Below, piece by piece: positions 1-47,399 of a stretch of 47,399 nt of DNA (positions within the stretch are counted from its first letter, which is position 1; every line of letters starts with the position of its first letter). The DNA lies in IMG/VR virus record IMGVR_UViG_3300045141_000011, positions 1 to 47,399 of that record. The stretch is one strand, 5' to 3'. The translations under genes were made by a program, and so were the position numbers. The notes beneath the pieces were generated by a model. That model worked only from the letters and a program-made list of their open reading frames with translations, was not told the DNA's origin and searched no databases. The stretch comes from a virus.

Positions 1-127
1 ACTGGTGCTGGCCATCAACCAAGACTATATGCTTGGGCCGTTTCCGCAGGTGGAGTTCAATGATGGTAATGGTGCCTGCAACTTCACGTTGACTTCTGTG
101 ACGGCCATCAGCATCGCAGCGGTGAGG
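1..127. repeat. Terminal direct repeat, left copy
   Basis: These 127 bases are identical to the last 127 bases of the window (47273-47399). An open reading frame continues in phase through the repeat into unique sequence on both sides. A length of exactly 127 nt matches a common largest assembly k-mer, so this is most likely the overlap left when a circular contig is written linearly, not a packaged physical repeat. Confidence 0.95.
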
Positions 128-142
128 CTCGGCAGTAATTAG
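1..142 (+). CDS. C-terminal part of junction-spanning small structural-type protein
   Basis: This is the 3' end of the gene that starts at 47019. Reading begins at base 2 in phase and stops with TAG at 140-142. Joined across the circular junction the product is 131 residues. This part contains the segment GPFPQVEFNDGNG followed by a beta-rich end. That pattern, a hydrophobic strand, then GPFP, then FND, recurs in small beta-sandwich phage proteins encoded near head genes, often annotated as putative structural or decoration proteins. The function is inferred from that resemblance and from its place between terminase and portal. It is split here only because of where the circle was opened. Confidence 0.85.
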   Translation, partial: LVLAINQDYMLGPFPQVEFNDGNGACNFTLTSVTAISIAAVRLGSN

Positions 143-165
143 TGCTGAGACGTATGAGCAGAACG

Positions 166-188
166 GAGGGCCGTGAAATTCGGCCCTC
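166..188 (+). terminator. Hairpin after the junction gene
   Basis: A perfect 8-bp inverted repeat (GAGGGCCG and CGGCCCTC) around a 7-nt loop lies 24 nt after the stop codon at 142 and before the ribosome binding site of the next gene. It is followed by a short AT-rich stretch rather than a clean T run, so it may be a weak terminator or an mRNA-stabilising stem. Confidence 0.5.
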
Positions 189-229
189 ACAAATTTAGGG
201 AATTACAAGAATTGAAAAGGAGAACCAAA

Positions 230-463
230 ATGCACTATAGAAACGGCCGTGAAGCGAAGAATGGTGACAAGATCGTGAAACTGGAAGCCGGGAAGGTAGT
301 CGCCTACGGCGTACTCCACAGCGCAACTCCGGGGAATGATTACTGCAACGGCAATATTGCAGTAATCCAGCCAGCCAATGACTACGCCTGCATGGTCGAT
401 TGTCTCCATGTGGATGATGTAGCGGAAGTGTTGGCCGACAAAGGCCTAGACAAACGACCTTAA
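230..463 (+). CDS. Small conserved phage protein (77 aa)
   Basis: The start at 230 is chosen because AAAGGAG lies 7-8 nt upstream; an in-frame GTG at 173 falls inside the upstream hairpin and has no ribosome binding site. The product begins MHYRNGREAKNGDKIV and looks like a small beta-barrel protein. Short proteins opening with a YxNGREAKxGDxV pattern are common in phage genomes between terminase and portal or in early regions, and none has a firm role to my knowledge. It sits between the junction gene and a glycosidase-like gene, all rightward. Function unknown. Confidence 0.85.
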   Translation: MHYRNGREAKNGDKIVKLEAGKVVAYGVLHSATPGNDYCNGNIAVIQPANDYACMVDCLHVDDVAEVLADKGLDKRP

Positions 464-520
464 GGTAAATAGGGACTTAAGTATATAAATCCCCAAATTT
501 AATAAAGGGAGACCCAGTAT

Positions 521-1423
521 ATGAGTACTATCGCAGTCAATCTTATCAAGCCTGAGTTGGACCGCCTGCCCACTCAGCGTCTGTACATGGCAGAACAAGC
601 GTGGGGAAACTTGAAGGGAACGCACGGCAACTTCTCGTATGACAACGACAATCCTGGATACGTTCATCAGCACGTTGCTTCTTGCCTTTATATGGCTGGT
701 GCCAAGAAGCTGGTGTTCCTGCCGAACGTGTACGGCATTCCAGACAAGGCAGCGCCGACTGAACTGTACCTGCCGTTGCTTGATGCTGAATGCAAGGCGC
801 AGGGCGCGCAGTGGTGCGTTCAGGTTGACAAAGGTATGGTCAACCATGCCAGTGATCCAACGGCCACGCTGCAGGCCCAGATCAATCGCTACTCGCAGCT
901 GTATTTCGGTTCGCAGGCGTACTTGAAAGACTCTGGCGGCAAGCCTGCGATCTTTGAGTTCGGCGTAAAGAAGCTGATTCCAAACTGGGATGGCTTCTGT
1001 TCCATCAACAACAAATTCACTTTCATTTGTCAGCAGAACGGTACACACTCGGCGCCTGCCTGTTACGCCTGGATCAACCCGTTTGATGGCAATTGGACGC
1101 CTCAAAAATATCTGCAGTCTTTTGTTGCCAATCCTGCGACAAACATCATTCCGGCCGTGTGGCGCGCCTTCAACGATGGCAATCCAGCGAACGAAGCGCG
1201 CAGCGTTTGGAACGTTGACCAGCCTGCACGCGTCCACAAGTCCATTGATCCTGCTACTGGTAAGACGTTGCTGTCTGAACTGGTTGATGTGCTGGTGGCC
1301 ACCAAGCGCACGTTTGAAGGCGTGATCTACGCCACCAGCAATGACAAGCAAGAAGGATCAGCAAGCGAAACGTTCTTCAACTTGGAGTACGATCTCAGCA
1401 GATGGCCCAATCTTCAGTTGTAA
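521..1423 (+). CDS. Putative TIM-barrel glycoside-hydrolase-like protein
   Basis: A 300-residue soluble protein with no signal peptide, preceded by AAAGGGAG 11 nt before ATG. Alternating hydrophobic strand and helix segments (for example KKLVFLPNVYG near 65-75, GAQWCVQVDKG near 95-105, KPAIFEFG near 141-148, and PAVWRAFNDGNP near 211-222) resemble (beta/alpha)8 glycosidases such as the GH71/GH99 group, but I cannot point to a certain catalytic acid pair, so this is a fold-level guess. Its position directly before the portal gene is unusual for a hydrolase. It may be a virion-associated enzyme acting on capsule or exopolysaccharide, or a non-catalytic structural protein. The next gene starts 16 nt after its stop. 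Confidence 0.8.
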   Translation: MSTIAVNLIKPELDRLPTQRLYMAEQAWGNLKGTHGNFSYDNDNPGYVHQHVASCLYMAGAKKLVFLPNVYGIPDKAAPTELYLPLLDAECKAQGAQWCVQVDKGMVNHASDPTATLQAQINRYSQLYFGSQAYLKDSGGKPAIFEFGVKKLIPNWDGFCSINNKFTFICQQNGTHSAPACYAWINPFDGNWTPQKYLQSFVANPATNIIPAVWRAFNDGNPANEARSVWNVDQPARVHKSIDPATGKTLLSELVDVLVATKRTFEGVIYATSNDKQEGSASETFFNLEYDLSRWPNLQL

Positions 1424-1438
1424 GAATAAGGAGTCGGC

Positions 1439-3010
1439 ATGAAAAAGAAAGCGCAACGCAGGCCCACCAAGACGTCGGGTTCACAGCGTCTTGGCTTGTC
1501 ACCTGATCAGTTCAGCGAAGTGCTGGACTTCTTAGAAACAGTTCCGGGCCTGCAGGAAGCGTACACTCGCGCTGACATTGAGCTGGCGCTGGATGACCGG
1601 GGATGGATAGTCCCCGGTCGCCAGTGGACAGCTGCAGATTTGGACACTACCACGCGCACTACCTTAGTTGCGAAGAGCCGCCTGTATTGGAACCGTGATC
1701 CTCTAGCAAAGCAGGCCGTTCGCCTGTGGACAGATTACTCGCTTGGAAATGGCATGGTGTACAACTGCGACGATACTACTGTGCAGGCCACGCTTGAAGC
1801 GTTCTGCAAGCATCGCCGTAATAAGCACTTGATGGGCAGCGAGGGCCAGCGTCGCAGCAGTAAGAAGCTTCTGGTGGATGGTGAACTTTTCTTCGCAATT
1901 TTTGATGATGAACCTGTAAAGACAATACGGCGCATTGATTGTCTGCAGATAACAGACTTCATAACTGACCCTGACGATGATGAACACGTGCTGGGCTATC
2001 GCCGTCTTACGGCGGCCAACAAAATTCTGTATTACGCTGATTGGAGGTGCGATGATGATGACCTTACTCTTCTGTCTCAGCAGAAGGATCCGCAAACTAA
2101 GGGGATCATCGGAAATGAAGTCCAAGCAGATGTCAAGATCTACCACATTCCTTTTGACACACTTGTCAAGCGAGGAAATGGGTTGCTGTTCGCGGTCTGC
2201 GACTGGAGCAAGGAACACAGGCGCTTCATGGAAGCGCGCGTCGCCATTACGCAAGCCTTGGCAAAATTCGCATGGAAAGGCGAAGTTCAAGGTGGCCAAG
2301 CGGTCATAGACAATCTGCGCCGTCAGCTAGAAAGCAGCTATGCGCAGGCTGGCATGACCACCACTGAGCGGCATCCGCAGAACGCGCCTGCTTCTACGTG
2401 GTTGCAGAATAAAGGCGTCAATATGACGCCCATGCCTCGCAGCACAGGCGCTGGTGATGCTGAAGGAGATGGCAACCAGTTGAAGTTGATGGTCAGCGCA
2501 GGCACTGGCATCATGCTGCATTACTTCGGCGATCCCAGCACTGGCAACCTCGCCACGGCCACGGCCATGGAACTGCCGATGTTGAAGATGTTTGAAAGCT
2601 ATCAGCAACTGTGGGCCGATGCTTATCGTGATCTGTTCTCAGTTGTTCTTGATGAGGACTTGGATACTGAACCAGCCATTATTGACGTTGATCTGCCGCC
2701 AATTCTTGCTGACGACCTGCAGAAGCTGGGCACGTTTATTACTGCCGTGGCTGGCGTGTTTCCAGAAGTCAAGGTGCCGGAAGTGCTGCAGATGTGCTTG
2801 ATCAGTCTCGGCATTAACAACATAAGTGAGGTGATGGACGCTATAAAGGTTCAGCGCGAAAAGAATGACAAGGCAGCCGCTGAACTACTGAAGAATCCGC
2901 CGCCTGTGGTTCCGGGTGCCGCTGGTGGGCCGCCTGCCGTAACACAAAGCGCTGAAGCGATGATTAAGTTTGCTGAAGCTGTAATGAAGCTAGAAAAGTT
3001 GATGAGTTGA
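1439..3010 (+). CDS. Portal protein
   Basis: This 523-residue protein has the length and order expected for a phage portal: an acidic helical N-terminus, a central region with NRDPLAKQAVRLWTDYSLG near 83-101 and the QALAKFAWKG helix, and a C-terminal region containing LHYFGDPSTGNLATATAMELP around 361-380, where portals carry the clip/tunnel elements. The portal is the dodecameric channel at one capsid vertex through which terminase packages DNA and to which the neck attaches. The C-terminus is proline/alanine-rich and then coiled. AAGGAG lies 7 nt before ATG. The MuF-type minor head gene follows after a few small genes, as usual. Confidence 0.93.
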   Translation: MKKKAQRRPTKTSGSQRLGLSPDQFSEVLDFLETVPGLQEAYTRADIELALDDRGWIVPGRQWTAADLDTTTRTTLVAKSRLYWNRDPLAKQAVRLWTDYSLGNGMVYNCDDTTVQATLEAFCKHRRNKHLMGSEGQRRSSKKLLVDGELFFAIFDDEPVKTIRRIDCLQITDFITDPDDDEHVLGYRRLTAANKILYYADWRCDDDDLTLLSQQKDPQTKGIIGNEVQADVKIYHIPFDTLVKRGNGLLFAVCDWSKEHRRFMEARVAITQALAKFAWKGEVQGGQAVIDNLRRQLESSYAQAGMTTTERHPQNAPASTWLQNKGVNMTPMPRSTGAGDAEGDGNQLKLMVSAGTGIMLHYFGDPSTGNLATATAMELPMLKMFESYQQLWADAYRDLFSVVLDEDLDTEPAIIDVDLPPILADDLQKLGTFITAVAGVFPEVKVPEVLQMCLISLGINNISEVMDAIKVQREKNDKAAAELLKNPPPVVPGAAGGPPAVTQSAEAMIKFAEAVMKLEKLMS

Positions 3011-3649
3011 GTGCTACATGGAGAAGCGTACTCAGTGTTGGAAAGTAGATTAGAAAGATGGGGAAATATGATGCTTGGTTCAAGCTTGCAATCTCTGGGT
3101 TACTTGCTATTGCTGGCAAGCTGCTACTTCATTTTGTTGAGCGCGCTGAAAGGCGTGCGGATAAAGCTGAAGAAAGAAAAGAGCAGGAGAGGCGGCACGT
3201 TGCCAGACGCAGCCATGACAGTGTACGCGATACTCACAAACGAGCGCATCATAACACAAGCAATGATGGCTAGAATGCTGGTTATCGGTTTGGCTGTGGG
3301 ATTCGTTGCAGGTTACAACGGAAAAGTTATTCAACATTATCACAGCGTGGAAACGTTCAACGCAAACCTGAACAATCAACCAGATAAGATTTTCGGTATT
3401 CACGTGCTGCATTTTGTGGGTGACGGGAAATACTTGGTGCGCATTCCGAACAATAGCAAGCCAGAATGTGTTCACGAAGATTGCACTATGAAGTTTTACC
3501 CGTTTGTTCCTGAGTTTGAAGATGACAGCTACCTTGAATGGATAAAACTGCGCTGGACTCCGCAGGGAATCAATGTCGCTGATCCTGATCTAGGGTACAA
3601 AGTTCTTCGTGCAAACGGCGAACCAGTAAAGTTTTCGCAAGTTCGGTAA
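3011..3649 (+). CDS. Predicted two-TM membrane protein, start uncertain
   Basis: The frame opens at a GTG immediately after the portal stop and runs 212 codons. The internal ATG at 3071 has GGGGA at a better distance and may be the true start. Hydrophobic segments lie near residues 29-45 (GYLLLLASCYFILLSAL) and 88-103 (MLVIGLAVGFVAGY), followed by a soluble C-terminal domain with two close Cys residues. The first third overlaps a second plausible reading frame at 3058-3273. If that one is real, this gene probably starts at the ATGATG at 3263/3266, giving a 128-residue protein coupled to it. No family recognised. Confidence 0.55.
   Translation: MLHGEAYSVLESRLERWGNMMLGSSLQSLGYLLLLASCYFILLSALKGVRIKLKKEKSRRGGTLPDAAMTVYAILTNERIITQAMMARMLVIGLAVGFVAGYNGKVIQHYHSVETFNANLNNQPDKIFGIHVLHFVGDGKYLVRIPNNSKPECVHEDCTMKFYPFVPEFEDDSYLEWIKLRWTPQGINVADPDLGYKVLRANGEPVKFSQVR
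3058..3273 (+). CDS. Alternative small membrane protein (71 aa) overlapping the previous frame
   Basis: This frame encodes one hydrophobic segment (residues 7-27) followed by a long charged helix rich in Glu, Arg and Lys, a layout often seen in small phage membrane proteins. Its TAG stop at 3271-3273 overlaps an ATGATG in the other frame, which would give classic translational coupling. Its ribosome binding site is weak. Only one of the two overlapping frames between 3058 and 3262 is likely to be used as the main product, and codon use does not settle which. Function unknown. Confidence 0.4.
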   Translation: MGKYDAWFKLAISGLLAIAGKLLLHFVERAERRADKAEERKEQERRHVARRSHDSVRDTHKRAHHNTSNDG

Positions 3650-3671
3650 CTCTATAGAAAGGAGAAACCAT

Positions 3672-3896
3672 ATGGCCAAGAAAAAGAAAGCTGAGCGCGC
3701 TGCTGATGAACCGATTGAACCGATCAAGGCGCGAGTCAGGCTGGTGGTGCAGGCAAACGGCGAACTCAAGATGTGGATTGACGATCCCGCAACCTTGGAA
3801 GAGCTTGAATCAGGCGTGCACTACGAAGCTGAGCTGTCACTGACTGAGTGGACGCCTACAACGTCTGCTGATGGCGGTGACAAGCCTCCGCACTAG
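3672..3896 (+). CDS. Small hypothetical protein (74 aa)
   Basis: A strong AAAGGAG lies 6 nt before ATG. The protein opens with a lysine-rich stretch (AKKKKAE), then has a short beta-rich core (ARVRLVVQANGELKMWIDD), and ends in an acidic Pro/Gly tail. There are no membrane segments or metal-binding residues. It lies in the portal to MuF interval, where phages of this layout carry variable small genes. I do not recognise a family and infer no function. Confidence 0.75.
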   Translation: MAKKKKAERAADEPIEPIKARVRLVVQANGELKMWIDDPATLEELESGVHYEAELSLTEWTPTTSADGGDKPPH

Positions 3897-3947
3897 AACC
3901 AAGCAACCTGGAACAATGTTGTTCAAACGTCAAACAAGGAGCTGTCT

Positions 3948-4109
3948 ATGTGGCAATTCGCAGGTGGAGTGGTAACAGGTGGCGCGCTGGTGTACCTGTA
4001 TTACAGGTTCGGCAACAAAGCGGCCCAGCTGGGCCGTGAGCTGCTGCAGCGCGCACAGAATGACATCAAAGTTGCGGAAATGCACGTGAGGTCATTCACA
4101 GTAAGATGA
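3948..4109 (+). CDS. Very small membrane-type protein (53 aa)
   Basis: The gene has AAGGAG about 8 nt before ATG and encodes a hydrophobic N-terminus (WQFAGGVVTGGALVYLYY) followed by an amphipathic helix with QLGRELLQRAQND. Its TGA overlaps the ATG of the MuF-type gene (ATGA at 4106-4109), so the two are translationally coupled. One transmembrane helix is likely, with the charged helix in the cytoplasm. No function can be assigned. Confidence 0.7.
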   Translation: MWQFAGGVVTGGALVYLYYRFGNKAAQLGRELLQRAQNDIKVAEMHVRSFTVR

Positions 4110-4912
4110 AACTGCTGAACTTCATTACGGCCCTGACTGAACGCGCTACGCGCCCGGGATTGCTGGGTGTCGCTGGACGCGGCCTTGAGCGTAGATGCAC
4201 GCGTGAGGTCGGGGCTTATTTTCGCGATCTAGCAGTTGACATCTACAAAGTCAGGCTTGAAGAAGTGGCTGGGCCGCACGGCAGTAACGACGAAGATATA
4301 GTGCGCCACGCCATTATGATGAAGCTTTCAAATGTTCTACGACGTCATACAAGCGTGTTGAAGCTGGTTCTGCAGAACAACTTGGCAGCGGCCTACGAAC
4401 TGGCGCTGCTGATTGAATACCATCAAGAAGCCAAACGCGATATTCAGCAGAAGGGATTGGACAAGCTAGGGCCAAGCGGCGAAGTGGCCGCCAAGTGGGC
4501 CAGCCAGAGTACTGCAGACTTGGTAACTGGCATTAACGATACTACGCAGAAGCAGATAGCTGATGTGATCATGCAGGGCATACGCGATCGCGCTGGCGTT
4601 GGCGGAACAGGTCGCTTGATACGTGATGTGCTGGAAAATGCCAGTAGATATCGCGCTGAAATGATAGCCAGCACAGAAATGAACAGAGCCATGAGTACGG
4701 CGGCCCTGCAGAAGATGGGCGCAATAGGCATTGAGTACAAGCAGATTATTCTTAGCGATAATGCCTGCCCTGTATGCGAAGATGCAGCTGATCAGGATCC
4801 ACTGCCTGTTGACGAAGACTACGATACTGATGACGGTCCGCAGGCTGGGCCGCCATTTCACCCGAACTGCCGTTGTGCTGTAACTGGTGCACGGCCTCCT
4901 GAGGAGGAGTAG
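4106..4912 (+). CDS. MuF-like minor head protein
   Basis: A 268-residue protein of the phage Mu gpF / SPP1 gp7 type, which joins the portal region inside the procapsid and is thought to help head assembly or DNA ejection. The diagnostic C-terminal part contains the helical RAEMIASTEMNRAMSTAAL stretch near 187-205, then CPVCEDAADQDPLP near 225-238, then FHPNCRC near 251-257, so Cys and His residues form a probable metal site. The position between portal and head protease agrees with the family. It starts with an ATGA overlap with the preceding 53-codon gene. Confidence 0.88.
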   Translation: MKLLNFITALTERATRPGLLGVAGRGLERRCTREVGAYFRDLAVDIYKVRLEEVAGPHGSNDEDIVRHAIMMKLSNVLRRHTSVLKLVLQNNLAAAYELALLIEYHQEAKRDIQQKGLDKLGPSGEVAAKWASQSTADLVTGINDTTQKQIADVIMQGIRDRAGVGGTGRLIRDVLENASRYRAEMIASTEMNRAMSTAALQKMGAIGIEYKQIILSDNACPVCEDAADQDPLPVDEDYDTDDGPQAGPPFHPNCRCAVTGARPPEEE

Positions 4913-4914
4913 GT

Positions 4915-6273
4915 ATGAAAAGCAGAATTATATTTCCTGCTGAAGCAAGCCTGAGCACCAGCGCCAGCTTCAGTGCTATTCGTGACAAAGTTTCCAACGC
5001 TCTTATGATGAACGTGCGCGCAGGCGTTGACATGGATTGCGATGGCGACGGCATGGATGACACAAACGATTACGCTTGGGTACAGGACATCTACCCAAGT
5101 TCAGTCATCTACAGCATGAACGGATGTCTGTATCAGTGTGACTACAAGATAGATAAGAACGACAAGGTCACGTTCGGTACGCCACAAGAAGTTGAGACAG
5201 TGTACAAGCCTGTCGGTGAATCTATGCGAGTATGGGCACTGCAGGCCACCAGTTTGAAGGAGGCAGCATACGATGCAGCCACAGGTAAGCTCACCATCAA
5301 AGTGATTGAAGCTGGTTTCAACAAGGGTAAGGGCCGTTACTACCCAGCAGAAACATTGAAGCGTGATTACAAGATCTTTGAAGGTGCCAAGATGTTCGCT
5401 GATCACCAGACTGACGCTGAGGCAAGAGTGCGTCCGGAGGGCAGCGTTCACAACTGGGTGGCCAATGTTCAAAAAGTGTGGGCGGAAAGCAGCGGCACCA
5501 TTCGTGCCGAGGCTTGCGTGATAGATCCGCCCTTCAAAGCCAAGTTGGCAACTTTGGCTGAAAAGAATCTACTGGGCGAAATGGGAATTTCCATTCGCGC
5601 AGTCGGTGAAGCGCGTGAGCGCGAAGTGGAGGGCGTCAAAACGAACTATGTTGAGAGCCTGCTGCGCGCGCGATCCGTTGATTTCGTGACCTACGCTGGC
5701 GCAGGCGGCCAAGTAGAAGCGATGGAGTCAAGTACGGCCAACGAGTTTGATCTGGACATTGTGACTGAAGCGCAACTGCGCGAACGTCGCCCTGACCTTG
5801 TCACGCTTGTTGAATCTTCCGCCTCGGAGAAGAATATGAAAACTCTGGAACAGCAACTTCAGGAAGCCACCACGGCCTTGGAAACCGAGCGCACAGAGCA
5901 CGGCAAGACCAAGACCAAACTCACGGAGGCGGAAACGGCCACGAAGAAACAGGCCGCTGCCACCGAGCTCACTAAACTTCTAACTGAATCCAAGCTTCCC
6001 GCAGCTGCGCAGGACAAGCTGAAGAAGCAGTTTGAAAACGCCACTGAAGTCAAAGGTATAAAGGAAGCCATTGACGACGAAGTGGCCTACATCAAGTCTG
6101 TCGGCGGCACCGGAACAGCGGCAACTGGCACCACCACCAAGAAGAACCTCGGCGCCAAGGATAACAGCTCTCATGAAGAAAAAGACAAGAGCGGCGAAAA
6201 GCCGAATCTGGTTGAAGCCTTCAGCTTGCTGATGCCGAACAAGAAAGAAGCTGAGCTGGCCGCGAGCAGGTAG
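4915..6273 (+). CDS. Capsid maturation protease fused to scaffold
   Basis: The 452-residue product has two parts. Residues about 125-270 resemble phage prohead serine proteases: ADHQ with His164 after a GKGRYYP strand, GISI with Ser226, and the SVDFVTYAGAGG segment at 254-265 that closes the fold. Residues about 308-365 form a coiled coil, followed by a Gly/Thr linker and a charged C-terminus, as expected of a scaffolding domain. Such proteins shape the procapsid shell and then digest the core. A GAGGAGG site precedes the ATG. An internal start for the scaffold part is listed separately. Protease class is inferred from motif order. Confidence 0.85.
   Translation: MKSRIIFPAEASLSTSASFSAIRDKVSNALMMNVRAGVDMDCDGDGMDDTNDYAWVQDIYPSSVIYSMNGCLYQCDYKIDKNDKVTFGTPQEVETVYKPVGESMRVWALQATSLKEAAYDAATGKLTIKVIEAGFNKGKGRYYPAETLKRDYKIFEGAKMFADHQTDAEARVRPEGSVHNWVANVQKVWAESSGTIRAEACVIDPPFKAKLATLAEKNLLGEMGISIRAVGEAREREVEGVKTNYVESLLRARSVDFVTYAGAGGQVEAMESSTANEFDLDIVTEAQLRERRPDLVTLVESSASEKNMKTLEQQLQEATTALETERTEHGKTKTKLTEAETATKKQAAATELTKLLTESKLPAAAQDKLKKQFENATEVKGIKEAIDDEVAYIKSVGGTGTAATGTTTKKNLGAKDNSSHEEKDKSGEKPNLVEAFSLLMPNKKEAELAASR
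5836..6273 (+). CDS. Nested in-frame scaffold protein (internal start)
   Basis: Inside the protease-scaffold gene an ATG at 5836 (Met308 of the long form) is preceded by GGAGAAG at 5826-5832, a near ideal ribosome binding site and spacing. Translation from it would give a 145-residue protein: the coiled coil beginning MKTLEQQLQEATTALE, the Thr/Gly linker and the charged tail, without the protease. This mirrors the lambda C/Nu3 arrangement, where free scaffold is made in excess from an internal start. The site is visible in the sequence; its use is inferred. Confidence 0.6.
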   Translation: MKTLEQQLQEATTALETERTEHGKTKTKLTEAETATKKQAAATELTKLLTESKLPAAAQDKLKKQFENATEVKGIKEAIDDEVAYIKSVGGTGTAATGTTTKKNLGAKDNSSHEEKDKSGEKPNLVEAFSLLMPNKKEAELAASR

Positions 6274-6332
6274 TTTGCGCAGGGCCACGGTAGTAGAAAC
6301 AAAAATTTGAATTTGAAAGGGAGCAAAGGTTT

Positions 6333-6758
6333 ATGAAAAACTTCTTACAGCCCGGAGATCAGGTGTCGCTTCTGGCTTCTCAGTGGGTTCACCCTGCGCA
6401 CGCTGCAGGCGATACGTACACGAACCTCGTCGGGCCTGGACAGGGCTTGGCCGTGCCCATCAATCAAGTTGAAGGCGGCGATCCTGTTGTTTGCGGCCAG
6501 CTTGTCGGCGTGGCAAACTATGATGCTCTGCAGGCCACAGATAGCGTGGTCGCAACGACGCGTGGAGTTTTCATGCTGTCTGTTGTCGGCGTTAACGCAG
6601 GCGGCAACGTGGCTGTCGCAGTGGGCGATCAGCTGTTCATTGATCCTGCTACGGCGCAGATTGACAAGAAGGTGGCGAATGTTCCGTTTGGCATTGCTCT
6701 TGGCGTGGTGCTGTCGGGTGCCACTACAAAGATCGCTGTCAAGTTGAAGAACCAGTAA
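6333..6758 (+). CDS. Capsid decoration protein (DUF2190-like)
   Basis: A 141-residue beta-rich protein with the repeating pattern of small capsid decoration or stabilisation proteins of the DUF2190 type: a run of short strands, a central GVFMLSVVGVNAGGNVAVAVGDQLFID segment in shorter pieces, and an IALGVVLSGATTKIAVKL end. These proteins trimerise on the outer capsid surface. Its place just before the major capsid gene supports the call. GGGAG precedes ATG. It shares the opening MK(N/D)FLQ with the following gene. Confidence 0.8.
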   Translation: MKNFLQPGDQVSLLASQWVHPAHAAGDTYTNLVGPGQGLAVPINQVEGGDPVVCGQLVGVANYDALQATDSVVATTRGVFMLSVVGVNAGGNVAVAVGDQLFIDPATAQIDKKVANVPFGIALGVVLSGATTKIAVKLKNQ

Positions 6759-6824
6759 CATCGGGTCTTTGAAAGGTTTCAAAATTTCAAACGGCCTGAT
6801 GTTAAGGCCATGAGGAGACATGGT

Positions 6825-8045
6825 ATGAAAGACTTTTTACAACTGATGGAGGAAGGCGACAAGTTAGAAACTAGCCTTTCCGAAGTCACCGAAACCATCA
6901 GTAACTTTGACGAGAAGCTGGTGGGCTTTATTGAACTGATCGCAAACAAGGCCAAGATGAGAAAGAACAAGTGGACGTACCTGATGAAAGAAGCAGAGAC
7001 GACCACTGACTTCCCGTTCTTGTTCGGCACCGTGTTGGAGCGCCAGCTCTACGCTAAGTACAAGGCCGCCGAACCTGACTGGCGTTCGTACATCAAGACT
7101 GGCACGCAGAACGACTTCCGGCCTAGCTGGTTGATCGGCGTGTTCGGCTTGACTGGCGGATTGGCGCAGGTGCCGATGCGCGGTGAGTACAAGATGGACG
7201 CCGTGATGGCTGATGGCAAGGTGCAGATCGCACTCAATAAGTTCGGCCGTGAGTTCGGACTGGCGTGGGAAACCCTTATCAACGATGATCTGGGCGCGCT
7301 GTCTGACATTGCTGAGCGCTTCGCACTGGCCGCACTGCGCACCGAATACCGTGCCGCGACGCAGCTGTACGTTCAGGCTGCAGGGCCGCACGTGGGCCTG
7401 TTCGGGTCTGCGCTGGTGCACCCGATTGACGGCATTGCCATCAACAATCGGTTTAGCAGCACGAACCAGCTTCCAGTCACTGACAGCACTGGCGCACAGG
7501 CCAACGTGACTCCTGTCTTCAACATCACGAACCTCGCTGGCGCGGCCAGCGTTCTGCGCCGTTTCACTGATGCAGATGGTGAGCCCGTCATCTTTGACGG
7601 CTTTGAACTGGTGGTGCCGCCTCGCCTGGAAGTGCCGATGCTGCAGGCTTTGAACCCTGCCAACATCATCATGTCCGCTGGCGACGCCACGGCTGGCACC
7701 AAGCCTGTCATTCGTTCGTCCAGCAATACCGTGCCTCAGTTGAATATCACTGGCCACGTCAACCCGTATCTGCCTATCCTGGACACCAGCGGCAATGCGG
7801 ACAAAACATGGTACCTGTTCGGGAAGCTGACGAACGCTGGCTACGCGGCTAGGTTGAACTTCCTGCGTGGACACGAATCGCCGGAAATCTGCATGAAGAA
7901 CCCGGACAAGGTCAGTCTTGGAGGAGGCGCAATGTCGCCGATGGAAGGTGACTACTCCTCTGACAGCATCCGCTGGCGCGTTCGCCACGTGCTTGGTGGC
8001 GCGCAAGTGGATCCACGCTACGCTGCAGCCTTCGTGGGTGCATAG
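6825..8045 (+). CDS. Major capsid protein (Mu gpT-like)
   Basis: A 406-residue protein placed after protease and decoration genes and followed by a strong terminator, as usual for the most abundant virion protein. Segments such as FPFLFGTVLERQLYAKYK near 60-77, KFGREFGLAWETLINDDLG near 139-157 and WYLFGKL near 325 match the Mu gpT-like / HK97-fold capsid pattern. I choose the ATG at 6825 over the ATG at 6810, because AGGAG at 6812-6816 is at the right distance only for 6825. It forms the icosahedral shell around the packaged genome. The C-terminus is not fused to anything. Confidence 0.9.
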   Translation: MKDFLQLMEEGDKLETSLSEVTETISNFDEKLVGFIELIANKAKMRKNKWTYLMKEAETTTDFPFLFGTVLERQLYAKYKAAEPDWRSYIKTGTQNDFRPSWLIGVFGLTGGLAQVPMRGEYKMDAVMADGKVQIALNKFGREFGLAWETLINDDLGALSDIAERFALAALRTEYRAATQLYVQAAGPHVGLFGSALVHPIDGIAINNRFSSTNQLPVTDSTGAQANVTPVFNITNLAGAASVLRRFTDADGEPVIFDGFELVVPPRLEVPMLQALNPANIIMSAGDATAGTKPVIRSSSNTVPQLNITGHVNPYLPILDTSGNADKTWYLFGKLTNAGYAARLNFLRGHESPEICMKNPDKVSLGGGAMSPMEGDYSSDSIRWRVRHVLGGAQVDPRYAAAFVGA

Positions 8046-8056
8046 TAGCTCCTTGG

Positions 8057-8097
8057 CCTTGGGCCGCTGGTTGCTGGCAAGGCGGCCCAAGGTTTTT
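8057..8097 (+). terminator. Rho-independent terminator after the capsid gene
   Basis: A perfect 11-bp stem (CCTTGGGCCGC with GCGGCCCAAGG) around a 14-nt loop is followed directly by TTTTT. It lies 11 nt after the capsid stop. It would limit readthrough into the neck and tail genes and give the capsid mRNA a stable 3' end. Confidence 0.9.
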
Positions 8098-8119
8098 CTA
8101 ACTCAGCACGGAGGCAATT

Positions 8120-8542
8120 ATGACAGTTACCTACGACCTGACTACGACCATAGGTCAGATGCGTCTGTTGCTTGGTGATCCTTCAGGCACAAGTTTCACA
8201 GATGAAGAATTGAATGCCTGCTATTCCATTACTTCAGCGCAGATGTCTGGCCCTTTAATGGTGGTGCCGCATGGCGCGCCCAGTGATGTTCTGTTCTACG
8301 CCACGGCGCAGGCTGTGGACGTGCTGGCAACTCGTGTGGCGAACAGCAAGGATGGCAAGTCGTACCAGCTTGGCGACTACAAGATTACAGGCAAGGATCA
8401 GGTAGAGGCGCTGCAGGCGCTGGCGCAACGGTTCAGGGATGCTGTGGATAACATGCCAGCGTGGGGAATCGTTGAAGAGAACCTTACAGACTTCAATCAA
8501 CTGACTATCATTCGCAACTGGGTATTGCGGACGGAGGTCTAA
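8120..8542 (+). CDS. Head-tail connector (adaptor)
   Basis: A 140-residue, mostly helical protein directly after the capsid gene, in the slot of the adaptor that binds the portal ring (gp6/gp15-like). MRLLLGDPSGTSFTDEEL near 14-31 and the helical LGDYKITGKDQVEALQALAQRFRDAVDN region near 84-111 (read in parts) are typical of this group. The gene has CGGAGG 7 nt before ATG and its stop precedes the next start by one base. The assignment rests on position and sequence pattern. Confidence 0.8.
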   Translation: MTVTYDLTTTIGQMRLLLGDPSGTSFTDEELNACYSITSAQMSGPLMVVPHGAPSDVLFYATAQAVDVLATRVANSKDGKSYQLGDYKITGKDQVEALQALAQRFRDAVDNMPAWGIVEENLTDFNQLTIIRNWVLRTEV

Positions 8543-8543
8543 C

Positions 8544-8882
8544 TTGATAACTCTTGAACAGGCTGGTATTGTGATTCTGGCTGTTACTTCAACGATCAAA
8601 ATGTTCTGGGATCGCAAGACGTTGCAGCATATCAGTAAAGTTGGCGACGACACGCATTCGCTTTCTAATTCAGCAATGGGAGTTGTGCTTAAGAACAACG
8701 CGATAAAGAGCCAGAAGATTTACGTGCTGACCAAAAGAATTTCAGAATTGTCAAAAGAAGCTTCAGATCTTGCCGCTGTAGAAATTGCGCAAGCTGAGTG
8801 GATAGCGGCAGAACGTTCTTCCGGCAAGCATGAAGGACAGCAGGAGTTTGTTGATTCTGGAAGCGCAGGACTACAATCATGA
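8544..8882 (+). CDS. Small hypothetical protein with N-terminal hydrophobic helix
   Basis: A TTG start directly follows the connector stop, with GGAGG 10 nt upstream. The 112-residue product has a moderately hydrophobic N-terminus (GIVILAVTSTIKMFW) and then a charged helical body with KRISELSKEASDLAAVEIAQ. Its last codons overlap the next gene by the ATGA type. It sits within the neck genes but has no pattern I recognise, so it may be a small membrane protein or a minor structural part. Confidence 0.6.
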   Translation: MITLEQAGIVILAVTSTIKMFWDRKTLQHISKVGDDTHSLSNSAMGVVLKNNAIKSQKIYVLTKRISELSKEASDLAAVEIAQAEWIAAERSSGKHEGQQEFVDSGSAGLQS

Positions 8883-9229
8883 CAGAAGCATTTGATCTTG
8901 AATTGAACAAGACGGCAGATGTTTTAATGCGGCCCAGCGGCGGCGATACTTATGGCGCGCAGAGTAACAATCTTGTCAAGGTTGGAACGGCTGTACCGTG
9001 CCGTGTTTCGCTGGGCAAGGGCAGGCCGCATGAAGCTAAGACTCCATTGAAGTCTGCCAAGAACTATCGTGAAGTGTTCATGCGTCCTTTTGTGGACGCG
9101 AATGGCAACGCACTTTCTCACAAGAACTGGTTGCAGATAGAAGGACTGTTCTACGATATTTTGCAGGTAGACGATCCAGGCGGTCTTGGTCATCATCTGG
9201 AAGTGTGGTGCGAACTTATTCTTACGTAG
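8879..9229 (+). CDS. Head completion / head-tail joining protein
   Basis: A 116-residue beta-rich protein in the stopper or head-closure position, between the adaptor and the gp10-like gene. The segment NLVKVGTAVPCRVSLGKGRP and the later MRPFVDANGNALSHKNWLQIEGLFYDI (in parts) follow the pattern of small neck proteins that cap the connector and receive the tail. It starts within the end of the preceding gene (ATGA overlap). Function is inferred mainly from order. Confidence 0.68.
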   Translation: MTEAFDLELNKTADVLMRPSGGDTYGAQSNNLVKVGTAVPCRVSLGKGRPHEAKTPLKSAKNYREVFMRPFVDANGNALSHKNWLQIEGLFYDILQVDDPGGLGHHLEVWCELILT

Positions 9230-9238
9230 GAGGAAGCT

Positions 9239-9589
9239 GTGGCAATACGGAAAACACAAGTAAAATTGAACCTGCGCACAGCTGAAGCCAAGGAAGAGGT
9301 TCGTACAGCTACCTTCGCAGCCGTGCAGGAAACCTTTGAAATTGATATAAAGGCGGCAGCTAAAGAAGGAAGCCCAGTTTTGACTGGTACGAATAAGCGC
9401 AGCATTGACACTGAAGTGACACAGATTCCAAGTGGCGTGCAGGCTAAGTTGTTCACGCAGTCTGGATACGGTGGATATCTTGAAATAGGCACGCGCAACA
9501 TGTCAGCCAGACCGTACCTGCAGCCTGCTTTTGATGAAGGTGTTTCCAACATAGCAGAAAAGGTAAAGGAGAACTTAAATGGCAGTTGA
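9239..9589 (+). CDS. HK97 gp10-like neck/tail completion protein
   Basis: A GTG start with AGGAGG upstream. The 116-residue product contains AAAKEGSPVLTGTNKRSID near 38-56 and GGYLEIGTRNMSARPYLQPAF near 78-97 (in parts), the hallmark of HK97 gp10-like proteins: a TGxLRxS-like turn and a Y-x-x-EfGT-x-x-x-x-xRPF-like end. These act at the head-tail interface. The 3' end overlaps the following tail-terminator-like gene by 11 bases in another frame. Confidence 0.85.
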   Translation: MAIRKTQVKLNLRTAEAKEEVRTATFAAVQETFEIDIKAAAKEGSPVLTGTNKRSIDTEVTQIPSGVQAKLFTQSGYGGYLEIGTRNMSARPYLQPAFDEGVSNIAEKVKENLNGS

Positions 9590-10004
9590 TACCAGCCTGC
9601 TTCTGCGAACTTGGTTGCTTACTCTGCAGCCTGTTACGACTTTGATTGGCAACGGAAATATAAACGGTGGAATATACTGCGGCGATCTACCAGAAAGTTT
9701 CCAGCCTATCAATGGTCCGTGCGTGCAGATCATGCATTCTGGAGGTTCTGCTCATCCAGAAATAAAACTGTTAGCAGATGATAAGAAAATGATTCGGGTG
9801 TGGGCCGGAGCGAATGAGTATCTGAAAGCGCACCAGCTATACAGTTGCGTTTACGATGGCATCCACACGGCCACAAACTTAGATTTCGGCGCAAACGTAG
9901 GATACATGATGCGCTGTTTGGAAGTCATTGCAGGGCAGGACGTTACAGATCCGGATACGGGCTGGGCGACTGTAGTGGCGTTCTACAACTTGATGGCAAG
10001 ATAA
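9579..10004 (+). CDS. Probable tail terminator protein
   Basis: A 141-residue protein in the tail terminator slot, after the gp10-like gene and before the tail tube gene. The pattern of an N-terminal helix (DTSLLLRTWLLTLQPVTTLIG), short strands, and a C-terminal strand-helix end resembles the DUF3168-type tail terminators that form the ring closing the tail tube. It contains few charged stretches and no membrane helix. ATG overlaps the upstream gene and AAAGGAG precedes it. Confidence 0.7.
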   Translation: MAVDTSLLLRTWLLTLQPVTTLIGNGNINGGIYCGDLPESFQPINGPCVQIMHSGGSAHPEIKLLADDKKMIRVWAGANEYLKAHQLYSCVYDGIHTATNLDFGANVGYMMRCLEVIAGQDVTDPDTGWATVVAFYNLMAR

Positions 10005-10021
10005 ACTAGGAGGAAAGCACT

Positions 10022-10621
10022 ATGAGTAACTTTCCGGCAGGCACTGCCGCAAACGTGCTGGTCGGCCCAGCCAGAATTCTGGTTGCGCCTAAAGGCACAG
10101 CACTACCCACGCTGGATGGGACACAGAACCCTGTGGTCTGGCCAGCTGCGTGGAAGGAGGTAGGTTATACAGAAGCTGGAACTGAACTCGCCTATTCTCC
10201 TACCATCAAAGATATCAAGGTTGACGAGGAGATGGCTCCTGTTCAGAAAGTCCTTGATGAAGAAAAGGCCATGCTGTCAGCTTCACTGGCCGAAACAACC
10301 TTGCAGAATCTGAACTTCGCAGTGACTGCGAGCATTCTTACACTTTCACCTGCGGATGCGACTCATGCCCAGCTGGCGCGCCTGGATGTCGGCAGTGGCA
10401 CCATCACTGAAGTCATGGTAGGCTTTGAGGGAATCAGTCCAGCTGGCCTGCAGCGCATCATGGTGGGTTACAGGGCCATCGGTCAGGCCAATATGAAGAT
10501 GGGCTTCAAGCGTACTGATAAGACAGTGTTCCCAGTTGAATGGGGACTGCTGGCTGACAGCACCAAGCCTGTAGGCAAGCGTCTGTACGCAATGGTTGAC
10601 TTCCTGGCACCACATCTGTAG
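10022..10621 (+). CDS. Major tail (tube) protein
   Basis: A 199-residue beta-rich protein before the tail chaperones and tape measure, the usual place of the tail tube subunit. It opens with a Gly/Ala-rich strand (AANVLVGPARILVAPKG), has a central loop, and ends with KRLYAMVDFLAPHL, consistent with the tube fold in which hexamer rings stack to build the non-contractile tail. AGGAGG precedes ATG. A hairpin follows the stop at 10644-10667. Confidence 0.85.
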   Translation: MSNFPAGTAANVLVGPARILVAPKGTALPTLDGTQNPVVWPAAWKEVGYTEAGTELAYSPTIKDIKVDEEMAPVQKVLDEEKAMLSASLAETTLQNLNFAVTASILTLSPADATHAQLARLDVGSGTITEVMVGFEGISPAGLQRIMVGYRAIGQANMKMGFKRTDKTVFPVEWGLLADSTKPVGKRLYAMVDFLAPHL

Positions 10622-10643
10622 AAAGTGCTGCTGTACCTAACAG

Positions 10644-10667
10644 GCTGGGTCGTTAACGCGGCCCAGC
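10644..10667 (+). terminator. Hairpin after the tail tube gene
   Basis: A 9-bp stem (GCTGGGTCG pairing with CGGCCCAGC, one G-T pair) with a 6-nt loop lies between the tube gene and the first chaperone. It lacks a clean T run, so it may be a partial terminator that keeps tube expression higher than that of downstream tail genes. Confidence 0.55.
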
Positions 10668-10692
10668 TTCAACTAAGCCCCAAGGAGCTCAT

Positions 10693-11130
10693 ATGCCTGA
10701 AGTAAAGCGCAGTGAAGAAGATATACTTTCGCAGGCGCCGATCGTAGTCAAGTTCGGCGATGTTGAGTATAAGATCAAGCCTCTTCGCATGATCAAAGCT
10801 CGCGAATGGCGCGATAAATTAATCAAAGAAGTTCAAAGCATCGGAACATCGCTACAGCAAGATACGTCTACCAGCCCTGTATTCATTCAGGGTCTGGCCT
10901 TTGTGTTCTTACAGTTCCCGCAGAAAATGGCTGACTTGGTTTTCTCGTACGCGCCTAACCTGCCGCGCGAGAAGATTGAAAATGAAGGAACTGAAGAACA
11001 GCTGGCGCGTGCCTTTGGTCAGATCGTGCAAATTGCTTTCCCTTTTGTGGGGGAGCTGCAGGCAATGATGCAGACTTTGAGCATGTCAGCGAGCTTCCCA
11101 GCATTGGCGAAATCTACGAAACCGCAATGA
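10693..11130 (+). CDS. Tail assembly chaperone, upstream frame (gpG-like)
   Basis: The 145-residue product lies between tail tube and tape measure, the fixed place of the lambda G/T pair. The body KFGDVEYKIKPLRMIKAREWRDKL near 20-43 (in parts) is followed by helices. These chaperones coat the tape measure while the tube polymerises. Near codons 115-118 the gene holds overlapping slippery sequences at 11037-11046. A -1 shift there enters the open frame that continues into 11127-11354, giving a fusion of about 220 residues. AAGGAG precedes ATG. Confidence 0.85.
   Translation: MPEVKRSEEDILSQAPIVVKFGDVEYKIKPLRMIKAREWRDKLIKEVQSIGTSLQQDTSTSPVFIQGLAFVFLQFPQKMADLVFSYAPNLPREKIENEGTEEQLARAFGQIVQIAFPFVGELQAMMQTLSMSASFPALAKSTKPQ
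11037..11046 (+). promoter_or_regulatory. -1 programmed frameshift site (TTTCCCTTTT)
   Basis: In the zero frame these bases read T TTC CCT TTT. They hold two overlapping X-XXY-YYZ heptamers, TTTCCCT and CCCTTTT. The -1 frame is open from here through the next gene. A 5-bp inverted repeat (CTGCA 11056-11060, TGCAG 11069-11073) lies about 9 nt downstream as a possible stimulator. Confidence 0.65.
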
Positions 11131-11354
11131 CAGAATGGGGAGTGACCCCAGAGTACATCAACCGCTGGTGGACAGAAGAACTGCTTACTCTAATGTTTAT
11201 CAAGCGTACGAAGCGCATCAAGCGTATGAACAGCGCCACTGTAGTCAAAGAAGACTTCAATGGCAACCAGTACAAGAAGGTAACGGACACTGAACTGTTT
11301 CAAGCAGTAGGATTTCAACCTGAGGTCGTAAGATATGCCAGTCCAGCTAGGTGA
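11127..11354 (+). CDS. Tail assembly chaperone, frameshifted T-like part
   Basis: This frame lies -1 to the upstream chaperone and is open well before its ATG: upstream codons read SELPSIGEIYETA and run straight into MTEWGVTPEYINRWW. That indicates the region is normally made as the C-terminal extension of a frameshift product, not as a free protein, although ATG overlaps the upstream TGA and could be used. The extension (basic KRTKRIKRM stretch near residues 26-34) is the part that contacts the tape measure in lambda. Its end overlaps the tape measure start by 20 bases. Confidence 0.8.
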   Translation: MTEWGVTPEYINRWWTEELLTLMFIKRTKRIKRMNSATVVKEDFNGNQYKKVTDTELFQAVGFQPEVVRYASPAR

Positions 11355-14300
11355 TGCCGTTCTAACGTTCCTTGGCGATTCAACGCAACTTGAACTCGCT
11401 TTTGATAAGGTTGAAGCTTCTGCGGAAACGAAGCTTGGGCCTGCAGCCGCTGCCGCTGACGCTGTTGGAGACGCGCTGGAAGGCGCTGGCGTCAAAGGGC
11501 AGGCTGCAGCCCAGCAGATCAGTGGAGCATGGCAGCGCGTGGCGCAGGCCACCATTCAAAATCAGCAGGCCCAGAAGGCGCTGGCCGTTGCCATGGATGC
11601 GGTAAAGAAGTCAGGCGGCGAGGACGTGGTGGCCATGCTGGCGCTGGCGCAGGCCCAGCAAGCGGCAGCTAAGGCGGCCTTAGAATTAAAAGCAGCTCAG
11701 CAGGCAGTAGGCCCAGCCGCACAGGAAGGAATGGGTGAAGCACGCGGCGAAGTAATGCTGTTGAACAAGGAATTGCATCTTGGAGTTGACCGTCACCTTG
11801 CAGGTTGGATAAGCAAGCTTCCAGGTGTCGGCGCTGCCTTGAACGCGGCCTTCGGTGCCACGGCTGTACTGGTGCTGCTGACTTTGCTGGCAGAAGGCGT
11901 CAACAAGCTGCTTGAGTGGAGCGAACAAGCTGAGAAGATACGAGAGGCTTGGGCGCAGATTGATTCTGACTTTCGCGATACCAGCCTGCACATACAGGAT
12001 GAAATCAATAAGCAGGAAGAAGCTTTCATACGTCTAACCAAAGGTCCGATCGCGGCCATGGACTTTTCGATAGCGCACCTGCGCAGTACAGCCGAGGAAA
12101 CACTCAAGTCAGTTGCTACAGAGCTTGATGCTGTGGCCACGCAGCTAGACAGTGAGGGACACTGGTACCAGTTTGGACAGGGAGCTGCTGGCGCAGCCAA
12201 AGAAATAACTAAGTTCAAGACTGACTTGGTGATTGCCATGCACGCGGCAGCTGATGAGAATCCTGGCGATACTATGGCTGCGTATCGCAAAGGCGTAGAA
12301 CTGACACAGATAGAAGTCAACAAGCTGACACAAGATTTGAAAGACGCAAAGGAATGGAATGATGGCCTGGATAGGAGTTTTGAGGCTGGCGCTGAAGTAC
12401 AGGCCAACGCTTACAAGAACACTGACATCATACAGAAGCGTTTGACAGCCTTCCAGAACGCTTTGAACCAGTTCAATCTTGGTATTAAACTGGATGATGA
12501 CAGACAGAAGGCTGAAGCACAAGCTCGCGCCGACGCAGCGGCTCAGCACGTTCTAGATGTGGGCAGCGCCAGCATCAATGCGCAGAAATCTATTAATCTG
12601 GCAAGGCTTTCGCTAAACTCAGAGTTTGACAAGATACAATACGAACGCGGTAAGATTTCTTTTGAACAAATGATGGCTTCGCAAATTGATTTTGAAAACA
12701 ACAGTTACCTTGAAAACAAGCGAGCTATAGAAAACAGGCTGGCGCTGCTGAACGCTGACAAGGTAAAAAATGAAGCTGCCATAAAAACTGAGAATGGAGC
12801 GCTGCAGGTGCTAGAAGCCACGCATCAGCAGACTTTGTTTGCGCTTGACCAGGAAGGCTATGCGAAACGCGCCAGCATACAGGAACGCGGATTGACGCTG
12901 GCCATAGCGGCCACCAAGAACGGCACACAAGAACGCATTGATCTTGAAACTCAGCTGGCCTTGTTCCTACTGCAAACATGGGGAAGTGAAAGCGATGCTT
13001 ATCAGCAGCAGCTGGTGCGCGTGGCTGAAGCGCGCAAGGCATACCAGCAGGAACAGCTGAAGATAAACGAAGAAGATCGCAAGCAGACTCTGGCGCTGGC
13101 CTCTGACAAGAAGACTGCCAATGAGCAGTATTATCAGTATCTTGTCCAGACAGCTCGCATCAGCAACACTACTCTAAGGCAGCTGCAGAACCAAGAATAT
13201 GAAGCTGAGTACACGCGCAAAGTGCAGGCGCTCATTCAACAGCGCGATCAGCTAGGGCCGCAGGAAGTTCTGGCGCGTAAGCAGATCAATGACCAGATAG
13301 CTTTGCTTGATCAGCAGGCGCAGGAGCACAGGCAGTTCTTCATTCTGCAAACGAATGATGAAATACTGGACAGCTATAAGCAACTTGGCATCAAGAGCAG
13401 TGAAGAACAGCAGCGCGAAGCTGACTTGGCAAAAGAAGCCTATGACAAGATAAGAAATTCTGGCGTGGCTTCGTACCATGACATACTAGAAGCTAAGAAG
13501 AAGATGCTTGAACTGCAGCTGAGTGCTGCGCTGGCCACTGGAGACGAGGCAGCCATGCAGAAGTTCAGCAAAGATCTAAAGGCCACCACGGCGGCCCTTG
13601 ATCTGCTTGGTCTATCGTTGACGAAGGTGAATATTCTGTCAAACAAGTTTTTTGATAGCTGGCATAAGCAGGCTCCGAAGACACGTGATCTTATCAAGAA
13701 CATGGCTGAAGTTGGAAAGCAAGCTATTGAAGATCTTGCAAATGCAGAAGCCAGCGCCATACAGTCTTGGATACTTGGACAGGAAAGCCTTGGAACGGCA
13801 TTGCGCAAGGCCACGGCGCAGATTCTGGCAGAGTATGCCGCTAGGGCCGCCGTTGAAGCCATCTACTGGCTAGCCTATGGATTTGCCATGCTGGCATCGC
13901 AGCAGTACGACCGTGCCAGCGCAGCGTTCACGGCAGCGGCCATGCTTGGAACGTTTGCTGTGGTGGCTGGCGGCATAGCGGCAGCCATCAATCCAAAGAC
14001 GGCAGGCGCAACCGGATCGTCAGGTGGCCCAAGCGTTACCGATGGCAGTGCCACGGCTGGGCCTGCAGCGCCAAACCCAGTGCAGACAGTTAACGTGCAG
14101 TCGTTTGCACGCAGCGGCCTGATTTCTAGACCTACGCTGGCCGTGATAGGTGATAACATTCACGGCAGTTCTCAGACACGTGGCGAAGTGGCGGCCAGCT
14201 TGGACGATCCAGCTGCTATGAAGGCAATCGGTGATGCGTTGGCACCTCATTTGCAGCAAAGTGGAACGAACATTCATGTAGAAGTCAAGGGATTGATAAG

Positions 14301-14409
14301 CCCAGACAATCTTTCCAAGGTAGTAAACCAGATAAGCAAGAAGGTTGGAAAGGGTCAGGTCAATCTGGTTTCAAGCAATTCATTTCGTGTTACTAAGAGG
14401 TCTGTATGA
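11335..14409 (+). CDS. Tape measure protein
   Basis: At 1024 residues this is the longest protein and follows the chaperones, as tape measures do; it sets tail length and is ejected ahead of DNA. It is largely alpha-helical, with Ala/Gln-rich heptads through 80-130 and 390-720. Hydrophobic segments lie near 165-185 (AAFGATAVLVLLTLLAEG) and 855-880 (LGTFAVVAGGIAAAINP). The C-terminus (SFARSGLISRPTLAVIGD, then QTRGEVAASL) carries the motif seen where tape measures meet the tail tip. By the usual rule of about 1.5 angstrom per residue, the tail would be roughly 150 nm. The stop overlaps the next start. Confidence 0.93.
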   Translation: MPVQLGDAVLTFLGDSTQLELAFDKVEASAETKLGPAAAAADAVGDALEGAGVKGQAAAQQISGAWQRVAQATIQNQQAQKALAVAMDAVKKSGGEDVVAMLALAQAQQAAAKAALELKAAQQAVGPAAQEGMGEARGEVMLLNKELHLGVDRHLAGWISKLPGVGAALNAAFGATAVLVLLTLLAEGVNKLLEWSEQAEKIREAWAQIDSDFRDTSLHIQDEINKQEEAFIRLTKGPIAAMDFSIAHLRSTAEETLKSVATELDAVATQLDSEGHWYQFGQGAAGAAKEITKFKTDLVIAMHAAADENPGDTMAAYRKGVELTQIEVNKLTQDLKDAKEWNDGLDRSFEAGAEVQANAYKNTDIIQKRLTAFQNALNQFNLGIKLDDDRQKAEAQARADAAAQHVLDVGSASINAQKSINLARLSLNSEFDKIQYERGKISFEQMMASQIDFENNSYLENKRAIENRLALLNADKVKNEAAIKTENGALQVLEATHQQTLFALDQEGYAKRASIQERGLTLAIAATKNGTQERIDLETQLALFLLQTWGSESDAYQQQLVRVAEARKAYQQEQLKINEEDRKQTLALASDKKTANEQYYQYLVQTARISNTTLRQLQNQEYEAEYTRKVQALIQQRDQLGPQEVLARKQINDQIALLDQQAQEHRQFFILQTNDEILDSYKQLGIKSSEEQQREADLAKEAYDKIRNSGVASYHDILEAKKKMLELQLSAALATGDEAAMQKFSKDLKATTAALDLLGLSLTKVNILSNKFFDSWHKQAPKTRDLIKNMAEVGKQAIEDLANAEASAIQSWILGQESLGTALRKATAQILAEYAARAAVEAIYWLAYGFAMLASQQYDRASAAFTAAAMLGTFAVVAGGIAAAINPKTAGATGSSGGPSVTDGSATAGPAAPNPVQTVNVQSFARSGLISRPTLAVIGDNIHGSSQTRGEVAASLDDPAAMKAIGDALAPHLQQSGTNIHVEVKGLISPDNLSKVVNQISKKVGKGQVNLVSSNSFRVTKRSV

Positions 14410-15275
14410 TAGTGCCGCTGTTTACATTCGATGAAGGACTTCTAAACGGCAGTGATTTCAGTCAGGCCAGCTGGGTCAAGACTAATATCACATTGACCAT
14501 TAACGCTACCACAGCGCCCGATGGCACTGTCACAGCTGATAAGCTATTGGCCACGGCCAGCGTTGCTACGTCTGTGGCCCAGACAGTGAACGGTGCAGGC
14601 AAGGCATCGGGTAAGCAGTTTGTGATATTCGCAAAGCAGGGATCAGCGGCAACAGATGGAAATAAGTTCACGCTTCGCAATGTAACTACAGCTACGAACC
14701 TGCTGGACTGCACCGTCAATTTCGGTACTGGAGTTGTCACGATGGTGACTGGGCCTGCCGCGAACGTGACTATGTTCGCCTATCCGGGAGGAGGCGGAGG
14801 TTGGTGGCGCATTGTTCTTGATTCAACTGGACTGGCTTTGTCAGATGGAGATAACCTTCAGGTGTTCACAGGTTTTAATGGTGCCGTTGAAACTCTTAAT
14901 GAGTTCGTGTTCGTATGGTCAGGAAGCCTGCGCAGCGTGTTAGAACCTACGTACCCAGCCTTCCAAAAGCCTATGGCACCACAGCAGAACGTAGTCCGCC
15001 ACGATAGCATTACCAGCAGCGGCATCAAGCAGTCAGTGGTTGAACGAAGGGAAAAGTTCCTGCCTTTGAACTGGCCGTTTGTACCGCAAGCCGACATCGC
15101 TGAGTGGACGACGTTTATGAACTGGGCCTTGGATGGACAGGTGTTCACGTACTATCCAGATAGCACCGATCCAACCACACACACAGATTACAGCCTTGAA
15201 GATACAAACTGGCTGCCCAAGCGTGCGGCCTTTGGTCATGGAACGCACAGCATCAATATGAGGGTATGGGTATGA
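14406..15275 (+). CDS. Distal-tail-type protein with carbohydrate-binding-like N-terminus
   Basis: A 289-residue protein immediately after the tape measure (ATGA overlap). Residues about 15-170 form a beta-rich domain with alternating Ser/Thr/Val strands (SQASWVKTNITLTINATT, then DGDNLQVFTGFNG) that resembles carbohydrate-binding modules on tail proteins. Residues 190-289 hold LPLNWPFVPQADIAEWTTFMNW and end in SINMRVWV, like the ring-forming distal tail or minor tail proteins. It likely joins the tube to the tip. Assignment is by order and pattern. Confidence 0.7.
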   Translation: MIVPLFTFDEGLLNGSDFSQASWVKTNITLTINATTAPDGTVTADKLLATASVATSVAQTVNGAGKASGKQFVIFAKQGSAATDGNKFTLRNVTTATNLLDCTVNFGTGVVTMVTGPAANVTMFAYPGGGGGWWRIVLDSTGLALSDGDNLQVFTGFNGAVETLNEFVFVWSGSLRSVLEPTYPAFQKPMAPQQNVVRHDSITSSGIKQSVVERREKFLPLNWPFVPQADIAEWTTFMNWALDGQVFTYYPDSTDPTTHTDYSLEDTNWLPKRAAFGHGTHSINMRVWV

Positions 15276-16642
15276 TCGCAGCGACAACTAACTACACGAA
15301 CGCGCTGGCCGCCTATCGCAGCGGCCAGATACTTGTGATGGTGACAATCGCGGGATATACTCGCGTGTTCACGAACTACAAAAGCGGCATCGGCGGACAG
15401 TTTGACTGGATAGCTTCACTGGACACGCTGGCCACGCAGATCAACGACCTGGATGGTGGCGCCGATCAAAGCACTTTCTTCTTCAATGTTACTGACTTCA
15501 ATGGGCTGCTGACAGCTGACTTTCCAGGTTTCGTATTTGAAGGCAAGCAGATTGTCATACAGACAGGGCTGCCCGGACTGGCGCAGGCTGACTTCACAAC
15601 AGTGTTCACAGGTTACATTGATACTGTCGCCAATGATAACGGAAATAAAGAATATATTTTCAACTGCAGCGATGTCAGTGTTCGTCTGACACAGGTCATC
15701 TACCTGACTGGTGATAGTGGCCAGCCTACGGACAGTAATAATCCAAAGAACTTGCTGGGCCATCCTCTTGATATTCTACTTGACATTCTGAGTGTGAAGG
15801 TAGGCTTGGCCGCTGGCTTGATAGATACCACCAAGATACAGGCATACCGCGATGGGCCGTTCAGTGGCGCTACCTTCAGTTTCAGGTTGACGCAGTCTGT
15901 GGCCGCTGCTGACTTCATAAAACAGCAGCTGCTGAAGCCGATGGGCGGATATATGTGGGTCAACAGTCTTGGCCAGATTACTGTAAACTTCTTTACGCCA
16001 CTTGCAGCGCCTGTGGCCGTGGCAACGCTTGGCCCTGCCGCGTGGACAAGCATACCGCTGGCTGAGCAGGTTGATATGATCAACACGGTGCAGATTCAAT
16101 TTGATAAGGATGACAGCACCAGCAGCAGCAGCGGAAATTACATGGCGCAGGATACTGAAATTTACCAGCCCAGCGTTACGAAATATGGTCAGTACGGTGA
16201 GCAGGTAATACAGGCTGACGGACTGCGCAGTGGCTTCCAGGGATTCTTTTCTGCACGCCAGACAGCGCGCATGGTCTTCGGGCGCTATGGATTGAAGAAC
16301 ATCAAGTTTGATCAGAACGCTGCGGACAGCATTTGGAACACTATGCTGTTGGAACCTGGAGACATAGTTTCTGTCACACATCCAAACATACCGGACAGGG
16401 CAGCTGGCGTGGTGGGCATCACAAACAAGCTGTTTGAAATTCTAGACCGTAAGTTCAACTTCACAGAAGGTTTGATGACGTTCACAATGATTGATGCCAG
16501 CTTTTTATCTTTCATAGGCGCTTTCAAGATTGCTCCAGATGCCCAAGCTGACTACGCCAGCTTGGCTGACAACGTATACATGTATCTGTGCAATAATTCA
16601 GATCAGTACACAAACGGTGACCCGGGACACGTTCTAGGATAA
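15272..16642 (+). CDS. Baseplate/tail hub protein
   Basis: Start set at 15272, where AGGG lies 7 nt upstream and ATGA overlaps the previous stop; the ATG at 15266 is too close to that site. The product of 456 residues shows alternating strands in a hub-like layout (FDWIASLDTLATQINDLDGG near 43-62; later FTGYIDTVANDNGNKEYIFNC and ITVNFFTP). It contains a Ser-rich loop (DDSTSSSSGNYM) near 278-289. Proteins here usually form the trimeric hub under the tape measure. The domain match is by pattern only. Confidence 0.72.
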   Translation: MIAATTNYTNALAAYRSGQILVMVTIAGYTRVFTNYKSGIGGQFDWIASLDTLATQINDLDGGADQSTFFFNVTDFNGLLTADFPGFVFEGKQIVIQTGLPGLAQADFTTVFTGYIDTVANDNGNKEYIFNCSDVSVRLTQVIYLTGDSGQPTDSNNPKNLLGHPLDILLDILSVKVGLAAGLIDTTKIQAYRDGPFSGATFSFRLTQSVAAADFIKQQLLKPMGGYMWVNSLGQITVNFFTPLAAPVAVATLGPAAWTSIPLAEQVDMINTVQIQFDKDDSTSSSSGNYMAQDTEIYQPSVTKYGQYGEQVIQADGLRSGFQGFFSARQTARMVFGRYGLKNIKFDQNAADSIWNTMLLEPGDIVSVTHPNIPDRAAGVVGITNKLFEILDRKFNFTEGLMTFTMIDASFLSFIGAFKIAPDAQADYASLADNVYMYLCNNSDQYTNGDPGHVLG

Positions 16643-16646
16643 TTCT

Positions 16647-19412
16647 ATGCCGCTAACACTAACGACAATTCCAGGATTCAGCGATCTGGCAGACACTGCT
16701 CTGGCTGCAAACAAGTTCTCACTCGGTACGCACTTGAACCGCATCAATTTCAATGCGAACTTCGGGCTGGTGCGCATGGAGGTATTCACAGGTATCTACA
16801 AGCACGGCGATCAAGTGCCGTTGCCAGTCAGCACGATTGATGGATACCAGTACAATCGCAGTGAATGCATCTACATGTGGGTTCCGCAGAACACTGCTGA
16901 TCCAACGTCTGGCTGGGCCAGCTTCCGTGAACCATGGACAATGTGGTACGGCATTTGGAACGTAGACCAGAACAGCGGTATCGTTCTAAGCGAAATAGGA
17001 TATCGCGGAAATGACGATCACAAAGACAGACAGGCCAGTACGAACGATGGCGTGGTACAGGTGTTCACCATAGCGCAGCGCCAACGCACCAAGCTGATTC
17101 TTTCGGCTATCCCAGCATTTTCAAAGAAGATTGTTACAGACTTCTCTATCAACGAAGCTTTGCATACCAATTTTCTTTTGCTGCCATTGAATCATGACGC
17201 AAAATTCAGCGTTGTGAATACTGAAGTTATGTACATGGGCGAATTCACAAATGGTCAGACAGTTCCGCAACCTGTCAGCCCTGCTGATGGTCGCGTGTAC
17301 GCTTACAGTGAATGTATGTTTCAAACATCGGTGCGATGGACTGCTGACACGGATGGAAACGGTAATCCCATGAAACCTGCCATCAACAAGGGACAGCTTC
17401 AAGATTGGAATTCATCTGTAACGGCTGGTGGTGGCGTTGTAACAGAAGCAACAGTATACGAATTGAGCGGTCAGCATACTTACAATGTCGGCAAGGTGGC
17501 AGTTTTTGCTTTCTGTCAGCGACCTCTAGGCACTACATTCACGCCAGTTCAGACATTGTTCTCAGAAATTCTAGACAGCGTATTCGCTCCTGGACAGACA
17601 TTACGCGCCAGCACGATGCAGCAGCTTACGAACAACATCAATCAAGCCGTGTGCACTCCTGAGTTCTTTGGGCCTACAAGCTACGCGAACGGTGCAACGA
17701 TACCGCTGCCCACCAGCCCATTGGATGGCTATACCTACGCTCGTGGTGAGCTGGCTTACATATGGGATTGGGCCAATACAGGGCCGTCGGCTAACACCAC
17801 AGGCCGCCTATCGCTGGTTCACGGCAACATCAGCGCGACTGGTGTCGTGTCTATCAATGATTATCGTTTGAATTCAGGCGCGTCCTCCGTGGCGCTAGTT
17901 CATGAAGGAACCATGCGCGTCATTGTCATTGGAATGCGCAGTCGTACGTTGACAAGTCCACCCATATCCAATCCAGGTGCGCCAGCTTTCGGAAGCGACG
18001 ATGTGATTGAGTTCTTTGGGCCGAATGACAGGCAAACACAATATCTAAGCAAGGCCACTGGACAGGTGACGCAGAGCGTAATGCTTAGTCCTCAAGCTTC
18101 AATGCAGCCGAATCAGACTATCACATTGACATTTACGATGCCATCGCCTGGAACGCTGCTTCTGATAACGTGGCTGGCGCAAAGTCTGCTTCGTATTGAC
18201 ACTACGACGTTCAACCTTCTAGCTTCTGCTGGCGCTAATCTGGCTATCAATGGTGATTTTGAATCAGCTGGAACGCTTGGAGCGCAGGCGGCCAGCTGGA
18301 CTCTTGTCAGTGGAAATGCGCTAACAAAAGATAACACTGCCATTCATTCTGGATCGTTCAATGGAAAGATTAACAACGCAGGCGGAGCTACGACCATTCA
18401 TTTCAGCACTGCAACAATTGCGCTGACTGGTGGGCAGATTTATGTTTTAGAGGGTTGGATAAAGATAGGAACTGGGATGCCAAACATTCCAGGTCAGGCA
18501 GGAGCAGTGATTGATCTTTCCATCTCAACAGGCATAACCAGCTACACCATATTTACAAAGTTTGGAGCATTCGATGGAGGTTCCACTACAACGCCACGGA
18601 TGGGATTTGCTCCTGATGGTTCTGGAGCTCATGGTTATACATTCTTCCAGTGTTACTTTAAGCCAACAGCAAACGGGACGGTCAACCTTGAGATCATCAT
18701 GCAGTCAAACGGCGGAGATTCTGAGTACGACGATATCAAGGTATACAGATTTCTAGGCGGAGCGTACCCTTCACTGGCCAACTCAACTGGATACTATCTG
18801 TATGAGTACATTGACATCACCACTGGTTTGGTGGCGTTCGCAAACGGCAGCCCACCACCTACTTCGCCCAGCGATACGTTTTCGCAGCAGTGCCAGTTTG
18901 ACGGCCGCATTGGGCTTCCGCCTAAGAAGATCATTACTCCTGGCGCAGGCAGTAGCGGATCTGATACAGGCGGAGGAGACGGTACCTGCCCAGAGTTCAC
19001 AGAACCTGTAACGATACGACGATACAGCAACGATGGTGAACTTATATTTGAGGGCGTGGTGCCAGCCATGGAAGTAGAAACAGGCTGGGAAGCCGACGAT
19101 GGTAGTCTGCGCCGTGGCTGCCACATCAAAGGGTACAGTTTCGCAAAGAAGCGGGACGTGTTCCGTGCTGTGCATCGCACGCGGCAGGTGCACTGCGCAG
19201 GCTGGATGGTGGTGGATGGTCACAGGTTGACACCATGCGAGGCCGTGTGGAGCGATGGCCAGTGGAAGCCAGCCTGGAAGGTGGCTGGAGCTGTGCATGA
19301 TACTCTAGTCAGCATCAAGATGGACATTGAAGTTGAAGCTGATTGGGATGACGAGCACAATTTCTATGTCGGGGCTACACTGATACACAATACTTTCGTT
19401 CTACCTTGCTAA
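16647..19412 (+). CDS. Large tail protein with three repeats, CBM-like module and C-terminal Hint domain
   Basis: This 921-residue tail protein is modular. Three copies of a segment with (V/Q)P(L/Q)P(V/T)S-x-x-DG-x-x-Y-x-(R/Y)-x-E lie near residues 40-76, 193-227 and 338-373, spaced about 150 residues. A region at 531-705 opens with NLAINGDFES and ends SEYDDIKVYRF, matching CBM4/9-like carbohydrate-binding modules. A Gly/Ser linker (768-779) leads to residues 781-915, a Hint-like domain: Cys781 first, HCAGWMVVDGHRLTP near 849-863, and DDEHNFYVGATLIHN at 901-915 with His914-Asn915 followed by Thr916 and only five more residues. It probably binds host polysaccharide and may self-process. Confidence 0.85.
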   Translation: MPLTLTTIPGFSDLADTALAANKFSLGTHLNRINFNANFGLVRMEVFTGIYKHGDQVPLPVSTIDGYQYNRSECIYMWVPQNTADPTSGWASFREPWTMWYGIWNVDQNSGIVLSEIGYRGNDDHKDRQASTNDGVVQVFTIAQRQRTKLILSAIPAFSKKIVTDFSINEALHTNFLLLPLNHDAKFSVVNTEVMYMGEFTNGQTVPQPVSPADGRVYAYSECMFQTSVRWTADTDGNGNPMKPAINKGQLQDWNSSVTAGGGVVTEATVYELSGQHTYNVGKVAVFAFCQRPLGTTFTPVQTLFSEILDSVFAPGQTLRASTMQQLTNNINQAVCTPEFFGPTSYANGATIPLPTSPLDGYTYARGELAYIWDWANTGPSANTTGRLSLVHGNISATGVVSINDYRLNSGASSVALVHEGTMRVIVIGMRSRTLTSPPISNPGAPAFGSDDVIEFFGPNDRQTQYLSKATGQVTQSVMLSPQASMQPNQTITLTFTMPSPGTLLLITWLAQSLLRIDTTTFNLLASAGANLAINGDFESAGTLGAQAASWTLVSGNALTKDNTAIHSGSFNGKINNAGGATTIHFSTATIALTGGQIYVLEGWIKIGTGMPNIPGQAGAVIDLSISTGITSYTIFTKFGAFDGGSTTTPRMGFAPDGSGAHGYTFFQCYFKPTANGTVNLEIIMQSNGGDSEYDDIKVYRFLGGAYPSLANSTGYYLYEYIDITTGLVAFANGSPPPTSPSDTFSQQCQFDGRIGLPPKKIITPGAGSSGSDTGGGDGTCPEFTEPVTIRRYSNDGELIFEGVVPAMEVETGWEADDGSLRRGCHIKGYSFAKKRDVFRAVHRTRQVHCAGWMVVDGHRLTPCEAVWSDGQWKPAWKVAGAVHDTLVSIKMDIEVEADWDDEHNFYVGATLIHNTFVLPC

Positions 19413-19421
19413 GGAGCAGTG

Positions 19422-19769
19422 ATGGACTACACGTGGGTCATGACAAAATCGTACCAAGCTACATCCGGTGAAACTCTGCCTGTTGCTTACAGCTACGGAG
19501 CGAACCATTCTTCCATGGGCTACGAAGCGAACGGCTGGGGACTGGCATGGATTTCACTTGACGTGCACCAGCTGGAATTTCTATTGTCTGGTATTGATGA
19601 CCGCGTGGTCGTTGTCGGGCAAGAAGATGATCCACCGACGCAGTTGCTTCTGGACACGTATGCTGACAAGTTGAAATCAAAGAAATACGATACACTGCGA
19701 CAGGTACTAAAAGAACTTGGCAAGACTGAACCAAGATTTACCATGACGAGGGATCCAAACAAACCATAA
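19422..19769 (+). CDS. Small hypothetical protein after the tail tip gene
   Basis: ATG at 19422 is preferred over GTG at 19419 because AAGGAG at 19411-19416 is then five bases away. The 115-residue product has a compact aromatic N-terminal half (SYGANHSSMGYEANGWGLAW) and a helical C-terminal half with DTYADKLKSKKYDTLRQVLK. No membrane helix or known motif. It lies between the large tail protein and the endolysin and could be a tail accessory or a tail-fibre chaperone; that is a guess from position. Confidence 0.7.
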   Translation: MDYTWVMTKSYQATSGETLPVAYSYGANHSSMGYEANGWGLAWISLDVHQLEFLLSGIDDRVVVVGQEDDPPTQLLLDTYADKLKSKKYDTLRQVLKELGKTEPRFTMTRDPNKP

Positions 19770-19781
19770 CAAGGAGATACT

Positions 19782-20300
19782 ATGAAAATAGCTTGGGGAG
19801 CAAAGGTTAGTCAACAATTCCGCGACTCTGCCATCGGCATAGCACAGATGCTTGGCGTAGAAGTGGATTTCCTGATGGCCTGCATGGCTTTTGAAAGTGG
19901 TGAAACGTTTAGCCCGTCTGTGCGAAACAGTGCAGGCAGCGGAGCCGTGGGCCTTATCCAGTTCATGCCGCAAACGGCGGCAGCTCTGGGAACCACCACC
20001 GAGGCGCTGGCCGCCATGACGAATGAAGAACAGCTGATCTATGTGCAGCGGTACTTCCAGCCGTGGGCTGGCCGCCTGCGCAGCTTGGCTGATCTGTACA
20101 TGGCCATCCTGTGGCCTGCAGGCGTTGGAAAGGATGGGTACTACGTTATCTTTGACAGCAAGGATGTGAACCATCCCAAGCTGTATATCCAGAATCGCGG
20201 CCTGGATTGGAACCATGATGGCGTGATAACAGTGGACGAAGCTGCCGCTGGGCCTATGCGCAAACTGCAGAAAGGCAGGCTGCCTGAATTCTTGGCCTGA
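19782..20300 (+). CDS. Endolysin, lytic transglycosylase (SLT fold)
   Basis: A 172-residue SLT-type muramidase that cleaves the glycan strands of peptidoglycan. The family pattern is clear: MAFESG with catalytic Glu38, then GAVGLIQFMPQTAAALG near 54-70 and a later YVQRYFQPW segment near 87-95. No signal peptide, so it needs the holin encoded next to reach the wall. The C-terminal region includes DWNHDGVITVDEAA near 147-160, which looks like an EF-hand-like calcium loop. AAGGAG precedes ATG. Confidence 0.9.
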   Translation: MKIAWGAKVSQQFRDSAIGIAQMLGVEVDFLMACMAFESGETFSPSVRNSAGSGAVGLIQFMPQTAAALGTTTEALAAMTNEEQLIYVQRYFQPWAGRLRSLADLYMAILWPAGVGKDGYYVIFDSKDVNHPKLYIQNRGLDWNHDGVITVDEAAAGPMRKLQKGRLPEFLA

Positions 20301-20312
20301 CGGGTACCAAGT

Positions 20313-20549
20313 ATGTCTTGGTTCATGAAACTAACAAACACGCTGCAGGGCCGCACCACTACGTTTCTTGTGATGTTCTTTGTTATTGGAAACATACTGG
20401 TGTTCATTGGCAAGGTTGATTTCATTCTGTTCTTTACGGCCTTCATGACAGCCGTGATTGGCCACAGTATCAAAGAAGGAATGATAGACGATAAGAACAC
20501 TGATACTCCAGCCACGGCAGCATCGGTTGACAAAGGAGAAACACCTTGA
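20313..20549 (+). CDS. Holin-like membrane protein
   Basis: The 78-residue protein has two hydrophobic segments (TTFLVMFFVIGNILVFIG near 16-33 and FILFFTAFMTAVIGHSI near 37-53) and a charged, hydrophilic C-terminus, the make-up of a small two-span holin. It follows the endolysin by 12 bases and overlaps the next gene (TTGA), giving the usual lysis cassette. Holins permeabilise the inner membrane at a set time so the endolysin can reach the wall. The ribosome binding site is weak, which may help delay lysis. Confidence 0.75.
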   Translation: MSWFMKLTNTLQGRTTTFLVMFFVIGNILVFIGKVDFILFFTAFMTAVIGHSIKEGMIDDKNTDTPATAASVDKGETP

Positions 20550-21277
20550 ACATAACGAAGCACCACATACTCTACCCAGTGCTGGCCGCCGTGGCCGTGC
20601 TGTTGTTCTTCGCGTGGCTGCGCAGCCATGACGCCTGGAAGAACATGGAAGGTGACTTGAAGGCTGATGCCGTCAAGATCAAGCAGAACGAGGCCGTGGG
20701 CAAGGCCGCTGACACCACCATAACCAAGGCCACGGCCAGCAACGCCACCATAGATAAGAACACCAAGGCGCGACTGGACGCGCTGCAGGCCCAGCTCAAC
20801 ACCAAGTTGAACACTGATCAAGCGAAAGGGCTGGTGCAGAACATGCTTCCGGGAGTGCAGACTGTCGCAGCTAAGGATGCGCAAGGTAACGACGTAATTG
20901 CTGTTGCCGATACGCAGGCGAACCGCGATGCTCTCAATCAAGCAGATGTTAACTTCAAGTCGTGCGTTTTCAACCGTGACGATTGTCTAGCCAAGCAGAA
21001 GAACTTCTTGGACATCATTGCCGCTGACAACCAGAAAATAGGCGAACGTGATGCGACAATCAACACGCTCAAAGAAGATAACAAGAAACTGAAAAGCTTC
21101 GGCCTTGGCGGCAGCGTGTTCAAGCGAACGTTGCGCGTGGCCGTGCCGATTGCCTGCGCTGGTGGTGGCGCATACCTTGCTGGGAGGTTCCGCTCAGGTC
21201 AGCAGAACCAAGGTGAGGCAGCCGCGACTGGAGCCGTTGTTGGAGGCACTGGTTGCGCGCTGATGTTCCACTTTTGA
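20546..21277 (+). CDS. Spanin-like or lysis-accessory membrane protein
   Basis: TTG start overlapping the holin stop, with AAAGGAG upstream. The 243-residue product has an N-terminal membrane helix (HILYPVLAAVAVLLFFAW), a long periplasm-sized helical region (about 30-185), and a Gly/Ala-rich hydrophobic C-terminus (VAVPIACAGGGAYLAG; GAVVGGTGCALMFHF). The N-terminal half suits an Rz-like inner-membrane spanin with a coiled coil. The hydrophobic C-terminus is odd for that class and could insert in a membrane. No separate lipoprotein partner is visible inside it or nearby. Confidence 0.65.
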   Translation: MNITKHHILYPVLAAVAVLLFFAWLRSHDAWKNMEGDLKADAVKIKQNEAVGKAADTTITKATASNATIDKNTKARLDALQAQLNTKLNTDQAKGLVQNMLPGVQTVAAKDAQGNDVIAVADTQANRDALNQADVNFKSCVFNRDDCLAKQKNFLDIIAADNQKIGERDATINTLKEDNKKLKSFGLGGSVFKRTLRVAVPIACAGGGAYLAGRFRSGQQNQGEAAATGAVVGGTGCALMFHF

Positions 21278-21291
21278 CATATAGCGCAGGT

Positions 21292-21327
21292 GCGGGGCGT
21301 CGCACTCGGCTGGCTGCGACGCCCTGC
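21292..21327. terminator. Convergent bidirectional terminator
   Basis: A 13-bp stem (GCGGGGCGTCGCA with TGCGACGCCCTGC, one G-T pair) and a 10-nt loop sit between the rightward lysis gene and the leftward modification operon, 14 nt after the former. On the plus strand it is followed by GTTATTTATTT, a fair U-tract. It can serve both converging transcripts. Confidence 0.88.
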
Positions 21328-21332
21328 GTTAT

Positions 21333-22094
21333 TTATTTCGCAGTCTGCGTTTCAAGCATGGACGCTGGCGCGTACTGCCGCCACACTTCCATGTACTTCT
21401 CAAGATAGTGCTGGGCCTTCTGCAGATCTTGTAATCCTCCTTTCTTCTTCCAGCGCCAGACATACTTGGTTATCTGTCCCTGGAAGTAATCCATTTTCTG
21501 TTCGCTGACCCAGTCCCAATGCTGCATTCCGCTGGCCGCATCGGTTTCGTAGTAGTGCCTGCCACCTACCTGACGACTGTTAGCGCCTGCCGTGGCCGCC
21601 TGTTTACCTGTATTTAAGCCTGGAACAGGATGATCTGGGATCGCTCTGGCGCTGTTTTCTGCGCCTGCAGGCTGGGGTTCAACGCTGGCCTCAGATTGCA
21701 CCAGATTGGGTGCAACTGTTTCAGCCTTTCGCAGGTCGCCCAAGTATGCCATTGCTGCGACCCACGTTTCCTTGTGCAGCGGTATAAAATCAAACGGGCT
21801 GCGCCGTTGACCCACCAGAACCACGTGTTTATTCTTGGCCAAGGCGTAACCGAGTTCTGTGTGCAGGCCTCCAGTGCTACTGGGTACATCATTCAGCACT
21901 ACTACCACATTGGAACGGTTGATGTCTTGTATATCCTTCTCACCGAATCCAATGTAATCTTCGCTGCCGCGTTGCACTCCAGGTTCTTCGTCCATCCACC
22001 GGCTGGTGCATTCTATGCCCATGCCTTCCAGCTGACTGCGACAGTGTCGCGCTTCTTTCAAACCGTTCATGCTTGCTGCTATGTATACCCTCAT
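21333..22094 (-). CDS. Nucleoside deoxyribosyltransferase-like domain fused to DUF3310 (T7 gp1.7-like)
   Basis: The 253-residue protein joins two enzymes of nucleotide metabolism. Residues 1-115 look like nucleoside 2-deoxyribosyltransferases: RVYIAASMNG at 2-11, then SNVVVVLND at 61-69 and GGLHTELGYALA at 75-86 with probable catalytic Glu80. Residues about 175-237 match DUF3310 (GGRHYY, then QMDYFQGQITKYVWRWK-type helix, KAQHYLEKYME), the family of T7 gp1.7, a dNMP kinase. A 60-residue linker rich in Pro/Ala joins them. It is the last gene of the modification operon and overlaps the TS-like gene by ATGA, which suggests work on a modified pyrimidine nucleotide. Confidence 0.85.
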   Translation of the reverse strand: MRVYIAASMNGLKEARHCRSQLEGMGIECTSRWMDEEPGVQRGSEDYIGFGEKDIQDINRSNVVVVLNDVPSSTGGLHTELGYALAKNKHVVLVGQRRSPFDFIPLHKETWVAAMAYLGDLRKAETVAPNLVQSEASVEPQPAGAENSARAIPDHPVPGLNTGKQAATAGANSRQVGGRHYYETDAASGMQHWDWVSEQKMDYFQGQITKYVWRWKKKGGLQDLQKAQHYLEKYMEVWRQYAPASMLETQTAK

Positions 22095-23152
22095 TGACCC
22101 TCCTTTGTTTTGTTTTCACGTCTGGTAATCCAGTTTCCACAGGCCATGCGCCAGTCGCTGGCCTGTATCTGCATGGCTTCAGCTAGGCCGCTGCTGCCAG
22201 TCTTGTTCTTGCGCGCTATCCAGGCGCGATACATAGGCGCAGCCACGTTCGCGAAGAACGGGTCAAGGCTATCGGTGTGATGGCGCAATTCTGGACCTTG
22301 CAGAAACGTACTAAGGTCTTCCATCCACGACTCAACATCTGTATTCACAAGTGGAAATGGCTGAATGTGACTATCAGTCTGCGCGTAGTAATCACACTTC
22401 GCCACTTCTTCAGCAAGAGTGGCGTATCCAGTGCCGTCCTGTTTCACCACGTCTGTGTAGATGTGAAAGTTATTGCTGAACTGCCTGTACACACCCACAG
22501 GCACGCCGACGGCAGCCGCCACGAACTCCTGCAGAATGCTGAAGTGCACAGCATTCGCGCCGTAACATCCCCACCATATGTCATTGCTTCGGCACAGCAC
22601 TGTCATGTTGATCTTACCGAACCGACAGTCAAAGTAGATCTGCGTGTTGCACGGAACGTCCTTTCCACCCATCATGGCCATGTGCAGGTCAGTGGTTCTG
22701 ATGGCTGGGCCACTGCGCTTGAGTTCAACCACGCTGGCATCCCACATGGTTAGAACGCAGCGCCGTGATTCAGGGTTCTTCCTTAGTTCGTTGATGATAA
22801 CAGTCAGCTGATCGTAGCCAAACCACTTGCGCCAGCGGTATCCGTAGGCACCGTGAACCGTTACGCCATCGTCGCTGTAGCTGGCGAAGTTCTTGTTGAA
22901 CCGCATTGGAAACTCAAGGTCATTGCGGCCAGCCAGCATCCACAGGCTTTCCATCAAGTGGAAGAATGGATTGGCGTCTCGCAATGGGCTGAACAGAACG
23001 CGTTCACACGGATGTGAATACACTGTTACGACAGGTTCCGGCATGGCCAGCACTGGGCCGTTCCTGCTGGTTTCTTTTTCGCCCATCGCATCTAGAAGTT
23101 CTAATGCGTCTGGCAGGGCCGCGTTGACATTTCGTGCTTCAATGATGTGCAT
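22091..23152 (-). CDS. Thymidylate synthase-like enzyme, probable dUMP hydroxymethylase
   Basis: A 353-residue member of the thymidylate synthase superfamily. The catalytic Cys lies in KDVPCNTQIYF (Cys168) and the nucleotide-binding segment is CRSNDIWWGCYGAN (187-200), where Asn200 aligns with the Asn that selects dUMP over dCMP. HGAYGYRWR at 100-108 and FSNNFHIYTD near 225-234 complete the fold. Phage enzymes of this branch often make 5-hydroxymethyl-dUMP instead of dTMP. The neighbours (base-modifying enzymes) favour that reaction here, but the sequence alone cannot exclude plain thymidylate synthesis. GGAGATAAC precedes ATG. Confidence 0.88.
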   Translation of the reverse strand: MHIIEARNVNAALPDALELLDAMGEKETSRNGPVLAMPEPVVTVYSHPCERVLFSPLRDANPFFHLMESLWMLAGRNDLEFPMRFNKNFASYSDDGVTVHGAYGYRWRKWFGYDQLTVIINELRKNPESRRCVLTMWDASVVELKRSGPAIRTTDLHMAMMGGKDVPCNTQIYFDCRFGKINMTVLCRSNDIWWGCYGANAVHFSILQEFVAAAVGVPVGVYRQFSNNFHIYTDVVKQDGTGYATLAEEVAKCDYYAQTDSHIQPFPLVNTDVESWMEDLSTFLQGPELRHHTDSLDPFFANVAAPMYRAWIARKNKTGSSGLAEAMQIQASDWRMACGNWITRRENKTKEGQ

Positions 23153-23169
23153 GTTATCTCCTAGTTTAA

Positions 23170-24030
23170 TTAAATTCCAGGATAGGTGCTGCGCGGACGC
23201 CCTTCACCCAGCCGTGTTCGTTCGTACTTGTCAAATTCGCACAGGCAGTTCTGAAGGTCTTGAGCGTGCAGATCTGGCATTCCCTTCTTTACTATCAGCA
23301 GTCGTATTTCTTTGTGCAGCATGTTCAGGTGAGCCCACCAGCGCGCCTCGTTCCATGGTGTATTGGGTGCGCTGCCAAACACGCGGTTCAGCCCACGTCG
23401 GCTTCCCGGGCCGCTGGCGGCCCACGTGTGCCAGTCAACAGCGTTAACAAGTGGCTTCACGTATTTTAAGTCAGCGATTACCTGCGCTGCCATGAAACTG
23501 CCTAGACCGTCGTAATTCATAAGAACCTTATGCACTAAGCCCAGCGTTGGAGGCGGCACAGTACCAAGAGTTTCGTTGTGAATTACGGCTGCAATATTCT
23601 CTCTAGCCTTCCACAGTGGATCAAGCACGTATTCAACAAGGTATGGAATCTTTTCCACGGCCTTGCCATTCGTGCTTACGATGTAGGCACCACTGAAGAT
23701 GCGATAATTAGTGGCCTGTGCCACCTTGGTCAGTTCAACGAAACGCTTGGCGCTCCAAGGCACAGGAAACTTCACCAGTGACAATGTCGGCGGCCAATTC
23801 AACAGGCGCGCCACCACCATTGCGAACCACAGGTGGCGATCCGTCTTGTGTGGTGTGCGCCAGTGCTTCGCTATCCACTGCGTCACCGTGTCCAGTTCGC
23901 GGTACACATTGCAGAAACGGTACTGCTGCAGGATAGGGTCTTTCGTCCAAGGCTTGGGCTTACCAGCCTTGCGCGCCTCATAGATCTTGTGACGCTCTTC
24001 AATCCAGTAGAACAGTTCTTTGGTTCGCAT
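23170..24030 (-). CDS. Thymine hypermodification protein (aGPT-pyrophosphorylase / 5-hmdU kinase helical-domain group)
   Basis: The 286-residue, all-helical protein carries the group signature: PWTKDPILQQYRFCNVYREL at 27-46, then HLWFAMVVARLLNWPPTL at 66-83, SGAYIVST at 113-120, GLGSFMAAQVIADLK at 175-189 (helix-hairpin-helix-like), and DWHTWAASGPGSRRGL at 199-214. In known phages such proteins act on 5-hydroxymethyluracil in DNA, either as the helical half of a 5-hmdU kinase or as the transferase replacing pyrophosphate by an amino acid or polyamine. No P-loop kinase motif is present here, so the transferase-like role is more likely. Start set at 24030 (ATGA overlap with the radical SAM gene). 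Confidence 0.85.
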   Translation of the reverse strand: MRTKELFYWIEERHKIYEARKAGKPKPWTKDPILQQYRFCNVYRELDTVTQWIAKHWRTPHKTDRHLWFAMVVARLLNWPPTLSLVKFPVPWSAKRFVELTKVAQATNYRIFSGAYIVSTNGKAVEKIPYLVEYVLDPLWKARENIAAVIHNETLGTVPPPTLGLVHKVLMNYDGLGSFMAAQVIADLKYVKPLVNAVDWHTWAASGPGSRRGLNRVFGSAPNTPWNEARWWAHLNMLHKEIRLLIVKKGMPDLHAQDLQNCLCEFDKYERTRLGEGRPRSTYPGI

Positions 24031-25013
24031 CACGGCTGCACCTCCCACGGTCGCAGTACGATTTGCACCAAGGTTCCATGCTTGGTGGCCTGTTTGATGG
24101 CCAGCCTGTCAGCGTCGTCAGGCTTGGGCAGTGTCACGTGTCCTTTGTGGTCTGGCAGCAGGCCCACGCGATAGCTCAGCGCGTCGCAACCTGCGCAGGC
24201 GCCGAAGTCGCGCTGGCCGTGGTACAGCTTGCGCCGTGCCGCCGTGAAGGCCGCGTTGTTCCATAGCTTGTCTATGGGTTCGCGCGTTATATCGCCTATG
24301 CGATAACGGCCACGCCAGTCGTTGCAGCAAATGGCGATGGTGCCATCATGACGAAAGCTAAGTTCACGGAACGGTTTCGCACATCGCTTTCCTTCACCTA
24401 GATTATTGAGTGGTGCGCCAGCTCCACAATGATTGTTCAAGGTGGCGTGGCCTCCTTTCGCGGCCTGTTCAATGTCCTGTATGTAGATGACCTGCATACT
24501 GCCCACAGGCCAGCGATGATGAGGGCTGTATTCCAAGCCATCACCGGGATAATCGTGTATGTTGATGTTCAACGGCAGCTGCTTCGTATGCTTCAATTCA
24601 CCGCGAATACGCGGCACGAAGTTCACGCCATTGTAATCGTCCAAAGCCAGCACGTTCAGGCCATTCATGAACAATGCGCGCACCTTGGCTATGGTATCCT
24701 TTACCAGCCCTGCGCCGTTGCTGGTAATCATAAGCTGATTGCGTGGCAGCGCCTGCCGAAATACTTTTATGATTTCGGTAAGCGACTGGTTGACAGTGGG
24801 CTCGCCGTGCATAGCAAACTCAATGCGACTGTTCCACTTGACACGCGCAATTTCGTCGGCGATGCGTGCGGCCAGCGGCACAGTCATGAATTTGTAGTTC
24901 CCAGGTTTTTCGCGTATGCCCTGCAGGCCGCAGAAGCTGCACTGCAAAGGACAGCCCTCTGTCGGCTCAACCTGTATGGCGAACGGTGGATCTTGCGTGT
25001 ACTGCTTCTTCAT
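24030..25013 (-). CDS. Radical SAM enzyme with SPASM-type C-terminus
   Basis: The 327-residue protein has the iron-sulphur motif CPLQCSFCG (Cys21, Cys25, Cys28) for S-adenosylmethionine cleavage, a (beta/alpha) core with SRIEFAMHGEPTVNQSL near 67-83, and a C-terminal auxiliary cluster region with NNHCGAGAP, KRCAKPF, IAICCNDWRG and FGACAGCDAL. In hypermodified-thymine phages a radical SAM enzyme rearranges the amino acid attached to the base, which would suit its place between two glycosyltransferases and the transferase-like gene. The ATG at 25013 overlaps the upstream stop (ATGA); the longer frame to 25088 lies inside the upstream gene. Confidence 0.88.
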   Translation of the reverse strand: MKKQYTQDPPFAIQVEPTEGCPLQCSFCGLQGIREKPGNYKFMTVPLAARIADEIARVKWNSRIEFAMHGEPTVNQSLTEIIKVFRQALPRNQLMITSNGAGLVKDTIAKVRALFMNGLNVLALDDYNGVNFVPRIRGELKHTKQLPLNINIHDYPGDGLEYSPHHRWPVGSMQVIYIQDIEQAAKGGHATLNNHCGAGAPLNNLGEGKRCAKPFRELSFRHDGTIAICCNDWRGRYRIGDITREPIDKLWNNAAFTAARRKLYHGQRDFGACAGCDALSYRVGLLPDHKGHVTLPKPDDADRLAIKQATKHGTLVQIVLRPWEVQP

Positions 25014-25810
25014 ATGCTCCCCACGGTGCTGGTTTCGTACGCTTGCTTCCACTGCACGATAACGTCTGTGCGCGTGCCGCCTCCCCATGCCGTCTTGGTT
25101 GTTTTCTGTACCAGCTTAACGAACGGCGCATGAAGTTTGGCCAGCCCTCGCGCGCCTTCCGCCTGCCGTTCCAGCGTGCGGTACAGGCTGCAGCCACCAG
25201 CGGCCTGACTGCCGCCTTGGTCTTGAACGTAGCTGCACAAGGCCGCGTTCCGGTAACCAAGGCGCAGCAGCTGCAGAGCCACGTCAAAGTCTTCCATGAT
25301 AATGATGCGGTCAAAGCGAACCTGCTTCTTGCGCAGCACGTTCACATCGTAGGCCAAGGCACGAAGAAGGCGCGTGCACTCTTTGATAGGATCTGTGATG
25401 CGATTGCCGCCTTCACGCGCCAGTATACCGACATGAGCGTACTGCTTCAGCATCTTGTCCACGGTCATAATACAGGTTTCCAAGCCAACGTCCGTGATTG
25501 GCAGGAACTTTGTCTTATCGTCCTGTCGCCGTACGAAGAAGCGCAGGTCGTCGTCAAGCATCAGCACGTGTGGGCCGTACTTCTTCACATCGTGTTGATC
25601 AACGATGAACTGGCGCACCTTGCCTATGCTGTTCGCGTTCTTAGGACAGGCCAGCACTTGCGCGCACTGGTATCCATTGATAATCTGGTTGTCCCCTTCA
25701 GCGTGGTCAACTACCAGCACCACGTCCTTCAAAAGACGTTTGCAGTTGCGCAGGCTGTGCAACGTAACCTGATCGTTGACTCGCCCACGAGTTGGAATGT
25801 ATATCCTCAT
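25010..25810 (-). CDS. GT-A glycosyltransferase, TET-associated (TAGT)-like
   Basis: A 266-residue nucleotide-sugar transferase. MRIYIPTRGR at 1-10 is the nucleotide-binding opening, SIGKVRQFIVDQ at 61-72 the second strand-helix, and HVLMLDDDLRFF at 81-92 the metal-binding acidic motif (Asp86-Asp88). IIIMEDFDVALQLLRLG near 165-181 is the acceptor-side motif with an ED pair. This matches the TET/JBP-associated glycosyltransferase group, which puts sugars on hydroxymethylated pyrimidines in phage DNA. No TET/JBP oxygenase is seen here; the hydroxymethyl group would come from the TS-like enzyme. The start overlaps the upstream stop as TGATG. Confidence 0.85.
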   Translation of the reverse strand: MRIYIPTRGRVNDQVTLHSLRNCKRLLKDVVLVVDHAEGDNQIINGYQCAQVLACPKNANSIGKVRQFIVDQHDVKKYGPHVLMLDDDLRFFVRRQDDKTKFLPITDVGLETCIMTVDKMLKQYAHVGILAREGGNRITDPIKECTRLLRALAYDVNVLRKKQVRFDRIIIMEDFDVALQLLRLGYRNAALCSYVQDQGGSQAAGGCSLYRTLERQAEGARGLAKLHAPFVKLVQKTTKTAWGGGTRTDVIVQWKQAYETSTVGSI

Positions 25811-26634
25811 CACTTATCTCCCTTCAAATATCCATGTTCAATGCGCCAGCGGTTTACGCTGGCATCACTGGTTCGTAGAAATCGCAACGCGCTGTTCTTA
25901 CCACGCGCAAGGCCCACCAAGCCCGGAAAGGTACTACAGCACGCCTGCAGCTGCTGCAGCAGCCCAGCGGCCTCGCGTGCAGCACGGCTGCCTAATCCGC
26001 CCTGCTCATACCAGCGTGCACGGTAGAAAAGCCAGTTGTCCACCAGCACGCGGCCATAGAAGGCCACGGCCTGCGCACTGGCGAAGCTGTCGTGGCACAG
26101 ACGATGCTTGAAGCGTATGCCTGCTTCTGCACGCATGACGAACACCTTGCTTTTCACAAAGCGGCGAAAGCCGAAACGTTTCCCGCGGAAGTATGGGTTT
26201 TCCATGGTGGCGACACCACCATAGCAGGCGCCGAAGCTGTCGCAGCGCACGGCCAGCGCCTGCAGCTCTTTCACGTAATCCTTGACGCTGCAGTTCTTGT
26301 TGAAAAAGGGCCGCCAGTTCTGACCATCAGCAGTGTCCACCAGCCCATCAACGCTGTGCTTACGGCGCAGGCCGCCATCCACTGCCGCGAAGCCCTGTAT
26401 GTTGTCGTCCATGCCACAGTACCAGCCACGGCCCACGGCGGCAGTAATGGCGTTGCGCTTGGCCACCAGATCGCCTGTATCCGTCACCATTACGCGCCTG
26501 TGGCCCAGCCTACGCGCTGCGTCGGCTTGCTGGCCGTTATCCAGTACCAAGGTGTACGGCACGCCTGCAGCCTGCAGCAGCTTGGGTGTGTGAAGTCGTT
26601 CTTCTTGCGCGCGACTGACAATGTAAATATTCAT
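25810..26634 (-). CDS. Second GT-A glycosyltransferase (GREB1/TAGT-like)
   Basis: The 274-residue protein is a diverged relative of its neighbour. MNIYIVSRAQ at 1-10 replaces the IYIPTRGR opening, LVAKRNAITAAVGRGWYCGMDDN at 56-78 (in parts) holds the RN and DDN motifs of the donor and metal site, and ENPYFRGKRFGFRRFVKSKVFV near 145-166 lies on the acceptor side. A basic, Arg-rich C-terminal half may bind DNA. It begins the six-gene operon, 94 bp after the basic protein gene and its hairpin. A pair of transferases suggests either a disaccharide or two different sugars on the modified base. Confidence 0.8.
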   Translation of the reverse strand: MNIYIVSRAQEERLHTPKLLQAAGVPYTLVLDNGQQADAARRLGHRRVMVTDTGDLVAKRNAITAAVGRGWYCGMDDNIQGFAAVDGGLRRKHSVDGLVDTADGQNWRPFFNKNCSVKDYVKELQALAVRCDSFGACYGGVATMENPYFRGKRFGFRRFVKSKVFVMRAEAGIRFKHRLCHDSFASAQAVAFYGRVLVDNWLFYRARWYEQGGLGSRAAREAAGLLQQLQACCSTFPGLVGLARGKNSALRFLRTSDASVNRWRIEHGYLKGDK

Positions 26635-26673
26635 TTGTTGGTACCTTAAAGGGTGAAGATGCGCAAACGTGTC

Positions 26674-26701
26674 AAGAGGCCGCTGTCACCAGCGGCCTCT
26701 T
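26674..26701 (-). terminator. Strong hairpin before the modification operon
   Basis: An 11-bp perfect stem (AAGAGGCCGCT with AGCGGCCTCTT) and 6-nt loop follow the basic protein gene on the leftward strand. No clear U run follows, so it may attenuate rather than stop transcription into the glycosyltransferase genes. Confidence 0.65.
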
Positions 26702-26728
26702 AGGTTGTGCGGCCCTGTGGCCGCCGTG

Positions 26729-27118
26729 CTACTTTGCTTCCTTCAGGAAGCCAAGGCGCGTGAACGCATCACGGACGCGCACGCGGCAAACCTTTTCGGC
26801 ATCCTGGCCGCTGCGAAGCTCAACCTTGGCAGCCACGGCGCTGATCAGCCTTTCCAGCGTGATGGGCTTACTGGCCAGTGCGCCGACCGTGTGGAAGAAG
26901 CTGCCTTCGCGCTGCTCTGTGGCTGCCTTGGTGGCTACCACCTTGGTCTGGTACAGCTCGCTGACGGCAGCTGCAGGCGCTGCTCCGTTGCTGGCTTTGA
27001 CGGCCTTGGCTGGCTTGGCTTTGACGGCTGGTGCTGCAGCGGCCTTCTTGCTGTTCTTGGCTGCAGGTGCGTTGACCGATGCGAACTTTGTGGGCTTGGT
27101 GTTTTCCGTAGCTTTCAT
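26729..27118 (-). CDS. Nested short form of the basic protein (129 aa)
   Basis: An in-frame ATG at 27118 is preceded by AAGGAG at ideal spacing, better than the site of the long form. It would yield the C-terminal Ala/Lys tract plus the helical domain only. The ribosome binding site is read as Lys-Glu within the long form (ENKELQ). Whether both forms, or only separate proteins after loss of a stop codon, are made cannot be told from sequence. Confidence 0.6.
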   Translation of the reverse strand: MKATENTKPTKFASVNAPAAKNSKKAAAAPAVKAKPAKAVKASNGAAPAAAVSELYQTKVVATKAATEQREGSFFHTVGALASKPITLERLISAVAAKVELRSGQDAEKVCRVRVRDAFTRLGFLKEAK

Positions 27119-27727
27119 TTGGAGCTCCTTGTTTTCTAGAATTCGTTTTAAGGCCTCTTGGGCCAACACAGATATTGTAACATTCTCGTTCAACGGATGC
27201 AACAGATTTTTTGCGCAGGCAAAAATGCTGGCACCGACTACAGGCTGCAGGTACAGCGCCTGCCGTGCGTGATGGCTGTTGATGTGAATAAGGTCAACGT
27301 GAAAACCTTTGTTCACAACGAAGCCTGCGCTTTCCTCATTGAGTTCTACGCGTAGGTAGGCCACGCCATTGACATCCCGAAAAACTTGGTACACATTAGG
27401 GTGCACACCATTTTTCCGGCTGACGGTACCTTTGACTGGCTTGGCCTTGGGTGCGCGCCTGCGCTGGGCCTTGGCTGTGGCTGGGCTGGTTACGTGCGGC
27501 CCAGCCGTGGCAATGGCCGCCACGGCCTTGGCTGCCTTGCTGGTGGCCGCCTTGGCTCGCATGGCCGTGTGGGCCTTGCTGCCATTGAGCAGCGCCTGCG
27601 CCTGCAACTCAGCCTCGTGGCTTGGGCCTAACAGGCTTTTCTGTCGTGGGTCTTTACGCGCTGCCTCTAGTGCGCGCAGTTGTTTTCCGTCCTGTATGCG
27701 GTTGAGCGTTGAAAGTGATTTGTTCAT
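26729..27727 (-). CDS. Basic Ala/Lys-rich nucleoid-like protein (332 aa, long form)
   Basis: Three parts are visible. Residues 1-110 are low-complexity Ala/Lys/Arg with linker character. Residues about 108-200 form a folded domain (NGVHPNVYQVFRDVNGVAYL, then VNKGFHVDLIHINSHH, ending ISVLAQEALKRILEN). Residues 204-332 are a second Ala/Lys tract (KKAAAAPAVKAKPAKAVKA) leading to a compact helical end (LERLISAVAAKVELRS, then DAFTRLGFLKEAK). The Ala/Lys/Pro tracts recall histone H1-like tails, so binding to the phage DNA is likely. A strong internal start can make the last 129 residues alone. Start overlaps the upstream stop (ATGA). Confidence 0.75.
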   Translation of the reverse strand: MNKSLSTLNRIQDGKQLRALEAARKDPRQKSLLGPSHEAELQAQALLNGSKAHTAMRAKAATSKAAKAVAAIATAGPHVTSPATAKAQRRRAPKAKPVKGTVSRKNGVHPNVYQVFRDVNGVAYLRVELNEESAGFVVNKGFHVDLIHINSHHARQALYLQPVVGASIFACAKNLLHPLNENVTISVLAQEALKRILENKELQMKATENTKPTKFASVNAPAAKNSKKAAAAPAVKAKPAKAVKASNGAAPAAAVSELYQTKVVATKAATEQREGSFFHTVGALASKPITLERLISAVAAKVELRSGQDAEKVCRVRVRDAFTRLGFLKEAK

Positions 27728-27975
27728 GCTGCACCTGCTACGCTCTGCTTGCTGCGGATGTTGCTGGCTTTCACGCTGACGACTACGCAGGGCCGCACAT
27801 CAACCATCGCCTGCCTATCGCTATCGTAAAACTTCCAGACCTCCATGGTGCCTTCTACGCCTGCGCGCAGGCCGTCGCCAATCGTTGCCTCCACCACGTT
27901 AACCATCCGCACGGCGCTGTTAGGCATCCTGATGGCTATCGGTGAAGATAGGGTAATCAAGTATCGCTGGTTCAC
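27724..27975 (-). CDS. Small hypothetical protein (83 aa)
   Basis: GTG at 27975 is preceded by GGAGGG and overlaps the upstream DUF6011 gene stop. The product is beta-rich (RYLITLSSPIAIRMPNSAVRM, read in parts, then DVRPCVVVSVKASNI) with an acidic middle (DGLRAGVEGTMEVWKFYDSD). No membrane segment or metal motif. It lies in a coupled series of five small genes transcribed from the promoter at 29291-29319. Function unknown. Confidence 0.72.
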   Translation of the reverse strand: MNQRYLITLSSPIAIRMPNSAVRMVNVVEATIGDGLRAGVEGTMEVWKFYDSDRQAMVDVRPCVVVSVKASNIRSKQSVAGAA

Positions 27976-28637
27976 ATTCCCTCCATTTTGTTGATGCACT
28001 CTGGGCCGAAACCGCTGGCAATGCTTTCTGGAACCGTCAGCGTGCGGCCACAACGGCCACAGCGGCCAGCGTGCCACAGTTCCAATTGCGCAGGCGTGGT
28101 GCCTTGCACAAAGTTTTTGAAAGACCAGTTGAACGCCTTGACAGGCGTGCTGTCCATATTCATGCGTGACTTGGCCGTGGTGCGGAACACGTTGTCCCGC
28201 ACTATACCGAGGTAAGTAAAATCGCTTTCGTTGTCTGGGCCGCTGAGCAGGCTGACGAACCACGTTACCGAGTTCGGGTACCGTGGGTCAACTTCCGCCT
28301 TCTTGACTTTGTACGTGTACCGCGTGCCGCTGGCCGTGCTGCGGAGTGTGAAGGTAGCATTTCCACCCAGGATGAATCGTACCGCTGCTGCTGCAGCTGT
28401 AATCTGGTGCGCTCCAATGCCGCCACCTTGGGGTTCAGCATCAACTTGGTGCGGCACGCTGGGTGCAGGCTGGCTCCCAGCAGCACGGCGGCCACCTTGT
28501 CCTCTATCAGTTTCAGGCACGCTCTGCAAATCATTTTCAATTTCCTCCTGCCACTTGGGCGTCTTGCGCTGCCGTTTGCGCGTTTCTTGTGCGGCCAGTG
28601 TTGCTTCAGTGAAGCGAGTGTGAAATGGCAGTGTCAT
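27972..28637 (-). CDS. DUF6011-type zinc-finger phage protein
   Basis: The 221-residue protein starts at the ATG that overlaps the upstream stop (28637). Residues about 90-190 form a conserved domain with FILGGNATFTLRS, TRYTYKVKKAE, then WFVSLLSGPDNESDFTYLGIV. The C-terminus has GRCGRCGRTLTVPESIASGFGPEC, a four-Cys zinc ribbon of the DUF6011 kind. A linker of low complexity at 40-85 overlaps another open frame with a strong ribosome binding site. The role of DUF6011 proteins is unknown; the zinc ribbon suggests binding of nucleic acid or protein. Confidence 0.8.
   Translation of the reverse strand: MTLPFHTRFTEATLAAQETRKRQRKTPKWQEEIENDLQSVPETDRGQGGRRAAGSQPAPSVPHQVDAEPQGGGIGAHQITAAAAAVRFILGGNATFTLRSTASGTRYTYKVKKAEVDPRYPNSVTWFVSLLSGPDNESDFTYLGIVRDNVFRTTAKSRMNMDSTPVKAFNWSFKNFVQGTTPAQLELWHAGRCGRCGRTLTVPESIASGFGPECINKMEGM
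28265..28534 (-). CDS. Overlapping open frame with CxxC start, possible small zinc protein
   Basis: Inside the DUF6011 gene, another frame has AGGAGG nine bases before ATG at 28534. Its first 30 codons read MICRACLKLIED and then ASLHPACRTKL, a plausible CxxC...HxxC metal site followed by a charged helix. The last third looks like noise (Arg/Ser/Thr-rich), so the true product may be short or absent. Listed because the ribosome binding site is better than that of many real genes here. Confidence 0.3.
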   Translation of the reverse strand: MICRACLKLIEDKVAAVLLGASLHPACRTKLMLNPKVAALERTRLQLQQQRYDSSWVEMLPSHSAARPAARGTRTKSRRRKLTHGTRTR

Positions 28638-28834
28638 TGCTGGCCGCCTTTCACAATGAACATCTTCATGGCATCCCACTGATTGTGATTGAGGCAGCTC
28701 ATGGAAAGCATACAGTCAACGTATTCCATGAAAGTGGCTGGCAGCAGTACAGGCAGGCCGTGTTCATCAACACGAACCTGCGTGTACAGAATTTCGCCGA
28801 TCGTTATGCCACAGACAGGTGTAAGACGTTCCAT
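28634..28834 (-). CDS. Small hypothetical protein (66 aa)
   Basis: ATG at 28834 lies six bases after GGAGGT and overlaps the stop of the upstream gene; an earlier GTG at 28837 is too close. The product is compact, with an N-terminal strand region (RLTPVCGITIGEILYTQVRV) and a helical end (FMEYVDCMLSMSCLNHNQWD). It ends by ATGA overlap with the DUF6011 gene. No family recognised. Confidence 0.7.
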   Translation of the reverse strand: MERLTPVCGITIGEILYTQVRVDEHGLPVLLPATFMEYVDCMLSMSCLNHNQWDAMKMFIVKGGQQ

Positions 28835-29274
28835 CACTTCACCTCCGGAACAACGATTTTCAGGCCATAGACGCTTGGGTAGTACAACTCCTCGCGGCCT
28901 TCCGCCTGCACCACAACGCGGCCTGTGCTGCCTGCCTGATGCGGAGCAATGAAGTTAACCAGCACGGCCTGATCGCCGCGGAAGTCGGTGATGGTGCTGC
29001 CCAGCGCCACACGTGCGCCAGTTTTTTCAACCACGATGTACGGCTCCGCTGGTGCGGCCTTGTCTTGCTGCGCATCCTGCAGGCTGGCTAAATTTTCTGT
29101 AGGAGTTCCGCATTGTGGGCAGTGTGGCCCAGCACTACGAAAATCAGCAGCGCGTTTGAAACTGCTGCCCTTCTTCGCGCCGCACCTTGGACAGTCTGCT
29201 TGCAGTGTGAAAACATCTGGTGAGCTGGTGGTGGTGGCCTTGATGGGCCGTTGCCGTTTGCTTTGCTTTGTCAT
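28834..29274 (-). CDS. Zinc-ribbon protein with small beta-barrel domain
   Basis: First gene after the promoter at 29291-29319. Start at 29274, where GGAGG is five bases upstream. The 146-residue product has a zinc ribbon (CPRCGAKK near 28-35 and CPQCG near 52-56) and a C-terminal beta domain (GARVALGSTITDFRGDQAVLV, in parts, ending YYPSVYGLKIVVPEV) seen in other phage early genes. It may bind nucleic acid or phage RNA polymerase partners, but no function is known. Confidence 0.75.
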   Translation of the reverse strand: MTKQSKRQRPIKATTTSSPDVFTLQADCPRCGAKKGSSFKRAADFRSAGPHCPQCGTPTENLASLQDAQQDKAAPAEPYIVVEKTGARVALGSTITDFRGDQAVLVNFIAPHQAGSTGRVVVQAEGREELYYPSVYGLKIVVPEVK

Positions 29275-29290
29275 AAAATCCTCCATACAC

Positions 29291-29319
29291 ATTATCAGTC
29301 ATAGCATAATAAGGTGCAA
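29291..29319 (-). promoter_or_regulatory. Sigma70-type promoter for the 29.3-to-21.3 kb operon
   Basis: On the leftward strand TTGCAC at 29319-29314 is separated by exactly 17 bases from GATAAT at 29296-29291, close to the consensus. It precedes the zinc-ribbon gene by about 10-15 nt of leader. It is well placed to drive the small genes and, by readthrough, the modification operon. Confidence 0.75.
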
Positions 29320-29344
29320 GTGAAAAGCACCAGTGTTTTTCACT
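29319..29344 (-). terminator. Hairpin after the SNF2-type helicase gene
   Basis: AGTGAAAA and TTTTCACT form an 8-bp stem with a 10-nt loop. It lies 21 nt after the helicase stop and just upstream of the promoter. The stem ends in TTTTCACTTG, so termination is possible but not strong. Confidence 0.5.
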
Positions 29345-29364
29345 TTATCATGCTTTGTTTTCAA

Positions 29365-30837
29365 TCACTTGCGCTTGTCATGCACGTACGAACGCAGCGC
29401 CAGCATCAAACCACGCTGGCCCTTATCCTTGGTTTTCAAGGCGCGCAACTTGGCTTCGTCAACAGTGTTGCGCGCGATTATGTGGTGCACGAACACTTCG
29501 CCATGCTGGTTTCCATGCCGCCTGAACCTGCGTATCGTCTGGTCGTACTGCTCAAAATCGTACGTCAATCCGTAGAAGCAGACATGCTTGCAGCCACCAT
29601 ATTGCAGGTTGAGGCCGTGGCCCATACTGGCCGGATGTCCCAGCAGCGCGTTCAACTTGCCTGCGTTCCAATCGCTTTCAATTTTCAAATCCTGCGTCAT
29701 GCCGAATTCGCCCATCAATGGGATGTTCTTACCAAGCAGATTGCGAATGCGCGCCACGTCGTGCTCAAATTCGTACGCAATGAACAACGGGCTGCCCTGC
29801 AGCTCTTCGTACAGATCAAGCAGAGCTTCAGTCTTAGCATCGTGGATCATGGCCCAGCCACGGCGACGGCTGCCGTTGTCTTCGTGCGTGTACAGGCCGC
29901 CATTTGCTATCTGCGCGCATTTCGTCATGGAAGCTGCTGAGTTCACAGCTGTCACCACGTTGCCGTCAATTTCAGATATCAGCTCAGCTTCCATTTCGTC
30001 GTATATCTTGCGCGCCTTATCCGGCAACTCAACGCGAATGTTGTCTTCCACCACTTCCGGCACTTCAAGATAATCCTTCGCATCCAAGCTCATGATCATG
30101 GGCTTGATGCGCGCCTGTATCAGCTTTTCTGCTCCAGGTTTCAACTTCCACGTATATCCGCCATAGCCAGTTGGAAAGAAGTAGTTCATACGATAGTGCG
30201 TGATGTACGCGCCGAGCGCGTTGCCCATATCACATATAAAAATCTGCCCGAATAAATCAAGGTACCCATTCGGGTTCGGACTGCCTGTCAGTATCCAACG
30301 GCGCTTGAACGAAGACAGCGCAGGCTTCAGCAGCTTGAATCGCTGCGTGCTGGTGCGCTTGAACTTACTGCTTTCATCAATCACCAGCGTGTCGCAGTGC
30401 AGCTTGCGCCAGCGGTCGCCGTGCATAAGCCACGGCAGCCCATCAGGGTTGATAATGTACAGGTCAGCATCCTGTTCCACGGCCCATTCCTTGTCCTTGC
30501 CGTGCAATATCTGGTACGACAGACCGTTGAAGTCAGCCCACTTCTTTATTTCTGCAGGCCAGACCATGTAGCACGGACGCTTAGGAGCGATGATAAGCGC
30601 GTGTTTTAGAATGCCTTCTTGCTTGAGTATTTTTAACGCGGCCAAGGTGATGCTTGTCTTCTTCATTCCTGGCTCTAAGAACAGCCCTCCGCCGCCGTGC
30701 GTCAGCAAGTGTTTGACGCACTTCTTCATATACGGCAGCGGTTCCCACGGCACGCTCTTTGGCTCTTCGGCGCTGTTCAATGCACCATTTGAGCCAATCA
30801 ATTGCCTTTTCCGGGCTTTCAAAACTTGCGACGTCAT
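29365..30837 (-). CDS. SNF2/DEAD-like superfamily 2 helicase
   Basis: A 490-residue ATPase. Motif I is GGGLFLEPGMKKTSITLAAL near 50-69, motif II TLVIDESSKFKR near 150-161, motif III WILTGSPNPNG near 180-190, and the second lobe ends with a Q-x-x-x-R-x-x-R-x-G-like motif YDQTIRRFRRHG near 437-448. In motif I the usual second Gly of GxGKT is Lys (GMKKT), a departure from consensus. Phage relatives remodel or unwind DNA during replication and recombination. Its N-terminal 86 codons overlap the end of the VRR-NUC frame, so a later start (GTG at 30753 or ATG at 30729) is possible. Confidence 0.85.
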   Translation of the reverse strand: MTSQVLKARKRQLIGSNGALNSAEEPKSVPWEPLPYMKKCVKHLLTHGGGGLFLEPGMKKTSITLAALKILKQEGILKHALIIAPKRPCYMVWPAEIKKWADFNGLSYQILHGKDKEWAVEQDADLYIINPDGLPWLMHGDRWRKLHCDTLVIDESSKFKRTSTQRFKLLKPALSSFKRRWILTGSPNPNGYLDLFGQIFICDMGNALGAYITHYRMNYFFPTGYGGYTWKLKPGAEKLIQARIKPMIMSLDAKDYLEVPEVVEDNIRVELPDKARKIYDEMEAELISEIDGNVVTAVNSAASMTKCAQIANGGLYTHEDNGSRRRGWAMIHDAKTEALLDLYEELQGSPLFIAYEFEHDVARIRNLLGKNIPLMGEFGMTQDLKIESDWNAGKLNALLGHPASMGHGLNLQYGGCKHVCFYGLTYDFEQYDQTIRRFRRHGNQHGEVFVHHIIARNTVDEAKLRALKTKDKGQRGLMLALRSYVHDKRK

Positions 30838-31066
30838 ATCCTAGACCTCGTAATTTATTTATGATATGCTGCTGCAGCTTCCTTGGCTGCTTTCCTGGCT
30901 TCTTGAACTCAATCAGTGCTGGCCTGCCGCCATCAAGCCAGAAGCAACGATCTGGCCAGCCACGATTTCCCCACAGGTTCAATTTCGTTACTTCTATTCG
31001 GTTTCGCTTGGCCCACAGCACCACCGGATTCTCTACGTTCCTTTCTTGTGGTTTATTTCTGGGCAT
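30581..31066 (-). CDS. VRR-NUC domain nuclease
   Basis: Start at the ATG at 31066, eight bases after AGGAG; the ATG at 31072 is too near. The 161-residue frame has the VRR-NUC pattern in its first 95 residues: NRIEVTKLNLWGNRGWPDR, then RPALIEFKKPGKQPRKLQQH with the catalytic E-x-K, and ALDV-like GYDVASFESPEKAIDWL. Such PD-(D/E)XK nucleases cut branched or flap DNA. The remaining 60 residues, rich in Arg and Glu, run over the helicase start in another frame and may not be part of the functional domain. Confidence 0.8.
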   Translation of the reverse strand: MPRNKPQERNVENPVVLWAKRNRIEVTKLNLWGNRGWPDRCFWLDGGRPALIEFKKPGKQPRKLQQHIINKLRGLGYDVASFESPEKAIDWLKWCIEQRRRAKERAVGTAAVYEEVRQTLADARRRRAVLRARNEEDKHHLGRVKNTQARRHSKTRAYHRS

Positions 31067-31344
31067 ATACATTTCTCCTGCTGACACCTGAAGCACGTTT
31101 CATTTCCATACTTCAGCATGTACGCATTGTTTAGGTCAATGCCGTTGGCGCTGGCCACGGTAAACAGCCAAGCCTGACAATCGCCCAGCTCTTCAGCTAG
31201 ATTGGCAGGGTCTCCATTGCGCAGCGCCTTTGCGACTTCACCTACTTCTTCAACCAGTCGTTGAAAGCACTTGTCAGGGCCGCGTCGCGCGATGGTGTTG
31301 TGGTACTTGTTGAAGTTCGTGTCTTGCGCAGTTTTCATGTCCAT
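31033..31344 (-). CDS. MazG-like nucleotide pyrophosphohydrolase with Cys-rich tail
   Basis: The 103-residue protein has the helical MazG fold with metal-binding acidic motifs EEVGEVAKA (32-40) and EELGDCQAWL (51-60). The C-terminal CFRCQQEKCIC (84-94) adds a likely zinc site, a feature not found in the simplest members. MazG-type enzymes hydrolyse (d)NTPs to monophosphates and here may lower dUTP or unmodified dTTP. The gene ends by overlapping the VRR-NUC start region by 34 bases. GGAG lies nine bases before ATG. Confidence 0.82.
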   Translation of the reverse strand: MDMKTAQDTNFNKYHNTIARRGPDKCFQRLVEEVGEVAKALRNGDPANLAEELGDCQAWLFTVASANGIDLNNAYMLKYGNETCFRCQQEKCICPEINHKKGT

Positions 31345-31346
31345 TG

Positions 31347-31514
31347 CTATTTCGCTCCAATGACAGGAATATTAGCTTGTATCTTGCGTTCGTTAAATTT
31401 CTGCAGAATGTCCCAGAATATTGCTTCTGGATGTTGCTGGTATTCGTGGCACAGCATACCGAATAGACAGCAGACCTGAACAGCATTCAGTTCTACAAGT
31501 TCAGCTGTCAACAT
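31347..31514 (-). CDS. Small hypothetical protein (55 aa)
   Basis: The frame ends with TAG two bases before the MazG-like ATG and contains a helical segment (HEYQQHPEAIFWDILQKFNE). ATG at 31514 has no clear ribosome binding site and the upstream frame is open beyond it, so the start is uncertain (GTG at 31547 is an alternative). The C-terminal half reads like a real protein. Function unknown. Confidence 0.45.
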   Translation of the reverse strand: MLTAELVELNAVQVCCLFGMLCHEYQQHPEAIFWDILQKFNERKIQANIPVIGAK

Positions 31515-31537
31515 TCTGCAGTCATGCTTGCTGCGCT

Positions 31538-32248
31538 TCAGTACTGGCACGGCCCACCATTGCTCTTCCTGAAGAAACAGAAGCGACAGTAATTTCCGGG
31601 TCGTGGCGCGAACCACGTGTCGTTCAGCATAGGCTTGACACGTGCCATCCATTCACGCTGCAGCACAGGCAGTTGATCACCATTGAATTCCGTAATGGCT
31701 TCATTCTGGCCTGCGGGCTGATCAAGATACCAGTGCTTCGTGATTACCTTGGTGGCCGTCGGGTACACCAGCAGCGCGCCCAAGGCGTACAGGCTGCGCT
31801 GCTTTTCGTGGTCTTCATAAATACGGCCAGACTTTACATCTATGACCACCACCACGTCTTCGTTGACCTTGGTGCGCTTGACCATGCGCGTTTCGCTTTG
31901 TAGATAGTGAGCATCCATCTTGATGCGCAGCCAAGCATCGCGGTCAAACCAGCCAGTCTTCTGCCATTCCTTGTTGAAGGCCCATTCCTGCTCGCACAGC
32001 GCCTGCACCTTGCGCAGCATGTCAAAGCCCTGACGGTGGCCCTGCAGCTCTTTAGGCAGCTTCTTCAGTATGCCTTCGGTAAACTGCTGGCTCATGGTGT
32101 GAACTTGGTTGCCGCGTTCGCTGTACTGGTTTTCTGGTTCCTTGCGCTTTTCTACGTGCTTGAACTTGGCCAGCGCAGGGCATTTCGCATAGTCGCTATA
32201 ACGACTGTACGACCATGCTTCAATTCGTGGTGCGTTGTTCTTAGGCAA
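31538..32248 (-). CDS. Cas4/RecB-like PD-(D/E)XK exonuclease with iron-sulphur Cys set
   Basis: TTG start with AAGGAG seven bases upstream. The 236-residue protein opens with WSYSRYSDYAKCPALAKFKH (Cys23), has a nuclease core VVVIDVKSGRIYEDHEKQRS near 133-152 with D-x-K and the downstream Q-x-x-x-Y helix, and ends NYCRFCFFRKSNGGPC with three Cys. One early Cys plus three late Cys is the 4Fe-4S arrangement of Cas4/AddB-type nucleases. It probably resects DNA ends in phage recombination or replication. Sits upstream of MazG-like and VRR-NUC genes. Confidence 0.85.
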   Translation of the reverse strand: MPKNNAPRIEAWSYSRYSDYAKCPALAKFKHVEKRKEPENQYSERGNQVHTMSQQFTEGILKKLPKELQGHRQGFDMLRKVQALCEQEWAFNKEWQKTGWFDRDAWLRIKMDAHYLQSETRMVKRTKVNEDVVVVIDVKSGRIYEDHEKQRSLYALGALLVYPTATKVITKHWYLDQPAGQNEAITEFNGDQLPVLQREWMARVKPMLNDTWFAPRPGNYCRFCFFRKSNGGPCQY

Positions 32249-32381
32249 GGTTGCGCTCCTTCTTCTTAGCTTCAGCCTGCACCAGTTTCGTGCCCAGCTT
32301 GGTGAGTTCCGTCAGCGCATTGAAGAACGCTGTAATACTTTCAAACATTTCATCCTTGCAGTTCTGTGGTACTCGTTTCAT
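32241..32381 (-). CDS. Very small protein between polymerase and nuclease (46 aa)
   Basis: The ATG at 32381 shares a base with the polymerase stop (TAATG), and GGAGG lies 5-6 bases upstream within the polymerase end. The product is a short helical protein (MKRVPQNCKDEMFES, then ALTELTKLGTKLVQAEAKKK). Its TAA overlaps the TTG start of the nuclease gene. Coupling on both sides argues that it is translated. Function unknown. Confidence 0.65.
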   Translation of the reverse strand: MKRVPQNCKDEMFESITAFFNALTELTKLGTKLVQAEAKKKERNLA

Positions 32382-34270
32382 TATGCCTCCTTCAGCTTTT
32401 CAAGTGTTCCCCAGTTCGGGCCGCCTTCACCATCGCTCAACATGGGCACGTCAACCTCAACGCTCTGCATACATTCACGCAGCAGCAGCATTTCCTGTTT
32501 GAACCTCTTGTGTGCGGCACTTATGTTATTTTCGTCGTGTACCGTAAGCAAGAACCTGCCTTCACGTTTGGGATGCTCATGGTACCGTATGATGCTTTCC
32601 TTTGTGACATCCGCGGCGCTGCCTTGAATCAGGTAGTTCAGTAGCTTATAGTAGAACTCCATGACACGCTGGAACTTCTTGCTAAACTTGGCTGGCTCAA
32701 CAAAGTATTCACGTCCTCCCCACGTGCGTATGGGCAATCCACGTTTGGCGTGCGCCACGATAAGCTTCGCCAGCTGGGCCACTCCGGGCATATACTGATT
32801 CTTCGCAGCGCGTATTTCTGCCGCCGTGCGCACGTCTACGTTCATGGCAATGGCCAGCTCGCCCAGCCCACGTCCATAGATATCAGCGAAGTTCAATATC
32901 TTCACAGGATCACGATCCAGGTGTATGCCCGTTATTTCTTCAATAGCTTCCTGCACCTTGGTATGGATATCCAGACGCGGGTCATCGTTGTACGCACGCA
33001 TCAAATCACCATCTTCAAAGTGGGCCAGCAAGCGCAGCTCTTGCTGATTGTAATCACGCCTTCCCCACGTGTCGCCTTTGTCTGGAAGCCAGTATTTCCT
33101 TAGACGCGGCAACGGCGGCAGATTTGGAAACGCCTTGGCTAGAAAGTCAAGGTACGGCCCAAAGTCTGCATCCTTCTGCTTTCCAAATACCTTGGGAATG
33201 TTCATGAAACTGGGATTGCTGCTGAATCTTCCAGTGCGCGCACCAGCGCCCTTTTCATTGCCGTGCGTCTGGCGTACTTGGTTCCAGTTCGTAAAGATGC
33301 GTCCACCGCTGGCCTGCGCCATGTCCAGCCACGTCAACATGAACATACTAAGACAGGTAGCCAGCCGTGAACGGTACCCATAGATGGCCGCCGTGGCCTT
33401 GTGATTGAACATGTCAATCGTCATGTTCTTCTTGGCGATGCTGCGCTTGCCAGTCTTGGTCAGTACCCAGTCTGTGACAATACCAGCCTTGTCCAGTGCA
33501 TCCGCCATGTCAGCGTCAGCATCAATGTTCAAGTTCGGCGCCTTCAACTTCTTGCGCAGCCATTCGTCGCACCAGCCGATAGCCTGCTGATACATGCTGA
33601 TGTCACGCTGCAGCGCAGGCAGGTCAACATTGACGCCATCGCGTTCGTTTTCCAGCATGATGGGCATCAGGTGCCGTTCGCGGTCGTACGATGCCTGCAT
33701 TCCACGCGCACATATTTCCTTATGAAGCTTGTTGAACAGACGTTCAGTGCGCAGCACGTCACCGTCAGCATAACGGCCCACCAAGTCGCCTGGAGCCAGA
33801 CATATATAGGCACCTGCCGTGCTAGGCTTGCGCTTGGCTTCGTTGACATTAGCCAGTATCCAGTCGTTGACGTTGTCACGCTCTGTAGGCTTCATTCCAA
33901 GTATGGCCTGCGCTGCTGGCTTCAGGCTCAAGCTGGCCGCATAGGGGTCATGTAGAAACAACAGGTACAACGTGTCTTCAATGCGGTTCCATTCTATCTT
34001 CGGCATCCCCATGTGAGTCTGCGCCACGTCAACGTCAAACTTCGCGTACTGAAACAGTAGCTGTTCGCCGCTGCGCCATGCGCCCAGCAGCACCTGACGC
34101 GCCTGCGCCTTGGTGCAGTTATTGGCCGTTGGATGTCCCCAAGCGTAGTAGCGGCTCTTCTTATCACCCTGTCCTTTGATGCTGAAGCCCACTGGAACAG
34201 GTGGATACGCAGGCCGCCGTTCTATGCCTTCGGTTTCAAAGTCTATCGTGATTGGCTTCGGTGTTGACAT
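32381..34270 (-). CDS. Family A DNA polymerase
   Basis: A 629-residue replicative polymerase with 3'-5' exonuclease and polymerase domains. Exonuclease motifs: ITIDFETEG at 7-15, then EDTLYLLFLHDP near 98-109 and YADGDVLRT near 166-174. Polymerase motifs: RRDYNQQELRLLAHF (motif A, near 405), VKILNFADIYGRG (motif B, near 456), and LTVHDENN (motif C, near 577). Phe in motif B (NFADIYG) matches E. coli Phe762, a residue linked in virus surveys to virulent phages. The SSB-like gene is upstream. It overlaps the preceding small gene by 35 bases. Confidence 0.95.
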   Translation of the reverse strand: MSTPKPITIDFETEGIERRPAYPPVPVGFSIKGQGDKKSRYYAWGHPTANNCTKAQARQVLLGAWRSGEQLLFQYAKFDVDVAQTHMGMPKIEWNRIEDTLYLLFLHDPYAASLSLKPAAQAILGMKPTERDNVNDWILANVNEAKRKPSTAGAYICLAPGDLVGRYADGDVLRTERLFNKLHKEICARGMQASYDRERHLMPIMLENERDGVNVDLPALQRDISMYQQAIGWCDEWLRKKLKAPNLNIDADADMADALDKAGIVTDWVLTKTGKRSIAKKNMTIDMFNHKATAAIYGYRSRLATCLSMFMLTWLDMAQASGGRIFTNWNQVRQTHGNEKGAGARTGRFSSNPSFMNIPKVFGKQKDADFGPYLDFLAKAFPNLPPLPRLRKYWLPDKGDTWGRRDYNQQELRLLAHFEDGDLMRAYNDDPRLDIHTKVQEAIEEITGIHLDRDPVKILNFADIYGRGLGELAIAMNVDVRTAAEIRAAKNQYMPGVAQLAKLIVAHAKRGLPIRTWGGREYFVEPAKFSKKFQRVMEFYYKLLNYLIQGSAADVTKESIIRYHEHPKREGRFLLTVHDENNISAAHKRFKQEMLLLRECMQSVEVDVPMLSDGEGGPNWGTLEKLKEA

Positions 34271-34484
34271 GCGCCTCCTTCTTGATAGGCGTCAGCAGTT
34301 CGCGGCGCTCACGGTCACAGCGCAGCTGGTTGAATTTCCCGTAGATGCGCATTAGAAAAGCTACGCGCCTCTTGTTGTTCTTTTCGCGTTCCAGCAATTG
34401 ACGGCAACGCTTTTCATCTATCGTGCGCAGCGCGTCGTTCAGCGCTGTCCAGTTTGCCAATACCCTGTCTTGTGCCGCTACCAC
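34236..34484 (-). CDS. Small charged helical protein upstream of polymerase
   Basis: GTG at 34484 is five bases after GGAGG; the GTG at 34490 overlaps the site and is unlikely. The product of 82 residues is rich in Arg, Glu and Lys (RTIDEKRCRQLLEREKNNKRR) and predicted helical. Its end overlaps the polymerase start by 35 bases, so the two are probably co-translated. Could be an accessory to polymerase or SSB; no family recognised. Confidence 0.6.
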   Translation of the reverse strand: MVAAQDRVLANWTALNDALRTIDEKRCRQLLEREKNNKRRVAFLMRIYGKFNQLRCDRERRELLTPIKKEAHVNTEANHDRL

Positions 34485-34501
34485 ATTCACCTCCTAATAC
34501 A

Positions 34502-34526
34502 GCGGCAGCCCTGCGCAGGCTGCCGC
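34502..34526 (-). terminator. Hairpin after the SSB-like gene
   Basis: A perfect 9-bp stem (GCGGCAGCC with GGCTGCCGC) and 7-nt loop lie just after the SSB-like stop (34533) and before the next ribosome binding site. A short TGTATT follows on the leftward strand. It likely raises SSB mRNA stability or lowers readthrough to polymerase. Confidence 0.65.
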
Positions 34527-34532
34527 CTATGG

Positions 34533-35342
34533 TTAACGCGCGAACTTGCTGGGCTTGGCCGCTGCCTTGCCCTTGGGTGGAACTCGCGCTGGCGTTACGT
34601 TACGGCCACGCGCACCACGCTTGACGGGCTCAGCAGGTGCCGTGAACTCAGGATACGGGAACATGATTTCCTTAGCCACGGTCTTGGCCTTCTCAATCAG
34701 CTCGCCGATCTTGTCGCCGTCCTCAATCTGTTCAACCATCTTGAACAGCACCTTGAACTGCGTGTCGTTATCCGGTATCACCGTAATTTCAGTAATCACG
34801 GCCAGTGGCGGACGCTTCAACAGTTCGTCCAGCTGGCGCACGTACCCAGCCCAGCCCTTGACGCTGGTGACGGGAATATGCAGATACGCCACTTCGGCAC
34901 CCATGATGTCTTCAAGGTCGCTTTCACTAATCAAGCCAAGACGGCGCTTGTTTCCGCACGCCTTGCCACGGCCAGTGTCAGCGCTTCCCCACTCATTCAT
35001 GGCGCAGCCCTTGCACTGTTCGTTCTGCGGCTCGGGTGATTTTTCATGCGGAGCCAAGTCTTCCTCAACGCGAGCGAAGGCGTAGCATTCCGGGCTCTGT
35101 GGTACGGCAGAGTTGAACTTGCCCTTGTACCACGCATTGTGAAGCACGTGATCCAGGATAATCACGCGCATCTTGTTTTCAGGTATTTCAGCGCCTTGGT
35201 ACTGCAGGCGGCCTCCCTGTAGTTTTATCATGTTGCCGCCTGCTCCAACGTTCTTTTCTGTTTCTGTGGCGGCACCTGCCAGCTTCGCAAGCTCAGCATC
35301 CCACTTGACGAGGCTGGTACCAGCAGCTTTCTTCTTGGCCAT
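34533..35342 (-). CDS. Probable single-stranded DNA-binding protein
   Basis: AAGGAG precedes ATG. The 269-residue protein has a zinc-type set CKGCAMNEWGSADTGRGKAC near 111-130 and a core with VAYLHIPVTSVKGWAGYVRQL (in parts) near 150-170. The C-terminus is Lys/Pro/Ala-rich and basic. Phage SSBs with a CxxC...GKGKAC motif of this kind occur directly upstream of family A polymerases, as here. Binding of ssDNA at the fork is inferred from this context and the pattern. The hairpin at 34502-34526 follows it. Confidence 0.78.
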   Translation of the reverse strand: MAKKKAAGTSLVKWDAELAKLAGAATETEKNVGAGGNMIKLQGGRLQYQGAEIPENKMRVIILDHVLHNAWYKGKFNSAVPQSPECYAFARVEEDLAPHEKSPEPQNEQCKGCAMNEWGSADTGRGKACGNKRRLGLISESDLEDIMGAEVAYLHIPVTSVKGWAGYVRQLDELLKRPPLAVITEITVIPDNDTQFKVLFKMVEQIEDGDKIGELIEKAKTVAKEIMFPYPEFTAPAEPVKRGARGRNVTPARVPPKGKAAAKPSKFAR

Positions 35343-35350
35343 ATTGCTCC

Positions 35351-35662
35351 TTATTTTACTTCTGTTATTTCTACTTCGTTGGTTGTGTCATCAATATAAC
35401 TTTTCATGATGCGCTGCGAAAATGCTTCTGCCATCGCAGCTTGACTAGCCACATGTTTCTGTCTAGACAACAATAATTCATGCTCATGCCGCATAAACAT
35501 TTCCAGGCGCTCAGCCTGCTGCGTATGCAAAATCCGCTGATGTGTCTTACGATGAGAAATGTCAGACACGAGCTTCATCTTCTTGCGTTGAATACCTGCA
35601 GCAATCTGCCAGAGATACCAAGCGCACAGACTGTACCACCAGCGACCTGCATAATTTTTCAT
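35351..35662 (-). CDS. Small hypothetical helical protein (103 aa)
   Basis: The frame starts just after the stop of a 21-codon leader and has no good ribosome binding site of its own, so coupling to the leader may be needed. An internal Met at 35578 is an alternative start. The first part is aromatic (WWYSLCAWYLWQIAAG) and the rest is charged and helical (HTQQAERLEMFMRHEHELLL). It ends nine bases before the SSB-like gene. Function unknown. Confidence 0.55.
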   Translation of the reverse strand: MKNYAGRWWYSLCAWYLWQIAAGIQRKKMKLVSDISHRKTHQRILHTQQAERLEMFMRHEHELLLSRQKHVASQAAMAEAFSQRIMKSYIDDTTNEVEITEVK

Positions 35663-35667
35663 TTTTT

Positions 35668-35733
35668 TTATTTTTCTACTTTCTGCGTTTCAGCGTTAGA
35701 GGCAAAACGCTTTTCGCACATTTCAAAATACAT
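35668..35733 (-). CDS. 21-codon small ORF or leader peptide
   Basis: AAGGAA lies before ATG at 35733. The peptide reads MYFEMCEKRFAS then NAETQKVEK and ends with TAA five bases before the ATG of the 103-codon gene. The following stretch is A-rich. The arrangement looks like a coupled leader that could govern translation of the next gene. Confidence 0.4.
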   Translation of the reverse strand: MYFEMCEKRFASNAETQKVEK

Positions 35734-35747
35734 TGCGTATTCCTTTC

Positions 35748-36140
35748 TTATTTCAATTTCGTACAGCTAACCTTCTTCACCTGCATACGGCCCACGCCTG
35801 GAATCTGCTTCTTGCTGTCCCAGCGTTCCTGCACAGCGCCTTCGCTTACACGGCGCTGCATCAATTCAAACTCACCAGTCTTCTTCAAGTGACTGTAGAA
35901 CTTGTCCCAGTCTTCAACGACTGGCTTGGCTGACTGTGTGATCTGAATGCGCGCCACACGGCCTGCGATGCCTGTGCTGTCCTTCGGCAGTTGATTGATG
36001 AAGAACTCGTTGAGTGCAGCCTCAACATCTTGCATCTTATTGATTTCGTGCTGCAGCTTATACCGTGCTTCACGCGTGCTGTACAGCAGGTCAGCGCAGG
36101 CGGCAGGGCTTTTCGGTATTTTGATTACCTTTTCAGGCAT
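35748..36140 (-). CDS. Conserved phage protein of unknown function (130 aa)
   Basis: AAGGAG is 9 bases before ATG. The protein starts with a helical region (SPAACADLLYSTREARYKLQ), then has QLPKDSTGIAGRVARIQI and KPVVEDWDKFYSHLKKTGEF near 73-92, and ends with IPGVGRMQVKKVSCTKL. This combination occurs in many phages near SSB and polymerase genes, and a DNA-related role is likely, but its biochemistry is unknown. A hairpin overlapping the lipoprotein stop lies upstream. Confidence 0.78.
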   Translation of the reverse strand: MPEKVIKIPKSPAACADLLYSTREARYKLQHEINKMQDVEAALNEFFINQLPKDSTGIAGRVARIQITQSAKPVVEDWDKFYSHLKKTGEFELMQRRVSEGAVQERWDSKKQIPGVGRMQVKKVSCTKLK

Positions 36141-36162
36141 CTAATACTACTCCTTCAAAGAA

Positions 36163-36210
36163 GATACCGTGGCCGCCGTGCCGCGACCACGGGCTTTTCG
36201 CTACGGTATC
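36163..36210 (-). terminator. Compound hairpin after the lipoprotein gene
   Basis: An outer 8-bp stem (GATACCGT and ACGGTATC) contains an inner stem (CCGTG/CACGG). The lipoprotein stop codon lies within it, and TTCTTTG follows on the leftward strand. It acts plausibly as terminator between the 36-39 kb unit and the SSB/polymerase unit. Confidence 0.65.
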
Positions 36211-36959
36211 TGCTTGGTGAACGCTGCGTTCAGGTTCACCAGCATATCACCGTTAGTTCGCGTGACAGTTACAATCACACGATCCAGGTTCTGAACTGCG
36301 AACGACGCGGTGCTCTGGCACACCTGATCATCATTCTGCACGGCCAGCGCGCACGTCAACCCAGTTGAAAGCACGGTGCCGCTGCGCTTCACCCACACGG
36401 TGACCAACACTGGGTTCTGCACGACCGTACCCTTTTCAACACTGACCACAAGGTTACTGATATGTCCGTCACCGAACACGATCTTCCCTGTATCGTTGAA
36501 GCCAGCGGCCTTGCTTCCGTCCGTATCGTTGTCAACCCAAGAATGGCTGCAGGTTTCATCCACTGTCTGGCCCACGCCGAACAGAGTGATGGTGGCCACA
36601 TTGCCACCTGTTACGGCCGGACTGGACTGGCAATCACCTTCCCAGTTCTGCTCGACGGCCACAATCGTTGCGGCCTCGACGGTCGGCAGTGAAAACCAGC
36701 CGTGCGTCTCGAGCTTCACAACAGTTTTCTGCTGTGCAGCCTGAACGTGCATGCCACGAACGCGAGTGAACGACATTACAGGCGCTGCCACAGCCTGCGG
36801 GACAGGCGTCGGCGAAGGCGTTGCAATTGGCGTCGGTGACGGCTGCGGATTGGGCGAAGGTTTATTGTGATGTCCGCAGCCAGCGATCGCGAAGCTGAGG
36901 AACGTTGCCAGGATCAAGGAAACTAATCCTGAGTACATTGTTTGAGTAGTTCGTTTCAT
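36201..36959 (-). CDS. Phage-encoded lipoprotein
   Basis: The 252-residue protein has a classic lipoprotein signal: Lys/Arg start, hydrophobic GLVSLILATFLSFAIA, then the lipobox AGC with Cys28. A Pro/Ser/Thr-rich linker follows (residues about 32-55, with repeats such as PSPTP). The remainder is beta-rich with several Cys pairs, suiting an oxidising compartment. It would be anchored to a membrane and exposed outside the cytoplasm. Phage lipoproteins of this type often block receptors or superinfection; that role is an inference. It is coupled to an upstream 47-codon gene (ATGA). Confidence 0.85.
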   Translation of the reverse strand: MKRTTQTMYSGLVSLILATFLSFAIAGCGHHNKPSPNPQPSPTPIATPSPTPVPQAVAAPVMSFTRVRGMHVQAAQQKTVVKLETHGWFSLPTVEAATIVAVEQNWEGDCQSSPAVTGGNVATITLFGVGQTVDETCSHSWVDNDTDGSKAAGFNDTGKIVFGDGHISNLVVSVEKGTVVQNPVLVTVWVKRSGTVLSTGLTCALAVQNDDQVCQSTASFAVQNLDRVIVTVTRTNGDMLVNLNAAFTKQIP

Positions 36960-37099
36960 ACTTTCTCCTTTTTAGTTTTCAAAACTTTTTGATGCGAACG
37001 CAACCAAGCAATAATCATTGCTTCAGACCACAACGCAAAGCCCTTTGGCACTCGAGCTTTGGGATTAGCATTCGCAACTAATTTTTCAATTTCTTTCAC
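36956..37099 (-). CDS. 47-residue protein coupled to the lipoprotein
   Basis: GTG at 37099 has AAGGAG at good distance. The peptide is MKEIEKLVANANPK, then ARVPKGFALWSEAMIIAWLR and a Lys-rich end. Its TGA overlaps the lipoprotein ATG. It may form one amphipathic helix. No function known; translation-coupling suggests the two proteins are needed together. Confidence 0.65.
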   Translation of the reverse strand: MKEIEKLVANANPKARVPKGFALWSEAMIIAWLRSHQKVLKTKKEKV

Positions 37100-37101
37100 T
37101 T

Positions 37102-37398
37102 TCAATTCTCCTTCAGCAGCGCGACGTATTTCCATGGCTCTTTATCGCCGTCCATCGTGAACAGCAGTTTGCTCGCCTTCGGATCTGGGCCGTCATAAAT
37201 ATAGGTCAGGTAATCACGGCCCACTTCGATCCATACGCGTTGATCCTGGTGGAAGCACAGCGCGCCAGATCCGAAGTGCAGAGACGTCAAGGTAATCGCA
37301 GGCCAACGCGGCAGGATCGCAACGCGCTCCATCTTCGTCGGCCCTTGCACCATCTGGTAGCCAATCGGTTTCGGTTTGTATTTCGGTGCGCGCTTCAT
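37102..37398 (-). CDS. Small hypothetical protein (98 aa)
   Basis: ATG overlaps the stop of the upstream Cys-rich gene (ATGA). The protein begins with a basic stretch (KRAPKYKPKPIGYQMV) and has a beta-rich body (ERVAILPRWPAITLTSLHFG; RVWIEVGRDYLTYIYDGPD) ending in a short helix. No Cys pairs or membrane helix. The gene ends two bases before the start region of the 47-codon gene. No family recognised. Confidence 0.72.
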   Translation of the reverse strand: MKRAPKYKPKPIGYQMVQGPTKMERVAILPRWPAITLTSLHFGSGALCFHQDQRVWIEVGRDYLTYIYDGPDPKASKLLFTMDGDKEPWKYVALLKEN

Positions 37399-37643
37399 TT
37401 CTTTCTTCTATCCTTTCCAGATCTGCGTTCAATATCGTGGTACGCATCTGGACATTCATTAAACCACTGATTACCACTAATATCGGTTGAGCGACGTTTC
37501 GTGATTGGTCTTCCAGGAACTATTCTTCCTGGAGCGTCCATTGGCCATGAACCTCTAATGTCATGACGACAATCACCGCCACAGGTTGGACAAGGTTTTA
37601 TGTCGCCACAAGATTTACAAGAAGATTTTTCTTTTCTTGTCAT
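37395..37643 (-). CDS. Cys-rich small protein, likely zinc-binding (82 aa)
   Basis: The N-terminus has CKSCGDIKPCPTCGGDC (residues 9-25), five Cys in a row of CxxC motifs followed by His, enough for one zinc ribbon or a knuckle. The C-terminus is Arg/Lys-rich (DIERRSGKDRRKK). It starts by overlapping the upstream gene stop (ATGA). It may bind nucleic acid or a host protein. No family is recognised beyond the metal motif. Confidence 0.7.
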   Translation of the reverse strand: MTRKEKSSCKSCGDIKPCPTCGGDCRHDIRGSWPMDAPGRIVPGRPITKRRSTDISGNQWFNECPDAYHDIERRSGKDRRKK

Positions 37644-38164
37644 TTCTTGCCTCGTTTCTTTGTAGGTCTCTCTGCTTTCTTCTGCGAGACCTTTTCATGT
37701 CCGTTGTCTTGCCTCTGCGCGCCTTGCTGTTCAGATGCAGAACCAAGCCACGCGAAAAGATTATCGGAATCAGCATTGATTAGCTCCTCGTACACTTTGA
37801 AAATGTAATCCAGTTCCGGGTTCGTATCCATGTCGTACTCACCACGTGGGCCATACGACGCGATGTTGATGGCATAACTAAGGTTCGGCGTCCACGCAAT
37901 GCGTTCCCCATCTTCAAGACGCAGCGCTACGTCGGCGGTCGTTATAGCATCAGTCATTCGCTGCAGCAGAAAGCCATAGTCGTCTATGATCTGCTGCTGG
38001 TATGAACGCAGGCCCACTGTGGCGAGCAGCACCACGTGAGGCAGAACTTCTGCGGGCAGGCGGTCAACCTTAATTACGTTGCCGCTGGCCAGCGCGATCA
38101 CAAGGTTGCTAACGTTCACGGGGTTCTTGCAGCCGCTGAAGAAATATTCTGCCTGTGGTGTCAC
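37640..38164 (-). CDS. Hypothetical protein (174 aa)
   Basis: GTG at 38164 lies six bases after GGAGGT and overlaps the upstream stop. The product is mixed alpha/beta with strands GNVIKVDRLPAEVLPHVVLLA near 29-49 (in parts) and a helix around QQQIIDDYGFLLQRM. The last 35 residues are hydrophilic and basic, ending KKAERPTKKRGKK. No known motif. It is part of a six-gene coupled series of small unknown genes downstream of the promoter at 39221-39249. Confidence 0.75.
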   Translation of the reverse strand: MTPQAEYFFSGCKNPVNVSNLVIALASGNVIKVDRLPAEVLPHVVLLATVGLRSYQQQIIDDYGFLLQRMTDAITTADVALRLEDGERIAWTPNLSYAINIASYGPRGEYDMDTNPELDYIFKVYEELINADSDNLFAWLGSASEQQGAQRQDNGHEKVSQKKAERPTKKRGKK

Positions 38165-38511
38165 TTCATAACCTCCGACACTAGCTTTGCTACTTCGTCA
38201 ACATTCTGTGGCGTATCACTTGACAGTAGAATGCCATTTCGCTTCACTGTCAAATTATCAAGAATATGTTTAGCGATGTTGACAGCGACGGATTCAACTG
38301 GCCGCCACAACTGTTGAACGTGAAACTGCGCTGCCACTTCGCAGGTCTTGCGCAGCTGACCTTTGTAGTCCTGCGAAAGTGGCAGTTCAAGATTGGGTTC
38401 AGCATGATGGCGCATCTCTTGTGCGTGGTTCGGTTCACATAGCGTTCTACCATTATTGTCAATGATGTGAACTCGTGAGTTGCGCCAGCGTATCGCACGA
38501 AAAGTCTTCAT
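38161..38511 (-). CDS. Hypothetical protein (116 aa)
   Basis: ATG overlaps the upstream stop (ATGA) with GAGG seven bases before. The sequence shows a basic N-terminus (TFRAIRWRNSRVHII), a His-rich middle (NHAQEMRHHAEPN), and a helical end (NVDEVAKLVSEVM). The His cluster could bind metal, though no paired Cys is present. Function unknown; no family recognised. Confidence 0.7.
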   Translation of the reverse strand: MKTFRAIRWRNSRVHIIDNNGRTLCEPNHAQEMRHHAEPNLELPLSQDYKGQLRKTCEVAAQFHVQQLWRPVESVAVNIAKHILDNLTVKRNGILLSSDTPQNVDEVAKLVSEVMK

Positions 38512-38789
38512 AGCTCATCCTCGTGCTTTCCATCGGTGCAGTCGCAAGACGTTATAACTACCACACCTACACGCGGTATCTTTACCAAGCTACGGCGCAG
38601 CTTTTCTGCCAGCTCCTTCGGCAGCTTGTGAGTTTCAATGACGCAATCTTCAGCCAGCTTGCGCGTGCTGTGCTGCGACACGAAACTTCCCTTGAAGAGG
38701 ATAAGCCAATGCGGCGAAGGCACGACTGACCGTGGTGGCGTTATTCCACGATCTTCCATCTGCGTGTCAATCACGCGGTTCTTAGCCAC
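38508..38789 (-). CDS. Hypothetical protein (93 aa)
   Basis: GTG start overlapping the upstream stop. The product has a short strand-rich part (HWLILFKGSFVSQHS), a helical segment (LPKELAEKLRRSLVK) and a C-terminal strand plus Cys pair (VGVVVITSCDCTDGKH). No established family. The ribosome binding site is weak, so translation likely depends on coupling to the upstream gene. Confidence 0.68.
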   Translation of the reverse strand: MAKNRVIDTQMEDRGITPPRSVVPSPHWLILFKGSFVSQHSTRKLAEDCVIETHKLPKELAEKLRRSLVKIPRVGVVVITSCDCTDGKHEDEL

Positions 38790-39186
38790 GGCGCACCAGC
38801 TTTCCGTGACGGCGCACCGTTACGCCTGCAAAATCTTGCGCGTGCTGCGTGCGACCCTGCCACTCCTGCGCCAGCGCCGTAATCGCATCTAGGGCCGTGC
38901 CTGCCTGCACGCTGACCAGCGTCTGCTTGGCTCCAGGGTTCGTCGGGCTGGCCACGCCCTGCAGATCGTAGCGGCACACGGCGGCATAGAAGCCACCATT
39001 GGGCAGCGCTGACAGCACGATTCCAGGTGCCAGCTTGTCCAGTGGATACAGCTGCGTCAGCGCCATCAGGAACAGTTCCAGCATCGGTCGCTTCGCAAGT
39101 TCACGCTTGACTTTGTTAACGGCCTTGCGCGCTCGCTTGTTTTCAGCTTCCTTTAGCGAATTACGTTTTCTTTTCTTCAGTACCAT
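38782..39186 (-). CDS. Basic N-terminus hypothetical protein (134 aa)
   Basis: First gene after the promoter at 39221-39249; ATG at 39186 has GAGG six bases upstream and is preferred over the in-frame ATG at 39198, which lies at the operator. Residues 1-35 are strongly basic (LKKRKRNSLKEAENKRARKA), followed by helices (MLELFLMALTQLYPLDKLA) and a beta-rich end. A DNA- or RNA-binding role is possible from charge. No family recognised. Confidence 0.72.
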   Translation of the reverse strand: MVLKKRKRNSLKEAENKRARKAVNKVKRELAKRPMLELFLMALTQLYPLDKLAPGIVLSALPNGGFYAAVCRYDLQGVASPTNPGAKQTLVSVQAGTALDAITALAQEWQGRTQHAQDFAGVTVRRHGKLVRRG

Positions 39187-39198
39187 AAGTTTCCTCAC

Positions 39199-39214
39199 AG
39201 CTGGTTAACCAGCT
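39199..39214. promoter_or_regulatory. 16-bp perfect palindrome, likely operator
   Basis: AGCTGGTTAACCAGCT lies immediately downstream of the -10 box at 39221-39226, over the expected transcription start. The same half-sites recur at 43994-44010 next to the primase-helicase promoter. A dimeric regulator bound here would block initiation. Confidence 0.65.
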
Positions 39215-39220
39215 ACATAC

Positions 39221-39249
39221 ATTGTAACTGTGCAATTATACGAATGCAA
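39221..39249 (-). promoter_or_regulatory. Sigma70-type promoter for the 39.2-to-36.2 kb unit
   Basis: On the leftward strand TTGCAT (39249-39244) and TACAAT (39226-39221) are 17 bases apart, near consensus. The palindrome at 39199-39214 covers the start point. Confidence 0.75.
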
Positions 39250-39264
39250 CGCTTTTGTTTTCAC

Positions 39265-39789
39265 TCAAGGCTCTAAGTAACTTTCCTTTATATCAAAACC
39301 TTCAGCCGCGTCCAGATCAATGTCCAAGGCCATGCGCAGCAACCACGGCAGATTCGGAATGGCGTTCTGCGCCGTAATGTTCAGCACGTTATCAATTACT
39401 AGACCTTCGCTGGTGTTGGCCTTCAAACGCATCCTCAAAGTGGTGTAGTCTGTGAAGGCACGATAGAAATGCACACGAAAGATACCATCATCACCAGGAC
39501 AGCGAGCTTCGCACTTGCCTTGAATGGAACAGAAGCGCTCCCAGTTGAACACGCACTTGTCCTGTTCTTTAGGGTCAACCGCTTCTTCCAGGAACTCACG
39601 CACCATGCACTGATACGGAGTTTCTTCAGCTTCAACCTTGCCGCCTATTCCGTTCAGCAGACCATTCTGCCATTCGGGTTTGTTCTTGCGTATAAGAGCC
39701 ACCATGTTCAGGGCTCTGCAGAACAGAAAGCCCACAGTGTACTCTGTCACGGTCACTTGCTTTGTTCCAGCGTATGCGGCCAACGTCAT
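39265..39789 (-). CDS. Nudix hydrolase
   Basis: ATG at 39789 has AAGGAG upstream and overlaps the previous stop. The 174-residue protein contains a full Nudix box (GGKVEAEETPYQCMVREFLE with the following E, residues 49-69) that binds metal and hydrolyses a nucleoside diphosphate linked to another group. The rest is an alpha-beta-alpha fold with FRVHFYRAFTDYTTL. Substrate unknown; near dCTP deaminase and MazG genes, it may trim dNTPs or a modified nucleotide. It ends 16 bases before the promoter at 39221-39249. Confidence 0.88.
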   Translation of the reverse strand: MTLAAYAGTKQVTVTEYTVGFLFCRALNMVALIRKNKPEWQNGLLNGIGGKVEAEETPYQCMVREFLEEAVDPKEQDKCVFNWERFCSIQGKCEARCPGDDGIFRVHFYRAFTDYTTLRMRLKANTSEGLVIDNVLNITAQNAIPNLPWLLRMALDIDLDAAEGFDIKESYLEP

Positions 39790-40265
39790 TTTATCTTCTC
39801 CTTGATAGATGCACCATCGTTGAGCAGCGAACCCCATAGCTGCATTGGATCTTCAGGCGCTGGGTTGCTGCGTTCTCCCGGATGCGGAACGTCCACAGCC
39901 GGATCAAACTGCATTGTGAACAGCGTAGGCACGTCGTCAACGGCACGCTTTTCAATCAACTGTCGTTGCGGCTGCATTTCTAGTACAGGCAGACAGCCAT
40001 CACAATAGAATGACTTGAACAGGTCTGGGCCTACGTGCCACTTCCGCACGTGGCTTGCCCATTCTACGCCACATCTGCCGCATATTCTTACGCGAGCAAG
40101 GCAGAAGCCACGATTTCCCCACCACACCATAGCCTGCTCAACAGTTTCCCTGCGATCAAGGCTGACGGGTGCCCACATCTGTTCTTTCGGCAGCCACGCA
40201 TACAGATCACTCGGCTTCAAGTGCTGGTGCGGCATACTGCTAAGAACGCGTCTGCTGGTTCTCAC
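39786..40265 (-). CDS. Zinc-finger hypothetical protein (159 aa)
   Basis: GTG at 40265 overlaps the upstream stop. The middle has CGRCGVEWASHVRKW and FYCDGC (residues about 62-91), a four-Cys zinc site. A later stretch is acidic and Pro-rich (DVPHPGERSNPAPEDP). The fold is not recognised. It is co-translated with the dCTP-deaminase-like gene and the Nudix gene, so a nucleotide- or host-takeover role is conceivable but unproved. Confidence 0.7.
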   Translation of the reverse strand: MRTSRRVLSSMPHQHLKPSDLYAWLPKEQMWAPVSLDRRETVEQAMVWWGNRGFCLARVRICGRCGVEWASHVRKWHVGPDLFKSFYCDGCLPVLEMQPQRQLIEKRAVDDVPTLFTMQFDPAVDVPHPGERSNPAPEDPMQLWGSLLNDGASIKEKIK

Positions 40266-40807
40266 AGTTTCACCCCACTCACAGTCTTGTCACCGTTGTA
40301 CCTGCCACGTCCTTCGTAGCTGGCTTCGCGCGGCACCGTGCGTCCAGTGAAGAAAACCACCTGCCCGATGGGGTCGCCAGGACGGATGCGTATCTTGTGG
40401 TTCATCAGTAGATTGCTGATTTCAAGCGTCAGCACGCTGCCGTTCCATCCCGGGTCGCACCATCCAGCCAGCGAATGGTTGAGTCCCATGCGCGCCATGC
40501 TGCTCTTCAGCTTGTATTCCGCGGCCATATGCAGCGGTATGTTGAACACCTGTTCTGTGTGCGCCAGAACAAATTGTCCAGGAGCCAGCACGTAACCTTC
40601 TTCAGTCATGGTTACTTTACGACTGGGCATGGCGTCGCGCGCACGCAGATCAAGCACGTTGCTGTGACTGGCGCTGCCAAGGTTCTCCACCAGTATGTCT
40701 TTTCCAAGCGTAACGTCAATACTGGCGGCATTGACAAGTTCAAGCGGACAGTTCGTAATGACCCTGCCGCACAACTGCTTCAGTTCTGTATATGTTAGTA
40801 TCCCCAC
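40262..40807 (-). CDS. dCTP deaminase (DCD/DUT family)
   Basis: GTG start five bases after GGAGG. The 181-residue protein shows the family core: KSSMARMGL at 101-109 (Ser and Arg of the active site), GWCDPGWNGSVLTLEISN at 115-132 with Asp118 and catalytic Glu129, and IRIRPGDPIGQVVFF near 137-151. The enzyme turns dCTP into dUTP, or in bifunctional forms into dUMP, the substrate for the TS-like enzyme at 22091-23152. It provides the precursor for hydroxymethyl-dU. Directly downstream of the J-domain gene. Confidence 0.88.
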   Translation of the reverse strand: MGILTYTELKQLCGRVITNCPLELVNAASIDVTLGKDILVENLGSASHSNVLDLRARDAMPSRKVTMTEEGYVLAPGQFVLAHTEQVFNIPLHMAAEYKLKSSMARMGLNHSLAGWCDPGWNGSVLTLEISNLLMNHKIRIRPGDPIGQVVFFTGRTVPREASYEGRGRYNGDKTVSGVKL

Positions 40808-41197
40808 TTATTCCTCCATGTTCTGCGTGGCCTGCCCAGTGCCTGCACAGCCTTCGCAGGTTGTGCCGCTGGCTACGGCCTTGAAACCACGCTGGGCCGT
40901 CAGTCCACGTCCACCACAGCTTGGACACTGATTACCCAGTAGCTTCAGTTGACGGTCGTAAAGCACACGGCGCTGTTCGTTGCCTATAATGGTATAGGCC
41001 GCCGTGAGTTCCTTAAACTTCTCAGCATCGCTGTTACTGCCTATATCTGGGTGCCACTGCTGCGCCAGTTGCAGATAGCGCGCCTTAATTAAGGCCGCTG
41101 GGCTGGCAGGCGGCAGTCCTAACACGCTGTAATGCGTGGCCGCACGGCGCAGCACCATGCGACATGCAGCTTTCGGCTTGCTTCCAAACTTGGCCAT
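40808..41197 (-). CDS. J-domain (DnaJ-like) protein with zinc motifs
   Basis: The 129-residue protein has a J-domain at about 22-85: YSVLGLPPASPAALIKARYL, the HPD tripeptide at 49-51, and AYTIIGNEQRRVLYD. Two CxxCxGxG-like motifs follow (CPSCGGRG at 91-98 and CEGCAGTG at 114-121), half the set in full DnaJ. It can stimulate host DnaK, perhaps for replication-complex assembly as lambda uses DnaJ, or divert it. Start at 41197, downstream of the upstream stop by one base. Confidence 0.88.
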   Translation of the reverse strand: MAKFGSKPKAACRMVLRRAATHYSVLGLPPASPAALIKARYLQLAQQWHPDIGSNSDAEKFKELTAAYTIIGNEQRRVLYDRQLKLLGNQCPSCGGRGLTAQRGFKAVASGTTCEGCAGTGQATQNMEE

Positions 41198-41198
41198 G

Positions 41199-41738
41199 TC
41201 AGTCCGCCTTTTCCAAGGTGGCATCCGCGATCATAGTAAAGATTGAGTTGACGCACCATCTGCCGTTTTCAAAGAAAGCATCGTCGTCAGCGATAGAATG
41301 GCTTTGCCCGTTAACTTCAACAAACGTACCATCAGGTTCCTGGACTCTGAAGGTATCACCCTTCTTTAAGTCTTTGAACTCACGTTTGACCCATTCAATA
41401 CCAACCAAGACCAGCACAGTGCGCTTGGCAGGTTCCTCCTTCGGTAAATTGAATTCTTGGCGCACCCAAGCTGGTTCCCATTTTTCAGTAACGCAGATTG
41501 AAATGGGCTGCAAAGGTTCGCCGAACGTTGATAGGCGCAGGTAGATATCAGCACCTTCGTAAATCGCTTTACGTTGTTCCGGCGTGAATGTCCAACGTGA
41601 CATAGCATTGCGTTGAGCATCACGTGATACGATGGCGCGTAGCGGTATGTATTGAGGTTGTTCTTTTGCAAACACAACTTCAAACTTTTCCATTCCTTCA
41701 ACTACAGGGCCATCAAATGGATTCAAATACGAAAACAT
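41199..41738 (-). CDS. Hypothetical protein (179 aa)
   Basis: ATG at 41738 lies 8 bases after AAGGAG; the longer frame has no site. Mixed alpha/beta protein: GMEKFEVVFAKEQPQYIPLR near 15-34, a strand-rich C-terminal part (GDTFRVQEPDGTFVEVNGQS), and a final acidic segment. The central RKAIYEGADIYLRLSTFGEP region resembles common phage early proteins of unknown role. No catalytic motif seen. It follows the primase-helicase by 16 bases. Confidence 0.75.
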   Translation of the reverse strand: MFSYLNPFDGPVVEGMEKFEVVFAKEQPQYIPLRAIVSRDAQRNAMSRWTFTPEQRKAIYEGADIYLRLSTFGEPLQPISICVTEKWEPAWVRQEFNLPKEEPAKRTVLVLVGIEWVKREFKDLKKGDTFRVQEPDGTFVEVNGQSHSIADDDAFFENGRWCVNSIFTMIADATLEKAD

Positions 41739-41754
41739 AGTTATTCTCCTTTTA

Positions 41755-43875
41755 TCATTTTGCAAACTTGGCTTTCTTTTCCGTAAAGCTGTTCTTCCGT
41801 TCCAGGTCGTACTGCGCACCTAGCGCAGGCCCAGCCAATTTCATCAACCTGTCGGCGTCGCGCACGGCCCACAGGCGTTGTCGTCCATTGGTAGTGGTCA
41901 GCACTCCCATTCCTTGATACACCTTGTTGAACCCAGCGCGCCTCATTTCCCGTGCCAGCCCATTGGCCGTCACGCGTGACTGATTCGTTGGATCGTAGAT
42001 GCGATGCAGCTCCTCGCTTGTCATAAGGCTGTACGCCAGCTTCTTTTCGCCCAGCACCAGCGCGCGGTCTGGATCTTCACGCAGGCTTGCGACCCACGTG
42101 CCCAGATCGCTGCGACCGCTGTCAATCATTTCGCGCTTGCTGCTGGTGGTCGGCGCGTGGCCCTGTGGATTAAAGCCTTCACAGCTGAGATTCAGCAGAT
42201 GGTGGAACAGGTGTTCAGCGCCCTGCTCATTTTCCAGCCATCGCATGTAATCGTTGTAGAACGCGGTATCCATGGGCTTCCCGCGGACTTCGTGTATGTA
42301 GAAACGGCGGTCGGTGTCTTCCAGGAAGAATGCGTCAGGATGGTTACTGGTGAAGTAGTAATTGATATGATCAGGCACCGTGTACGATGGCACATACTTG
42401 GGATTGAGCCTCAACCGCTGCTGCGTAATCATGCTCTTCATGCGGTCAGCCGTATGGCGCTTGTCGCCGCCTGTAATTTCGTCGCCCATAACAAACTGCT
42501 TATGTTCTGCCCACTCGTTGTGATTGCTGTACAGGTCACGGTCACCGATCTCGGTGGCGTTGCTGCCATAGATCTTGAACATGGTGTAGCCAATCAGCGA
42601 CTTGCCCGTTCCATGGTGTATTCCCCACAGTACGGCTGCGCTGTACAGCTTGCAGCCCGGATTCTGCAGCGGATAGGCCAGCCACTGCTCAAACCACGCA
42701 CGGTCTTCGGGCTTGGCACCATAAAACAGGTAGTCAAGCAGGCGCTGCCACGGCTTGACGCTGCCTGCCGCTGGGTCACATCCCCAGCCTGCCCACGTAT
42801 TCAAGCAGCCCTGCACCACGCGGCCCTGACCGGGTTCGTACGTGATGCGCTGCACCGTTGCTCGTTCTGGCCACTTCAACCACTCACGCGCTGCGCTGCG
42901 CTCCACCATCTTGGTTGTCTTGTCAGTCTTTACTTCTTCATAGTAGATGCGCGTGCTGTAGGCATGTTCCACGAACGCTCCGGCCGTCATGCGCTGCAGG
43001 TTCTCAAGCTTCAAGATCAGGCCTGGATCTGTTACGTACACCACCTCCTCGTTCAAGCTGTACAGTTCTTGAGCCGCACGCCACAGCTGAGCATCCTGCA
43101 GCAGCGCCATTAAACTGTCGGCTCCCTTGGCCACTATGTAATCGTCCAGGCCACACTTCTTGTCCTTTTCCAAGGCAGGTAGGCGCGCTATATAAGGTAA
43201 TGCGCCCTGCAGCATAAGTTCACGCGCCAGTGAGTTCTCAGCCTTGATCACGTCATTGTTACAGCTGGCATCGCTGTCGTAGCATATATAAACGGTGCGT
43301 TCTTTCCACAAGAACTGACTGAACTGCTGCAGCAGCGGCATATGCTGCGCACCACTGCGAAAGCACCACACACCTCCCAGCCCTATGGTGGGCAATCCAG
43401 CCTTGGTGGCGCAGGCCGCCTTGAACTCACCTTCTGTAATGATGATGGGCTTGTCGTTCTGGTGGGCATATTCGTGCCAATCTATAAACGGCGGCAGGTA
43501 CAGTTCATTCAGGGTTTGCCGTGGCTGGGCATAGCGAAACTTTTTCAGCTTATCCGCCACCAGCGCCTTGAATCCCTTGTCATGGCCATATTCCAGGTAG
43601 CGGAAGCGATAAAACTTAGTGGGCCTGCCGTCAATGTCAAAGTAAGGTATGAAGATGCCAGCGCGATGGACAGGCAGGCCGCTGAACTTAGTTTCAACAT
43701 CATGGGCTGTGTATGCCTGTAGATGCAAGGTGCTGGCATCCTTCTTGGTTAGCGCGCTTTCTTCTAGTTTTAACACCATCGCAGCCTGAACCTGCTTCAA
43801 GCTGTCAAACTGGCTGCTGCGCACGTGGCCGTTCAAAGACAGTGCCGTGCGAGCAGCTGATCCCGTCAAGGACAT
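41755..43875 (-). CDS. Bifunctional primase-helicase (TOPRIM-like plus SF3 helicase)
   Basis: A 706-residue replication initiator. N-terminal third: TOPRIM-like domain with IIITEGEFKAACATKAG at 144-160 (Glu149) and VYICYDSDAS at 195-204 (Asp200, Asp202), as in DUF3854-type primases. C-terminal half: SF3/D5-like helicase with Walker A GIHHGTGKSLIG at 418-429, Walker B HKQFVMGDEI at 458-467, and YYFTSNHPDAFFL around 505. It likely recognises the origin next to it, unwinds, and primes. It is the first gene of the leftward block, 80-120 bases from its promoter. Confidence 0.9.
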   Translation of the reverse strand: MSLTGSAARTALSLNGHVRSSQFDSLKQVQAAMVLKLEESALTKKDASTLHLQAYTAHDVETKFSGLPVHRAGIFIPYFDIDGRPTKFYRFRYLEYGHDKGFKALVADKLKKFRYAQPRQTLNELYLPPFIDWHEYAHQNDKPIIITEGEFKAACATKAGLPTIGLGGVWCFRSGAQHMPLLQQFSQFLWKERTVYICYDSDASCNNDVIKAENSLARELMLQGALPYIARLPALEKDKKCGLDDYIVAKGADSLMALLQDAQLWRAAQELYSLNEEVVYVTDPGLILKLENLQRMTAGAFVEHAYSTRIYYEEVKTDKTTKMVERSAAREWLKWPERATVQRITYEPGQGRVVQGCLNTWAGWGCDPAAGSVKPWQRLLDYLFYGAKPEDRAWFEQWLAYPLQNPGCKLYSAAVLWGIHHGTGKSLIGYTMFKIYGSNATEIGDRDLYSNHNEWAEHKQFVMGDEITGGDKRHTADRMKSMITQQRLRLNPKYVPSYTVPDHINYYFTSNHPDAFFLEDTDRRFYIHEVRGKPMDTAFYNDYMRWLENEQGAEHLFHHLLNLSCEGFNPQGHAPTTSSKREMIDSGRSDLGTWVASLREDPDRALVLGEKKLAYSLMTSEELHRIYDPTNQSRVTANGLAREMRRAGFNKVYQGMGVLTTTNGRQRLWAVRDADRLMKLAGPALGAQYDLERKNSFTEKKAKFAK

Positions 43876-43963
43876 AAGCTCTGCTCCAGTATTTCCCAGT
43901 ATGAAAAGGGTCGGTGATGCCTGCGCACCACCAAGAAACTTTGATTGCTGTAATGCGGCCTTT

Positions 43964-43992
43964 ATTAAAACCTGTAATTGCTCGCTTGTAAA
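43964..43992 (-). promoter_or_regulatory. Probable leftward promoter for primase-helicase
   Basis: TTTACA (43992-43987) and TTTAAT (43969-43964) lie 17 bases apart on the leftward strand, about 90 nt before the primase-helicase start. The palindromic site at 43994-44010 abuts the -35 element. Confidence 0.5.
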
Positions 43993-43993
43993 T

Positions 43994-44010
43994 AGCTGGT
44001 TTAACCAGCA
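43994..44010. promoter_or_regulatory. Second operator-like inverted repeat
   Basis: AGCTGGTT-T-AACCAGCA repeats the half-sites of the 39199-39214 palindrome with one added central base and one end mismatch. It sits directly upstream of the probable primase-helicase promoter. The shared sequence suggests a common regulator for the two leftward promoters. Confidence 0.6.
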
Positions 44011-44040
44011 ATAATGCGGGTGCGCGCATGTTGAGGTCTG

Positions 44041-44360
44041 CGCTTCTTTGAATCACGCGACTGAAACAGAGGATATTACATTACTTGACTCCTATACTAT
44101 ATACTAACTTGCTTTATACCACTACTTGTGGCCCTTTTACTATATTGATGTGTAATATGTAATTGTGTAATATGGTATAGATTCTGACTGCGCTTTTATT
44201 GGACAGAATGCAAATTACACATTATTACACTGCTCTTTTCTCAGTACCAAAACCCGGATGCCGTCCAGCATATATGCGGCCCATAACACAATCCGGTACT
44301 CAAATCTTGACTGAACAGTGAAAACAAAGTGCTTGCACCTGCAGTGCTGGTGCTGCGACC
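44041..44360. other. AT-rich intergenic region, candidate replication origin
   Basis: This region (with 43876-44040 to its left) lies between the divergent primase-helicase and small terminase genes and holds no convincing gene. It is clearly richer in A and T than its flanks and contains six copies of TGTAAT in either orientation: 44073-44083, 44151-44159, 44158-44164, 44166-44174, 44213-44220 and 44221-44230. Clustered short repeats plus AT-rich DNA beside a primase-helicase gene are typical of phage origins. The same DNA must also carry promoters in both directions. Confidence 0.55.
44145..44173 (+). promoter_or_regulatory. Candidate rightward promoter for the structural block
   Basis: TTGATG at 44145-44150 and TAATAT at 44168-44173 are 17 bases apart. 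The -10 box matches consensus only partly and the elements overlap the TGTAAT repeats. It lies about 190 nt before the small terminase gene. Confidence 0.35.
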
Positions 44361-45047
44361 ATGCAACTGTATCCCAAAATCTTTAGCGAATTGCAGCGGG
44401 GCGAGTGTAAAGAATTGGCAAAGCCATCTACATCACGGCGCACGAAGAAGTTGACCATCATGGATCGTAGACGTGCTGCGGATAAGAAACGCGTTCACTT
44501 GGGAACTATTCCCACCACCATGAGTGTGAGGCCACCACGCGGCACCATAGAGGGCAGCTATAATCACAAGAAGAAAGCCACGCTGGCTTGGATTCGCAAC
44601 ATAGTGGCTCAACTGCACTTGACTGGACAGTTCACAGGCGAAGACATTTCTGCGTACATGATGGATGAATACGGCATTCGCATTCCAGCTGCCACGGTGC
44701 GAACACATATAGGTGTCATGCGCAAGGCGTGGCAGGCGCAGGCCATGCAAGATACGAACAGCCAGATAACAGAAGAGCTGGCAAGGTTGTCGCAGCTTGA
44801 ACAGTATGCTATCAACACTCTGCGCGATGGTGGCCTGCGCGTTAGCGAGCAGGGTACCTTCATACAGATTGGTGACAGCGTTGACTTCTGCAACATAATG
44901 CTGAAGATCAGCAAGCGCAGGTCAACGTTGATGGGACTGGACAAGGCGCAGAAAATAACGCTGACAGATGCGCGCACCAGCGAACTGAGCGATGAAGAGC
45001 TAGAAGCTATCATTCGGCAGGCCAAGAGCAAGGAGGCCGAAGAGTAA
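44361..45047 (+). CDS. Small terminase subunit (probable)
   Basis: The 228-residue protein precedes the large terminase and overlaps it by one base (TAATG). A helix-turn-helix-like part around residues 90-120 (TGEDISAYMMDEYGIRIP, then AATVRTHIGVMRKAW) fits DNA recognition at the packaging site. The later helical region (EELARLSQLEQYAINTLRDG) suits oligomerisation. The first 30-50 residues are basic and may not be translated: ATG at 44361 has no ribosome binding site, and ATG at 44460 is an alternative. Role inferred from position and HTH pattern. Confidence 0.75.
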   Translation: MQLYPKIFSELQRGECKELAKPSTSRRTKKLTIMDRRRAADKKRVHLGTIPTTMSVRPPRGTIEGSYNHKKKATLAWIRNIVAQLHLTGQFTGEDISAYMMDEYGIRIPAATVRTHIGVMRKAWQAQAMQDTNSQITEELARLSQLEQYAINTLRDGGLRVSEQGTFIQIGDSVDFCNIMLKISKRRSTLMGLDKAQKITLTDARTSELSDEELEAIIRQAKSKEAEE

Positions 45048-46717
45048 TGGCAGCCAAGCGCACAGTTCGTTCTTCGCGTGCCGCTAAAGGGTCGGCACCA
45101 GCACAGGGCGCAGCAGCGGTGACGCGGTCGCAAGGCCGTGATGCTGCGCCTCCCTCCTCACAGCTGCTGGTGCAGGATGCGGCCCTGGAATTGAAGCACA
45201 GGCGCAGCGCTCGCAAGAACATCATAGAATTCTGCACGGCCACGCATCCGCATTACCAGCCGAACTGGCACCACAAAGTGATTGCCGAGTACCTTGAGAA
45301 GCTTGAAAGCGGCGAACTGCAAGATAACCTTATGGTGTTCGCGCCACCACGCCACGGCAAAAGCGAGCTGGTGGCCATTCGGTTCCCTGCGTGGGAACTG
45401 GGCCGCCATCCTGATCACCACTATATTGCCACGGCCTACGGTGACGAACTGGCTGCTACCTTTAGCAGAGCGTGTCGCAACGTAATCACTACGCCACAGT
45501 ATCAAAGATTGTGGCGGCACCAGCTTAAGACCAAGAACGACACGAAATGGGAACTGGTGCGCAAGGATGACGATCAGCGTGCCAGCTTCATCAGCAGCGG
45601 TATTCTATCTGCGCTCACAGGTGAAGGCGCAACGCATCTGTTGATTGATGACCCAGTTAAGAATGAGGAAGAAGCGTACAGTAAGAAAGTACGCGACAAG
45701 ATTGATGCGAACTACCTAACGGCGGCCAGCACGCGCCTCGCTCCCAACGGCAAGAAAGTGTTGATCATGACACGCTGGCACACTGACGATCTGGCTGGTC
45801 GCTGCCTTGAACGCGCAAAGAAGGACAAGGTTGCCGATCAGTGGGTCGTTGTGGTGCTGGCCGCTACGAACGACGATGGAAGGTCAAGCTATGTCTGGAA
45901 CACTCGTACTGGTGATAAGCAGTATTTCAACAAGTATGCGGCTCTGTGGCCTGAATGTTACCCTCGTCATGAACTTGACCGTATCAAAGCAAACCTTGGA
46001 TCTGTCTATTGGACAGCTATGTATCAGCAACAGCCCGTTGAAGCCAGTGGACAAATCTTCAAGCGTGAGAACTGGGCCTACTTTGATGCAATACCTGAAC
46101 TCCAATACTTGGTGCAGGTCTATGATGGTGCGTGCGAGGAAGGACAGGAAAACAATTACAGCGCCAGTATCACGCTCGGCAGCACTGGCACGCAGTACCC
46201 CATTCTGGATTCGTGGCGTGACAAGGTCAACTTCCCGAAGTTGATGGCTGCGGTGTACGATCGCTGGATGGCGTGCGCCAAACTGTACAGTCGCTATCCA
46301 GATAAGCTGGTGGTTGAAAACAAAAGCAGCGGCATTCAAATCGCGCAGCAGATAGAAGCGAACAACTTGACAGGCGTGTGGACGTTCCCAGATGGCGTGA
46401 CAAGACGCGTGCCGCCTGTGCCTGTGGTGCGCGTGCCTGCAGCCGTAAGCAAGGTAATCAGGGCCAACGGCATCAGCGGATATCACGAAAGCAAGCTGAT
46501 CATGCTGCCGCGTGGCGCAGAATGGCTTTCTGACTTCATTGATGAGCATGCACTGTTTCCAAAGGGCATCAACGATGACTGGGTGGATTGCACAGTGCAT
46601 GGAGTGACGTTCTACACGCGGCCCACGGAAGACCAAGAAGTAGCCACGGAATACTATCAACCGATTACCATCAGCCAAGAGCTTGATGAGTTTGACTATC
46701 ACAATAGGAACTGGTGA
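45047..46717 (+). CDS. terL: Large terminase subunit (packaging ATPase-nuclease)
   Basis: The 556-residue protein carries the packaging motor motifs: Walker A VFAPPRHGKSELVA at 97-110, Walker B THLLIDDPVKNEE near 194-206, and coupling motif TRWHTDD near 242-248. The C-terminal RNase H-like nuclease has LVQVYDGACEEG near 358-369 (first Asp), KLVVENKSSG near 419-428 (Glu) and INDDWVDCTVHG near 505-516 (last Asp). It cuts the concatemer and pumps DNA into the prohead through the portal. The first 40 residues are low-complexity. The downstream membrane protein overlaps its stop. Confidence 0.96.
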   Translation: MAAKRTVRSSRAAKGSAPAQGAAAVTRSQGRDAAPPSSQLLVQDAALELKHRRSARKNIIEFCTATHPHYQPNWHHKVIAEYLEKLESGELQDNLMVFAPPRHGKSELVAIRFPAWELGRHPDHHYIATAYGDELAATFSRACRNVITTPQYQRLWRHQLKTKNDTKWELVRKDDDQRASFISSGILSALTGEGATHLLIDDPVKNEEEAYSKKVRDKIDANYLTAASTRLAPNGKKVLIMTRWHTDDLAGRCLERAKKDKVADQWVVVVLAATNDDGRSSYVWNTRTGDKQYFNKYAALWPECYPRHELDRIKANLGSVYWTAMYQQQPVEASGQIFKRENWAYFDAIPELQYLVQVYDGACEEGQENNYSASITLGSTGTQYPILDSWRDKVNFPKLMAAVYDRWMACAKLYSRYPDKLVVENKSSGIQIAQQIEANNLTGVWTFPDGVTRRVPPVPVVRVPAAVSKVIRANGISGYHESKLIMLPRGAEWLSDFIDEHALFPKGINDDWVDCTVHGVTFYTRPTEDQEVATEYYQPITISQELDEFDYHNRNW

Positions 46718-46998
46718 TTATGAAAGTTTTGCATTGGCTGTTTGATATAGGGCATCCCATACAGTGGTACGGAATTGTTCCGTTCACAATATGGATGTTC
46801 ATTTTCAGTATCTGGGCATTCACCTTTGGGCCTGCAGAATACGCAGGCGGGAAGCGTTGGCACGGTATGTGCTACGCGACAGACATTCTACGCTGCCTGC
46901 CGCGTGCGTTCTGGCTGGCCGCTGTAGTGGTGGCGTTCATTCACTTTGATTTCCACCGTAAGACGGTGGCCGTGGTACAGCATTTGATTGGAAAGTAA
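46714..46998 (+). CDS. Small two-span membrane protein
   Basis: The 94-residue product has hydrophobic segments WYGIVPFTIWMFIFSIWAF (about 18-36) and FWLAAVVVAFIHF (about 66-78). GTG at 46714 overlaps the terminase stop (GTGA); ATG at 46720 is the alternative. Membrane proteins at this position, between terminase and structural genes, are variable in phages, and none is well studied. It could be a second holin-like protein, but the lysis cassette is elsewhere. Function unknown. Confidence 0.7.
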   Translation: MIMKVLHWLFDIGHPIQWYGIVPFTIWMFIFSIWAFTFGPAEYAGGKRWHGMCYATDILRCLPRAFWLAAVVVAFIHFDFHRKTVAVVQHLIGK

Positions 46999-47018
46999 AA
47001 CTAAGAAACGAGGAATCT

Positions 47019-47399
47019 ATGCATCTGTTAGGTGGTATCGCAATTCTGCTGTTCACTCTGGGTGTGCTGGCCATCGGCACCGTGTACACTCCAGTCGCAA
47101 CTGGTGGAAAGCTTGCTTCCACAGTTCTCACAACGGCCCTTGTGGCAGGCGCATCGCCTTCTTCATTCGCCAATGATGGTCAGACTTTTCTGTTTGTCCG
47201 CGTGGGCGCAACGCCTACGACCATAGCGTTTCAATGTCCGCCGTGCGCGCATGGGCGAGCATTCAGTAATCCACTGGTGCTGGCCATCAACCAAGACTAT
47301 ATGCTTGGGCCGTTTCCGCAGGTGGAGTTCAATGATGGTAATGGTGCCTGCAACTTCACGTTGACTTCTGTGACGGCCATCAGCATCGCAGCGGTGAGG
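47019..47399 (+). CDS. N-terminal part of junction-spanning small structural-type protein
   Basis: ATG at 47019 follows ACGAGG. The first 20 residues are hydrophobic (LLGGIAILLFTLGVLAIGTV), suggesting a membrane anchor or a signal-like segment, which is odd for a capsid protein. The following beta-rich region (ANDGQTFLFVRVGATPTT) matches small phage beta-sandwich proteins. The frame stays open to the last base and continues at bases 2-142. Total length 131 residues. A decoration-type role is possible, but the hydrophobic start argues for membrane association in the cell. Confidence 0.85.
   Translation, partial: MHLLGGIAILLFTLGVLAIGTVYTPVATGGKLASTVLTTALVAGASPSSFANDGQTFLFVRVGATPTTIAFQCPPCAHGRAFSNPLVLAINQDYMLGPFPQVEFNDGNGACNFTLTSVTAISIAAVR
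47273..47399. repeat. Terminal direct repeat, right copy
   Basis: Exact copy of bases 1-127. See the left copy; together they show that the contig closes into a circle. Confidence 0.95.

What the first reader, a model, noticed from the sequence alone, without database searches (positions are those of the whole stretch)
18985..19412. Hint (intein-like) domain at the C-terminus of a tail protein
Residues 781-915 begin with Cys781 and end with His914-Asn915 followed by Thr916, the chemical pieces for self-cleavage or splicing. Only six residues remain after the Asn, so normal splicing would join a six-residue C-extein. A Gly/Ser linker precedes it. Self-cleavage may release the domain after tail assembly or attach the protein covalently to another.
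Basis: partly seen in the sequence, partly recalled or inferred. Interest (0 to 1): 0.7.

Follow-up and report, generated by a model that had tools for sequence, protein, structure and literature searches.

The report
Self-processing domain on phage tail protein
A phage tail protein ends in a very divergent relative of the self-cutting intein/Hedgehog domain that travels with a small neighbouring gene, hinting that these phages cut or covalently attach a tail tip after it is made.

Summary
In detail: Cys781, His914-Asn915, Thr916, a Gly/Ser linker and six residues after the Asn are all there. Sequence profiles barely see a Hint domain (no Pfam match; TIGR01443 E=0.073, below its cut-off). But a 45%-identical homologue (L113) is modelled confidently (pLDDT 85.8) as a Hint fold (Foldseek E=7.8e-5 to a BIL domain, VIA Z 13.6), with Cys1 and the terminal Asn in register with inteins.

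It is unusual. In all 5 family sequences the block-B TxxH motif is [TS]-P-C-E (His replaced by Glu); +1 is Thr, Met or Tyr, so ordinary splicing is not conserved; the chain always ends -Pro-Cys, 6 residues after Asn in 4 of 5. The domain sits on two different tail proteins (a lambda-J-like one in L113) and always precedes a ~112-aa partner gene: the same 6 of 33 records carry both.

Best reading: a diverged A-type-BIL-like self-processing cassette of phages of, probably, Acidobacteriota. It cleaves at Asn915 and perhaps activates residue 780 as a thioester for hydrolysis or transfer. Activity is inferred, not shown.

The parts
16647..19412 (+). tail protein, 921 aa, with three ~150-aa repeats, a CBM_4_9-like insert (residues 530-610, E=2.2e-4, below cut-off), a pre-Hint region, a Gly/Ser linker and the C-terminal Hint domain
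   Evidence: named a tail protein by its place in a head-tail gene cluster and by homologues of the lambda-J type carrying the same end; no PHROG hit of its own
18762..18911 (+). pre-Hint region (residues 706-755), shared with the otherwise different tail protein of L113
   Evidence: L113 versus window, 38% over 60 aa, E=2e-4; L113 versus L100, 40% over 129 aa, E=7e-19
18942..18986 (+). Gly/Ser-rich linker GAGSSGSDTGGGDGT (residues 766-780)
   Evidence: a Gly-rich linker ending in the Cys is also found in L002, L003, L100, L113, L036 and L037
18987..19391 (+). Hint-like domain, Cys781 to Asn915
   Evidence: family alignment; fold of the L113 homologue
18987..18989 (+). Cys781, intein position 1
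   Evidence: 5 of 5 in the family, 7 of 7 with L036 and L037; model residue 5 aligns with intein residue 2
19230..19241 (+). block-B motif T862-P863-C864-E865 in place of TxxH (catalytic His replaced by Glu)
   Evidence: P, C, E in 5 of 5; T or S in 5 of 5; place in the fold inferred from the strand-loop-strand of the model
19350..19361 (+). block-F-like motif D902-E903-H904-N905
   Evidence: D, E, N in 5 of 5; His in 3 of 5 (Ser or Gln in the others)
19386..19391 (+). block G His914-Asn915, the residues for C-terminal cleavage by Asn cyclisation
   Evidence: 5 of 5
19392..19409 (+). C-terminal tail TFVLPC after the Asn; +1 residue Thr916; conserved terminal Pro-Cys
   Evidence: tails TFVLPC, MIVLPC, TFILPC, MRMDPC, YNIMPNPC
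19419..19769 (+). partner gene (ATG at 19422), ~115 aa, no named family; its likely ribosome-binding site (GGAG) follows directly on the stop codon of the tail gene
   Evidence: homologues directly downstream of every Hint-I tail gene

Best explanation
The end of the tail protein is a diverged Hint domain that works like an A-type bacterial intein-like (BIL) domain: a C-terminal self-processing unit, not a splicing intein. Shown: the family, its conserved residues, its purifying selection, the Hint fold of a homologue, the missing block-B His, the variable +1 residue, the conserved -Pro-Cys end, and the linked partner gene. Inferred: His914-Asn915 cuts after Asn915 by Asn cyclisation, releasing the short -PC tail; Cys781 can take up the chain end at residue 780 as a thioester (N-S acyl shift), which is hydrolysed or passed to a nucleophile. 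The outcome would be a 780-residue tail protein freed from its Hint domain, or one joined through its new C-terminus to something else. The partner gene probably makes a dedicated helper: an acceptor, chaperone or regulator of the step. Estimates of mine: Hint fold 0.95; some self-cleavage activity 0.55; ordinary splicing 0.1.
For: Fold: L113 domain model pLDDT 85.8, pTM 0.78. Foldseek's first seven PDB rows (E<=0.001) are BIL or intein structures, led by the BIL2 domain 6y75 (E=7.8e-5), with 2lwy, a bacterial BIL, at rank 6. VIA-align Z 13.6, rmsd 1.8 A over 107 residues to an intein, 13.4 to Hedgehog 1at0, 13.1 to 2lwy; model residue 5 lies on intein residue 2. Residues: C1, H, N and terminal PC in 5 of 5. 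Selection: pN well below pS. Position: two distant homologues of the same tail protein (L036, L037) end, after the same kind of linker, in a different and more canonical Hint-like domain; L037 beats 1000 of 1000 shuffles against a reference Hint profile. Module: partner gene in the same 6 of 33 records as the domain, across two tail-protein types; the close relative L004/G004 (64% identical tail N-terminus) lacks both. A-type BILs keep His-Asn, cleave at the Asn and do not ligate (PMC7765530, passage).
Against: No experiment. Block-B His, described as important for the first acyl shift (PMC7765530, passages), is Glu in 5 of 5, and block-F His is kept in only 3 of 5, so the N-terminal step may be dead or use other groups. 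The window's own model was poor (pLDDT 42.5) and its Foldseek rows were meaningless; the good model is of a 45%-identical homologue and its alignment held two Hint-like fragment rows that I chose. Sequence-only tests of the window against reference Hints are weak: 53 of 1000 shuffles score as high; 25 of 2000 after L036 and L037 were added to the reference; one family member, L003, does not stand out (326 of 2000). Only three independent lineages (window clade, L100, L113) are known.
Confidence: 0.55

Rival explanations
1. The domain is a Hint fold that has lost catalysis and now serves as a structural or receptor-binding cap at the tail tip, with the partner gene as its assembly chaperone.
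For: Block-B His is Glu in 5 of 5, block-F His in only 3 of 5, +1 not kept. Such caps and small chaperone genes next to tail tips are known for other phages (PMC10579305, passages).
Against: Cys1, the penultimate His and the terminal Asn, which a dead domain need not keep, are invariant in 5 of 5 sequences at 38-73% identity.
Confidence: 0.3
2. Active transferase: the thioester at residue 780 is passed to an amine of a partner (virion protein, the neighbour gene product, or the host surface), so that the tail protein is covalently attached.
For: The nearest PDB hit, Tetrahymena BIL2, is reported to form an isopeptide bond through a lysine (PMC8616854, passage). A flexible Gly-rich linker precedes the Cys in every member. 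A partner gene always follows.
Against: No acceptor is identified; the partner has no invariant Lys or Cys among its 15 invariant columns; the block-B His is absent.
Confidence: 0.12
3. True intein or splicing BIL: residues 781-915 are excised and TFVLPC is joined to residue 780.
For: +1 is Thr in the window; the title of one cited paper speaks of ligation by a BIL without nucleophilic side chains (reference list of PMC7664689, seen; the paper itself not read); the -PC end is conserved.
Against: +1 is Met or Tyr in 3 of 5; block-B His missing; only 6-8 residues follow; the domain is an end cap, not an insertion in a conserved protein.
Confidence: 0.08
4. Not a Hint domain at all: an unrelated all-beta tip domain with a chance Cys and His-Asn.
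For: No curated profile matches over its cut-off; weak shuffle tests.
Against: Fold matches with Cys and Asn in register; conservation of exactly those residues.
Confidence: 0.04

Closest known systems
A-type bacterial intein-like (BIL) domains (solved BIL example 2lwy, Clostridium thermocellum)
   Same: Hint fold (VIA Z 13.1; Foldseek E=6.4e-4), first-residue Cys, terminal His-Asn, +1 not required to be a nucleophile, place in variable multidomain proteins
   Different: block-B TxxH is [TS]PCE; fixed -Pro-Cys end 6-8 residues after Asn; phage tail proteins; linked partner gene; no sequence-profile match
BIL2 of the Tetrahymena BUBL1 locus (6y75, 6tmm)
   Same: best Foldseek match (E=7.8e-5); Hint fold at similar length; Cys1 and terminal Asn
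   Different: flanked by ubiquitin-like domains on both sides, keeps its catalytic His69 (PMC8616854, passages); eukaryotic
Hedgehog autoprocessing domain (1at0)
   Same: fold (Z 13.4), C-terminal place in the precursor
   Different: ends in a sterol-recognition region (PMC7765530); the phage domain ends in His-Asn plus a short tail
Hint domains in other phage proteins in BFVD (for example A0A6J5NYB8 and A0A6J5MFV5, named fibronectin type III; A0A6J5NY54, named PASTA-containing)
   Same: Hint fold within proteins of uncultured tailed phages whose names suggest structural modules
   Different: 10-14% identical; their architecture was not examined here
Intramolecular chaperone caps of phage tail spikes and fibres (K1F, T5)
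   Same: C-terminal domain of a tail protein removed by self-cleavage (PMC10579305, passages)
   Different: another fold, helical with beta-hairpin tentacles; cleavage after a Ser; no Hint chemistry

Membership tests
Hint superfamily | Hint (horseshoe all-beta) fold | tested here: met
   model of the L113 homologue; the window's own model was too poor to judge
Hint superfamily | Cys, Ser or Thr at position 1 | tested here: met
   Cys781; 5 of 5
Hint superfamily | block-B Thr-x-x-His | tested here: not met
   [TS]-P-C-E in 5 of 5; single inteins without this His are on record (PMC7765530)
Hint superfamily | C-terminal His-Asn | tested here: met
   5 of 5
Hint superfamily | match to a curated Hint or intein profile over its cut-off | tested here: not met
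   best is TIGR01443, 13.4 bits against a cut-off of 15.6
Intein (class 1) | nucleophile (Cys, Ser, Thr) at +1 | tested here: not met
   T, M, T, M, Y: met in the window itself, not in the family
Intein (class 1) | inserted inside a conserved host protein, absent from its homologues | tested here: not met
   lies at the C-terminus with a 6-8 residue tail
Class 3 intein | no Cys or Ser at position 1, nucleophilic Cys in block F | tested here: not met
   Cys1 present; the position that I assign to F4 is F, E, D, L, D
A-type BIL | conserved C-terminal His-Asn | tested here: met
   5 of 5; definition as given in PMC7765530
A-type BIL | no C-flanking nucleophile | tested here: inconclusive
   3 of 5 without one, 2 of 5 with Thr
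A-type BIL | autocleavage | not testable with these tools
   needs protein expression
A-type BIL | closer in sequence to A-type BILs than to other Hints | not tested
   no BIL sequence set was at hand; the reference set was inteins and Hint domains of bacterial proteins
Intramolecular chaperone cap | trimeric helical cap with beta-hairpin tentacles, cleavage after a Ser | tested here: not met
   the model is all-beta with a Hint fold; the oligomeric state was not tested

The most novel reading that the evidence does not exclude
A two-gene phage cassette, Hint-tipped tail protein plus small partner, in which a Hint with a rebuilt active site (CPE ... [TS]PCE ... HN-x4-6-PC) covalently joins the tail tip to another protein, of the virion or of the host cell, during assembly or infection.
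Probability: 0.12. Interest if true: 0.85.

Novelty: new variant of a known kind. Interest (0 to 1): 0.52.

Why it matters
Hint domains are the chemistry behind protein splicing and Hedgehog processing. A Hint subfamily fixed at the tip of phage tail proteins, without the usual catalytic His, with a conserved -Pro-Cys end and its own partner gene, would show a phage using this chemistry for virion maturation or attachment rather than for selfish splicing. It can be tested directly in E. coli, could yield a His-independent cleaving or ligating tag, and gives a handle on a small, otherwise unnamed gene next to phage tail tips.

Tried and rejected
Profile searches with the whole protein and with the domain alone: Pfam, PHROGs, NCBIfam and PDB sequences gave nothing usable; the weak endoglucanase hit (E=0.073) and the pilus hit (E=0.74) I take as chance. 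TBLASTN of the domain, of the whole protein, of the L036 and L037 domains and of the L113 partner against 50,697 phage records: no match, except a weak match of L037 (E=0.3) to three Salmonella phage TerL proteins that look intein-bearing. First model from 3 sequences: pLDDT 42.5, meaningless Foldseek rows led by viral proteases. MAFFT alignments with whole L036 and L037 domains, or longer fragments of them, were visibly wrong in the second half; I therefore used only their first 53 residues. hhalign of the 5-row family against 9 reference Hints aligned only the last 15 columns (probability 1.3). The family profile does not find L036 or L037 (91 and 536 of 2000 shuffles as good): the two domain types are linked by position and linker, not by sequence. 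The domain profile over 396 Acidobacteriota genomes: 15 of 396 at E<=0.1, one real (G010, 4.8e-57), the other 14 (E 0.028-0.0997) I count as chance. The partner over 396 genomes: 1 of 396, the same genome. Genome-contig scan with the domain: 0 of 73 pattern hits confirmed. I considered a class 3 intein (rejected: Cys1 present) and an intron or homing element (nothing pointing to one was seen; not searched for specifically).

Full report
What is there. The window is a virus record of 47,399 bases with a 127-base direct terminal repeat and 53% G+C, so probably a complete phage genome. Gene order around the finding: capsid and tail genes (Pfam: Mu-F-like, cement, capsid), a 458-aa gene, the 921-aa tail protein 16647-19412, a 116-aa gene at 19419, an SLT transglycosylase at 19782 and a weak Rz-like spanin match at 20546 (PHROG E=0.0047).

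The domain family. Scans of IMG/VR with the whole protein, the domain, or alignments gave relatives carrying the same end in L001 and L002 (one and the same protein), L003 (57 residues of the same end, at a contig edge, in L011), and L113; a scan of bacterial genomes with the N-terminal tail alignment gave L100, in an uncultured Acidobacteria MAG. So there are five distinct sequences: window, L002, L003, L100, L113. Identity to the window is 45-73% by the aligner's count and 41-72% in pairwise alignments. Invariant columns include Cys1-Pro-Glu, a Pro-Cys-Glu motif, Asp-Glu-x-Asn, His-Asn and a final Pro-Cys. Synonymous sites are near saturation while non-synonymous difference is 0.20-0.44, so the domain is under purifying selection. 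All 8 of the 8 bacterial relatives of the tail protein's N-terminal part lie in records titled Acidobacteria or Terriglobia; from this I infer, without proof, an Acidobacteriota host.

Is it a Hint domain? By sequence alone the case is weak: Pfam and PHROGs silent, NCBIfam TIGR01443 at E=0.073 for the window only, and a reference Hint profile scores the window no better than 53 of 1000 shuffles. Two other lines are strong. First, structure: an alignment of the L113, L100, window, L002 and L003 domains, plus the first 53 residues of the L037 and L036 domains, gave a model of the L113 domain with pLDDT 85.8 and pTM 0.78. Its best PDB matches are BIL2, NrdJ-1, a bacterial BIL and AceL, then further inteins and Hedgehog; VIA-align gives Z up to 13.6 at 1.8 A over 107 residues, with model residue 5 on intein residue 2, hence Cys4 on intein Cys1, and the last aligned residues at the terminal Asn. 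Second, position: two distant homologues of the same tail protein, L036 and L037, end after a similar Gly-rich linker in another, more canonical Hint-like domain; L037 scores above all 1000 shuffles against the reference profile, L036 above 990 of 1000. The fold is therefore, in my view, settled at about 0.95, with the caution that the window's own 3-sequence model failed.

What is odd about it. In inteins the first acyl shift leans on a block-B Thr-x-x-His (PMC7765530, passages). Here the motif in the same strand-loop-strand place is [TS]-P-C-E in 5 of 5 (the structural assignment rests on the secondary structure). Block-F His is kept in 3 of 5. The +1 residue is Thr, Met, Thr, Met, Tyr. Yet Cys1, the penultimate His and the Asn never change. 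The peptide after Asn is TFVLPC, MIVLPC, TFILPC, MRMDPC, YNIMPNPC: four of five are exactly six residues, all end in Pro-Cys, with differing codons. A dead domain would not need to keep these; an ordinary intein would keep +1 and block B. The pattern fits a cleaving, BIL-like domain with a modified active site.

It is a cassette. In L113 the same end sits on a lambda-J-like tail protein (PHROG 5616 E=3.6e-68, PHROG 31 E=1.1e-41), unlike the window's protein except for the ~60-130 residues just before the linker (L113-L100 40% over 129 aa; L113-window 38% over 60 aa, E=2e-4). Directly downstream of the domain in every case lies a ~112-aa partner gene whose five members align over their length (15 invariant columns; 26-66% identity to the window's). 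Whole-record searches of 33 records found the domain in 6 and the partner in the same 6. Caution: these six include the records in which the pair was first seen, and make up three independent lineages; the other 27 were gathered by the tail protein. The close relative L004 (G004, 64% identical tail N-terminus) lacks both, which looks like joint loss or gain. The second Hint type (L036, L037) has its own downstream gene, a homologous pair of ~138 aa found nowhere else in the 137 sequences (136 loci and the window) searched then.

How often does the tail protein carry any such end? Of 29 loci of the N-terminal scan whose C-termini I read (31 were returned), 4 end in a Hint-like domain (two of type I, two of type II); of ten more from the second scan (46 returned), none. 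So the C-terminus is a swap site.

Mechanism. The best-supported reading is autoprocessing: Asn915 cyclisation, helped by His914, releasing the short tail, and possibly thioester formation at residue 780 by Cys781. With no conserved +1 nucleophile, splicing is unlikely. A-type BILs are described as keeping His-Asn, cleaving at the Asn and not ligating (PMC7765530, passage); BIL2, the nearest fold, forms an isopeptide with a lysine (PMC8616854, passage), so transfer to a partner is chemically possible. Tail proteins that shed C-terminal caps by self-cleavage are known in other folds (PMC10579305, passages). Catalysis here is inference throughout.

Novelty. In the held open-licence library, searches for Hint, intein or BIL with phage, tail, fibre, virion, prophage or receptor-binding terms returned papers on inteins in phage enzymes (terminase, helicase, reductase; passages read) and none, in listings or passages seen, on a Hint at the end of a phage tail protein. 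This does not cover subscription papers. Predicted-structure records of uncultured phages do hold Hint-fold regions in proteins named after fibronectin or PASTA modules, so Hint domains on phage proteins with structural-type modules exist in databases. I rate the find a new variant of a known kind.

Noticed in passing
window 19419-19769; L113:6399-6737; L100:10274-10609: Small gene directly downstream of the Hint-tailed gene, co-occurring with it in 6 of 33 records; no named family.
   Followed up: partly
L037:9575-10072 and L036:6352-6792, with downstream genes L037:10069-10488 and L036:6801-7217: A second, more canonical Hint-like domain at the same place of the same tail-protein family, with its own conserved downstream gene (~138 aa). 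L037 lacks the final His-Asn and ends in a Cys-containing stretch.
   Followed up: partly
window 16647-19412 and homologues L027-L041: The tail protein's C-terminus is a swap site: homologues with 35-66% identical N-terminal parts end in unrelated regions.
   Followed up: partly
L100-L107: All eight bacterial relatives of the tail protein's N-terminal part are in Acidobacteria or Terriglobia records, suggesting the host phylum.
   Followed up: partly
L111:1201-3147 (MT580117.1): The Salmonella phage 66FD large terminase, annotated only as terminase, appears to carry an intein (817 codons; an intein-like stretch ending in VTHN).
   Followed up: no
window 1-127 and 47273-47399: 127-base direct terminal repeat of the record, suggesting a complete genome.
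   Followed up: no

Follow-up and report, generated by a model that had tools for sequence, protein, structure and literature searches.

A phage gene cassette predicted to glycosylate 5-hydroxymethyluracil in DNA and to encode a sugar-modifying radical SAM enzyme

The six-gene cassette and its genome

The window analyzed here, i.e., the whole stretch of 47,399 nucleotides of IMG/VR record IMGVR_UViG_3300045141_000011, most likely represents a closed genome since an exact 127-bp direct repeat is located at both of its ends. A near-identity search of phages retrieved no match. An ORF check of the window located all six leftward ORFs of the cassette at positions 21333–26634, and protein families were assigned by Pfam and PHROG profile matches. 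The following features were considered:

1..127, no strand: direct terminal repeat, left copy (identical to 47273–47399)
21333..22094, minus strand: fusion of DUF3310 with a PF05014 domain of the nucleoside deoxyribosyltransferase / nucleotide hydrolase-like type (Pfam Nuc_deoxyrib_tr 1.2e-7, DUF3310 2.6e-7)
22091..23152, minus strand: TS-like putative (d)UMP hydroxymethylase, 353 aa (Thymidylat_synt PF00303 1.9e-18; phrog_5131 1.2e-121)
23170..24030, minus strand: solo HMUDK_hel protein, 286 aa (PF18723 2.9e-49)
24030..25013, minus strand: radical SAM / twitch (SPASM) enzyme, 327 aa (PF04055 1.3e-8 and PF13186 5.4e-11)
25010..25813, minus strand: TAGT-family GT-A glycosyltransferase, GTG start (PF20691 3.8e-20)
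25810..26634, minus strand: second, divergent TAGT-like GT-A glycosyltransferase (phrog_842 5.9e-8; no Pfam family)
31033..31344, minus strand: MazG pyrophosphohydrolase, possibly editing the dNTP pool (PF03819 4e-10)
40262..40807, minus strand: dCTP deaminase-like protein that may provide dUTP/dUMP (PF22769 2.1e-31)
47273..47399, no strand: direct terminal repeat, right copy (identical to 1–127)

The first-pass annotation had described six leftward genes with mostly short overlaps, and this is what the joints show: three overlaps of 4 nt (ATGA, ATGA and GTGA), one of 1 nt (TGATG) and one gap of 17 nt. The cassette genes are real and translationally coupled. The radical SAM gene most likely starts at 25013, replacing the earlier 25088, and the start of the HMUDK_hel gene was corrected to 24030. 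The previous assignments of a deoxyribosyltransferase-DUF3310 fusion, a TS-like enzyme and a radical SAM-SPASM enzyme hold in view of the profile matches listed above. Of the two GT-A transferases named, the first is a member of PF20691, whereas the second is GT-A-like but lies outside this family. Likewise, the protein previously termed aGPT/5-hmdU-kinase-helical-type belongs to HMUDK_hel and is not an amino acid:DNA transferase (ADDT). Furthermore, the enzyme set had been regarded as unusual, but a synteny search revealed a cassette that is widespread in IMG/VR and not unique to the window phage. The gene set was found again in dozens of independent contigs, and its arrangement is therefore not due to chance.

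Alternative partners of the HMUDK_hel protein

The HMUDK_hel protein matches PF18723 over its full length (168 bits, cut-off 25). Its AF2 model (pLDDT 96) was searched with Foldseek, retrieving the phiRSL1 (E 1e-16) and phiW-14 (E 9e-15) members. A remoter similarity (prob 1.00, TM 0.58) was seen to proteins with an amino acid:DNA transferase domain. A profile-profile comparison to ADDT was colinear at a probability of only 3%; homology at the sequence-profile level was dropped, and the relation is retained as fold similarity only. Among PDB structures, Foldseek returned nothing below E 0.3, with QNG1/DUF2419 as top match (prob 0.77), and a viral structure library yielded a weak match to Endonuclease III (prob 0.63). 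Homology to HhH DNA glycosylases, suggested by eye from the motif LGSFMAAQVIADLK...VDWHTW, is retained only as a lead; the profile comparison to E. coli Nth gave a probability of 0.5%.

Within IMG/VR, HMUDK_hel is accompanied either by a kinase, often together with ADDT, or by glycosyltransferases. Scans took the best 80 hits per seed protein, so that the resulting counts are biased toward near relatives of the query. Kinases were observed in 29 and glycosyltransferases of any kind in 31 of the best 80 HMUDK_hel-seeded loci, and both in none (P=6e-9). The best 80 TAGT-seeded loci encode HMUDK_hel in 77 and a TS-like protein in 79 cases, with neither kinase nor ADDT in any of them, and the best 80 kinase-seeded loci feature HMUDK_hel (66/80) and ADDT (50) and no glycosyltransferase. 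After dereplication of all loci at 70% identity, 63 carried only a kinase, 82 only a glycosyltransferase, 14 neither and none both (P=6e-31). Checks of whole records detected TAGT in 0/32 kinase records and the kinase family PF18748 in 0/49 TAGT records. Moreover, 12 partner changes were counted on the HMUDK_hel tree, 6 of them forced by starred branches, and partners were thus exchanged at least 6–12 times. The window phage belongs to a widespread, unstudied branch in which a sugar transferase replaces the base kinase of known phages such as M6; a prior description of this branch is possible. In records of the L003 type, which may be fragments, TAGT and the radical SAM gene were present and the TS-like and HMUDK_hel genes were undetected.

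Among named phages, Brevibacterium phage LuckyBarnes (MF668275) resembles the window in combining TS-like, TAGT and HMUDK_hel genes (operon TS-TAGT-TAGT-HMUDK_hel) without a kinase, and differs in a longer TS-like protein (517 aa) and in its cassette region, where no radical SAM gene was found. The glycosylation branch can be tested now because this cultured phage carries it without the radical SAM gene. MW202897, annotated as complete, encodes TS-like and TAGT proteins and lacks PF18723, so HMUDK_hel is not strictly needed.

Since strictly either a kinase or glycosyltransferases accompany HMUDK_hel, the protein is predicted to represent a 5-hmdU-binding platform serving both enzyme types. Alternatively, HMUDK_hel itself may be the catalytic transferase acting on 5-hmdU, with TAGT and the radical SAM enzyme modifying the installed group. 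Its thirteen invariant residues, R, D, E, C and K among them, and the ADDT-like fold would fit such a role. However, the residues examined are identical in the kinase-linked and TAGT-linked groups, and any HMUDK_hel chemistry must therefore suit both branches; together with the weak profile match to ADDT, this renders a catalytic HMUDK_hel unlikely.

Probable identity of the modified base

The TS-like protein is 48% identical to M6 gp58. In the alignment of its homologues, the catalytic Cys168 is present in 135 sequences and Asn200 in 136/136, M6-type enzymes of thymidine-hypermodifying phages included. In E. coli ThyA, the residue aligned with Asn200 is likewise Asn, whereas CMP hydroxymethylase has Asp at this position. 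Conservation of this uridylate-type residue points to 5-hmdU as the likely base made by the cassette.

A cytosine route as in T-even phages, in which the TS-like enzyme would produce 5-hmdCMP and the TAGT enzymes would glycosylate 5-hmC, was also considered. CMP 5-hydroxymethylase ranks first among the PDB matches of the TS-like protein, the LuckyBarnes genome was annotated by its authors as encoding a dCMP hydroxymethylase (PMC6588365), and in T6 it is glucosyl-hmC that receives a second sugar from the characterized TAGT (PMC13216743). Nevertheless, the invariant Asn200, the affiliation of the HMUDK_hel family to the 5-hmdU pathway and the dCTP deaminase-like gene of the window phage argue against this route, which is considered quite improbable.

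The Yuavirus M6 system, comprising 5-hmdU, the 5-HMUDK kinase, ADDT and a radical SAM enzyme with 5-NedU as product, is one of the nearest counterparts. In addition to the TS-like enzyme, the window shares with it an HMUDK_hel protein of about 36–37% identity and a post-replicative scheme based on 5-hmdU. Amino-acid thymidine hypermodification of the M6/ViI type would involve phosphorylation of 5-hmdU by the kinase, attachment of an amino acid and rearrangement by the radical SAM enzyme, sugars being an extra, and M6 indeed encodes a radical SAM gene as well. Yet, in the closed window genome neither the 5-hmdU DNA kinase (PF18748) nor ADDT (PF18724) was matched at E<=10, and the cassette features glycosyltransferases instead of kinase, ADDT and PALP enzyme. 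Furthermore, ADDT was encountered in 0/59 radical SAM loci and 0/80 TAGT loci, and tblastn detected no similarity of the radical SAM protein to the M6 region holding the M6 radical SAM gene. The amino-acid route is thus very unlikely for this phage. From the earlier proposal of hmdU decorated with a sugar and/or an amino-acid-derived group, a sugar on 5-hmdU is retained as the likely product, whereas the amino-acid group is not.

Glycosyltransferases, radical SAM enzyme and proposed pathway

The glycosyltransferase at 25010–25813 scores well above the PF20691 gathering threshold (73.1 vs. 27.5 bits), and its DDD metal motif is present in 88/88 aligned homologues. The second enzyme lacks a PF20691 match and carries an MDDN motif, and a profile built from its relatives also picks up TAGT. 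PF11440 and PF09198 were both missing from the Pfam matches of the cassette proteins, and PDB searches with the TAGT (A10) and L3x proteins gave no match. Solitary TAGT homologues lacking alpha- or beta-GT occur in 288/753 phages (PMC13216743).

The radical SAM enzyme is BtrN-like by fold, which fixes neither reaction nor substrate. BtrN is its closest solved relative (profile match 1e-32; Foldseek 9.1e-14, TMt 0.81), at about 16–19% aligned identity. Within 46 sequences, C20, C24 and C27 of the CxxxCxxC motif are invariant, and C210, C228, C229, C272 and C275 are conserved in at least 90%. The latter may include the four ligands of a single auxiliary cluster; the structural model itself contains no clusters. 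The twitch radical SAM dehydrogenases BtrN (butirosin) and SpeY likewise possess CxxxCxxC and further conserved cysteines; in contrast to them, the window enzyme is encoded by a phage gene adjoining DNA glycosyltransferases. BtrN oxidizes an aminocyclitol alcohol (PMC9012708). In 53/59 dereplicated loci the radical SAM gene resides within 3 kb of a glycosyltransferase gene, and in 2/59 a kinase takes the place of the latter; a TAGT-radical SAM fusion was seen once (L041). Searches for the radical SAM enzyme in cultured phages gave no match, and cellular genomes yielded only three, among them one in a phage-like stretch of Actinomadura flanked by ParB-like and GT-B-like genes. Cellular relatives were discarded as a guide to the substrate, no informative pathway being found.

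That glycosyltransferases and radical SAM enzyme merely neighbor the hydroxymethylase and target a host surface glycan or virion protein would accord with the many substrates generally used by these families, but is highly improbable given that TAGT is a DNA-base glycosyltransferase family, that TS-like and HMUDK_hel genes are nearly constant in TAGT-seeded loci, that glycosyltransferases and DNA kinase exclude each other and that genes overlap by four bases within the operon.

Based on these findings, a glycosylating branch of DNA hypermodification that builds on 5-hydroxymethyluracil, with a radical SAM enzyme acting on the sugar, is proposed, at a probability of approximately 0.68. As judged from its family and the conserved Asn, the TS-like enzyme would convert dUMP to 5-hmdUMP, which would be polymerized as a partial or complete substitute for thymine. 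HMUDK_hel, with its ADDT-related fold, would recognize 5-hmdU within DNA on behalf of the first-step enzyme, whichever type a given phage encodes. TAGT would then transfer a sugar to the 5-hydroxymethyl oxygen, and the second glycosyltransferase may extend this sugar or add another; initial transfer to 5-hmdU by TAGT is a tentative assignment because the T6 enzyme adds the second sugar. In the least certain step, the radical SAM enzyme may remodel the sugar, either once attached to DNA or while still part of the sugar nucleotide, by oxidizing it to a keto-sugar, by epimerization or by deoxygenation. The PF05014-DUF3310 fusion, the dCTP deaminase and MazG probably tune the nucleotide pool. As in known hypermodified phages, the modification may serve as a shield from host nucleases.

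More tentatively, a large class of phages may replace thymine by glycosyl-5-hmdU with a radical SAM-remodeled sugar (keto-, epi- or deoxy-, possibly sulfated in some relatives), HMUDK_hel being an interchangeable adaptor for kinase or glycosyltransferase. With the proposed glycosylation branch, 5-hmdU hypermodification splits into two mutually exclusive, repeatedly swapped branches, phosphorylating or glycosylating, with hydroxymethylase and HMUDK_hel in common. The role of HMUDK_hel, whose name reflects the kinase link, becomes directly testable, a substrate hypothesis is supplied for many phage TAGT genes without alpha- or beta-GT, and radical chemistry on DNA-linked sugars is predicted.

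Parts of this scheme recur in known systems. The T6 TAGT (beta-glucosyl-HMC-alpha-glucosyltransferase) shares PF20691, the GT-A DDD motif and a sugar on a 5-hydroxymethyl pyrimidine, the last being predicted for the window; it acts on glucosyl-5-hmC alongside an alpha-GT, whereas the window enzyme is accompanied by a uridylate-type hydroxymethylase, HMUDK_hel and a radical SAM enzyme. Kinetoplastid base J is beta-glucosyl-5-hmU, made by JBP and J-GT. The predicted window product would equally be a sugar on 5-hmU, but 5-hmU would arise pre-replicatively via the TS-like enzyme instead of by JBP oxidation, and a radical SAM enzyme and a second glycosyltransferase are added. The blasticidin/mildiomycin pathway employs the same kinds of enzymes, namely the TS-like CMP hydroxymethylase MilA and the PF05014 hydrolase MilB, the glycosyltransferase MilC and the radical SAM enzymes BlsE/MilG on a base-linked sugar; the radical SAM enzymes and glycosyltransferases are alike by enzyme kind. 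A CMP 5-hydroxymethylase and a CMP/hmCMP hydrolase are top PDB matches of window proteins, the latter a weak match of the fusion protein over the HTELGYA motif. The target of BlsE is the sugar moiety within a base-sugar conjugate (PMC3715490). This pathway operates on free nucleotides and cytosine, in contrast to DNA and uracil in the window phage.

Cassette layout and probable genome closure

The first-pass annotation had described a base hypermodification cassette of six leftward genes; their positions were confirmed, and the gene assignments were borne out by profile searches (Pfam, PHROG). Three of the joints are 4-nt overlaps, one is a 1-nt overlap and one a 17-nt gap. The most plausible start positions are 25013 for the gene of the radical SAM/twitch enzyme (rSAM), at an ATGA overlap, and 24030 for that of the helical protein HMUDK_hel (PF18723), at a TGATG joint. 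The sixth gene, for which no Pfam family match was obtained, is a divergent relative of the TAGT glycosyltransferases (phrog_842, 5.9e-8; profile cross-match), and its product contains an MDDN motif.

The window begins and ends with exactly the same 127 bases, so that a closed phage genome with 47,272 unique bases is the most likely interpretation:

1-127 and 47273-47399, direct: exact terminal repeat of 127 bp (identity of the first and last window bases)

The length of the repeat matches a k-mer setting in frequent use by assemblers. Genome closure makes two absences meaningful: neither the 5-hmdU DNA kinase (PF18748) nor the amino acid:DNA transferase (ADDT, PF18724) was matched in the window at E up to 10.

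Kinase or glycosyltransferase as partner of HMUDK_hel

IMG/VR was scanned with the rSAM, HMUDK_hel, TAGT and kinase families, and neighbours within 10 kb were scored. Among the best 80 HMUDK_hel matches, 29 loci carried the kinase, 31 one of three glycosyltransferase (GT) families and none both (P=6e-9). The best 80 TAGT matches were accompanied by HMUDK_hel in 77 and a TS-like gene in 79 cases, by kinase or ADDT in none; the best 80 kinase matches had HMUDK_hel in 66 and ADDT in 50 cases, and a GT in none. After pooling of all loci and dereplication of HMUDK_hel at 70% identity, 63 were kinase only, 82 GT only, 14 neither and none both. Whole-record searches with curated Pfam models agree with these neighbourhood counts: none of 32 records with the kinase contained TAGT, and none of 49 records with TAGT contained the kinase.

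When the partner (kinase or TAGT) was mapped onto a tree of 105 HMUDK_hel proteins, 12 changes were required (shuffled mean 21.5), at least six of them forced by well-supported branches. The partner has thus been swapped repeatedly, and opposite-partner sisters are found in the relative loci L160/L142, L110/L099 and L130+L138/L148. Furthermore, R13, F39, R44, D47, R75, F179, D187, D199, G207, G209, C264, E265 and K268 are identical across both groups. Most simply, HMUDK_hel would bind 5-hmdU, perhaps exposing it, for either enzyme and so act as an adaptor. Its predicted model (pLDDT 96) matches viral HMUDK_hel proteins as well as a 637-aa phage SP10 protein that bears the name 5-hmdU DNA kinase and presumably represents a fusion with a kinase. 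Amino acid:DNA transferases are more distant matches, and no solved structure matched convincingly.

Modified base and radical SAM enzyme

The TS-like protein shares 48% identity with gp58 of phage M6 and retains the Cys nucleophile. Its Asn200, kept in all 136 homologues covering that position, aligns with Asn of E. coli ThyA and faces Asp in a CMP 5-hydroxymethylase whose structure has been solved. In established TS chemistry, Asn at this position marks a uridylate enzyme, which makes dUMP the probable substrate and 5-hmdU the likely product. Hydroxymethylase and true TS are not separable by sequence; operon membership favours hydroxymethylation. The PF05014 domain, weakly aligned with a CMP/hmCMP hydrolase around an HTELGYA motif, may join the dCTP deaminase-like and MazG proteins in editing the nucleotide pool.

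BtrN is the nearest solved relative of the rSAM by profile (1e-32) and fold (Foldseek 9e-14, TMt 0.81); SpeY and DesII, which act on sugars, rank lower in the Foldseek list. BtrN, itself a twitch enzyme, catalyses the oxidation of an aminocyclitol alcohol, and four Cys residues ligate its auxiliary cluster (PMC9012708). Of 59 dereplicated rSAM loci, 53 had a GT within 3 kb; of the same 59, 51 had HMUDK_hel, 52 a TS-like gene, two the kinase and none ADDT. A GT-B-like protein (a weak assignment: Glyco_transf_4 at 0.004, one member) replaces TAGT in some of the loci lacking it. Moreover, L041:3324-5063 is one ORF of 579 aa encoding TAGT followed by a BtrN-like radical SAM/SPASM enzyme. Together, BtrN likeness, GT proximity and this fusion support the view that the rSAM acts on the sugar that is transferred or on the donor of that sugar; the reaction itself is a guess. 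Radical SAM chemistry on a base-linked sugar has a precedent in BlsE (PMC3715490). The analysis itself shows the gene identities, the operon, the terminal repeat with its implied genome closure, the absences, key-residue conservation, the association and exclusion statistics and the fold similarities; dUMP specificity, DNA as acceptor, the sugar's identity, the adaptor role, the rSAM reaction and the biological purpose of the cassette are inferred.

Related loci and earlier descriptions

All three protein families (hydroxymethylase, HMUDK_hel and TAGT) had been described before, and a 2026 paper noted numerous TAGT genes that stand alone and have no assigned role (PMC13216743). The cultured Brevibacterium phage LuckyBarnes encodes a TS-like protein, two TAGT and HMUDK_hel in one operon (L171, 7436-11451), the kinase being absent. 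Its authors annotated a dCMP hydroxymethylase, and their annotation paper already proposed DNA modification through a dCMP route by this enzyme and the two glycosyltransferases (PMC6588365). Neither the HMUDK_hel, TAGT and rSAM set nor the kinase/GT exclusion was found described in the searchable literature; key papers lie outside it, and priority is uncertain.

A tandem pair of rSAM genes flanked by two TAGT genes (L069:8450-12707) suggests that sugar is added twice in succession, with a separate radical step for each addition. In a few loci (L133:9956-15903, L082:1602-5134), a divergent rSAM-family member occurs with the 5-hmdU kinase and no GT partner; a conserved protein (SMVAS../SMQAS..) adjoins it in both and is also found near L135 and L167. 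An apparent prophage in the Actinomadura rayongensis chromosome (L168:7911-12846) combines rSAM with ParB-like and GT-B-like genes; HMUDK_hel and PF00303 TS were not detected in that genome. The operon L003:8416-11589 comprises TAGT, an uncharacterised protein, rSAM and an APS kinase (PF01583, 1.6e-57), and this operon recurs in L004, L006, L008, L023 and L085; no TS or HMUDK_hel was found in the records of this type searched. Because the uncharacterised protein carries PAPS sulfotransferase-like motifs (RRSGGHA, RDxYNxxxSR), a sulfated DNA sugar is hinted at. Its relatives occur in L016 and L069, there with HMUDK_hel and TS.
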